Assembly (NCBI GenBank): GCA_945874455.1
Contig: CAMCHO010000022.1
Span: 1-40,195 of the forward strand
Origin: Opitutus sp. GAS368
GTDB taxonomy: Bacteria; Verrucomicrobiota; Verrucomicrobiia; Opitutales; Opitutaceae
Length of the DNA: 40,195 nucleotides
Direction of reading: 5' to 3'
Every line of letters begins with the position of its first letter. Positions within the stretch are counted from its first letter, which is position 1. The notes beneath the pieces are model-generated. The model saw nothing but the letters and a program-made list of their open reading frames with translations. It did no database searches and was not told the origin of the DNA. A program made the translations under genes and the position numbers. Shown here piece after piece: positions 1 through 40,195 of this stretch.

Positions 1-965
1 ATGAGCACTTCGTTGGAGAACATGCAGCCGTCCCAGCAGATGTGTTTCATCTTTTTGGTGACCTTGCCCTTGCCGTCGCGGAGCCAGTAGCCGGAGTCGC
101 GGGCGATGTTGAGTTTGCCCTTCGGATCGGTGGCGAGGCAGTGGCGGCCGGTCTTTTCGTGCGAGCCGGAGCCGTAGGTGCTGCCGTCGTTTTGCGCGAC
201 GTGGAAATCGATCGTCCACGGGCGGAGAGCTGCGGTGAGTGTGGTCATCGCGGCGTGGAAGGCGGCGGGCTCGTAGTGGTAATTCTTGGGGACGATGCGG
301 TGCGCCTCGGCGTTGGCACCGAGCGTGTAGAGGTGGGTGTGGGACATGTCGGCTTGGAAGCCGACGACCTTTGGCATACCGACGGCTTCGAGGAGATTTA
401 CCATGTGTTTCCACGAGTGCATACCGCCCCAGCAAATTTCACCTTCGGCGGCGAGGCGCTCGCCGTTGTCCTTGGCGATTTTGCCGGCTTCGCGGAAGGT
501 TTGCGCGATGAGCTTGGTGGTGCCCTTCGGATCTTTGTCCCAAGCGGTGACGCCTGTGGCGCTATCGATGCGGACGATGCCGTAGGGGCGGACGCCGAGC
601 TCGCGGAGTTTTTTCGCGATGCGGATGGCCTTGCGGACGTGGGTGACGAAGTTGGCGCGGGCTTTTTCATCGCCGCCGGCGGAGGCATCGAACCAGACGG
701 GGGCCACGACGGAGCCGACGACGAGGCCGCGTGCCTTTACTTTGGCGGCGAGGGCTTTGATGCCGTCGTCAGAAATATCGATGTCGGTGTGCGGGTTGTA
801 GAGGAAGAGATCGATGCCGTCGAATTTCACGCCACCGACCTCGGATTTGGCGGTGAGGTCGAGCATGGTGTCGAGTTCGATGAACGGCTCAGCGCCGGGA
901 GAGCCCTTGCCGACGAGACCGGGCCAGGCTGCGTTGTGAAGTTTTGGGAAGTTATTGGCGGGCAT
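1..965 (-). CDS. Sugar phosphate isomerase/epimerase, TIM barrel (partial)
   Basis: The translation begins [16 protein letters not shown] and runs 321 codons before the window edge, so the C-terminus is missing. It reads as a xylose-isomerase-like TIM barrel (AP endonuclease 2 superfamily), the fold of sugar phosphate isomerases/epimerases such as IolE. Segments typical of barrel strands carrying acidic or histidine metal ligands are present: [10 protein letters not shown] near residue 50, [11 protein letters not shown] near 175, [12 protein letters not shown] near 200 and [12 protein letters not shown] near 250. The ATG at 965-963 has no purine-rich Shine-Dalgarno; its leader is pyrimidine-rich. 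It lies downstream of the cupin gene on the same strand with a 175-bp gap, so co-transcription in a sugar pathway is plausible. The substrate cannot be read from sequence. An inosose dehydratase-like activity is an alternative. Confidence 0.8.
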
Positions 966-1020
966 GTTTGGGGGGGAGTTGCGGGTTGGGAACTGAGAGG
1001 TGAGGGGCGGAAGGTATGAG

Positions 1021-1135
1021 AGAGAAATCTTTCTCTTTCTTCTTTCTCTTAATCTTTCTCCTCTGGGATTTCGACGCCGTAGGAGGGCGGGCTCCTGACG
1101 AAAGAGAAAGATAAAGAGTAAAGAGAAAGAGGCGG
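1021..1135. repeat. Imperfect inverted repeat of CTTT/AAAG tracts
   Basis: The gap between the isomerase and cupin genes holds a pyrimidine tract on the plus strand (about 1028-1062, built from CTTTCTCTTT-like units). A purine tract follows (about 1098-1132, GAAAGAGAAAGATAAAGAG). The two are roughly reverse complements. Between them AGGAG at 1081-1085 and CTCCT at 1092-1096 form a small inner hairpin. The whole can fold into a long imperfect stem-loop in the leader of the isomerase gene. No T-run marks it as an intrinsic terminator. Confidence 0.6.
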
Positions 1136-1140
1136 AGACG

Positions 1141-2412
1141 TTAGAATTTGTTGTGGCGGTAAGCGCCCATTTTGGGGGCGGTGGGGTTTACTTCGGGGCC
1201 GAAGTAGCGCAGGCAGACCATGGGTTCGGTGCTGCTGGTGTTCTCGAAGGTGACGCCGGCTTTGGCGCCATCTTCGGTGCAGAAGTACTCGTCCTCGGTG
1301 AGCTCGTGGAAACGGATGAGCTTCGGGCTGACGAGGGGCTGGCCGTTGATCTTGCCGGAGCCTTGGACGCAGATGAGGCCGTAGGCGCCGGTATCCTTGA
1401 CGGTGCACGTGGTGCCTGGATCGACGGTGAGTTCTTTGGCGGTGAAGAGCTGTTCGCCATCGACCTTGCCGTAAACGATCCAGCGGTCGACGTAGCCCTC
1501 GCTGCGGGTATCGGCGACGGGGACGGGCTCGAGGTAGTGGTTGTCCTTGAAACTCGGATCCACGTTCTTCTCCCAGTCGAGCTGATCCACGATGAAGTCG
1601 ACGTCCTGGTGCTTCGACTTGGGCATGTCCTTCACGAGGAGAGACCACGGAACCTCGCGGCCCTCGACGAGGTTTTGGTACATACCGAAGACGTCGGAGC
1701 CCCATTGCGGCTCGTAGGTGCAGAGGGAGCCGGGTGCGTGAAGGATGCACGGATCGATGAGCCAGCCGGAGCCGACTTTGAGGCGGTAGGCTTTTGAAAG
1801 GTCGAGGATGCCGTTGTCGCCCTTGTTCCAATTACGGATGCACTGTTTGACCTGTTCTTTGGTCGTGCCGGGCTCGAAGCCCATGAACGTGTAGGGGAAA
1901 TTATTGCCGACGGGATTGTGCTGGGGCGGGAAATAGTAGGACTCGGGTTTGCCCTCCTGGCCGACGAGTTTCGCCTGCGCGGCGCTCTGGTGCATGTGGT
2001 GCGGGATCGGCCCCATGTTATCGAAGAACTTCGAGTAGACGGGCCACTTTTTGTATTTTTTCCAGATGGCGGAGCCGACCAACGTGGCTCCGGTATCGGC
2101 GACGGCTTGCTGGAGGGTGAACTTCTTGTTGCCGACGACGCACCAACTGAGGCCTTCGTCCCATGCGCGGCCTTCGTTGGCGGTGACGGTGGTCGAGGCG
2201 AACCAACGTTCGTCGATGCCGCCGCGGTTCAGGCCGTAGGCGTAGGTGTCATCGGGGTGGAGCTTGATACGGAGGCCGGGCTGGAGAAATGAGCGAGGGA
2301 CCCAGGCGGGTGCGAGGCGGAGCAGACCGCCGGTGGTGGCGAGCTCAGCCTCGACGAGGCTTTGCGTAGATTTCTTGACGGGTTTGAGATCGAGGACGGA
2401 CGGGATGGCCAT
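1141..2412 (-). CDS. Cupin-fold protein, type I phosphomannose isomerase-like
   Basis: This 423-residue cytosolic protein has no signal peptide or membrane segment. It resembles type I mannose-6-phosphate isomerase-like cupins. The metal-binding signature is visible as PHHMHQ (residues 137-142), followed by a KPES segment near 155-158 and a histidine in DPCILHAPG near 225, which fits the H-x-H...E...H cupin pattern. The C-terminal 120 residues look like a second small beta-barrel ([19 protein letters not shown]). Family members isomerise or bind aldose/ketose sugars. The sugar here is unknown, but the next gene downstream on the same strand is a TIM-barrel sugar isomerase. The ATG at 2412 is followed upstream by a TCACYT repeat instead of a Shine-Dalgarno. 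It could also be a non-catalytic sugar-binding cupin. Confidence 0.7.
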
Positions 2413-2420
2413 GGGAGGGA

Positions 2421-2468
2421 AAGTGAAAGTGAAGGTGAAGGTGAAAGTGAAGGTGAAAGAGAAAGTGA
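2421..2468. repeat. Hexanucleotide tandem repeat (ARGTGA)8 in 5' leader
   Basis: Eight back-to-back hexamers of AAGTGA/AGGTGA, one degenerated to AAGAGA, lie 8 bp upstream of the cupin start codon. On the coding strand they read as TCACYT, a long pyrimidine tract. Hexamer slippage would change leader length without touching a reading frame. Confidence 0.85.
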
Positions 2469-2662
2469 AAGGGCGGAAGGAAACGGAGAGCGGACACCGA
2501 TGCTGGCGGGATGCGGAAGGGGATGGGTGATCTCGAGCAGGGGGTGAAGCTTAGACCATGGCCGTCTGACCGACTAGGAAGGTGACGGCGAGTTTTTGTT
2601 TAATTGCGCCGGGTGCGGCCGGGATGGGGGGCAGTGCGGCGGGCGGGGCGCGCGGGGTGCGC

Positions 2663-3433
2663 TCAACTCTGGCAACGCGTGCGGTAAGCGCGCGGGGTTT
2701 CGCTCATGATGCGGCGAAACTCTTTCGTGAAATGGCTCTGGTCGGCGAAACCGAATTCGTTAGCCACTTCGGCCAGGCTTTTTTTTGAAAAGACGAGCGC
2801 GCTGCAGCTCATGCGCACGCGGATCTGGCGCACATAATCGTGGGGCGAGCTGCGGTAGGTGGTACGGAACTGGCGCTCGAAGGCACGCACCGACAATCCG
2901 CAGGTCTTGGCGAGGTCGCGATTGGTGATGGATTCGCTGAAATTCTGGCTGACGAAACGGATCGCGGCGCTGAGGGGGGAGTCGGCCGGGGTGCCGGGTT
3001 TTTGTTCGTTGAGCGGACGCGTGACGCCGGCGGTGCCGACGACCCGGCCTGTGGCGTCATGGACGGGGATTTTGGAGGTGACGCACCAGCGGGCGGTGTG
3101 GTCGAAGCGACCGACGAGCTCGACGCGCGAGATGATGCGTTCGCCGGCGAGGACGCGCTCGTCGTCCATACGGTATTGGTGGGCGAGGGCGAGACCGCAG
3201 AGATCGTAGTCGGTGCGGCCGATGACCTCGGCGCGGGACTGAAGGCCGAAGTTAAGGTAAAACGCTACGTTGACCCACTGATAGTGGCCGGCCTCGTCTT
3301 TCATCCAGAGCAACGAATCGGCGACAAAGTCGAACAACTCGATGACCTCGGACGCCACCGCGCCGATGCGGGTGAGGGTGGCAAGCGTGTGCGGGTCGCT
3401 GTTCATCGGGGAAAGACCCCATAAAACAACCAT
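2663..3433 (-). CDS. PAS domain-containing AraC family transcriptional regulator
   Basis: This 256-residue protein has two domains. Residues about 30-140 form a PAS sensor (WMKDEAGHYQWVNVAFYLNFG, then KIPVHDATGRVVGTAGV). Residues about 155-252 form an AraC/XylS DNA-binding domain with two helix-turn-helix units (RDLAKTCGLSVRAFERQFR and LAEVANEFGFADQSHFTKEF, then the conserved TPRAYR). It most likely senses a small ligand or redox cue and controls nearby transcription. The cupin/isomerase pair downstream on the same strand, 250 bp away, is the natural candidate target. The first ATG at 3433 has AAGG upstream; an internal ATG at 3406 (MNSDPH) is an equally credible start. Assignment to the family is firm; its effector and targets are inference. 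Confidence 0.88.
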   Translation of the reverse strand: MVVLWGLSPMNSDPHTLATLTRIGAVASEVIELFDFVADSLLWMKDEAGHYQWVNVAFYLNFGLQSRAEVIGRTDYDLCGLALAHQYRMDDERVLAGERIISRVELVGRFDHTARWCVTSKIPVHDATGRVVGTAGVTRPLNEQKPGTPADSPLSAAIRFVSQNFSESITNRDLAKTCGLSVRAFERQFRTTYRSSPHDYVRQIRVRMSCSALVFSKKSLAEVANEFGFADQSHFTKEFRRIMSETPRAYRTRCQS

Positions 3434-3691
3434 CGCCTTGGTGGAGACGCAAATTTTTTATGCCTTCGGGCACGGCGCAGCGTCGCCGCCGGTGGGGGAA
3501 GTCAGTAGGGTTTTGTGGATGGCGCGGGGGCCTACGTAACGCCGAGGCATGGCGCTGGAGGACTGCGGAGTGGGGGGCCTGAGGCCGGTGGGATTGTCGA
3601 GGAGGCGTCTCGCGTGCACACCCCGTACACGTGCCGGGCGGTTGCGGCTGCTCGACTTCAACGGTTGCCGCACCACTGTCCCAACAACGCC

Positions 3692-3940
3692 ATGCGCTAC
3701 CGCCTTTTCTTAAGTGAAGAAGTCCGCGAGCAACTACGCGCTCTTCCGCAGGAAACTCGGCGGAATATCGGTCAGCGTATCGACCGATTGCAAACCGACC
3801 TCACGGGCGATGTGAAGAAGCTCTCGGCTCGCGATGGCAAATATCGGTTGCGCGTCGGCTCGTTTCGCGTGTTGTTCGAACTGCAAGCCGACACGATTTT
3901 CATTTATGCCGTCAAAGATCGCAAAGAAGCCTACGACTAA
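3692..3940 (+). CDS. RelE/ParE family toxin
   Basis: This 82-residue basic protein begins MRYRLFLSEEVREQL and ends DTIFIYAVKDRKEAYD. That is the layout of RelE/ParE-superfamily toxins: N-terminal strand and helix pair, central KYRLRVGSFRVLFE sheet, then a C-terminal VKDRKEAYD. Members act either as ribosome-dependent mRNA endonucleases or as gyrase poisons; which applies here cannot be told. The ATG at 3692 is chosen because the family starts exactly there, although the frame stays open upstream. No Shine-Dalgarno is visible. The next gene overlaps its last 35 nt in another frame and looks like its antitoxin, so this is a toxin-first (HigBA-like order) module. Confidence 0.85.
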   Translation: MRYRLFLSEEVREQLRALPQETRRNIGQRIDRLQTDLTGDVKKLSARDGKYRLRVGSFRVLFELQADTIFIYAVKDRKEAYD

Positions 3941-4118
3941 ACGCTCCGCACCGGGGAGCTCATGGCCCGATGTCCGCGCCCTGCGCCGCGAGGTGATCCA
4001 GCTCCGTGCTCGCGTGGAAGACTTGGAGGATCTTCGTGAACTCAACTCTGCCGTCATACGCAATGCAGGTAAGCCGGGAGTTTCGTGGGAGCAGACCAAG
4101 GCGGAGCTGGGGATTTGA
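3906..4118 (+). CDS. Antitoxin partner of the RelE/ParE toxin
   Basis: This 70-residue protein starts MPSKIAKKPTTKRSAPG, inside the 3' end of the toxin gene (35-nt overlap, different frame). A charged central helix follows (VRALRREVIQLRARVEDLEDLRELN, about residues 23-47). The tail GKPGVSWEQTKAELGI resembles the toxin-wrapping C-terminus of antitoxins paired with RelE/ParE toxins. The basic N-terminus could contact DNA, but I cannot see a clear ribbon-helix-helix or HTH. A later start is possible, but the overlap and lack of another ATG favour this one. The antitoxin role rests on position, size and the C-terminal motif. Confidence 0.72.
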   Translation: MPSKIAKKPTTKRSAPGSSWPDVRALRREVIQLRARVEDLEDLRELNSAVIRNAGKPGVSWEQTKAELGI

Positions 4119-4174
4119 TGTCGGCGCTGTCGCGGCGAAAAGGAGATTGAGCAGGGACGGGGTTCGACTGCACG

Positions 4175-4975
4175 GTGGCTGCGAACTTAACGATGATAAG
4201 CACTCCGAACCAAGGCGCGCAGATTTTGTCGTCAGGCGGTTGGCGGGCGAAAATAGGAGCGGTCGTGGAGGTGAGTTTCGTGCTGGCGCTTGCTCATGTA
4301 GTCTGCCGGGCGTTCAAGCAATTCACCGAACTGGGGCGCGCGGAGAGCGCGGCGCACGGGAATTTTTCGCCGGGTTGGACCATGGCTATGGCGGCGGGCG
4401 CTGTGGTGCTGCTCCACCGGCGGTCGTGGGGTGCCTACGGATTGGTGCCGTTCTCGTGGCCTCAGGAACTCCGTGGAGCCATGAGGAAGGCGACGAGTCG
4501 TCTGCGGGTGTCGGAGATCGGAGGGTGGGCGCTGTTGGGCGCCTGGTTGCTGGTGTGCCTTGGGGTGGGATTGCAGGGGCGGTCGCTCGGGCAACTCGCG
4601 TGGTTGGTGGCGTGGCAGTTCTTCGCGACGGCGATTGGCGAGGAGGTGTTTTTCCGTGGTTACGTGCAAACGCGCTTAAACGGAGTTTTTTCGCGGAGCT
4701 GCTCGGTTCGTGGGGTGTTGTGCGGTTGGGGACTCGTGGTGATGGCATTGCTCTTTGGCTGGCTGCATGCGTTCAACACGGTGGACTACTTTGGAGGACG
4801 ATTTACGTTTGCATGGTCGTTGGCGGCGGGAACGGCGGGCACGGGGCTCTTGTTTGGTTGGGTGAGGGAGGCGACGGGGAGCGTCGCGCCGGGAATCGTG
4901 CTCCATTTCCTGAACAACCCGTTGTGGATGACGCTGCTGCCGGAGATTTCGGCGCAGTGGAGCGGGCGATCGTGA
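4175..4975 (+). CDS. CPBP family intramembrane glutamic protease
   Basis: This 266-residue polytopic membrane protein shows the CPBP (CAAX protease and bacteriocin-processing) signature. Motif 1 is GEEVFFRGYVQTRL, with catalytic Glu156-Glu157 and Arg161. Motif 2 is WLHAFN, with His198. Motif 3 is HFLNNPLW, with His244 and Asn247. Several hydrophobic segments are visible, around 28-45, 68-82, 117-133, 140-155, 183-200 and 215-230. Such proteins cleave substrates within the membrane; bacterial ones are linked to bacteriocin self-immunity or membrane protein processing, but nothing near it suggests a bacteriocin. The start is GTG at 4175; an ATG at 4193 is an alternative. It converges with rlmN, with a 44-bp gap. 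Confidence 0.85.
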   Translation: MAANLTMISTPNQGAQILSSGGWRAKIGAVVEVSFVLALAHVVCRAFKQFTELGRAESAAHGNFSPGWTMAMAAGAVVLLHRRSWGAYGLVPFSWPQELRGAMRKATSRLRVSEIGGWALLGAWLLVCLGVGLQGRSLGQLAWLVAWQFFATAIGEEVFFRGYVQTRLNGVFSRSCSVRGVLCGWGLVVMALLFGWLHAFNTVDYFGGRFTFAWSLAAGTAGTGLLFGWVREATGSVAPGIVLHFLNNPLWMTLLPEISAQWSGRS

Positions 4976-5019
4976 GGTGACGGACGCGGGGGGGCGGAAC
5001 GCGGTTGTTGTGCCGGATG

Positions 5020-6099
5020 CTATAGAGGAGCGGCAACGCGCCGCCGGAGTTGGCCGCAGGCGGCGTCGATGTCGGGGCCGCGGGAGCGGCGGAAGTGGGC
5101 GACGAGTTTTTGCTCGCGGAGGATCGAGGCAAAGGCGTCGGCGGTGTCGTCGGAGGAGGGTTCGTAGGCGACGCCCTTCAGGCTGAGGCCGGTGGAGTTG
5201 TAGCGGAGGAGATTCACGTGCATGCGACGCGGGCCTAGGACGTCGGCGAGGGTGCGGGCGTGATCGGGCGTGTCGTTTACGCCGCGGAGGAGACAATACT
5301 GGATGGTGACCGGGCGGCCCCGGCTGGCTTGGAAGCGGTCGGCGGCGGCGAGGATATCGGCGATCGGGAAACGTTTGCCCATGGGCAGGAGTTGCGCACG
5401 GGTCGCGTCGTCGGGGGCGTGGAGCGAGACGGCGAGGTGGACGTTCAGGCCGGTGGCGGTGAGCGCGTCGATACCGGGGACGATGCCGACGGTGGAGACG
5501 GTGATCTGACGCCAGCCGAGGGCGCCGAGCCGGTTGTCGGCGAGGCGGTCGATGGCGGCGAGGACGTGGTCGAGGTTTAGGAGCGGCTCGCCCATGCCCA
5601 TGAACACGACGGTTTGGAGCTTGCGGCCGACGGCGAGGGCTTCGCGGCGGAGGGCGAGGAACTGCTCGACGATTTCGCCGGCGGTGAGGTTGCGCTCGAA
5701 GCCGGTCTTCGTCGTCGCGCAGAAATCGCAACCCATGGCGCAACCGACCTGGGAGGAGATGCAGCCGGCGGCGCGATCGGGGCGGAAGTCGGGCATGAGC
5801 ACGGACTCGACTGTACGGCTATCGTGGAGACGGAGGAGCAGTTTTGTCGTGCCGTCGGCAGCGACTTGGCGGGCGGCGAGGGACGATCCAGCCATGTGCG
5901 GAACGATCGAGCGGATTTTTTCGGCGAGGCCCGTGGGCAGGCGGAGATGCTGGGCCGGAGATTCCGGGGCGTCGTCGAAAACCCCGCCGGTCGCATAGAA
6001 CGCGCGGAGCACGCGGGCGGCGTGCGAGGGCTTGTAGCCCCACGCCGCGAGCTCGCGCTCGAGGTCGGCGAGGCTGACGTGGGCGAGGGCGGGGTTCAC
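5020..6099 (-). CDS. rlmN: Dual-specificity 23S rRNA/tRNA adenine-C2 methyltransferase
   Basis: This 359-residue radical SAM enzyme methylates C2 of A2503 in 23S rRNA and of A37 in tRNAs, acting in the cytosol. The iron-sulfur cluster motif CAMGCDFC gives Cys120, Cys124 and Cys127. The GEPLLN segment (MGMGEPLLN) binds SAM, and Cys348 (DAACGQL) is placed as the resolving or methyl-carrying C-terminal cysteine. Length is normal for the family. The start is GTG at 6099-6097, which overlaps the stop of the upstream M3 peptidase as GTGA (4 nt), implying translational coupling. No Shine-Dalgarno is obvious. Assignment is firm. Confidence 0.95.
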   Translation of the reverse strand: MNPALAHVSLADLERELAAWGYKPSHAARVLRAFYATGGVFDDAPESPAQHLRLPTGLAEKIRSIVPHMAGSSLAARQVAADGTTKLLLRLHDSRTVESVLMPDFRPDRAAGCISSQVGCAMGCDFCATTKTGFERNLTAGEIVEQFLALRREALAVGRKLQTVVFMGMGEPLLNLDHVLAAIDRLADNRLGALGWRQITVSTVGIVPGIDALTATGLNVHLAVSLHAPDDATRAQLLPMGKRFPIADILAAADRFQASRGRPVTIQYCLLRGVNDTPDHARTLADVLGPRRMHVNLLRYNSTGLSLKGVAYEPSSDDTADAFASILREQKLVAHFRRSRGPDIDAACGQLRRRVAAPL

Positions 6100-8237
6100 G
6101 GCTTCGCTTCGAGGCCGCGGCGGACGAGGAGGTGCTTGAGGTCGGGCTCCTGGCCGGTGAAGTTTTTGTAGAGCGTAAGGGCTTCGTCACTACCGCCGCG
6201 GGAGAGGAGTGTGGCGCGGAAGCGGTCGCCGTTGGCGCGGGTCAGGCCGCCGTTTTGGATCATCCAAGCGACGCTGGCGGCGTCGAGCACCTCGCTCCAG
6301 ATGTAGGAATAGTAACCGGCGGAGTAGGCGTCGCTCGAGAAGATGTGCGAGAAATAAGTGGAGCGGTAACGTGGCGGCACGGGGGCGAAGTCGAGCCCGA
6401 CTTTTTTCAGCGCGGCGGCTTCGAAGGCGAGCACGCCGTCGGCGGCGGGGATTTCGCTAGCGGCGAGCTGGTGCCACGCTTGGTCGAGGAGGGTGGCGGC
6501 GAGGTATTCGGTCGTCTTGAAACCTTGGTTGAACTGGGAGGCGGCGGTGACCTTCGCGAGGAGTTCGGCGGGGAGCGGCGCGCCGGTCTCGTGGTGCTTG
6601 GCGTAATTTTTGAGAATCTCGGGCCACGTGGCCCACATCTCGTTTACTTGCGAAGGATACTCGACGAAGTCGCGCGGGACGGACGTGCCGGCGAAGCGCG
6701 GATACTTGACGGCGGAGAACATGCCGTGGAGCGCGTGGCCGAATTCGTGGAAGGCGGTGTTGACCTCGTCGTGTGTGAGGAGCGTGGGCTTACCGACGGG
6801 CGGTGGCGGGATATTGAGGTGGTTGGCGATGACCGGCTTGCGGGCGAGCAACGTGCTTTGGCTCACGTACGCGCTGGCCCAGGCGCCACCGTTTTTGTTG
6901 GCACGGGCGTAGGGATCGAGGAGGAAGATCGCGAGCTGAGAGCCGTCGGCGTTGAAGACATCGAACACGCGCACGGAGGGTTCGTAGACGGGGAGGTCGT
7001 GACGCTCCTTGAAGGTGAGACCGTAGAGTTTCGTAGCGGCGAAAAAGATGCCGTCAGTGAAGACGCGGGTGAGTTCGTAGTAAGGGCGGAGCTGGGCGCC
7101 GTCGAAGGCGTAGCGGGCCCGGCGGACCTGCTCGGTGTAGAAATCCCAATCGGCGGCGGCGACGGTAAAGCCGCCCTGCTCAGCGTCGACGAGTTTTTGC
7201 ATATCGGCGGCTTCGCGGCGGGCGTTGGCGACGGCGGCGGGGGCGAGTTGGGCGAGGAGTTGGTTGAGGCGGTCAACGCCCCCAATCGTCTGCTCCTCGA
7301 GTTGAAACGCGGCGTGGTGAGGGTAGCCGAGGAGGGCGGCGTGCTCGGCGCGTTGCTTGGCGATGGCGGCGACCGTGGAGCGGGTATCGAAGTCACCGCC
7401 GCGGCTACCGCGGGCGAGGGAGGCTGCGAGCAAGCGCTGGCGCGAGGCGCGCACGGTGAGGCTTTCGAGTGGTGGCTGGCCGGTGGTGTTTTGGACTTTC
7501 AGGAGAAACTTGCCGGGTTGGCCGGCGGCCTGGGCGTTGGCGGCGGCGGTGTCGATTTGGGTGGTCGAAAGTCCGGCGAGTTCCTCGCGAGTGGCGAAGA
7601 TAACGGACGAGGCGTCGCGCTCTTTGAGGACGTTTTGCGTGAAGGCAGTTTGCAGGGTGGCGAGCTCGGAATTGAGCGCGCGGAGCTGGGCCTTTTTGGC
7701 CTCGGGGAGTTTCGCGCCAGCGCGTACAAAGTCTTTGTAGTAGCGGTCAAGGAGGCGCATGGACTCGGGGTCGAGACCGAGCGTGCCGCGGCGGTCATAG
7801 AGCGACGACAGTCGGGCGAAAAGGGCGGGGTTGAGGCGGATGGCGTCGCTGTGCGCGGCGAGTTGGGGTGAGAGGGTACGCTGGACCTGTTGCATCTCGG
7901 GGTTGGTGTGGGCGCCGGAGAGGTTACTGAACACGGTGCCGACGCGGCGGAGGAGGCTGCCGGAGCGTTCGAGAGCGACGACCGTGTTGTCGAAGGTGGG
8001 CGCGGCGGTGGCGCTCGCGATCGCGGCGACTTCGGCGAGTTGTGCGGCCATGCCCGCCTCGTAGGCCGGCAAGAAATGGGCGTTTTTGATGAGGTCGAAA
8101 CGCGGATAGTGGAACGGCAACGTGCTCTCGGTGAGCAGTGGATTGGCGGTCGCAGCGTCGGCGGCGGAAAGGCCGACGGCCGCGCTCAACAGAGTAGCAT
8201 GAGTCATGTGACGAAGGAGGAGGCGTAGGTTGGTCAT
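6096..8237 (-). CDS. Exported M3 family oligopeptidase (thimet/OpdA/Dcp type)
   Basis: This 713-residue zinc metallopeptidase contains the M3 signature FHEFGHALHG, with the HEFGH zinc motif around residues 498-502 and its glutamate partner in the following helix. The N-terminus (MTNLRLLLRHMTHATLLSAAVGLSAADAA) looks like a signal peptide, so it probably cleaves short peptides in the periplasm, unlike cytosolic PrlC/OpdA. The C-terminal YYSYIWSEVLDAASV is also typical. Size matches the 680-720 residues of the family. Its last codons overlap the rlmN start by 4 nt. The gene is leaderward in that pair, with a 304-bp gap upstream facing the divergent DUF1080 gene. Whether it acts as a dipeptidyl carboxypeptidase or an oligopeptidase cannot be told. 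Confidence 0.9.
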   Translation of the reverse strand: MTNLRLLLRHMTHATLLSAAVGLSAADAATANPLLTESTLPFHYPRFDLIKNAHFLPAYEAGMAAQLAEVAAIASATAAPTFDNTVVALERSGSLLRRVGTVFSNLSGAHTNPEMQQVQRTLSPQLAAHSDAIRLNPALFARLSSLYDRRGTLGLDPESMRLLDRYYKDFVRAGAKLPEAKKAQLRALNSELATLQTAFTQNVLKERDASSVIFATREELAGLSTTQIDTAAANAQAAGQPGKFLLKVQNTTGQPPLESLTVRASRQRLLAASLARGSRGGDFDTRSTVAAIAKQRAEHAALLGYPHHAAFQLEEQTIGGVDRLNQLLAQLAPAAVANARREAADMQKLVDAEQGGFTVAAADWDFYTEQVRRARYAFDGAQLRPYYELTRVFTDGIFFAATKLYGLTFKERHDLPVYEPSVRVFDVFNADGSQLAIFLLDPYARANKNGGAWASAYVSQSTLLARKPVIANHLNIPPPPVGKPTLLTHDEVNTAFHEFGHALHGMFSAVKYPRFAGTSVPRDFVEYPSQVNEMWATWPEILKNYAKHHETGAPLPAELLAKVTAASQFNQGFKTTEYLAATLLDQAWHQLAASEIPAADGVLAFEAAALKKVGLDFAPVPPRYRSTYFSHIFSSDAYSAGYYSYIWSEVLDAASVAWMIQNGGLTRANGDRFRATLLSRGGSDEALTLYKNFTGQEPDLKHLLVRRGLEAKP

Positions 8238-8309
8238 GGTTGCAGCGTGGGCCGGGAGGGAGGCTTGGCAAGGGGGCGGAGCGTAACTCCGGCGGAGGGA
8301 GCGGCGTCA

Positions 8310-8339
8310 AGCCGCGCACCCTGAAGCCGCGCACCTTGA
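8310..8339. repeat. Tandem 15-bp duplication
   Basis: AGCCGCGCACCCTGA (8310-8324) is followed directly by AGCCGCGCACCTTGA (8325-8339), with one mismatch. It sits just before the esterase remnant and may mark a local duplication or part of a dispersed repeat. Confidence 0.8.
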
Positions 8340-8536
8340 AAACGACTTCGATTTTGTGGTGGGTGTTCGGATGGCTCGCGCTGCGCAGCGGGGCGGCGGA
8401 GTCGGCGCTCGTCACGCGGGAGTGGTCGGTGGATGGCGTGGTGCGCAAAGCTCTCGTGCAGGCGCGAGGCATCGGACGCTCCGGTGGCGGCACCCAAAAA
8501 GGGGCTTTCCATGCCGAGTGGGCTCGCCCAAGTTGA
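8336..8536 (+). pseudogene. Remnant of a secreted esterase-like protein (N-terminus only)
   Basis: From a TTG at 8336 the frame reads LKTTSILWWVFGWLALRSGA, a signal-peptide-like start. It continues ESALVTREWSVDGVVRKALV and then unrelated residues to a stop at 8534-8536. The segment REWSVDGVVRKALV resembles the first strand pair of secreted PHB-depolymerase/feruloyl-esterase-like alpha/beta hydrolases, where such a strand normally runs on into a Y-x-P and a HG motif. Here nothing of the catalytic core follows. I read it as the stump of a deleted gene now forming the leader of the DUF1080 gene. A short functional leader ORF is the alternative. Confidence 0.35.
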
Positions 8537-8541
8537 GAGCG

Positions 8542-9162
8542 ATGAAACCCCGCGCCCTCGCCCTCTCGTTCTGTCTATATCTCGCGGCCGCCCTTGGCGG
8601 GGCCGCAGCCGAGCCTAAGTTTGTGCCGCTTTTCAACGGTAAGGATTTGACCAACTTCAAGGCGGAAGGGGCTGCGGCGTTTTGGCGGATCGAGAAGGGT
8701 GTGCTCGTCGGTGAGAGCATCGAGACGAAGAAGGAGCACTACCTTTGGACGCAGAAGGAATATCGCGACTTCGTGCTGGAGTTTGACGTGCGCTGGAAGG
8801 CGACGACGGATCGCGGAGTCGACACTGGCGTCGAGATGCGCAAGCCGAAGATCCAGCTCCAACTCGGCGTCTCGGGCAGCTTGCGCGTCGATATGTCGGG
8901 CTCGTTCTATACGGGCGGCAAGCCGGCCTACCCGGAGATCGGTCAGGCTAAGGATGCGAAGAAATTGATGAAGCCCGAGGGCGAGTGGAACACGTTCCGC
9001 GTGCAGGCGAAGGGCGACACCTTCACGTGCTGGATCAACGGTAAGAAAGCCGCGGAATACACCGACGCGAAATTCTCCGGAGCGGCCCCGTTGGGGTTTC
9101 AGATTCACGGCGGCGTCGTGATGAAGTGCGAGTATCGGAATGTGAAGGTCGCGGAGCTGTAA
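8542..9162 (+). CDS. Secreted DUF1080 (3-keto-disaccharide hydrolase-like) protein
   Basis: This 206-residue protein has a clear signal peptide (MKPRALALSFCLYLAAALGGAAA) followed by one DUF1080 domain, a concanavalin-like beta-sandwich abundant in Planctomycetes and Verrucomicrobia. Conserved features are FVPLFNGKDLTNFK at the start, FWRIEKGVLVGE, then FVLEFDVRWK, GVDTGVEMR, GEWNTFRVQAKGD, WINGK and PLGFQIHGG. Some family members hydrolyse 3-keto-glycosides; for most the substrate is unknown. The ATG at 8542 is preceded by GAGAG, a fair ribosome site, and starts exactly at the signal peptide. The frame is open further upstream but reads unlike protein there. Location is probably periplasmic. 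Confidence 0.85.
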   Translation: MKPRALALSFCLYLAAALGGAAAEPKFVPLFNGKDLTNFKAEGAAAFWRIEKGVLVGESIETKKEHYLWTQKEYRDFVLEFDVRWKATTDRGVDTGVEMRKPKIQLQLGVSGSLRVDMSGSFYTGGKPAYPEIGQAKDAKKLMKPEGEWNTFRVQAKGDTFTCWINGKKAAEYTDAKFSGAAPLGFQIHGGVVMKCEYRNVKVAEL

Positions 9163-9249
9163 GGAGGGCGGGACGGTTTTGACCCAGCGTATCTTCTGGG
9201 TGAACGCCACGCGCGCCGACGGCGGACATTGTGCCCGTCGGCGCTTGAA

Positions 9250-9370
9250 CCTAGTATTACTCTGTTATTTTTCTCTGAAAAAACGTCTCTTGTAAGTGTC
9301 ACGTATTACGTGACACCCCCAACGGGAATTCGGTTTTTTTTGGCAATGAAGTTAACAGAGTAATACTAGG
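9250..9370. mobile_element. MITE-like 121-bp element with 18-bp perfect terminal inverted repeats
   Basis: CCTAGTATTACTCTGTTA (9250-9267) and its exact reverse complement (9353-9370) bound a 121-bp AT-richer island. Inside lies a second palindrome, GTGTCACGTA (9296-9305), one centre base, then TACGTGACAC (9307-9316). No coding capacity is present. T-runs occur on both sides of the inner hairpin (T8 at 9334-9341; A6 at 9278-9283, which is a T-run on the other strand). It lies between two convergent genes, so it could also serve as a two-way transcription terminator. I see no clean target-site duplication. Non-autonomous transposable element or REP-type structure is the best reading. Confidence 0.6.
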
Positions 9371-9551
9371 CGACGAATGCGGCGACGATTGATACCAACA
9401 TCTCGTGATATTTGGACGGTAGTTGAAACTCCACTCGCTCACGCTCGCGGCTACCAGAAGTCAAAAACTCAAATGACGTTGGGATGAGCCCGCAGCGGTG
9501 AACAGCATCAGCGCGAGGAAAAACCAGTCGTGATGTTCAGCGCAGGCGGCC
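9371..9551. other. Intergenic stretch with a dispersed-repeat copy
   Basis: Together with 9163-9370 this makes a 389-bp gap between convergent genes. Apart from the inverted-repeat element, the only structure I see is a 24-bp segment at 9431-9454 (core CACTCGCTCACGCTCGCGGC) that recurs at 15828-15851 with two mismatches. Confidence 0.5.
9431..9454 (+). repeat. Dispersed 24-bp repeat, copy 1
   Basis: Core CACTCGCTCACGCTCGCGGC followed by TAC. A second copy in the same orientation lies at 15828-15851, identical at 22 of 24 positions. Both are in intergenic DNA near gene ends. Confidence 0.65.
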
Positions 9552-11843
9552 CTACTTCATGATGCTATAGAGATTCGCGCTGTCGTCGGTCCAGAGGGCG
9601 GCTTCGGGGCTGTCTTTCTTGGGGTCGGCGCTGGCGGCGTAGATGTCGGACTTGGCGAGGAAGGCTTTGTTTTTTGTGAGCAGCATCCACGTCGTATCGT
9701 AGTAATACCAGCTCTCCGTGTAGTCGTCGGAGATGCACGCGGTGCTGAGTCCAAATTCTTGGGCGAGGCGCTCGACGACGGGTTGGAGGTCGAGGTAGCG
9801 ATTTGAAATGTGGACGGCGATGACGCCGTTGGGCTTGAGGTGCTGGAGGTAAATCGCGAAGGCCTCTTTCGTCAGGAGATGCACCGGGATCGCGTCGCTG
9901 CTGAAGGCATCGAGTGCGAGGAGGTCGAGGTTTTGCGGCTGTTGGCGCGCGAGTTCATACTCCATCTCGAGGCGGGCGTCGCCCATGATAACGTCGAGTT
10001 TTGCGGGGCATTGTTCGAGATAGGTGAACGGATCGCGGGCGAGTTTTTCGACGGCGGGGTTGATTTCGTAGAGGCGAACGTAGTCGCCGGTTTTGGCGTA
10101 GACCGCAAGTGAACCGGTGCCGAGACCGACGACGGCGTAGCGTTTGTTGGTTTGCTCGGGCAAGTGAGCAAAGGCGAGGCCGATGCCGCTGGTGGGACCG
10201 TAGTAGGACGTGGGGGTGAAGCTGCGGTCCGTGCCGACGAATTGGATACCATGCGTCGTCGCACCGTGCATGAGGAGGCGATAGTGTTCTGCGGGATTCT
10301 CGGGCGAGTAGTCGAAGACCTTGAGGGTACCGTAGAAATTGCGGGAGGCACGGATCACGGAGGTGGTTTCCTTACTCCGCATCTGCTCGAAGAGTTGGTA
10401 GCTCTGCCCCACAGCGAGGAGGACGACGATGAGGCCGAGGGAGCGACGCCATTCGGAGACGATGCGGCGGCGCTTGAGGTCGAGGGCGCAGGCCAGGAAG
10501 ACGGCGAGGGCGGCGGCGATTTTCCAGGCGTGCTGTTGGTAAAATTCCAGCAGCTCTTTTGTGAAGCCGGCGCTGCCATCGAACGTGGCTGCGAGCGCGG
10601 GCACGGCTATGGTGGCGAGCACGGCGCCGACGGTCGCGCCAAGGACCAAGGTGCGGCTGCGGTGGCGGAAGCAGACGAGGGCGAAGACGACGGCGAGGAC
10701 GGCGAGGCCGACCTGGAGTTCGCGATATTCGTTAAGGACAGCGGGCGCGACGACGGCGACGAGCAGGCCGCCGAGCGCGCCGCCGGCCGAGATGAAGAGA
10801 AAATAGGAGGTCAGGTAGCGCGGCGCGGGCTTGAGTTGGTAGAGCTCGCCGTGGCAGATCATGCAGACGACGAAGAGCGTGCCGGTGTAGCCGGCGATCT
10901 GGAGTTTCATCGGGGCATCGCTGCCGGCGTCGAGCAAGCAGACGAGGCTGGCGATACCGATGATGAGCAGGGCTGAGAAAATTCCGCGGTGATACCAACG
11001 AGCGTGGTCGAAGCAGATGACGAACGTGAGCAGGTAGAGTGCGAGCGGGAGCACCCACAGAAACGGGATGACGGCGACCTCTTGGCAAAGTTTGTTGGTG
11101 ATCGCGAGGAGCAGGACCGAGGCGAGCGCGGGGAGGGCGATCCAGAGGAGTTTATCGGGCCAAGGAGAGTTGAGGGCGGAGCGTTGCGCGTTGAGAGCAG
11201 CGGGCTCAGCGCTGAGCGCTGGATTGTCTGAGCTGGAATCGGGCTCGGGGACGGCGGCGGGCGGGTGTTTCCAAACGCGGAGGGCGCAGAAGCCACAGAG
11301 GAGGACGAAGAGACCTAGGCCGACTGACCACATGACGGCTTGTTCTTGGCGAGAGTAGCGGACCTCGAAGAAAATTGGGTAGCTCAGGAGTGCGAGGAGG
11401 GAACCGATGTTGGAGAGGGCGTAGAGCCGGTAGGGAGAGACGCCGGGATTGGTGACGCTGAACCATTGCTGCATCAAAGGACCGGTGGCGGAGAGGACGA
11501 AGTAAGGGAGCCCGATCGTAACGGTGAGGAGCAGGAGAATGTGCCACGTCGGATCGCCGGTGACGTGGGATTTCCAGGCTTCGTTTGGAGTGATGGGGAG
11601 CAGCGCGAGGGACAGCAGGAGGAGGCAGAAGTGGAGCACTGCCTGCGCGCGGGGCTTCAGCAGCGTCGAGGAGAAATGCGCATACGCGTAGCCACCCAGC
11701 AGCACCGTCTGAAAGAAGAGAAGGCACGCCGTCCAGACGCCGGGACTCCCGCCGAACCACGGGAGGATGTATTTGCCGATGAGCGGCTGGACTTGGAAAA
11801 GGAGGAAAGCACCGGTGAAAATGCTAAGGGCGAAGGGGAGCAT
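9552..11843 (-). CDS. Fused membrane (MFS-like)/spermidine synthase-like protein
   Basis: This protein of about 763 residues starts at MLPFALSIFTGAFLLFQVQP; the frame is open 15 codons further up, but homologues begin with this segment. The first 500 residues carry many hydrophobic helices of the MFS-like half. The last 250 form a Rossmann methyltransferase fold of the spermidine synthase family: VVGLGTGSLAVYAKTGD, YEINPAVEKLARD, LDVIMGDARLEME and LLALDAFSSDAIPVHLLTKEAF. Such fusions are widespread and mostly uncharacterised; polyamine synthesis is not proven, and no S-adenosylmethionine decarboxylase gene is nearby. A low-complexity stretch NPALSAEPAALNAQRSALNS around residues 207-226 looks like an inserted repeat. 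It ends 182 bp from the MITE-like element. Confidence 0.85.
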   Translation of the reverse strand: MLPFALSIFTGAFLLFQVQPLIGKYILPWFGGSPGVWTACLLFFQTVLLGGYAYAHFSSTLLKPRAQAVLHFCLLLLSLALLPITPNEAWKSHVTGDPTWHILLLLTVTIGLPYFVLSATGPLMQQWFSVTNPGVSPYRLYALSNIGSLLALLSYPIFFEVRYSRQEQAVMWSVGLGLFVLLCGFCALRVWKHPPAAVPEPDSSSDNPALSAEPAALNAQRSALNSPWPDKLLWIALPALASVLLLAITNKLCQEVAVIPFLWVLPLALYLLTFVICFDHARWYHRGIFSALLIIGIASLVCLLDAGSDAPMKLQIAGYTGTLFVVCMICHGELYQLKPAPRYLTSYFLFISAGGALGGLLVAVVAPAVLNEYRELQVGLAVLAVVFALVCFRHRSRTLVLGATVGAVLATIAVPALAATFDGSAGFTKELLEFYQQHAWKIAAALAVFLACALDLKRRRIVSEWRRSLGLIVVLLAVGQSYQLFEQMRSKETTSVIRASRNFYGTLKVFDYSPENPAEHYRLLMHGATTHGIQFVGTDRSFTPTSYYGPTSGIGLAFAHLPEQTNKRYAVVGLGTGSLAVYAKTGDYVRLYEINPAVEKLARDPFTYLEQCPAKLDVIMGDARLEMEYELARQQPQNLDLLALDAFSSDAIPVHLLTKEAFAIYLQHLKPNGVIAVHISNRYLDLQPVVERLAQEFGLSTACISDDYTESWYYYDTTWMLLTKNKAFLAKSDIYAASADPKKDSPEAALWTDDSANLYSIMK
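11164..11232 (-). repeat. In-frame CTCAAC-type minisatellite inside the fused synthase
   Basis: On the coding strand the segment consists of CTCAACGCGCAACG / CTCAACTCTCC-type units, encoding ALNAQRSALNS. The same 11-residue pattern ([11 protein letters not shown]) is encoded in metH at about 20086-20118. It lies in a hydrophilic loop between membrane helices. Confidence 0.55.
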
Positions 11844-12065
11844 GAAGGGAGGAAAAGAGGCGGAGTGGCGCCGAGGAGCGAGCCACAAACGCTGGAACTG
11901 CGCCAGACGCGTGGGGAGGGAGAGTGGTGCGGGAAATGTGGGGCTCGCGATCGGCTTGCTGGCGCTCGCCGCTGCGGGGGAGGGAAGGCGGACGGCTGGT
12001 TTTTGTGGGGCTGTGACGTGGTGGGTGTGTCGTCGCCATTTTCGTGAGGGATTTAACGAAAGCCT

Positions 12066-12377
12066 TCAGATGCGCACGGCGTAGCTTTCGCCGACGCCGG
12101 TGGTGAACGGGCGCAGGCCCGACAGCAGAGCGGTGCGGGACGGGTTGCAGGTCGGAGCGGCGCGCGACGCACGGGAGAAGACCGTGCCGAGCCGGGCGAG
12201 ACGATCCAGGTTCGGTGTGCGGCTTGGGGTGTTGTTTTAGAGGAAGCCAACCTCGTCGCGGAGGTCGTCGATGGCGATGCAGAGGCCTGTGGAGCGCGGG
12301 GTGTCGGCGGCGCGGGTGGCGGCAGTGGCGACACTCCAAAACAGTCAGGCCAAGAAGAGGCGGCCGATGAGTTTTAT
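12066..12377 (-). pseudogene. Broken, truncated sulfatase
   Basis: Reading from 12377 in one frame gives IKLIGRLFLA, a TGA stop (12347-12345), LFWSVATAATRAADTPRSTG, then LCIAIDDLRDEVGFL, a TAA stop (12239-12237), then TPSRTPNLDRLARLGTVFSR and AAPTCNPSRTALLSGLRPFT before ending at 12066. This is the N-terminus of a type I sulfatase: signal peptide, metal-binding Asp pair (IDD) and the formylglycine site CNPSR. The start codon has become ATA, two nonsense codons interrupt it, and about 80 percent of the gene, including the C-terminal domain, is gone. Frame is preserved throughout, so decay is by point mutation plus deletion. No sulfatase-maturing enzyme is nearby. Confidence 0.85.
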
Positions 12378-12483
12378 GCGGGGAGGGGTTGCGGCTGGGG
12401 CGCGCTGGATTGGGGCGATGGGCAATCGTTGGGCGCGTGCTTGGAACTGGCAGTCGCCCGAAATTCCGTTTCTTTCGGCCGAT

Positions 12484-13452
12484 ATGTTCATGCGATTTTT
12501 TGGCCGCAGTTTTCTTTGGTTGCTGGTCACGGTGGCGCTCCCTGGCTCCGAGACGGTGGGCCAGGTGATGACGCTGAAAATCACGATTTTGTCTACGATG
12601 CTCGCGGACGGTGACGAGTTGGGCGAGTGGGGGTTTGCCGCGCTCGTCGAGGCCGACGGACGGCGGATCCTCTTCGACACGGGTGGGCGCACGGATGTGG
12701 TCTTGAAAAACGCGCGGTCGCTCGGACTGGATCTCAGCACGGTGACGGATGTTGTGTTGAGTCATGCCCATTCCGACCACGTGGGAGGTCTCCTGACGTT
12801 GCGGCGTTCGGTGGTGGCGCAGGCGCCCTTGGCGCTGGCGCGGACGCACGTGGGCGAGGGGGTGTTCTATCCGCGCTCCTCGGGCGTGCCACGGGTGGAG
12901 GGGAATCCGATGATCGCGATCAAGGGAGCGTATGAAGAGACCGGCGGCGCGTTCGTGGTGCACGCGAAACCGGTGCAGCTTTTCCGTGGCTTGTGGCTCA
13001 CGGGGCCTGTCCCGAGGAAATATCCGGAGCGCAATTGGGGTGGGCGTGGCCGGGTGACGACGCCGGCGGGCGTGGTGGAGGATAATGTGCCCGAAGATAT
13101 GGCGCTCGTGATCGACACCGAACAGGGACTCGTGGTGCTGACGGGCTGCGGCCACGCGGGGGTGGTGAACACGATCGACTACGCGCGGACGGTGATTCGA
13201 CCCGAGCGGGTGCATGCGCTGATCGGTGGATTGCATTTGTTTGCGGCGAAGGCCGAGACGCTCGCTTGGACGGCCGAGAAACTGCGGGGCTTCGGCGTGG
13301 AGCACCTCATCGGTGCGCACTGCACGGGGATCGAAAGCGTTTTCCGGTTGCGGGCAGACCTCGGTCTCGACCGAGAGCACGCGGTCGTGGGTGCGGTCGG
13401 TGCAAAATTTGAACTGGGCCGGGGGATCGATGCGCGCATCATCGCGAAGTGA
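12484..13452 (+). CDS. Exported MBL-fold metallo-hydrolase (COG1237-like)
   Basis: This protein of about 322 residues starts at MFMRFFGRSFLWLLVTVALPG, a signal-peptide-like leader; a second ATG lies at 12490. The frame is open upstream to 12271, but that part overlaps the sulfatase remnant and is not protein-like. The metallo-beta-lactamase metal motif HAHSDH sits at residues 94-99. ILFDTGGRTDVVL precedes it, and VLTGCGHAGVVNTIDYA, GGLHLF and GAHCTG follow. The order matches the family annotated as dihydropterin-ribofuranosylaminobenzene 5'-phosphate synthase-like or metal-dependent hydrolases. The real substrate is unknown. It stands alone, 202 bp before the prolyl oligopeptidase gene on the same strand. 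Confidence 0.82.
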   Translation: MFMRFFGRSFLWLLVTVALPGSETVGQVMTLKITILSTMLADGDELGEWGFAALVEADGRRILFDTGGRTDVVLKNARSLGLDLSTVTDVVLSHAHSDHVGGLLTLRRSVVAQAPLALARTHVGEGVFYPRSSGVPRVEGNPMIAIKGAYEETGGAFVVHAKPVQLFRGLWLTGPVPRKYPERNWGGRGRVTTPAGVVEDNVPEDMALVIDTEQGLVVLTGCGHAGVVNTIDYARTVIRPERVHALIGGLHLFAAKAETLAWTAEKLRGFGVEHLIGAHCTGIESVFRLRADLGLDREHAVVGAVGAKFELGRGIDARIIAK

Positions 13453-13654
13453 CCAGCGGGTCGATCCGCAGGGGGGCGCCGGAGGGCTCCGAGTCGATCT
13501 TCGCGGGGGCTGGGATGAGCTGAGGGGGCGGGTTGCCCAGCGGGCGGCGGAATGCGCGCCTCGTTGGGGGGGAAATGCGGTGTCGACAGGGCCGTGGCGG
13601 GCACGACGGAATTCCGGGTTGCGCAGGGGCGCGGGTGACTCTTAGGCAAGCCTC

Positions 13655-15805
13655 ATGCGAAACATCGTCCGGTCCTGCCTTGGGAGCTTCTGCTTTTGGG
13701 CCTGTTTGGCCGGCTTTTGGGTTGATCTTTCCTCGGAGGCTTCGGCTCAAGCGGCACCGGCGCCGGATGATCCGTGGCTATGGTTGGAAGGCATCGAGGA
13801 TCCTCGAGCGCTCGCCTGGGTGAAACAGCAGAACGCCCAGACGGAACGTCGACTCACGATGGGCCCGGAGTATCCCGCGCTGCATCGGGATGCTCTCACG
13901 GTGCTCGATGCGGCGTCGCGCGCACCGGAGGTTTCCCAGCACGGGGGATACCTCTATAATTTCTGGCAGGATCGCGAGCATCCCCGCGGGATTTACCGGC
14001 GCACGACGCTCGCTGAGTTTCGCCGGGTGGCGCCGCAGTGGGAGACGGTCCTGGATGTGGATGCGCTCGCGAAAGCGGAAGGCCGGCCGTGGGCATTTGG
14101 TGGTGCGAGTTGGCTAGCGCCGGAGAATCGTCGCTGTCTGATCCGCCTCGCGCCCGGTGGGGGCGATGCGTCGGAGGTCCGCGAGTTTGACGTGGAGCAA
14201 AAGGCGTTTGTGACGGGCGGATTTTTTCTGCCCTCGGCGAAGTCGCGCGTCGCTTGGCGGGATGAACATTCCATTTACGTCGGGACGGATTTTGGTCCGG
14301 GTTCGCTGACGAAGTCGGGCTATCCGCGCGCGGTGAAGATTTGGATACGGGGAACGCCCTTGACGGAGGCCGCGACGCTGCACACGGCCGCGGCAGGTTC
14401 GGTTTCCGCGACCGCGCGACGGGTGCGGGCGAAGGAAGGCGACATCGACCTTGTGAGCGAAGGGCTCACGTTTTGGACGCAGCAGAATTATCAGGTCCTC
14501 GGAAGTGAACTCGTCCCGCTGAACCTGCCGCCGACCGCACGGATCGTGGGCGGGTTTCGCGGCCGGCTCGTGATCCGATTGAAGGAGGAGTGGACGATCG
14601 GTGCGGCGACGTATCCCAGCGGGGCCGTGTTGCTGGCTGACGTCGGCGCGCTCCGGGGGCAGGCGGGGCGCATTGAACTCGTGGTCGCCTCGACTGCGCG
14701 CTCCGTGATCAAGGCGGTCGTGCCGACCCCGGCGGGGATCCTCGTGACCACGCTCGCTGACGTGCGCGGACGGCTGGATCGCTTCACGCCAGCGGAAAAA
14801 GGGGCGACTGGGTGGACGCGTACGGCGGTGACGTTGCCCGACAACGGGGCGATTGAGATCAAGACGACCGACGAGGAGAGCGGCGATGCGGTGGTGGGGT
14901 TCCAATCGTTTCTGACGCCGCCCTCCCTGTATCGGTTGGGCGCCGCTGGTGGTGAGCCCGAGCTGTTGAAGTCACAAGCACCGGCGTTTGACGGGACGCG
15001 TTTTGAGGTTGAGCAGTACTGGGCGACTTCGACGGACGGCACGCGGGTACCCTACTTTGTCGTCATGCCGAAAGGGCTGAAGCGCGATGGCCGCGCGCCG
15101 ACGTGGATGTTTTCCTACGGCGGATTCGAGAAATCGCTCACGCCTGCTTATTCGGGTTCCTACGAGGAACTGCATGGAGCCTATGGCAAATTGTGGCTCG
15201 AGCGCGGCGGGGTGTTTGTGCTGGCAAACATCCGGGGCGGTGACGAATTCGGACCGGCGTGGCACACCGCGGTGTTGAAAGAAAATCACTACAAGTGCTT
15301 CGAGGATTTTGAGGCGGTGGCCCGCGACCTCGCGCTGAGAAAAATCACTTCAGCCGCGCACCTCGGTATCGAGGGCCGTAGCAACGGCGGACTCCTCGTG
15401 GCGGCGACGATGGTCCGGCATCCTGAACTCTATGGCGCGGTCGTGTGCGGCAATCCGTTGGTCGATATGCAGCGTTATCATCGGCTGCTCGCAGGAGCGA
15501 GTTGGGTGGCGGAATACGGGGACCCAGACGTGCCGGAGCAGTGGGCTTACCTGAAGAAATATTCGCCGTATCAGAACGTCGCGGCCGGGCGGACGCTGCC
15601 GCCAGTGATGTTTTATACGTCAACGCTGGATGACCGCGTCCATCCGGGGCACGCTCGGAAGATGGCGGCCAAAATGGAGTCGATGGGCTACGCGGTGGAT
15701 TATTACGAGAACACCGAAGGCGGTCACCACGGCAGCGTGACGAATGAGCAACTCGCGACGCGGCTTGCGCGCACGTTTGGATTTCTGTGGTCGAAGCTCA
15801 AGTGA
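13655..15805 (+). CDS. Exported prolyl oligopeptidase family serine peptidase (S9A)
   Basis: This 716-residue protein has a signal peptide (residues about 1-32, ending SEASAQA). The typical opening DDPWLWLEGIEDPRALAWV follows, then a beta-propeller domain to about residue 440, and an alpha/beta-hydrolase domain. The catalytic triad is visible: Ser576 in GRSNGG, Asp659 or 660 in LDDRVHP, and His691 in EGGHHG. The supporting motif GGDEFGPAWH is also present. Family members cut short proline-containing or other oligopeptides; periplasmic location is inferred from the signal peptide. Length is normal. Together with the M3, M28, M19 and M15 enzymes of this window it suggests peptide scavenging or wall turnover. 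Confidence 0.92.
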   Translation: MRNIVRSCLGSFCFWACLAGFWVDLSSEASAQAAPAPDDPWLWLEGIEDPRALAWVKQQNAQTERRLTMGPEYPALHRDALTVLDAASRAPEVSQHGGYLYNFWQDREHPRGIYRRTTLAEFRRVAPQWETVLDVDALAKAEGRPWAFGGASWLAPENRRCLIRLAPGGGDASEVREFDVEQKAFVTGGFFLPSAKSRVAWRDEHSIYVGTDFGPGSLTKSGYPRAVKIWIRGTPLTEAATLHTAAAGSVSATARRVRAKEGDIDLVSEGLTFWTQQNYQVLGSELVPLNLPPTARIVGGFRGRLVIRLKEEWTIGAATYPSGAVLLADVGALRGQAGRIELVVASTARSVIKAVVPTPAGILVTTLADVRGRLDRFTPAEKGATGWTRTAVTLPDNGAIEIKTTDEESGDAVVGFQSFLTPPSLYRLGAAGGEPELLKSQAPAFDGTRFEVEQYWATSTDGTRVPYFVVMPKGLKRDGRAPTWMFSYGGFEKSLTPAYSGSYEELHGAYGKLWLERGGVFVLANIRGGDEFGPAWHTAVLKENHYKCFEDFEAVARDLALRKITSAAHLGIEGRSNGGLLVAATMVRHPELYGAVVCGNPLVDMQRYHRLLAGASWVAEYGDPDVPEQWAYLKKYSPYQNVAAGRTLPPVMFYTSTLDDRVHPGHARKMAAKMESMGYAVDYYENTEGGHHGSVTNEQLATRLARTFGFLWSKLK

Positions 15806-15827
15806 CGCCCGCGTGCGGGGATGGAAG

Positions 15828-15851
15828 CCACTCGCTGGCGCTCGCGGCTAC
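15828..15851 (+). repeat. Dispersed 24-bp repeat, copy 2
   Basis: Core CACTCGCTGGCGCTCGCGGC followed by TAC, matching copy 1 at 9431-9454 at 22 of 24 positions and in the same orientation. It starts 22 bp after the prolyl oligopeptidase stop codon. Confidence 0.65.
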
Positions 15852-15880
15852 GGAGTGGTCGGGCCGACGAGTGCGCGCGG

Positions 15881-16018
15881 TCACGGGTCTCCGGCGAGAA
15901 TCCACGCTTCGTTGAAATGGGCGTGTTTGATTGTCTCGCGGAGGGCGCGGCCGGCGGCGTTCCCCACGCAGAAGACGACTCAGAGCAGGAATGACCAGAC
16001 GTGGGGGAGTCCGGCGCG
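15881..16018 (-). pseudogene. Possible decayed C-terminal fragment of a membrane protein
   Basis: In the 356-bp gap between two plus-strand genes the minus strand reads AGLPHVWSFLL, TGA, then VVFCVGNAAGRALRETIKHA and HFNEAWILAGDP before a stop at 15883-15881. Third codon positions are mostly G or C, as in real genes of this window. The segment around the TGA is hydrophobic like a membrane helix, and the TGA could be a mutated Trp codon. I do not recognise the family. It could also be chance. Confidence 0.3.
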
Positions 16019-16161
16019 GTGTGAGCGGGGCGCGGGGGGAAGCCTTGGATTCGGCCGGTTGGCGAGCAAAGGCCCGCGTTCGTAAGGTTCGGATTGCGGT
16101 GGTGGGAAAACGGTGACTGGTTCGACGCCAACTCCGCGTTTCTATTCCCCTGATCTCCCCC

Positions 16162-17079
16162 ATGAAGCTTAGCCGTTTTTTTTGTCCGCTCGGTGTTTTC
16201 CTGCTGTTCGCTGGCGCGGCGTGGGGTGCCGTTTCGCAACCGATTGCGCTGTGGCCCGGACGGGCTCCGGCTGAAACGAAGGATTTGCCGCCGGAAGCGG
16301 ACAAAACCAAGGCCACGGACAAACTAATCGCTGGAAAAGCGGTGGTGCGGCTGGGTAATGTGGCGAATCCGACGCTGACGATTTACTCGCCACCGACCGA
16401 GAAGAACACCGGAGCGGCCGTGCTCGTGTGTCCGGGTGGTGGTTACAATATCCTCGCGCTCGACCTGGAGGGCACGGAAGTCTGCGAGTGGCTGAACGCG
16501 ATCGGCGTGACGGCGGTGCTCTTGAAGTATCGCGTGCCGCGGCGGGCGGGTGTGGAGAAACATACGGCGCCTCTTCAGGATGCACAGCGTGCGCTCGGCC
16601 TCGTGCGCCACCGCGCGGCGGAGTGGGGGATCGATCCGACGCGGATTGGCGTGCTGGGTTTTTCCGCCGGCGGGCACCTCGCGGCGGTGTTGAGCACGCA
16701 GCCCGCTACCCGCACGTACGCGGCGATCGATCGCGCGGACACGTTGAGCTGTCGGCCCGATTTCGCCGTGCTGATCTATCCGGCATATTTGACGTTGAAG
16801 GAACAGGGTGACGCGATCGCTCCAGAGCTCCCCGTGAGCGCGACCACGACACCCCCGACTTTTCTCGCGATGGCCGAGGATGATCCGGTGCGCGTTGAGA
16901 ACGTGCTGTTTTATTATGCGGCGCTGAAGAACGCCAAGGTGCCGGCTGAGATGCACGTGTATCCGCGGGGCGGTCACGGCTACGGGCTGCGCCGCACGGT
17001 GGATGATGTTACGACCTGGCCGGATCGCGTGGCCGACTGGATGAAGGCGTCGGGGTGGCTGCAGCCAGCGCACCGCTAG
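16162..17079 (+). CDS. Exported alpha/beta hydrolase, acetyl-xylan esterase-like
   Basis: This 305-residue protein has an N-terminal signal peptide (MKLSRFFCPLGVFLLFAGAAWG). It then shows PIALWPGRAPAE, an opening shared by secreted esterases often found beside xylanases. The oxyanion motif PGGGYN is at about residues 91-96. The triad is Ser168 in GFSAGG, Asp240 or 241 in AEDDPV, and His272 in RGGHGYG. Family members deacetylate xylan or hydrolyse other sugar esters; the substrate here is not proven. The ATG at 16162 follows directly on a short AT-rich stretch and starts the signal peptide. No glycoside hydrolase is adjacent. It precedes the M28 peptidase by 101 bp on the same strand. Confidence 0.88.
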   Translation: MKLSRFFCPLGVFLLFAGAAWGAVSQPIALWPGRAPAETKDLPPEADKTKATDKLIAGKAVVRLGNVANPTLTIYSPPTEKNTGAAVLVCPGGGYNILALDLEGTEVCEWLNAIGVTAVLLKYRVPRRAGVEKHTAPLQDAQRALGLVRHRAAEWGIDPTRIGVLGFSAGGHLAAVLSTQPATRTYAAIDRADTLSCRPDFAVLIYPAYLTLKEQGDAIAPELPVSATTTPPTFLAMAEDDPVRVENVLFYYAALKNAKVPAEMHVYPRGGHGYGLRRTVDDVTTWPDRVADWMKASGWLQPAHR

Positions 17080-17180
17080 CCCGACCAAGCGGGGTGCGCG
17101 GTTTTGCGAGTGGCCCGGCCCGTCTCCGCATCGCCATTTTTCCGGTTGCGACGCGTGGCGGCGCCCGAGAGTGATGGGAA

Positions 17181-19058
17181 ATGCAGACCCCCATTCCCCG
17201 CCGGACGATTGCGTTGCTTTGGCTTTCGGTCGCCAGCGTGACTCACGCGCAACCGGCGGCCACGACGGAGGGGGCCGAGCAGAAACTGACTGCCGCGCCC
17301 GCCGTCGCGCCCGCGACCGACCCCGTCGCCCGCATTCGCGACGAGGGCCTTAATCGTTCCGAGGTGATGGCGACGCTGAGCCATCTCACCGACATCGTGG
17401 GTCCACGGCTCACGGGCTCCCCGGAATTGCGCCGCGCGAGCGAGTGGGCGCGGGATCGGTTCACGACCTGGGGGCTGCAGAACGCGGCGCTGGAACCGTG
17501 GGGACCCTTTGGGCGGGGGTGGTCGCTGCGACGGTTTTCCGCGCAAATCGTCGCGCCGCAGGCGATCCCGCTGATTGCCTATCCGAAAGCCTGGTCGCCG
17601 AGTGTGGGGATTCAGCCGCTCGAGGCCGACGTGATCCACGTCGACATTAAAAAATCGGAAGACTTCGAACGGTATCGCGGCAAACTTAAGGGCAAGATCG
17701 TCCTCGATGGCCCGATACAAGAAATCACGGTGAAGTTCGACCCGCTCGCGGGCCGTCGCACAGAGGCGAACTTACTGGCGCTGGCCAATTCCGACGGAGC
17801 GAGCGGCCCGGCTAGGCCGACGACCGGCGCGGCGCTGGCGACGCCGGAGCAGCGTGCGGCCCTCGCGCTGTTGCCGCGTCGTTACCAGTTTTTCTCCGAA
17901 GAAGGCGTGGCGGTTCTCCTGCAACCCAGTCGTATTGGGGAGTCGGGTACGCTCTTCACGGCGGCGGCGACGGTCTACCCGCCGCGTGCGGCTGCGACGG
18001 AAAAATCGGCGAAGGCGGCGACCAAAAAAGTAACCCCGCCAGAGGAGAAATCGGCCACCGCCAAGAAGGGGCCGAAGGGCGGTGCGATCACTCCCGCGAT
18101 CCGGAATGTTCCGGTGTGGAAAACCGACGCACCACCGATCATCCCGCAAATCACGGTGGCCGCCGAACACTACAACCGGCTGGTGCGGTTGATGGCAGCA
18201 GGCGAGCAACTCCGCGCCGCCGTGGATCTGCAAACGGATTATCACACCGGAGAGCTCATGGCGGCCAACGTCGTCGCGGAAATCCCCGGCTCGGATCTCG
18301 CCGACGAGGTGGTCATGCTCGGCGCGCACCTCGACTCATGGCAGAGCGGCACGGGTGCGACGGATAACGCGGCGGGTTCGGCGGTGGTGATGGAGGCGGT
18401 GCGGATTTTGCGAGCGCTGGATCTCAAACCGCGCCGCACGATCCGCGTGGCGCTGTGGACGGGTGAGGAGCAAGGCCTGCTGGGTTCGAAGGCCTATGTG
18501 ACGGCGCATTTCGGGGTGCCCAAAAACACCCCGGTGGCCGGTGCCGCGCGCCGTGAGGATGCGGATCCCTTTGCGACCCCCAGCACCGGTGCGAGCGGTG
18601 AGATTGAGAAGAAACCCGGCCACGAAAAGCTCTCGGCCTACTTCAATCTCGACAACGGCGGCGGGAAAATCCGCGGCATCTATTTGCAGAACAACGAAGC
18701 GGCCCGGCCGATTTTCCGGCAGTGGCTGAAACCCTTCAAAGACCTCGGGGCCGAAACGGTCTCGCTTGCGAATACGGGTGGGACCGACCATCTGCCCTTT
18801 GATCAAGTCGGGCTACCAGGTTTTCAATTTATCCAAGATGAGATCGAATACTGGTCGCGCACACACCACGGGAATATGGACGTGTTTGACCGCGTGATCG
18901 CCGACGACATGAAGCAGGCGGCGGTGATCATGGCGGCCTTTGTTTACGAGGCGGCGATGAGTGACGGGAAAATTCCGCGCAAGCCGGTGCGGCCAGTGCC
19001 GGCCGCTGCTCCTTCGCCGGCGGGCACTCCGACCATAACGGAACCGGCGAGACGCTGA
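17181..19058 (+). CDS. Exported M28 family zinc peptidase
   Basis: This 625-residue protein has a signal peptide ending near THAQPAA. A PA-like insert domain spans roughly residues 100-330, and the M28 catalytic core follows. Metal and catalytic residues are visible: His383 and Asp385 in GAHLDSW, Asp in GATDNAAGS about residue 395, Glu-Glu in WTGEEQG about 428, Asp in TGGTDHLPFD, and a terminal His pair in RTHHGNMDVFD. Two co-catalytic zinc ions are therefore expected. A lysine- and alanine-rich stretch (about 275-305) looks like a flexible linker. Such enzymes release amino acids or act as carboxypeptidase Q-like dipeptidases. Periplasmic location is inferred. It is followed by the convergent metH gene. 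Confidence 0.9.
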   Translation: MQTPIPRRTIALLWLSVASVTHAQPAATTEGAEQKLTAAPAVAPATDPVARIRDEGLNRSEVMATLSHLTDIVGPRLTGSPELRRASEWARDRFTTWGLQNAALEPWGPFGRGWSLRRFSAQIVAPQAIPLIAYPKAWSPSVGIQPLEADVIHVDIKKSEDFERYRGKLKGKIVLDGPIQEITVKFDPLAGRRTEANLLALANSDGASGPARPTTGAALATPEQRAALALLPRRYQFFSEEGVAVLLQPSRIGESGTLFTAAATVYPPRAAATEKSAKAATKKVTPPEEKSATAKKGPKGGAITPAIRNVPVWKTDAPPIIPQITVAAEHYNRLVRLMAAGEQLRAAVDLQTDYHTGELMAANVVAEIPGSDLADEVVMLGAHLDSWQSGTGATDNAAGSAVVMEAVRILRALDLKPRRTIRVALWTGEEQGLLGSKAYVTAHFGVPKNTPVAGAARREDADPFATPSTGASGEIEKKPGHEKLSAYFNLDNGGGKIRGIYLQNNEAARPIFRQWLKPFKDLGAETVSLANTGGTDHLPFDQVGLPGFQFIQDEIEYWSRTHHGNMDVFDRVIADDMKQAAVIMAAFVYEAAMSDGKIPRKPVRPVPAAAPSPAGTPTITEPARR

Positions 19059-19214
19059 CCCTGACTCGAGGCGCTGGAGTTGAGAGCTAAGAGATCGATC
19101 TTCAGAGCTGAACGACGCGGGACCACCCACGGAGACCAGATTCAACCGTTTGATTTTGCGCTCTGCTCTGGGCTCTCGACTAAATTTCTGCGGCTCAGCC
19201 GAGCTTCGCTCGGG

Positions 19215-21980
<2,766 letters not shown>

Positions 21981-22020
21981 GAGTGGCGAAGGCGGAAGGG
22001 CGGGAGAAATTAGTTAATCA

Positions 22021-22097
22021 CCAAACACACGAAACACCCTAAAGGGAAGGCGGTGAAAGTGTTTAACCACGGCTGGACACGGGAGGACACGGATGGC
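22021..22097. repeat. Decamer repeats in the gap splitting metH
   Basis: Three period-10 units, CACGGCTGGA, CACGGGAGGA and CACGGATGGC, run from 22068 to 22097. An ACACGAAACAC-like unit lies at 22026-22037. They occupy most of the 137 bp between the two metH genes and resemble short dispersed repeats I associate with verrucomicrobial genomes. Confidence 0.6.
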
Positions 22098-22117
22098 GGG
22101 GCGCGGGCGAGACGGAC

Positions 22118-23212
22118 TCAGGCGACGAGGAGCGGTTCGAGGCCGCTGAGGCGGAGGGCTCGCGGTGGGGCGTGGAGGCGACGTGCGGGCAAGGAGCGCA
22201 CGGCTTGCGCGATCGCCGCGATGTGTGGCGGCGTGGAGCCGCAGCAGCCGCCGACCATATTGACGAAGCCGCTCGCCGCGAATTCGCCGAGGACGGCGGC
22301 CATGTCGGCGGGCGTCTCGTCGTAGCCGCCAAAGGCGTTGGGCAGGCCGGCATTCGGGTAACACGTGACGTAGCACTCGGCGATTTTGGCGAGTTCCTCG
22401 ACGTAGGGGCGCATGGCTTGGCCACCGAGGGCGCAGTTGATGCCGACGGAGAACGGCTTCGCGTGGCGGATGCTGTGGTAAAATGCGCCGATGGTTTGGC
22501 CGGAGAGGGTGCGGCCGGAGGCGTCGGTGATGGTCACGGAAATCATCACGGGCACGCGTGAGGCTTCACCGCGCTCGTCGAAGATACTCTCGATGGCGAA
22601 GAGCGCGGCTTTGGAGTTGAGGGTGTCGAAAATGGTCTCGACGAGGAGGGCGTCGACGCCGGCATCAAGGAGAGCGCGGATTTGTTCGGAGTAGGCGGTG
22701 ACGACTTGCTCCCAAGTGACGGCGCGGTAGTCGGGGCGGTTGACGTCGGGTGACATCGAGAGCGTGCGGTTGAGCGGGCCGATGGCACCGGCGACGAAAC
22801 AGTGGCGGCCGGGCGTGGCGGCTTCGGCCGCGAGGGCGGCGCGGCGGGCGCAGGCGACGGCGGCGAGGTTCAGTTCGGTGACGATGGGCTCGAGTTTGTA
22901 GTCAGCCTGGCCGATGGACGTGGAACTGAAAGTATTGGTCTCAACGATGTCGGCACCGGCCGCAAAATAGTCGGCGTGAATTTTTTCGACGATGTCGGGA
23001 CGCGTGAGGCAGAGGAGATCGTTGTTGCCCTTGAGGTCGTGGGGGAAGTCAGCGAAGCGGGTGCCACGGAAATCGGCTTCCTCCAAGGTGTAGGTTTGGA
23101 TCATAGAACCCATCGCGCCATCGAGGATGGCGATGCGCTCGGCAAAGATCGCTCGAAACGCGGCGGCGCGGGCGGCGGAGGGCGAGGATGGGTGCTGGAC
23201 GGACGTGGACAT
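22118..23212 (-). CDS. metH: Methionine synthase homocysteine-binding domain (split MetH N-part)
   Basis: This 364-residue protein starts at ATG 23212 (MSTSVQHPSSPS); the frame is open further up, but that part overlaps the control region. It is the zinc-dependent homocysteine S-methyltransferase barrel of MetH: ILDGAMGSMIQTY at the front, NDLLCLTRPDIV, ETNTFSST and DALLVETIFDTLN. The three zinc-ligating cysteines are in INCALGG and VGGCCGSTPPHI. It ends with LRLSGLEPLLVA, exactly where the linker to the folate domain begins in one-piece MetH. It must cooperate with the downstream 921-residue partner. Spacing and co-orientation suggest an operon. An imperfect palindrome lies 44 bp before the start. 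Confidence 0.92.
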   Translation of the reverse strand: MSTSVQHPSSPSAARAAAFRAIFAERIAILDGAMGSMIQTYTLEEADFRGTRFADFPHDLKGNNDLLCLTRPDIVEKIHADYFAAGADIVETNTFSSTSIGQADYKLEPIVTELNLAAVACARRAALAAEAATPGRHCFVAGAIGPLNRTLSMSPDVNRPDYRAVTWEQVVTAYSEQIRALLDAGVDALLVETIFDTLNSKAALFAIESIFDERGEASRVPVMISVTITDASGRTLSGQTIGAFYHSIRHAKPFSVGINCALGGQAMRPYVEELAKIAECYVTCYPNAGLPNAFGGYDETPADMAAVLGEFAASGFVNMVGGCCGSTPPHIAAIAQAVRSLPARRLHAPPRALRLSGLEPLLVA

Positions 23213-23255
23213 GCAGCAAAACCGTAGGAGTCGGGACACAGGCTTAGCAAGGCTA

Positions 23256-23275
23256 CATATCGATACATCGCTATG
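23256..23275. promoter_or_regulatory. Imperfect 20-bp palindrome, candidate operator of metH
   Basis: CATATCGATACATCGCTATG matches its own reverse complement at 16 of 20 positions. It is centred about 54 bp upstream of the metH N-part start codon and before the riboswitch on the other strand. A tandem ATGCGTTG ATGCGTTA follows at 23273-23288. The symmetry and AT-rich flanks suit a dimeric repressor site, for example an ArsR-type methionine-cycle regulator. The regulator's identity is conjecture. Confidence 0.4.
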
Positions 23276-23323
23276 CGTTGATGCGTTATTATCGCGATTG
23301 AGCTTGCGGGTGGGCGGTGGCGG

Positions 23324-23592
23324 CCGTGAGGTGCGCACGCCTGACGTTCTTTTTCACTTTTGGGAAACAGGAAAGGCCGTGAGAACCGGCCACAGTTGCG
23401 CTGCGGTATCGCATCACAGACCCCCACCGCGTTCAGGATAACATGACGGAAATCGCACGGTTTCCGCTGCGAAATCCTCGGGCGACGCGGGCAAAGCCAA
23501 TCCGGGACTTCGGTCGCGGGTGAAGGCGAGGGGCGAGGCGCCGAGACGGAAACGTCGCGGCACACATGCGGAGTCCGAATATCTGCTCCCGA
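23324..23592 (+). promoter_or_regulatory. Cobalamin riboswitch upstream of the BtuB-like gene
   Basis: The leader of the TonB receptor shows the conserved cobalamin aptamer elements in order. AGGTGCGC is at 23329-23336, and AAACAGGAAA at 23365-23374 (consensus AAxAGGGAA). Stem GGCCG/CGGCC encloses the seven-base loop TGAGAAC (23380-23386; consensus TGCGAAT). The core ACAGTTGCGCTGCGGTAT is at 23392-23409. The GCCA...ACTTCGGT...GGTGAAGGCG hairpin is at 23496-23528, and a B12-box-like GAGTCCGAATATCTGC at 23571-23586. About 85 nt of extra sequence sits between the core and that hairpin, making it longer than average. It should reduce receptor expression when adenosylcobalamin is plentiful. A 6-bp hairpin (23606-23628) may belong to the expression platform. 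Confidence 0.8.
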
Positions 23593-23637
23593 GAGACTCA
23601 CGCGTCTGGGGTGGATTGCGCCCCCCGGTCGCGAAAA

Positions 23638-23657
23638 CTTCATCGCAAACTATGAAG
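23638..23657 (+). other. Perfect 6-bp hairpin in the receptor leader
   Basis: CTTCAT (23638-23643) and ATGAAG (23652-23657) pair around an 8-nt loop, between the riboswitch and the receptor start. It has no U-tract. It may contribute to translational control or RNA stability. Confidence 0.4.
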
Positions 23658-23732
23658 CGTGAGGGTGGTGACCCGGCCGGCGGCGGCGCGTGGTTCTGCT
23701 CTTGCCGCGTCGATCCAGCAGACCAGTCATCT

Positions 23733-25682
23733 ATGAAAATCCATCATTTCCCCTTTCTCACTATGCGGGCGCTCGGGGCGCGCGCAGTCACGGAGCCCAT
23801 GGCGGGTGCAGGTCGATTTTTTTTTAGCGCGACGTCGCGGCGACAAGCGCCGGCCCTGCGCGTCGGGATGTTGGCGATGGCTTTGACGGCGAGGGCGGCG
23901 GCGCAGAGTGCGCCCGTTTCCCAACTCGATCCGGTCTTCTCGACGGCCACGCGCACGCCGACGCCGCCGCAGACTATCGGGTCGGCGGTGGCGGTTATTT
24001 CGGCGGCGGACCTCGCGCGACGGCAGGCGACGTCGTTGGCGTCGGCCCTGGGGCTCGCGACCAGTGCGCCGCATTTTTCTTCGGGAGCGAGCGGGGCGAT
24101 CAACTCGCTTTTTTTGCGCGGGGCGAATTCGAACCAGACGCTGTTTTTGGTCGATGGTATTCGGCTCAACGATCCCAACACCGATTATCAGGTGTTTCTC
24201 GGTGGGGCGTGCGTGAGCGCGTGCGACAGTCTGGAAATCGCGCACGGGCCGCAGAGCACGCTTTATGGTGGTGAAGCGGTGGGTGGCGTCGTCTCTCTGC
24301 GAGCGCAGCGCGGCACCGGTGCGCCGAGTGCGCGGGTGTCGGCGGAGGCGGGAAGTTTTGGGACGGTGCAGGGCTCGGTCGCCGCGCAAGGGACGACGGG
24401 AGTGAACAGCTATACGTTTGCGACGGCGGGTGGGCGGACCGACAACGACCGGACGAACAATGCGTTTGAATCGGCGACGACGACGTTGCGGCTCGACCGC
24501 ACGGTGAATCAACGCGTCTCGGTGGGCGGAACCGCGCGCTGGTTTCATGGCGTGTATGGTGACCCGGGAGACCGTTACACGAACGATCCGGATAATGAGA
24601 CGCGGGAGGAAAACGTGCTGGTAACGGCGTTTGCCGACGTGACGTTCGCGGACGCGTGGACGGGGCGCGCGGTGGTGGGCGGGCAAGATCGACGCTTCGT
24701 GGCGGAGAGTCCGCGCGCGGGTCGGGCGACGGCGTTTACCGTGGTGAAGAATCGCCGCGCGGTGCTCGACACGCAGACGACCTATACGGGTTTCGAGCGT
24801 CAGCGCATCACTGGCGGCGTAACCGCGGAGGCGAACCACACGCGCAATACGGGCTTCGGCGACATTAATAAGAAGCAAGGACTGCTGGCGGTGTTTGTGC
24901 AGGACCAATGGTCACCCCGGGATGACGTGTATCTCACCGGTGGTCTGCGTAACGATGATTTCGATACGTTTGGGCGAGCGACCACGGGACGCTTGACAGC
25001 GGCGTGGCTGGTGGCGACGCGCGCGGTGAAACTACGCGCGAGCTACGGCACGGCCTTTCGCGCGCCGAGTTTTTTGGATTTGTATGGGCAGAGTGCGTTC
25101 TACGTCGGCAATCCGGCGCTGCAGCCGGAAAAAGCGCGGGGCTGGGACGCGGGGGCAGATTGGTATTTGGCGAACCAGCGCGGGACCTTGAGTGGGACCT
25201 GGTTTGAGACCGACTTCACTCACTTGATCGCGAGCACGGCCAATTTTCGGAGCGTGGAAAATATTCAACGGGCGCGCACCCGGGGCGTGGAGTTAGCTGC
25301 GCAGACCACGCTGCCGGGGGCGGTGGAAGTGCGGGCGAGCTACACCTATTTGGAAGCACAGAATCTGACGGCTAATATCCGTCTGCTGCGTCGTCCACGG
25401 CAGAGTGGCAGTGTGGATGGGTGGCGTGCGTTGGGCGGCGGCGTGAGTGCGGGAGCGGGGGTGGCGTTTGCGGCGCACCGGCGGGACGTGGATGCGAAGA
25501 CGTTTCGACAGATTGACGCGGAAGACTACACGGTCGTGCGGATTTACGGAGCATGGCAGGTGGATGCGCGGCTCGCGCTGAAGGCTCGCGTGGAGAATCT
25601 GCTCAACGAAAACTACGAGGAAGTGAACGGTTACCCGGCGCTGGGCTTGGGGGCGTTTGCGGGAGCGGAGTGGAGGTTCTGA
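23733..25682 (+). CDS. btuB: BtuB-like TonB-dependent vitamin B12 receptor
   Basis: This protein of about 649 residues begins MKIHHFPFLTMRALG; other in-frame ATGs at 23763 and 23799 would give a more normal signal peptide, whose hydrophobic core is LRVGMLAMALTARAAAQ. The mature part starts LDPVFSTATRTPTPPQTIGS, comparable to the TonB box and start of BtuB. A plug domain follows (LFLRGANSNQTLFLVDGIRL, LEIAHGPQSTLYGGEAVGG), then about 22 barrel strands ending in the aromatic FAGAEWRF. Length and plug spacing fit BtuB/cobalamin transporters. The cobalamin riboswitch in its leader and the adjacent B12-dependent metH support B12 uptake across the outer membrane. The inner-membrane ABC components are not in the window. 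Confidence 0.85.
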   Translation: MKIHHFPFLTMRALGARAVTEPMAGAGRFFFSATSRRQAPALRVGMLAMALTARAAAQSAPVSQLDPVFSTATRTPTPPQTIGSAVAVISAADLARRQATSLASALGLATSAPHFSSGASGAINSLFLRGANSNQTLFLVDGIRLNDPNTDYQVFLGGACVSACDSLEIAHGPQSTLYGGEAVGGVVSLRAQRGTGAPSARVSAEAGSFGTVQGSVAAQGTTGVNSYTFATAGGRTDNDRTNNAFESATTTLRLDRTVNQRVSVGGTARWFHGVYGDPGDRYTNDPDNETREENVLVTAFADVTFADAWTGRAVVGGQDRRFVAESPRAGRATAFTVVKNRRAVLDTQTTYTGFERQRITGGVTAEANHTRNTGFGDINKKQGLLAVFVQDQWSPRDDVYLTGGLRNDDFDTFGRATTGRLTAAWLVATRAVKLRASYGTAFRAPSFLDLYGQSAFYVGNPALQPEKARGWDAGADWYLANQRGTLSGTWFETDFTHLIASTANFRSVENIQRARTRGVELAAQTTLPGAVEVRASYTYLEAQNLTANIRLLRRPRQSGSVDGWRALGGGVSAGAGVAFAAHRRDVDAKTFRQIDAEDYTVVRIYGAWQVDARLALKARVENLLNENYEEVNGYPALGLGAFAGAEWRF

Positions 25683-25721
25683 CAGCCGGGAAGGCCGACG
25701 TTCAGCCGCGACGGTGGGCGA

Positions 25722-28700
25722 TCAGAACTCGAAGGAGTTCGTGAGCGTCCACTTGTCGGGTTGGGGGATGCGGGCGCTGGCGGTTTGGCCGTTGGGTTGG
25801 GACGTGACCGCGATCAGCTCGCCGGGGCCGAAGAGGTCGCGGACGTTGAGCTGCACGCTCCACTTGATGCGGTCCTTGAGGATCTTTCGGCTGTAGCGGA
25901 GCCAGGCGTCGTAGTTGATTTCGTCGCTGCCGTAGTAGGGCCGTGTCACGTCGTAGACCCAGACGCCGATGGCGTTTTTCTTGACGGGGAAACCGGTCGC
26001 GACCTTGTCCTGCCAGCGGACGGCCCCGCCCACACTGAAGCCTTTGAACGGGCCGGAGCGGAAATCGTAATTGTTGACGACGTTGAAGCGCCAGCGGCGG
26101 AGCTCCTGCACGGGCGAGCCGTCGGCGGCGAGCGCGTTGAGGTAGGGGACATACATGTTATTGATGGCGAGCACGCCGAGCTGGCTGCCGAAGCCGCCGA
26201 AGTAGGGGATGTCCTCAAAGCCGTTCATCGCGCGTGTATTCGTGGCTTGGATGCCGTCGCCGTCGGTCCAAAGCGGGAGATTTTTCTTCACGAAATCCGC
26301 GAAGTCGGCGCCGACGTTGGTCTTTTTCGCTTCCTGCATCGCGGCGTTGAACGAGATGCGCCAGTTCTTCGTGGGGTTGAGCGTGCCTTCGAATTCCCAG
26401 CCCTCGGAGACGGTATCGGCGACGTTGCCGACGTTGGGCGGACGGGTGGCCGTCCAATTGCCGCCGGCGACGGGCTGGGTGAAGGCCCACGTCTGCGCGA
26501 GCACGGGATCGACGGGGCGGAGCCACTCGGCGGCAGTGCGCTGGGTGAACCAGAGGTTGCGCGCGGTGGTCTCGGCGGGAGTGAGGACGGGGTTCAGGTT
26601 GTTGGCTTGCGCGGGATCGGTGAGACTCGCGCGAGGCGAGAGGTAGCGGGAATCACCGGGGGTGAAGCCAAACCACTTGTTGATGAGTGACTCATTTACT
26701 TGGGTGCCGCGCAGACCGTTCATGGCGCGGACGGTGTCGTTGCCGGGCCAGAAGGTATTGTAGAAAGTCGAGGCGTCGTTCGATTGCGTGGTGCGGTAGC
26801 GGTTGACGCGCAGGGTGAGTTTTTGGTCGAGGACGGAGAGCGTGACGCCGAGGTCTTTGGTCTGGCCGGCGGGCGGACTGAAAGGGCGGCCGTAGACATC
26901 GGCGAGGGCGGAGTTGGGGCGGAAGTTGCGGGATTCGTTGTAGGCGAGGGTGAAGTCGGTGCCGCGCGGGAGGACGCGCTTCACAAACTGTGGGGCGTGG
27001 AGGACGGCGCTCCAGCTGAGCGTTTCGTCTTCGGCAAAAATGGTGGGCGTGGTGGGGAGGACCCAGAGCGGATTGTAGGGATCGGTTTCGCCGGTGAGGG
27101 ACGCTTGGCGGGCGGGACCGGCGTCGCGGAGAGCGAACTCGTCGTGGCGCCAGCCGACGAGGCCGACGAGTTTGTCGCTGAACAAATAGCTCTGCCAGAC
27201 GAAGGACTGGCTCTTGGTCTTATTCGAATTTTTTGAAGCGCCGTTGTAGAGTTTGCTGAGGTCGCGTTCACCGGCGCTGAGCGTGGTGACGGGCGCGTAG
27301 ACCCACTGGTTGATGCGGCTATCGAAGAGGAGGGCGGTGCCGGAGGCAGCGGGCGTATGAACGGCGGTGATACCGGAGATGTGGGCGTTGGCGGCGGAGG
27401 TGGCGCCGGCGAGCGAGCTGCCGAGGTAGTGGATGCCGGCGTAGCCGGGGTAGGTGGTGGTGTTGGGGTTGTTGGCGTAGGCGTTCAGCTCGAGGCCGTA
27501 GGAGTAGCCGGAAATGCTGCGGCTGAAGTTCTCCACGCTCTGATCGGTGTAGGAACCGGTGAAGACGTGTTTGCCGAGGTGGCGGAGCAGGCCGGATTTT
27601 TGGCGGAGATCGAGCGTCGCGTAGGCGGTGCTGCGGAGGGCGTCGCGGGTGGCATCGACGAGGTTATTGCCGATGGAATCAGACGAGACGAAAGGGCGGC
27701 CGAAGTTGGCGTTGGGTTTTCCGTCGACGAGCTTGGTGTTCATGTCGACGTAGATCGTGTAGGCGTCGAAGCCGAACATGCCGAGGTTGTCGCGATGATG
27801 GGACTGCCGATCATAGGAGACCTCGAAGCCGACGAGGTCGCGGAAAAACGTTTGGCGGAGCGTGGCGTTGAGCGCGCGGAAGTCGGCCCCTTCGCGTTTG
27901 TTGGGGCCGTCGAGGAGTTGGTCGTAGAAATTAAAAATCGAGGGATCGCGCAGCTCCTGGTAACGCCACAGGCCGCGGTAGGCCGCGCCGGCGGGAGCGA
28001 ACTGTTGGTTGAGGAAAAAGAGGGGATTGTTGCCCTGCGTGGTGTAACTGCCGATTGCATACCATTGGGTATTGGGCGTGCCGCCGCCGCTGCGCATGAA
28101 GGGAGGGACGCCGTTGCCGCCCTGCACGGCGGAGGCGGGATCGGTGAAGACGGCCCCGACGGCGCCGAACCAGCGACCGGGGGAGCCGAGCTGGGCGTTG
28201 AGGAAAGGATTGTTGGTGACGTTGCCGGGCGTGGTGGGATCGAGGGCGACCTTATTGAGAATGTTAAACCACGCGGAGATGCCATCGTGCGGCGGATTGG
28301 GGCGGGGGCGGTTGGAGTTTTGGGTGCCGCCCTCGTAGTTGACCTGCAGCTGGGTGAGACCGGTCTTGATGAGACGCGGCTCGAATTTAAAGGAGGCGAA
28401 CACGCGGCGATCCTCTTCGAAGGCGGGTTGCTGGCGGTAGCCCTCCTTTTTATTGAGCGCGATCACGCGGACGCCGAGGAGGCCCCGGGCGATGGATTGG
28501 TTGAGGTCGAGGACTTCGCGGTGAGAGTCGAAACGTCCGATGGTTTGCTCGAACTTGAGGGAATTCTTCTGGAGATTTGCGGCTTTGAGCTGGTTATTGA
28601 TGATACCGGCGGGGCTGCCGAGGCCAAAGAGGATGGCGTTGGCGCCACGGGAGATGTCGACGCGCTCCGTGTTGTAGGCATCCATCGGAATATTCGTCAG

Positions 28701-29183
28701 GAAGAAATCGCGGGTGAGATCGGCACCGGAGAGACCGCGCACGCGGGTGGCGCCGCTGGGGCTTTGGAGCGTGCCCTCGGCGCTGGAGAAGCCGTTGCCG
28801 GTGCTGACGCCGGAGAAGTTGCCCTCGAAGCCGCCGGCTTCGGTGTTGGTGGTGTAAATGAGGATGTCGCGGAGGTTGGTCGAGCCGGTGTCGATCATGA
28901 ACTGCGAAGTCACGACGGAGATGGCGGCGCCGACGTCGCGGAGATCGGTGCGTAGGCGCGTACCGGCGAGGGTGCTGGTTGCGGCGTATCCGCGGTCCTC
29001 GGACTCAGAGACCACGAAAGGAGTGAGCCGCACGGCTTCGTCCGCGCCCGTGGCGGCGGTGGTGGGCTGGGCGGTGGACGCCGGGGGGGCGGTTTGGGCG
29101 CGGAGGTGCGGGAGGCCGAGCAGACAGAGCGCGCCGAGCATTGCGAAGGCGAGGTGTGACAGGTTTTTTCGGGAGGTGGGCAT
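25722..29183 (-). CDS. Very large TonB-dependent outer-membrane receptor
   Basis: From ATG 29183 (MPTSRKNLSHLAFAMLGALC) this is a 1153-residue protein with a signal peptide ending near LRAQTA. The segment LTPFVVSESEDRGYAATSTL leads into a plug domain (DVGAAISVVTSQFMIDTG, TRVRGLSGADLTRDFF, ERVDISRGANAILFGLGSPA) and a long beta-barrel finishing NSFEF, with a C-terminal aromatic. This architecture is multiplied in Opitutaceae and related bacteria and imports unknown substrates, probably oligosaccharides or siderophores. The frame is open 33 codons further upstream, but the signal peptide fixes the start. It converges with btuB, leaving 39 bp, and stands alone with no adjacent regulator or degradative enzymes to reveal its ligand. 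Confidence 0.9.
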   Translation of the reverse strand: MPTSRKNLSHLAFAMLGALCLLGLPHLRAQTAPPASTAQPTTAATGADEAVRLTPFVVSESEDRGYAATSTLAGTRLRTDLRDVGAAISVVTSQFMIDTGSTNLRDILIYTTNTEAGGFEGNFSGVSTGNGFSSAEGTLQSPSGATRVRGLSGADLTRDFFLTNIPMDAYNTERVDISRGANAILFGLGSPAGIINNQLKAANLQKNSLKFEQTIGRFDSHREVLDLNQSIARGLLGVRVIALNKKEGYRQQPAFEEDRRVFASFKFEPRLIKTGLTQLQVNYEGGTQNSNRPRPNPPHDGISAWFNILNKVALDPTTPGNVTNNPFLNAQLGSPGRWFGAVGAVFTDPASAVQGGNGVPPFMRSGGGTPNTQWYAIGSYTTQGNNPLFFLNQQFAPAGAAYRGLWRYQELRDPSIFNFYDQLLDGPNKREGADFRALNATLRQTFFRDLVGFEVSYDRQSHHRDNLGMFGFDAYTIYVDMNTKLVDGKPNANFGRPFVSSDSIGNNLVDATRDALRSTAYATLDLRQKSGLLRHLGKHVFTGSYTDQSVENFSRSISGYSYGLELNAYANNPNTTTYPGYAGIHYLGSSLAGATSAANAHISGITAVHTPAASGTALLFDSRINQWVYAPVTTLSAGERDLSKLYNGASKNSNKTKSQSFVWQSYLFSDKLVGLVGWRHDEFALRDAGPARQASLTGETDPYNPLWVLPTTPTIFAEDETLSWSAVLHAPQFVKRVLPRGTDFTLAYNESRNFRPNSALADVYGRPFSPPAGQTKDLGVTLSVLDQKLTLRVNRYRTTQSNDASTFYNTFWPGNDTVRAMNGLRGTQVNESLINKWFGFTPGDSRYLSPRASLTDPAQANNLNPVLTPAETTARNLWFTQRTAAEWLRPVDPVLAQTWAFTQPVAGGNWTATRPPNVGNVADTVSEGWEFEGTLNPTKNWRISFNAAMQEAKKTNVGADFADFVKKNLPLWTDGDGIQATNTRAMNGFEDIPYFGGFGSQLGVLAINNMYVPYLNALAADGSPVQELRRWRFNVVNNYDFRSGPFKGFSVGGAVRWQDKVATGFPVKKNAIGVWVYDVTRPYYGSDEINYDAWLRYSRKILKDRIKWSVQLNVRDLFGPGELIAVTSQPNGQTASARIPQPDKWTLTNSFEF

Positions 29184-29327
29184 AGGACTTGGGCGGGGGT
29201 GGAATGATCGTGAGACCGAGGTCAGAAATCGGGGTGCAGCGAGCGACATAGTCCGGTGAGTTAAATCACAGATCGGTCGCAAACCACGAGGGTAGATTTT
29301 TTCGTAAGAGTAAAAGGCGTGGGAGGC

Positions 29328-29352
29328 GATCGCCGGGCAGAGCGCGGCGATC
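29328..29352 (-). terminator. Candidate terminator hairpin downstream of recQ
   Basis: GATCGCCG and CGGCGATC form a perfect 8-bp stem around a 9-nt loop, 5 bp after the recQ stop codon. On the minus strand a short T-run (CCTTTT) follows about ten bases later, so termination efficiency is doubtful. Confidence 0.45.
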
Positions 29353-29357
29353 CCGGC

Positions 29358-31196
29358 CTAGTCGAAGGCCTGCTTTGAATTCGTCCGGAGGAAGAGGAAG
29401 ATTTCGTTGGCGAAAAATTCACCGAATTCGGCGCGTTTCTTTTCGCCCATGCCGGGTAGGCCTTCCATGCGTTCGACGCGGTCGGGGTAACTGCGCGCCA
29501 TGGCGCGGAGGGTGGTGTCGCCAAAAATAACATACGCGGGCACGCTGCGTTCATCGGCGAGTTTACGGCGCAGGGTGCGGAGTCGTTCGAAGAGGATTTC
29601 GTCGCACTCGACATCGCCCTCGCGGCGGGTGACACGTTTGGCTTTGGGGAGGTCGAGGGTCTTCGTGAGGGTGATGGGGGTACGGGCGCGGAGGACGGCC
29701 ATGCCGGATTCGCTGACGTTGAGGGTGGCGTATTCGCCCTCGTCGATGCCGATGTAGCCGAGGCGGATGAGCTCGCGGCCGATGGAGGCCCAGGCGGGCC
29801 GCGGCAGATCTTTGCCGATCCCGTAGGTGGAGAGCTGCTGGTGGCCCCACCGGGTGATCTTTTCGGTGTCGGCGCCGACGAGGACCTCGATGACGTGATT
29901 CAGGCCCACGCCGAAGCGGCTGTTTTGACGGATGCGGAAAACGCAGGAGAGGAATTTTTGCGCGACGAGCGTGCCGTCGTAGGTCTCGCGGGGCTCGGAG
30001 CAGTTGTCGCAGGCGGCGCAGTTATCAACCGGGAATTTCTCCCCGAAGTAGGCGAGGAGTTCGACGCGGCGGCAGCCGGCGCTCTCGGCGTAGTGGACGA
30101 TCTGCCGAAGCTGGGCGCGGGCAATGTCCTGCTCCTGTTTGTTGGTGATTTCATCGAGGAAGTGCGTCTGCTTCGCGATGTCGCCGCCGCTGAAGAGGAG
30201 CAGGCAATCGCCGGGGAGGCCATCGCGGCCGGCGCGACCGGTTTCCTGATAGTAGCCCTCGATATTTTTGGGCAGGTCGTGGTGGATGACCCAGCGGACA
30301 TTGGGTTTGTTGATACCCATGCCGAAGGCGATGGTCGCGCAGATGATCCGCGTATCGTCGCGGAGAAACTGCTCCTGATTTTCGCCGCGCTCGGTGGCGG
30401 TGAGGCCGGCGTGGTAGGGGCGGGCGGAGAAACCGCGGCCGGCGAGGGATTCGGCGACGCGTTCGGCGGTGGCGCGGCTCGCGCAGTAAATGATGCCGCT
30501 CTCGTGTTCACGTTTGCGGACGAAATCGATGATTTGTTTCGCGGGCTGATCCTTCGGGATGACGCGGTAGGTGAGGTTCGGGCGGTTGAAGCTGGCCACG
30601 AAGGTCTGCGGATTGCGGAGCTTCAAGTGCTTGATGATGTCGGTGCGGACACGGCCGGTGGCGGTGGCGGTGAGCGCCATCATGGGGATGCCGGGGAGAG
30701 CCGTGCGGAGTGTGGCGAGTTGGCGATATTCTGGGCGGAAATCGTGGCCCCATTCGGAGACGCAGTGGGCCTCGTCGATGGCGATGCAGGTGACATTCCA
30801 CGTTTTTAAGTTCTCGACCCAGCCGTCGAGCATGAGGCGCTCGGGGGCGGCGTAGAGGAGCTTGTAGTGACCGCGGTGGAGGCCGGAGAGCCGCGCGCGG
30901 GCTTCCTTTTCGCTGAGGGTAGAGTTGAGAAACGTGGCGGCGACACCACTGGCTTGGAGCTGGTCGACCTGATCTTTCATCAAGGCGATCAAAGGGGAGA
31001 CGACGACGGTGAGACCGGGGCGGGCGAGGGCGGGGAGTTGGAAACAGAGTGATTTTCCGCCGCCGGTGGGGAGGAGCGCGAACACGTCTTTGCCCGCGAG
31101 GGTGGCGTCGATGATTTCGCGTTGGAGTGGGCGAAATGTCGAGTAGCCGAAGGTGCGCTTCAGGAGCGCGGCAAGATCGGGCGAGGCGGCGGGCAT
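29358..31196 (-). CDS. recQ: ATP-dependent DNA helicase RecQ
   Basis: From ATG 31196 (MPAASPDLAALLKRTFGY) this is a 612-residue superfamily 2 helicase that unwinds DNA 3' to 5' in recombination and replication repair. Visible motifs are Walker A LLPTGGGKS, motif Ia SPLIALMKDQV, DEAH box IDEAHCVSEWGHDFRPEY, motif III ALTATAT, and motif VI YYQETGRAGRDGLPG. The zinc-binding module has Cys residues in GCRRVELL and NCAACDNC, a winged-helix RQC domain (about 400-510) follows, and a C-terminal HRDC domain ends it (about 530-612). Domain order and length are as in E. coli RecQ. The frame is open 13 codons further upstream; the conserved fold starts after the chosen Met. Confidence 0.95.
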   Translation of the reverse strand: MPAASPDLAALLKRTFGYSTFRPLQREIIDATLAGKDVFALLPTGGGKSLCFQLPALARPGLTVVVSPLIALMKDQVDQLQASGVAATFLNSTLSEKEARARLSGLHRGHYKLLYAAPERLMLDGWVENLKTWNVTCIAIDEAHCVSEWGHDFRPEYRQLATLRTALPGIPMMALTATATGRVRTDIIKHLKLRNPQTFVASFNRPNLTYRVIPKDQPAKQIIDFVRKREHESGIIYCASRATAERVAESLAGRGFSARPYHAGLTATERGENQEQFLRDDTRIICATIAFGMGINKPNVRWVIHHDLPKNIEGYYQETGRAGRDGLPGDCLLLFSGGDIAKQTHFLDEITNKQEQDIARAQLRQIVHYAESAGCRRVELLAYFGEKFPVDNCAACDNCSEPRETYDGTLVAQKFLSCVFRIRQNSRFGVGLNHVIEVLVGADTEKITRWGHQQLSTYGIGKDLPRPAWASIGRELIRLGYIGIDEGEYATLNVSESGMAVLRARTPITLTKTLDLPKAKRVTRREGDVECDEILFERLRTLRRKLADERSVPAYVIFGDTTLRAMARSYPDRVERMEGLPGMGEKKRAEFGEFFANEIFLFLRTNSKQAFD

Positions 31197-31283
31197 GGCG
31201 GGTAGGACATAGGCGACGGCGGGCCGGAAGCGCACGGAAAATGTTTCGGTCCTGGGGCGGAGGGCTGAGCGAGCGGAGTGCGC

Positions 31284-31616
31284 TCAAGACCTCCCTGATG
31301 CGGGCGAGTGGTTGGCGCGACGGGATGGCGAGCGCGGTTTTGCCGTGGCCACGCGGCGGGTTGGCGTTGGCCGAACGGAGGTTGCGGGCCAGCGCGGCGC
31401 GGTGCTTGGGAAGCTATTAAAACCGAGGTCGCCAGCGAGGGGTAGCTCCAAAATATGGCGAGCCCATCGGTGCGCGCGGATGAAGGTGTCCTCGGTGATT
31501 TCCTCGGAGTCTCCTCGATTGTGCCGGAGCGAGACGGTGCGGCCGAAGATTTTTTCGCGCTGGTCGGTCCTGATTTTCTGGAAGGTAAATTCATCGCCGG
31601 TATGGAAACGACGCAT
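31284..31616 (-). CDS. Small hypothetical protein
   Basis: This is a 110-codon frame starting MRRFHTGDEFTFQKIRTDQR. The first 65 residues look like a folded, charged protein (EKIFGRTVSLRHNRGDSEEI, then TEDTFIRAHRWARHILELPL), and their codons end mostly in G or C. The last 40 residues (rich in Pro, Arg and Ser) read like non-coding sequence, so the true gene may have suffered a frameshift or been truncated. A TAG lies 10 codons before the ATG. It is 88 bp upstream of recQ on the same strand. I do not recognise the family. Confidence 0.45.
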   Translation of the reverse strand: MRRFHTGDEFTFQKIRTDQREKIFGRTVSLRHNRGDSEEITEDTFIRAHRWARHILELPLAGDLGFNSFPSTAPRWPATSVRPTPTRRVATAKPRSPSRRANHSPASGRS

Positions 31617-31647
31617 GCGTTCGGCGTCGCGGGCGGCGGCGCGCTAG

Positions 31648-32138
31648 GCAGTGGCTCGTTCGGTGAGAGGGCGGGCGGCGGTTACGCGAGGGGACGAAAC
31701 GGGAGTGAGTGGGAAGTGGGGGACATGGGCTATTTTGGTTAAAGATTCATGGGGAGGGACCGCATGATCCTATCTGAGGACTCCTATCTGGTGACGTGCC
31801 AACGGAAGGCAGAGTGGAGCCAAGTCGTTTGCTCAGCAGTTGCTTAAAAATCCGCGATGGGAGGGCGGGGTCGCCGTGGGGCATTCGGTCCGTGCGCATT
31901 GAGCGAAGCAGCGGTCTGGGGTGCGGTCTGCGGTATGCAATCGGCACGACGCCCGTTTGCGACCGGGCGCGCGGGATGGGGCTGAACAATGGCGCGGTGA
32001 CGATTTCGCAACGTTTTCGGGGGACCTCAGGTCGGGGCTTGACGGACTTTTTTGAGAAGTGTTCCCTGAAAACTCAACCAAGCACTAGGCTCCGCGATTC
32101 TCGTTGAGCGAATCAATGGATCCAACCGATCACCGACT
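31648..32138. other. Intergenic region, no gene seen
   Basis: This stretch of about 490 bp precedes the Oar-like receptor. TCCTATCTG occurs twice (31768-31776 and 31782-31790, period 14), which could be a binding-site pair. TTGACG at 32039-32044 resembles a -35 box but lacks a good -10 partner. No convincing ORF on either strand. Confidence 0.4.
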
Positions 32139-35100
32139 ATGAAATTACCGATCACTATGAAACGACTGCTGGGCGCGATATTCGTCCTCGGTCTCGTCGC
32201 CGTGAGTTCCTTGCACGGTCAGTCCATCACAACCTCGTCAATTAACGGAGCAGTCCTGAGCGACGGAGGCCAGCCGGTGCCGAATGTACGCGTCACGGTG
32301 ACGCACGAGCCGACGGGCTCCGGCTACGAAGCGACTACCCGGGCCGACGGCCGGTTTACATTGCGCGGGCTGCGTCCCGGCGGACCTTACACGGTGGCGA
32401 CAACATTGCCGGGCTCTATCCGTTTGGAACAGCGTGACGTTGAGTTGGACATCGATAACGGGGCGGACGTGACCTTGCGCCAGAAGGCGGGTCAGGTCGT
32501 CACCTTGGAGGCGTTTCAGGTAACGGCCGCTGCTGCGGACAACCTCTTCGACCCGAACCAGACGGGCTCCGGTTCCTATTTGACGAGTGCGGACATTCGC
32601 AACCTTCCCGTTGGTGACCGCTCGATCAACGGGCTGGCCCGTCTCGATCCGCGCATCAGTTACAATCGTGACCCCCAGGATCGTGCGATCTCGGTCAACG
32701 GCATGAGCAACCGTTTTAACAGTATTCAAGTCGACGGCGTGAGCGCTTCCGATCCTTTCGGCCTGAATGCGAATAACACCGCTGCCGAGCGCAATGTGGT
32801 GCCGATGGACTCCCTCGAAGCGCTCTCCGTGAGCACGGCACCCTACAACGCACGCAACGCCGGCTTCGTGGGTGCGCAGATCAATGCCATCACGAAGAGC
32901 GGCGGCAATAAATTTCACGGCACCGCCTATTTCACCTACCGCGACGAAAGTCTGGTCGCTGGCGAGCTCGATGGCCGATCGTTTCCGTTGCCCAATTTCA
33001 AAGAAAAAACCATGGGTGGCACCCTCGGTGGCCCGATCATTCCGAAACGTCTTTTTTTCTACACGTCTTACGAAAAGGTGGACGAGGATCGCGTAGCCCC
33101 GTCTCCGGTAGCGCGCCTCGATGCGGCTACGACCACGCAGATCATAAACGCGGCGCAGGCCCTCGGCTTTAAGCCCGGGACCGCAGAGCCGCCTTCGGCG
33201 AACAAGCTTACGGACGATAATTTTCTCATCAAGGCGGACGCCGTGATCAATGCCAACCATCGCGCCACCTTCCGCTACACCACCGTGGAGTCGAGTCGCC
33301 CCACGTTCGAGGGCTTCGGCACAGGTATCAGCGAGAACAATATCTCGCTCTCTTCCTACTGGTATCAGCAAAACGTCAAGAACACGTCGTATATCGGCCA
33401 GTTGGTCAGCCGCTGGAGTGATCGCCTGAACACGGAGCTCTCGGTTTCGCGCAGCAATTATCACTCGGAACCGAAGAATAATACGCGGCAGCCTGGCGTC
33501 CAAGTGCGCAACGTGCCCGTGCCCGGATCATCAAATACTGCGTTTGTGAACTTCGGCACGCAGATCAGCCGCCATGCCAACATTCTCGACGTCGCGACGG
33601 ATACGACCGAGCTTTTCGCATCCTACGAACTAGGCGACCGCCACACGCTCCAAGCGGGCTTTCAGTTCGATACGGCCGACATTTACAACCTGTTCGTCCA
33701 AAATGCCAATGGCAGTTATGATTTCAACAGCCTCGCGGAGTTTTTGGCGGTCGCAGCGCGCAACGATGGCACCGTCAACTATCGTCAATACACCTACAAC
33801 CAGATCAACCCCGGGGTGGAACCCGCCGCGCGGTTCAGTGAGGCCAATGCGGGGCTCTTCGTGAACGACGTTTGGCGATTTAACTCCAACCTCACCATGA
33901 ACGTCGGCTTCCGGGTTGATATGCCCATGCTGCCTGATGCGGTGCCGTTCAATCAGACGCTCCTCAACACGTTTGGCGTGCGCAACGACCACACCTACGA
34001 CGGCGTGAAGGTTTTCCAACCGCGGTTCGGCTTCAACTATCGCGCTAGCGGCGACACCCGCGCCGTAGTGCGCGGCGGCATCGGATTGTTTTATGGCCGC
34101 GCCCCCCGCGTTTGGATTTCGAACAGCTACTCCAATACCGGAAGTAATTTCCGCACGTTCACGGCGGGCACGACACCGGGTGGGCAGGCGCCGCGTGTCT
34201 CCGCCAGCCCGGACGCGCAGGTCTCGACGGCGAGTGTGCCGCCGGCTCAGACCGTGGCGTTCCTCGACCCAGATTTTGAGCTGCCCTCCCGCTACAAGGC
34301 CAACATCGCCTTCGAGCGCGGCATCGATCTCTGGAACATCAAGATCGTGGCCGAGTTTGAGAAGACATGGGTCAATCAGGATGTGTTCTACCAGAACATC
34401 AACCTCGCCCCGACGCGGACCGGCCCCGATGGTCGCCAGTTATATTGGAATGCGTTTGCCGCAAATTCGAGCGGCACGCGCCTGGTGAGCACGGCCTTCA
34501 CCAACCGCTTGATCAAGCTTGGCAATACGGATCAAGGAGGCACGAACACGATGTCGCTTTCGTTTGAAAAACCCCGCTCCCGCAGCGGCTGGTCGTGGAA
34601 AGCAGCCTACGTTCATAACAAGGCTGACGAAGTGCTGTTCGGCACCTCGTCCGTGGCAGCGTCTAATTGGAATAACCGCGCGATTTTTAACACCAACGTG
34701 GCGGAGAAACACCGCAGCGAGCTCGAAATCCGCAACAAGGTGCTGGTGAATGTCGCGAAAGATTTTGAATTGGCGAAGGGCTACCGCACCAGCGTCGGGC
34801 TGCTCTACGAATTGCGCACGGGCTATCCTTTCAGCTTTGTGTTTACCGGAGACACGAACGGCGACAGCCAAACCCAAAACGATCTGGCCTACATTCCCCG
34901 GCGCGGTGGCGACCCCCTCGTGCGTTTCGCGACACCGGCTGACCGCGACCGCTTTTTCGCGATCGTCGATCAATTCGGCCTCACGGAAGGCCGGGCGGTC
35001 GAGGCGGGATCGAATAATTATCCGACGGTCAGCCAGTTTGACCTCTCGATCAAACAGGACGTCAAACTGCCGTTTTGGCGTCACAAGCTTGTCCTCGGAA

Positions 35101-35342
35101 TGGACGTATTGAACTTGGGCAATCTGCTCAACGAAAAGTGGGGTCTGATTCGCGGCAGCAACCAGTTTTTTATCAAACGCGAAGGTATTGCTGCTGCCGC
35201 GTATGACGGCGTGGCGAACCAATACGTTTACAGCAACGTCAGCACGACTTTGCCGACGGGATCGTTCAATCCGTCATTGGGCCGTGGTGAGCCGGCAGCG
35301 ACCCGTTGGTCAATGCTACTCAGCGCGCGCTACGAATTCTGA
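32139..35342 (+). CDS. Oar-like TonB-dependent receptor with carboxypeptidase-regulatory domain
   Basis: This 1067-residue outer-membrane protein has a signal peptide (to about residue 28, SLHGQ). A carboxypeptidase regulatory-like Ig fold follows at 33-115 (SINGAVLSDGGQPVPNVRVT, ADGRFTLRGLRPGG). The plug (about 130-260) includes ISVNGMSNRFNSIQVDGVSA and KSGGNKFHGTAYF. A large barrel ends with the C-terminal aromatic ARYEF. The layout is that of Oar/SusC-relatives of Myxococcus and Bacteroidetes, involved in uptake or surface protein export; the substrate is unknown. Its codons use A/T slightly more than neighbours, hinting at different ancestry. The start could also be the second Met (residue 7). 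A strong intrinsic terminator follows the stop. Confidence 0.9.
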   Translation: MKLPITMKRLLGAIFVLGLVAVSSLHGQSITTSSINGAVLSDGGQPVPNVRVTVTHEPTGSGYEATTRADGRFTLRGLRPGGPYTVATTLPGSIRLEQRDVELDIDNGADVTLRQKAGQVVTLEAFQVTAAAADNLFDPNQTGSGSYLTSADIRNLPVGDRSINGLARLDPRISYNRDPQDRAISVNGMSNRFNSIQVDGVSASDPFGLNANNTAAERNVVPMDSLEALSVSTAPYNARNAGFVGAQINAITKSGGNKFHGTAYFTYRDESLVAGELDGRSFPLPNFKEKTMGGTLGGPIIPKRLFFYTSYEKVDEDRVAPSPVARLDAATTTQIINAAQALGFKPGTAEPPSANKLTDDNFLIKADAVINANHRATFRYTTVESSRPTFEGFGTGISENNISLSSYWYQQNVKNTSYIGQLVSRWSDRLNTELSVSRSNYHSEPKNNTRQPGVQVRNVPVPGSSNTAFVNFGTQISRHANILDVATDTTELFASYELGDRHTLQAGFQFDTADIYNLFVQNANGSYDFNSLAEFLAVAARNDGTVNYRQYTYNQINPGVEPAARFSEANAGLFVNDVWRFNSNLTMNVGFRVDMPMLPDAVPFNQTLLNTFGVRNDHTYDGVKVFQPRFGFNYRASGDTRAVVRGGIGLFYGRAPRVWISNSYSNTGSNFRTFTAGTTPGGQAPRVSASPDAQVSTASVPPAQTVAFLDPDFELPSRYKANIAFERGIDLWNIKIVAEFEKTWVNQDVFYQNINLAPTRTGPDGRQLYWNAFAANSSGTRLVSTAFTNRLIKLGNTDQGGTNTMSLSFEKPRSRSGWSWKAAYVHNKADEVLFGTSSVAASNWNNRAIFNTNVAEKHRSELEIRNKVLVNVAKDFELAKGYRTSVGLLYELRTGYPFSFVFTGDTNGDSQTQNDLAYIPRRGGDPLVRFATPADRDRFFAIVDQFGLTEGRAVEAGSNNYPTVSQFDLSIKQDVKLPFWRHKLVLGMDVLNLGNLLNEKWGLIRGSNQFFIKREGIAAAAYDGVANQYVYSNVSTTLPTGSFNPSLGRGEPAATRWSMLLSARYEF

Positions 35343-35365
35343 GGCCATGTTACCGTTGTGAACTG

Positions 35366-35395
35366 AGGCGGCCGTTATTTACGGCCGCCTTTTTT
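35366..35395 (+). terminator. Rho-independent terminator of the Oar-like receptor gene
   Basis: AGGCGGCCGT (35366-35375) pairs perfectly with ACGGCCGCCT (35381-35390) around loop TATTT. The last base starts a run of six T. It lies 23 bp after the stop codon and is the clearest intrinsic terminator in the window. Confidence 0.95.
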
Positions 35396-35485
35396 GTGGG
35401 CAAGCCCCACGTTCTTTTGCCCAGCTCTTGATCGGCGACCCGGTTCGCTCTGGGTAAAACTCAGGTCGGCGTCCGAATTTTTTTC

Positions 35486-36079
35486 TCAGGTAGGCGCGAG
35501 GGTGGGTGTCGGCATCCTCGTCCTGCCCGCGCTTGCATGACCCCGGGTGGTTTCAGGCCGCCAGCACCAGTGCCAGGGCTCGTAGCCGATGCGGTGGGGA
35601 TTCCTACGCGGGTAGGTCATCGTAAAACCAAACGCGCCGGCGCGGCGGCGGAGCCAGCGGAACGCCGCCGTGCGAGCGAAAGATTCTTCGACGCTCACGT
35701 CTTCAGGAGTGCCAATATCGATCGCGCGTCCGGTATGGTGTTCACTGAAGCCAGGCGCTGCGACGTAGCGGAGAATGTCGTCGAGCGGGCGACCGGAAGC
35801 GAGTTTGCTTCGGATGAGCAGCGTCTGGCGACGCACGCTACGGAAGCCCGAGAGCGGGAGGAGGGTGATGCGGTCAGCCGCGGCGGCGTCCCGCATCCGG
35901 CGCCAAGCGGCGGCGGCACGGGGTGCGAGACGCACGGGCTTTCCTTCGGTCGGATCGTGGCCGACCAGAATCAGACGGTCGGCATCGGCTTCGCGGAAGG
36001 CGCGCAGGTGCCGCGCGGCACCGTAGTCGGCGGGGATGCCGAGCGAGCGGTGGAGCTCGGTGAGATGCGCAGTGGCCAT
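35486..36079 (-). CDS. M15 family D-alanyl-D-alanine carboxypeptidase (VanY/LdcB-like)
   Basis: From ATG 36079 (MATAHLTELHRSLGIPADYG) this is 197 residues with the M15 zinc-peptidase signature. SEHHTGRAIDIG carries the first His and the Asp ligand, and YEPWHW gives the catalytic Glu and final His ligand. LLPLSGFRSVRRQTLLIRSK is the typical preceding helix. Such enzymes trim the terminal D-Ala of peptidoglycan stem peptides. No signal peptide is evident from this start. The frame is open for 79 more codons upstream but reads as Pro/Arg/Ser-rich filler and overlaps the end of trxB, so I reject the long form. The distance to trxB upstream is 61 bp on the same strand. Confidence 0.85.
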   Translation of the reverse strand: MATAHLTELHRSLGIPADYGAARHLRAFREADADRLILVGHDPTEGKPVRLAPRAAAAWRRMRDAAAADRITLLPLSGFRSVRRQTLLIRSKLASGRPLDDILRYVAAPGFSEHHTGRAIDIGTPEDVSVEESFARTAAFRWLRRRAGAFGFTMTYPRRNPHRIGYEPWHWCWRPETTRGHASAGRTRMPTPTLAPT

Positions 36080-36140
36080 CGGTGATGGGGCGGGCGCGCT
36101 TCGACCGACTGAGGTGGGGAAACCGCCGCTCCCTTCGGAC

Positions 36141-37085
36141 TCAGGCGTGGTGTTCGGCGAGCCAGCGCTCGGCCTCAATGGCTGCGGCGCAACCCATGCC
36201 CGCAGCGGTGATGGCCTGGCGGTAAACGTGGTCGGAGCAATCGCCGGCCACGTAGACTCCGGGGACGTTGGTCTGCACCTGCGAGCCGGGCTGCGGTGTG
36301 AAGTAACCGCCCTCATCGATATCGAGCGGTGGGGCGAAGGGACCAGTGTTGGGGATGTGGCCGATGGCGACGAAGATGCCTTTGACGGGCAGCACAGTCT
36401 CGACGCCGGTCTTGATGTTCTTCACGCGGAGGCCGCTCACCGCACCCTCGGGCACGCCGAGGACTTCGACTGGAATGCTGTCCCACACACACTGGATTTT
36501 TTCGTGAGCGACCGCGCGGTCGGCCATGATCTTCGAGGCGCGCAGTGTATCGCGACGGTGGACCAGATAGACTTTGCTCGCGAAACGGGTGAGGAAGAGC
36601 GCCTCTTCTGCTGCGCTGTCGCCGCCGCCGAGGACGGCGACCTCCATCTTGCGGTAGAACGCGCCGTCACAGGTCGCGCAGGTGGTCACACCCTTGCCGC
36701 CGTAGAGCTCCTTTTCGCCGGGGATGCCGGTGAGCCGGGGCGAAGCGCCCGTGGCGATGATAACGGTCTTTGCGAGAATCACGCGGTCGCCGCAAAATAA
36801 TTTGCGCGGCATGGAGTTGAAATCGACCTTGTCCACCAAGGCTGACTCGAAGCGTGTGCCGAAGCGCGTGGCCTGTTCGCGCATGTTTTGCGTCAACTGG
36901 AAGCCGTCCACACCATGGGGGAAACCGGGGAAGTTTTCCACCTCGCTGGTGGTCGTGAGTTGGCCCCCAGGGAGGGGACCCTCGAGGACGAGCGGATTGA
37001 GGCTGGCGCGCGCGGTGTAGATGGCGGCGGTAAGGCCGGCGCAACCGGTGCCGATGATGACGACGTTTTCGACGGGGGAGGACAT
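36141..37085 (-). CDS. trxB: Thioredoxin-disulfide reductase
   Basis: This 314-residue flavoprotein starts at ATG 37085 ([20 protein letters not shown]). The FAD-binding [16 protein letters not shown], the NADPH-binding [15 protein letters not shown], the redox-active CATC at residues 136-139 ([11 protein letters not shown]) and the second FAD motif [20 protein letters not shown] are all in place. It passes electrons from NADPH to thioredoxin in the cytosol. Note GTGCAG in place of the common GSGPAG in the first motif; the extra Cys is unusual but the fold is intact. The frame is open 40 codons upstream into the leader of the divergent M19 gene and is not used. No thioredoxin gene is nearby. 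Confidence 0.95.
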
Positions 37086-37195
37086 GGAGGATTCCCGAAG
37101 AAAGAGCCGTGGAAATTGCGCAGTGCAACCACGGAGATGGCATGGGTTGGAAAGAAGCGTTTGCCCGCCGGGCGCCCCGAGTTTTTCTTCACCGG

Positions 37196-38365
37196 ATGAT
37201 CCCACTCTCCGCCGCGGCTTCGGCTGCGCAGTCGGCCGCCCTGCACGAGCGCCTTTTCACGATCGATACGCATAGCGATACACCCACGGCGAGCTTCCTG
37301 CGCGAGGGTTGGGACTTCGCCGCGCGGCACGATGCAACGACGGACCGCTCGCAGTGTGATCTGCCGCGCATGCGGGAGGGCGGGATCGACGCGTTGGTGT
37401 TCGCGGTTTACGTGGGACAACTCGCGCGGAACGCCGAGGGCCTGCGGCGCGCCCACGAGCGGGCGCTGCGCTGTTTTGAGCGTACGCATGCGGTGCTGGC
37501 CGCGAACGCCACCGCGTGTGGGTTAGCGCTGACGGCCGATGATGGCCTGCGGTTAAAGGCGGAGGGAAAGCGCGCGATCTATCTGAGTATCGAAAATGCC
37601 TACTCCCTGGGGTGCGATCCTGGCAATGTGGCGAAATTTCATGCGCTCGGGGTGCGGATGCTCGGGCTCACGCACATGCTCAACAATGATGTGGCCGACG
37701 CGTCGACCGATCCCCGCGGCGCGGAATGGGGCGGATTGAGTCCGCTCGGTCGGGAGATCGTGGCGGAAGCGAACCGGCTCGGGATGGTGCTCGACGCCTC
37801 GCATGCGAGCGATGCGACGCTGCGGGATCTGCTCGCGGTATCGCGGGCGCCCGTCGTGCTTTCGCACAGTGGCCCTCGAGCGGTGGCGGATCACCCGCGC
37901 AACGTCGGTGACGAGTTGCTGCGCGCGCTCGCGGCGAACGGCGGCGTGCTGCACATCAACGCGCTGCCGATCTCACTCGTGAACGCGCCGGGTAATGGCC
38001 GCACGGCGGGGATCGCGGAGGTGTTGATCCAGTTCAAGGATCACGTGCTCTCACCCGGAACGTTGGCGGCAGAAAACCACGCCTATGCTATCGTGTGTGC
38101 GGCGCATCCGAACCCGCCCGTGACGTTCGATGATTTCATTCGGCACATTGAGCATGCCGTGGCCGTGATGGGCATCGACCACGTCGGGATCGGCTGTGAT
38201 TTCGACGGCGGCGGTGGCGACTTCGAAGGACTGCGCGACGTGACAGACTATCCGAACATCACGCGCGCGCTAGTGGCGCGCGGGTGGGGCGAGGCGGCTT
38301 TGGCGAAGCTGTGGGGCGGGAATACGCTGCGCGTGATGCGGGCGGTGGCGGGAAAGCGCGCTTGA
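37196..38365 (+). CDS. M19 family membrane dipeptidase (renal dipeptidase homologue)
   Basis: From ATG 37196 ([20 protein letters not shown]) this is 389 residues. The M19 fold is an amidohydrolase-like barrel with a binuclear zinc site. Visible ligands are His and Asp in [11 protein letters not shown], Glu in [13 protein letters not shown], His in VLDASHASD and His in VVLSHSGPR; the C-terminal Asp is in [11 protein letters not shown]. The family hydrolyses dipeptides, including those with D-residues at the C-terminal position, and some act on peptidoglycan-derived dipeptides. No strong signal peptide is present, so it may be cytosolic. It is divergent from trxB with 110 bp between. The frame extends upstream to 37109, but that portion lies in the shared control region. 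Confidence 0.9.
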
Positions 38366-38396
38366 TTTGGAATCTAATGCCGCCAAGTTTGGATGC

Positions 38397-38600
38397 ATGA
38401 AAACCACGATCGACCTTCCTGAAGAAGAATTGGCAGAAGCTATGAAGCATGCAAACACCACGATCAAGACGGAGGCGGTGGCACGTGCGGTGTCGGAATT
38501 TAACCGCAGGGCGCGGCTGGCGAAACTGGCAGAAAAACTGGGGACCTTTCGCGACCTAATTACGCCGGAAGAACTCCAGAAAATGCGGTCGTTGAATTGA
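38397..38600 (+). CDS. vapB: VapB-type antitoxin
   Basis: This 67-residue protein begins MKTTIDLPEEELAEAMKHAN, the ribbon-helix-helix style N-terminus of short VapB antitoxins that partner PIN toxins (TTIKTEAVARAVSEFNRRAR follows). The tail LGTFRDLITPEELQKMRSLN would wrap the toxin. The ATG at 38397 has a GGA a few bases upstream. The frame is open to 38367, but family members start at MKTT. Only 3 bp separate its stop from the toxin start, so the two are translationally linked. It is expected to bind its own promoter with the toxin. Confidence 0.88.
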   Translation: MKTTIDLPEEELAEAMKHANTTIKTEAVARAVSEFNRRARLAKLAEKLGTFRDLITPEELQKMRSLN

Positions 38601-38603
38601 CGG

Positions 38604-38978
38604 ATGAAACTGATTGATACGTCGAGTTGGATTCACGCGTTACGCCACAATGGTGACGAAGAGAAACGGCGTCGCGTGCAGGAACTGCTTCGCTCGGGAG
38701 CGGCTGCGTGGTGCGACATGGTTCGCGTCGAGTTGTGGCACGGCGTGCGCGGCTTGGCCGAGCGAAAGATGGTGGAGGCTTTGGAAACTGATGTGATTTT
38801 GTTGCCGACGAACGAAGCGGTTTGGGCGAAGGCGATGGAGCTGGCGCGTCGCAGTCGAGCGAACGGTCTGACTGTGCCGGCGGGCGATCTCATCGTCGCG
38901 GGATGCGCGTGGGAGCATGGCGTCGAAATAGAGCACCACGACGCACATCTCACGGCGTTGGCGAAACTATGCGAGTGA
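38604..38978 (+). CDS. vapC: VapC-type PIN-domain toxin
   Basis: This 124-residue PIN-domain ribonuclease has the expected acidic active site: Asp5 in MKLIDTSSWIHAL, Glu in VRVELWHGV about residue 43, Asp in TVPAGDLIVAGCA about 93, and Asp in IEHHDAHLTAL about 112. PIN toxins cleave tRNA or rRNA when freed from antitoxin. Size is normal and the gene is intact. It follows vapB with a 3-bp gap and precedes the convergent helicase gene by 29 bp. Confidence 0.92.
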   Translation: MKLIDTSSWIHALRHNGDEEKRRRVQELLRSGAAAWCDMVRVELWHGVRGLAERKMVEALETDVILLPTNEAVWAKAMELARRSRANGLTVPAGDLIVAGCAWEHGVEIEHHDAHLTALAKLCE

Positions 38979-39007
38979 GGGTGTGCGAAGTTTCGCCGTA
39001 ACGGCTT

Positions 39008-40195
39008 TCACCACCCATAGCTCCGTTTGATCTTCAATGGCTGGTAGAGATCCGGCGAGAGTTCGGACAGGAAGCGGCTCGGGGTGAGGAGCATCGCGGG
39101 GCCGCCTTTCGTATTCACCTTGGGGTAACAGAGGTAGAGTTCGTCGCGGGCGCGCGTCACGGCGACGTAGAAGAGGCGGCGTTCTTCCTCGACATCGCCT
39201 GCCTCGATGGAGCGACGGATGGGAAACATGCCGTCGGCGAGGCCGATCAGGAAGACGGCGGCGTATTCGAGTCCCTTGGACTGGTGCACGGTCGTGAGCC
39301 GCAAGGCGTCGGCATCGGGGTTGGCGGAGCGGTCGCTCGTCTCGCTGTTGAGCAGCATCACCTCGACGAGGAGCTGGTGCATATCGTCGTAACGGCTCGC
39401 AAAACCGATCATGGATTTTAGGTCATCGAGACGGGAGATGTAATTCGAGTAGGCACCTTTGAGGTAGTCCCCATACCAGCCGTCGATCGCGATTTCGACG
39501 GCGTTGTGCGGTTTCATATTCTTCATGACATCGCCGACCTGCTGGAGCGAGGCGATGAACTGGGGCCATTCTTCCTTGGCGTCTTTTGGAACCTTGGTGG
39601 CGACGTCATCGGTGCCGAGCGCTTCGAGGAAATCTTTCTGCATCAGGCGCGCGTGATCCGCGGCGGCGGCATGGATTTTCTGGGCGTTCTTGTCGCCGAC
39701 TTTCGGGAGGAGGACGGCGACGCGATTCCAGGCGGCGGTGTCGGCTGGGTTGTAAACGAAACGCAGTAACGCGATCAGGTCGCGGATGTGCGCCTGTTCG
39801 AAGAAGCGGACGCCGCTCGTGATCTGATACGGAATCTGGAGACGCGAGAGCTCGAGCTGGATGTCGAGGGCGTGAAAGTGCGCCCGGTAAAGGACGGCGA
39901 TGTCGGCGAGGGCACAGCCCTCGTCGATGAGGCCGCGGATGCGTTGGACGATGAATTGGGCCTGCTCACGTCCGTCGATGGACTGCACGAGGTAGGGTTT
40001 TTCGGAGTTGGCGCGGTGGGGGCGGAGTTCTTTTTCGAAGGCGCGGCCCTTGGGCTGAGCGAGGAGGACGCCGTTGGCGAGGGCGAGGATCTGTGGCGTC
40101 GAGCGGTAGTTGGTCTCGATGCGGTGGATGACGGTGCCGGGGTGGCGGTCGGGAAACGTGAGGATGTTTTCGACGTTGGCTCCGCGCCACGTGTA
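39008..40195 (-). CDS. UvrD/PcrA-type DNA helicase (partial, C-terminal part)
   Basis: 395 residues are present; the N-terminus, with Walker A, lies beyond the window edge. The visible part starts YTWRGANVENILTFPDRHPG (motif III) and continues with TNYRSTPQILALANG (motif IV), LRLTTVHQSKGLEYAAVFLI (motif V) and EERRLFYVAVTRARDELYLC (motif VI), the superfamily 1 UvrD/Rep/PcrA order. It unwinds DNA 3' to 5' in repair and replication restart. Motif V reads VHQSKGLE, a common variant of VHxAKGLE. The C-terminal tail ends LKIKRSYGW, shorter than the Tudor-carrying tail of PcrA. The frame remains open to the edge. UvrD versus PcrA versus Rep cannot be decided without the N-terminus. Confidence 0.93.
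   Translation of the reverse strand, partial: YTWRGANVENILTFPDRHPGTVIHRIETNYRSTPQILALANGVLLAQPKGRAFEKELRPHRANSEKPYLVQSIDGREQAQFIVQRIRGLIDEGCALADIAVLYRAHFHALDIQLELSRLQIPYQITSGVRFFEQAHIRDLIALLRFVYNPADTAAWNRVAVLLPKVGDKNAQKIHAAAADHARLMQKDFLEALGTDDVATKVPKDAKEEWPQFIASLQQVGDVMKNMKPHNAVEIAIDGWYGDYLKGAYSNYISRLDDLKSMIGFASRYDDMHQLLVEVMLLNSETSDRSANPDADALRLTTVHQSKGLEYAAVFLIGLADGMFPIRRSIEAGDVEEERRLFYVAVTRARDELYLCYPKVNTKGGPAMLLTPSRFLSELSPDLYQPLKIKRSYGW

Follow-up and report, generated by a model that had tools for sequence, protein, structure and literature searches.

Class I cobalamin riboswitches combine a T-loop-like L4, a GGUA-type junction, P7, peripheral arms, a B12 box and a contact between the loops L5 and L13, while the purine riboswitch offers the example of an architecture built on loop-loop kissing. 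For the cobalamin switches, the logic that joins the L5-L13 contact and the P13 hairpin to a hairpin at the ribosome-binding site (RBS) or to a terminator has been published for btuB of E. coli and metE of P. megaterium (PMC10653944, PMC11162775). In the btuB leader, helix P14 controls access to the Shine-Dalgarno (SD) sequence (PMC11162775), and in the metE corrinoid riboswitch without bound ligand, the 5' strand of the regulatory hairpin is paired with the 3' portion of the P13 region (PMC10653944). The introduction of the latter paper calls it unknown how ligand binding by the aptamer drives the refolding of the expression platform, before two transcriptional switches are dissected. At the level of DNA, a study of Proteobacteria lists metH, metF and metK among the core targets of SahR, and btuB among the members of MetJ regulons (PMC4239095).

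Here, we analysed a stretch of 40,195 nucleotides from Opitutus sp. GAS368 (the window), in which the evidence supports a head-to-head B12 module, with an importer under putative riboswitch control opposite a split metH. An earlier note on this DNA had read such a module from the letters, and both of its sides were recovered: homologous leaders, matches to the Rfam model RF00174 and covariation speak for the riboswitch before the importer, and the homocysteine, pterin, B12 and activation domains of MetH are all present on the opposite strand, spread over two genes. The N-terminal gene (22118-23212, minus strand, preferred start ATG at 23212) carries the homocysteine-binding domain (PF02574, 311.5 bits in a scan of the longer reading frame 22118-23338) and has homologues in 131 of 150 Opitutaceae genomes. 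The C-terminal gene (19215-21980, minus strand) carries the pterin-binding, B12-binding and activation domains (PF00809, PF02607, PF02310, PF02965) and scores 1162.8 bits against TIGR02082, above the cut-off. On the plus strand, the TonB-dependent receptor (23733-25682, preferred start ATG at 23733) has barrel and plug domains (PF00593 and PF07715, in a scan of the longer frame starting at 23520). TIGR01779 (TonB-B12) ranks top of the 26 NCBIfam families for this protein, and since its 229.6 bits lie below the curated cut-off of 599.7, we call the receptor only BtuB-like. The metH start codon and the beginning of the RF00174 alignment are about 115 nt apart, and no promoter of sigma-70 type could be detected in the region.

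A covariance-model match above threshold, whose absence the earlier note had named as refuting its reading, did not materialise in the window: a scan of its whole length at Rfam gathering thresholds gave no match, RF00174 aligned full length at 23327-23603 with 15.7 bits (E 0.11) against a gathering score of 31.5, and RF01482 and RF01689 gave none. As RF00174 also returned nothing at E ≤ 1 over the whole genome of this organism, homologous leaders were used instead. These bore out the expectation of a conserved leader before orthologous receptors clearly, the riboswitch core being present in 98 of the 106 upstream regions examined, and they span 36 genera. RF00174 matched 31 of 40 scanned loci at E ≤ 1, always on the receptor strand, and 10 of the 40 reached at least 31.5 bits. 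Among 33 leaders, 16 of 26 aptamer pairs showed changes on both sides versus 6.4 in shuffles (0 of 500), with 96.3% of helix cells paired versus 34-49% for slid structures; P4 and P5 scarcely vary and contribute little weight to this covariation, and the kinship of the sequences inflates the counts in these comparisons. Judged by sequence comparison, the receptor leader is a cobalamin riboswitch of class I type, as settled by the homologous leaders and the covarying helices, and its predicted ligand is adenosylcobalamin. It shares with the RF00174 class I family the core with T-loop-like L4, the GGUA-type junction, P7, the arms, the B12 box, L5-L13 and a TonB receptor downstream. It differs in L5, which is UUGCG here and UCCCG in the consensus (PMC10653944), and in long variable arms that put 30 of the 40 scanned members below the Rfam threshold.

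The putative aptamer occupies 23346-23592 of the plus strand, and all the elements quoted in the earlier note were located on this strand between 23375 and 23586. P4 with its T-loop-like L4 (GGCCG-UGAGAAC-CGGCC, 23375-23391) is paired in 100% of cells in alignment A1, hardly varying, and is followed by P5-L5 (CAG-UUGCG-CUG, 23393-23403), whose loop at 23396-23400 is capable of pairing with L13, and by CGGTAT (23404-23409) directly 3' of it. The two strands of P7, CGCAU (23410-23414) and AUGCG (23566-23570), show both-side changes in four of five pairs and are paired in 99.4% of cells; the variable peripheral arm CCGCG...CGCGG (23427-23489) shows them in all four counted pairs, with 81.3% of cells paired. 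Covariation analysis also covered the conserved hairpin GCCAAUCC...GGGUGAAGGC (23496-23527, with GGGTGAAGGC at 23518-23527), and in the B12 box GGAGUCCGAAUAUCUGC (that is, GGAGTCCGAATATCTGC; 23570-23586) the stretch GGAGTCCGAA is near-invariant in alignments A1 and A2. The unusual insertion of about 85 nt reported earlier is there in length but is no anomaly: the 86 nt between the core and the next conserved hairpin consist of the 5' strand of P7, a C-rich strand and the hairpin arm, which is present in relatives too, often shorter (for example in G112), and varies so widely that their core-to-box distances run from 98 to 310 nt. A P1 helix between CCGTGAG, 5' of the aptamer, and CTCACGC, 3' of it, was also considered and is not general; CTCACG covaries instead with CGTGAG after P13.

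This latter pairing is helix X, which closes the expression platform. Its 5' strand CUCACG (23597-23602, plus strand) pairs with 23658-23663 in 94.7% of cells, with both-side changes in three of six pairs, and encloses the P13-L13 kissing hairpin, CUUCAU-CGCAAACU-AUGAAG (23638-23657, plus strand), which is paired in 97.0% of cells and has no pair changed on both sides. The adjoining segment CGUGAGGG (23658-23665) could serve either as the 3' strand of X (CGUGAG) or as the anti-RBS strand of a putative helix Y (GUGAGGG, partner 23699-23705), and a hairpin Z is predicted at the start codon (23695-23722), where UCUGCU (23695-23700) faces AGCAGA (23717-23722). A simple finder placed a hairpin at the position of Z in 76 of 89 leaders, some of them spurious, and many compensated stems adjoin the start codon. 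Over the platform, 13 of 25 pairs showed both-side changes versus 8.7, with a score of 0.200 versus 0.089 (0 of 500 shuffles). X and Y never occurred together in 81 predicted folds; platforms folded alone gave Z in 64 of 81 cases and Y in 15 of 81, which means that folding energies do not predict a ligand-free ON state. The platform of the window formed Y or Z in different runs, according to the stretch chosen, and was no more stable than its shuffles (z -0.75). L5 and L13 are complementary over 5 nt in the window, and this complementarity is compensated elsewhere: as UUACG/CGUAA in G062 and in L218 and L222 of a held-out set, with a bulge as UUAGCG/CGCAUAA, UUCUCG/CGCAGAA and UUCGCG/CGCCGAA, and as UGUCG/CGAACA alongside UGGCG/CGCAACA, while it is weak, with only about three contiguous pairs, in the UAGCG clades. 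The comparison thus presents a conserved platform, with an L13 hairpin predicted to be able to kiss L5, a closing helix and a start-codon hairpin, and repression is probably translational. A conserved leader peptide from the AUG of P13 (MKRES...) was rejected, as its frame relative to the receptor and its continuation vary and no conserved peptide emerges.

The kissing L13 (CGCGU versus L5 ACGCG in the E. coli leader) and a helix governing SD access are points of likeness to E. coli btuB (PMC11162775); the likeness to P. megaterium metE lies in the alternative pairing of the 3' side of P13 with the 5' strand of the regulatory hairpin (PMC10653944). Nevertheless, metE has a transcription terminator where this leader has a start-codon hairpin, and the portion of PMC10653944 used here describes no second kissing partner; in E. 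coli btuB the divergent gene is trmA rather than metH, and no L5-like sequence is seen, by eye, between its box and P13.

Such a sequence is present in our leader, in a hairpin just before P13 (L12, 23606-23628, plus strand) that we call the decoy, whose loop UUGCG (23616-23620) has the sequence of L5 and is complementary to L13, with which this loop covaries across the family. All eight pairs of its stem show both-side changes, and 89.8% of cells are paired. The leader's own complementary 5-mer is present in 75 of 96 leaders (the 98 with a core minus G031 and G117, which have no P13), versus a mean of 3.8 and a maximum of 10 in 200 mononucleotide shuffles of the loops. In the held-out set, it is present in 11 of 19 leaders, L236 and L245 with possibly misread loops being scored as misses, versus a mean of 1.1 and a maximum of 4 in 500 such shuffles. 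This set comprised 53 loci, of which 47 were examined (the others being fragments or one distant match) and 22 were new, less three that lack a core (L224 and L247, where little upstream sequence was available, and L254, with 2500 nt upstream). The complementarity is absent in 21 of the 96 and 8 of the 19 leaders, among them those of one lineage whose hairpin at this place is of another, longer kind, and all five leaders in which L13 reads CGCCA, CGCAG or CGCUU are without it. We read the decoy as a putative built-in mimic of L5, and our search of an open-licence literature library found no counterpart of an L5-mimic hairpin that competes for L13.

On the metH side, a palindromic putative operator of a methionine/SAM-cycle regulon (CATATCGATACATCGCTATGCGTTGATGCG, 23256-23285) lies beside the gene. 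Allowing up to three mismatches, there are two such places in the organism's own genome, the second directly before metF, and each of the 12 sites that relatives carry elsewhere than at metH lies before metF (six), metK (four) or an adenosine deaminase gene (two). With two mismatches allowed, 3 of 14 relatives (G003, G004 and G049) gave no operator match, and no operator was seen before a regulator gene or ahcY. Because the operator of metH recurs before metF, metK and the adenosine deaminase gene, metH is probably under SAM-cycle control. The suggestion that the enzyme, unlike the importer, lacks direct B12 feedback gains indirect support here, as the operator is common to metF and metK and none of the 31 RF00174 matches falls on the metH strand. 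The regulator may be a fusion of an ArsR-type protein with a methyltransferase: G000, G090, G044, G006 and G007 each have one HTH_5 match in a frame of 315-500 codons, and a Pfam methyltransferase domain was found in all three such frames scanned (G000, G090 and G044), both domains appearing in a single run in G044 only. A palindromic operator before metH, metF and metK in genomes encoding such a fusion recalls the SahR and MetJ systems; the published study covers Proteobacteria only (PMC4239095).

Comparative analysis supports the aptamer, P13, helix X, the decoy stem, the complementarity of L13 to L5 and to the decoy, hairpin Z and the operator beside metH, metF and metK; the model that we infer adds the ligand, the direction of switching, helix Y, the role of the decoy and the regulator protein. 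Taken as a whole, the best explanation, which we consider likely, is that under ample B12 a class I cobalamin riboswitch blocks translation of the importer, that the decoy competes in this switch and that metH answers to a separate operator. Ligand binding would stabilise the L5-L13 contact, which would hold P13 and helix X together and occupy the anti-RBS strand GUGAGGG, leaving hairpin Z to form at the start codon and importer translation off. When the ligand is absent, GUGAGGG would pair with CUCUUGC in helix Y, Z would not form and the start would be open; the decoy loop would then hold L13, and B12 would have to win L13 from it. On the opposite strand, metH would respond to the DNA operator of the methionine/SAM-cycle regulon.

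The part given to the decoy is more tentative. It is possible, at somewhat less than even chances in our judgement, that its copy of L5 captures L13 in the ligand-free state within a three-way junction like that of the purine riboswitch, and that B12 shifts L13 to L5; with the operator on the metH side, a single divergent region would then sense B12 through RNA and the SAM cycle through DNA. A cobalamin riboswitch could also work without competition, if the decoy-L13 kiss were a permanent brace in the three-way junction of X and L5 paired elsewhere or only briefly with L13. The pairing of the decoy with L13 over 7 nt in 21 of the 96 leaders, against 5 contiguous nt for L5:L13, fits such a brace, as do the closer tracking of the decoy than of L5 by L13 across the leaders and the resemblance to the loop-loop kissing of the purine riboswitch. 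We nevertheless hold it to be unlikely: the complementarity between L5 and L13 is likewise maintained, with compensating changes, and occurs in relatives without a decoy match, and the two pairings are mutually exclusive because both use the same CGCA of L13. More doubtful still, indeed improbable, is a switch acting mainly on transcription, through Rho or an intrinsic terminator, rather than on translation. E. coli btuB is regulated by Rho too, downstream of translational repression (PMC11162775), but no terminator-like site was found on the plus strand between the aptamer and the start codon (the sole site on that strand, 23329-23342, lies 5' of the aptamer), and most of the leaders examined have hairpin Z located at the start codon. 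Moreover, the AUG of P13 is itself in frame at the receptor start in G131, and an ATG lies there within about 15 nt after P13 in G072, G114 and G148.

The head-to-head order of importer and enzyme could be an accident of inheritance, with the two sides regulated independently. Their different sensors are compatible with this, and so is the core found upstream of the receptor in 17 of 20 leaders seen without a head-to-head metH, several of which are at contig ends. The order is, however, widespread: it occurs at 87 of 140 receptor places in the 150 genomes (leaders were analysed for 86 of the 87), with split and fused metH alike. In a table of 128 places it is kept in 66 of the 82 receptors with at least 47% identity; the other 16 comprise eight without a metH match at the cut-off, seven with metH on a different contig and one (G050) with metH elsewhere on the same contig. 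By eye, none of the 12 places left out of this table has a metH match on the same contig. On balance, we think an accident rather unlikely. A supposed conflict between MetH trees was dismissed, since three groups give a single unrooted topology and the distances alone differ.

What appears to be new here is a predicted L13-competing hairpin on a known type of class I riboswitch, together with the importer/metH order and the operator shared by metH, metF and metK. A natural, covarying mimic of L5 would represent a concrete competitor state for translational switches. With 30 of the 40 scanned leaders scoring below the Rfam threshold, annotations probably miss part of the B12 control in Opitutaceae, and in this family the module unites the importer and the enzyme in one conserved region that is apparently read by two different sensors.

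The divergent genes of the window are a B12-dependent methionine synthase divided, as the earlier note had read, over two minus-strand metH genes (homocysteine domain, 22118-23212; pterin, B12 and activation domains, 19215-21980), and a plus-strand TonB-dependent receptor (23733-25682 from its preferred start codon), with 520 nt between the metH and receptor start codons. The best NCBIfam model for the receptor, TonB-B12 (TIGR01779), is matched below its cut-off, so we term the protein only BtuB-like; it is 97% identical in one of the nearest named relatives (Opitutaceae MAGs). Convergent with it lies a far larger TonB-dependent receptor-like protein (1186 aa; 25722-29282, minus strand), which has only weak siderophore-receptor matches. 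Of 150 Opitutaceae genomes, 138 have a relative of the receptor and 131 one of the MetH homocysteine half, and a metH match diverges within 3 kb at 87 of 140 receptor places (128 rows tabulated, 12 judged by eye). Within the tabulated rows the head-to-head order holds for 66 of the 82 receptors of at least 47% identity; in three additional genomes (G041, G075, G098) the platform adjoins metH and the receptor falls below the cut-off used. The metH opposite the 86 head-to-head leaders examined is split in about 67 cases and fused in about 19 (by open-frame length, a few frames being cut by contig ends).

When MetH proteins were compared (window 22118-23212 and loci L150-L167), the fused MetHs opposite the riboswitch in eight genomes (G112, G062, G126, G025, G040, G071, G043, G030) had homocysteine domains only about 44% identical to the split type and to another fused type alike; in their C-parts, identity was about 69% with the split type and 61% with that other fused type. 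Replacement of a MetH module at the same locus is a possible reading of these disagreeing distances; faster evolution may serve instead, and is compatible because the unrooted trees of the two halves do not conflict.

The plus-strand riboswitch proposed earlier for the receptor leader is borne out by homologous leaders and covariation, but not by the Rfam scan of the whole window, which gave no match at threshold; the leader alone scored 15.7 bits against the cobalamin model RF00174 (cut-off 31.5). Because the window fell below the cut-off, the 150 genomes were searched, and 106 upstream regions were examined. When the leaders of related receptors were compared, the core CAG-loop-CTGCGGT stood at its expected place in 98 of these regions, from 36 genera. 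RF00174 matched at E<=1 in 31 of the 40 core-bearing loci scanned, always on the receptor strand, and 10 of the 40 reached the cut-off (maximum 54.8 bits). In an alignment of 33 aptamers, picked for shorter arms with the window's as the exception, 26 pairs were formed in 96.3% of cells, and 16 of them changed on both sides, vs 6.4 in shuffles (0/500); sliding the structures lowered the paired cells to 34-49%. By these sequence comparisons this is a class-I type aptamer whose variable arms are long, and membership of the RF00174 family points to cobalamin as its ligand. GTTCTTT (23346-23352), kept some tens of nucleotides 5' of the core in most leaders, is perhaps the P2 5' strand that pairs with the B12 box.

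The "unusual insertion" of the earlier note dissolves into ordinary structure: the 86 nt 3' of the core comprise the 5' strand of P7, a strand rich in C, and the arm CCGCG...CGCGG that relatives share, frequently much shorter, the core-to-box distance ranging from 98 to 310 nt. Another arm is lengthened in several genera by a dispersed palindromic repeat of 7-nt period (AAGTNACAAGTNNCAAG and its complement), placed between the GGTGAAGGC hairpin and the P7 3' strand in leaders of G046, G061, G128 and others; among seven genomes searched, its matches ran from 0 (G000, G112) to 38 (G046). The core is present in 81 of 86 head-to-head leaders examined and was not found in five (G005, G053, G076, G081, G104). 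In all of these but G076, the head-to-head metH and receptor matches lie only 218-312 nt apart, and the switch has apparently been lost while the gene order persists.

Between metH and the aptamer, many split-metH leaders carry, by eye, a palindrome ACATATC...ATAT..TTGATATG (23256-23285 in the window). At up to 3 mismatches the window's whole genome holds a single additional site, immediately 5' of the metF start. Eleven of 14 relatives searched have matches, none being found at 2 mismatches in G003, G004 and G049. Of 22 separate sites in relatives, 10 lie at metH and 12 elsewhere, before metF (6), metK (4) and adenosine deaminase (2; G148, G072); model matches confirm metF (G000, G006, G007), metK (G090) and adenosine deaminase (G072), the rest being named from protein sequence. 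Adenosine deaminase fits this set because SAH breakdown releases adenosine. In each of five genomes checked, a single long protein gave an ArsR-type HTH match, and a methyltransferase domain was confirmed in the three of these proteins scanned, an architecture that we take to be that of SahR. We infer that metH is probably under SAM-cycle control. A consensus search of the region gave no sigma-70-like promoter.

From the box to just past P13, the leader is of nearly constant length (94-114 nt in 83 leaders) and contains P13 (CUUCAU...AUGAAG), a hairpin just before it, and the closing helix X (CUCACG:CGUGAG). Across 82 distinct sequences of this platform, 92.9% of cells were paired, 13 of 25 pairs changed on both sides vs 8.7 in shuffles, and covariation was 0.200 vs 0.089 (0/500); X and the hairpin hold 11 of the 13 pairs, loop-loop contacts two and P13 none. 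A platform model found one strong copy in the window's genome, the window's own (99 bits; next E 4.8 or worse), and hits at E<=0.01 in 39 of 387 genomes of the phylum, namely 31 in the family, seven in other families of the class and one in another class. Next to the window's start codon, 3' of P13, stands a hairpin UCUGCU...AGCAGA; a simple finder reported such a hairpin in 76 of 89 leaders, part of them clearly spurious, with widely differing stems (GGAUUUCUGCU/AGCAGAGAUCC in one case, GGCAACUG/CAGUUGUC in another). The P13 3' arm opens with AUGAAG (23652-23657), whose AUG in G131 is in frame at the receptor start; in G072, G114 and G148 an ATG within about 15 nt 3' of P13 marks a shortened platform. 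A second riboswitch copy with platform lies before a different gene in G002 (L143, G002:C5). The riboswitch class is already known, as are its kissing loop and RBS hairpin; for the platform and the metH/btuB pair, no description was found in the titles and abstract starts that searches of one open-access library listed.

The kissing contact of this riboswitch class joins the aptamer loop L5 to L13, the loop of P13, and here UUGCG of L5 can pair with CGCAA... of L13. Within the family this contact is supported by compensated variants: UUACG/CGUAA, and two whose partners are bulged, UUAGCG and UUCUCG. An unexpected second complement of L13 is the loop of the hairpin directly 5' of P13, at longest UUUUGCG/CGCAAAA. 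The reverse complement of a leader's own L13 5-mer lies in that hairpin region in 75 of 96 leaders (200 shuffles: mean 3.8, maximum 10). The match tracks changes in L13, with hits for CGCAA (87% of 63), CGCAU (67% of 18), CGCAC (78% of 9) and CGUAA (1/1), but none for CGCCA (0/3), CGCAG (0/1) and CGCUU (0/1). Among 33 variants, 20 match their own L13, vs a mean of 11 and maximum of 17 in 2000 permutations, and compensated pairs include UGAUGCG/CGCAUCA, UGUGCG/CGCACA, GUGCG/CGCAC and AUGCG/CGCAU. Of 19 leaders obtained later and unused in earlier counts, 11 match at >=5 nt (500 shuffles: mean 1.1, maximum 4), and most failures have a different, longer hairpin upstream of P13.

PMC10653944 describes how the kissing contact of E. 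coli btuB and env8HyCbl makes P13 more stable and thereby favours the RBS hairpin, and how the P13 3' side of P. megaterium metE, when not so held, base-pairs with the regulatory hairpin; P13 and P14 of E. coli btuB are described in PMC11162775. The window's leader has these parts too. GUGAG is common to X and the anti-RBS helix Y (with GUGAGGG), and the CUCU strand or its neighbours to Y and the start-codon hairpin Z; none of 81 folded platforms combined X with Y, or Y with Z. Since the known parts are present and these folds are exclusive, we commit to reading the leader as a probable translational OFF switch, in which B12 binding would stabilise L5:L13, hold P13 and favour Z. Because L5 and the second partner use the same bases of L13, only one contact can form at a time; in its simplest role the second partner would hold L13 until B12 stabilises L5:L13, and the main rival would make it a permanent structural brace. 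Fold energies do not decide the mechanism: the lowest folds contain Y in 15 and Z in 64 of the 81 platforms, and the window's platform takes Y or Z according to which stretch is folded, with stability no greater than that of shuffles.

Outside the family, L5 and L13 are compensated as well (UUCGCG/CGCCGAA; UGUCG/CGAACA beside UGGCG/CGCAACA). The upstream-loop match to L13 never exceeded 4 nt in the eight genomes outside the family, and no second partner was seen when looked for in the E. coli btuB leader. On these grounds L5-L13 is an old contact; the second partner of L13 looks like a trait of the Opitutaceae, lost or absent in some lineages.
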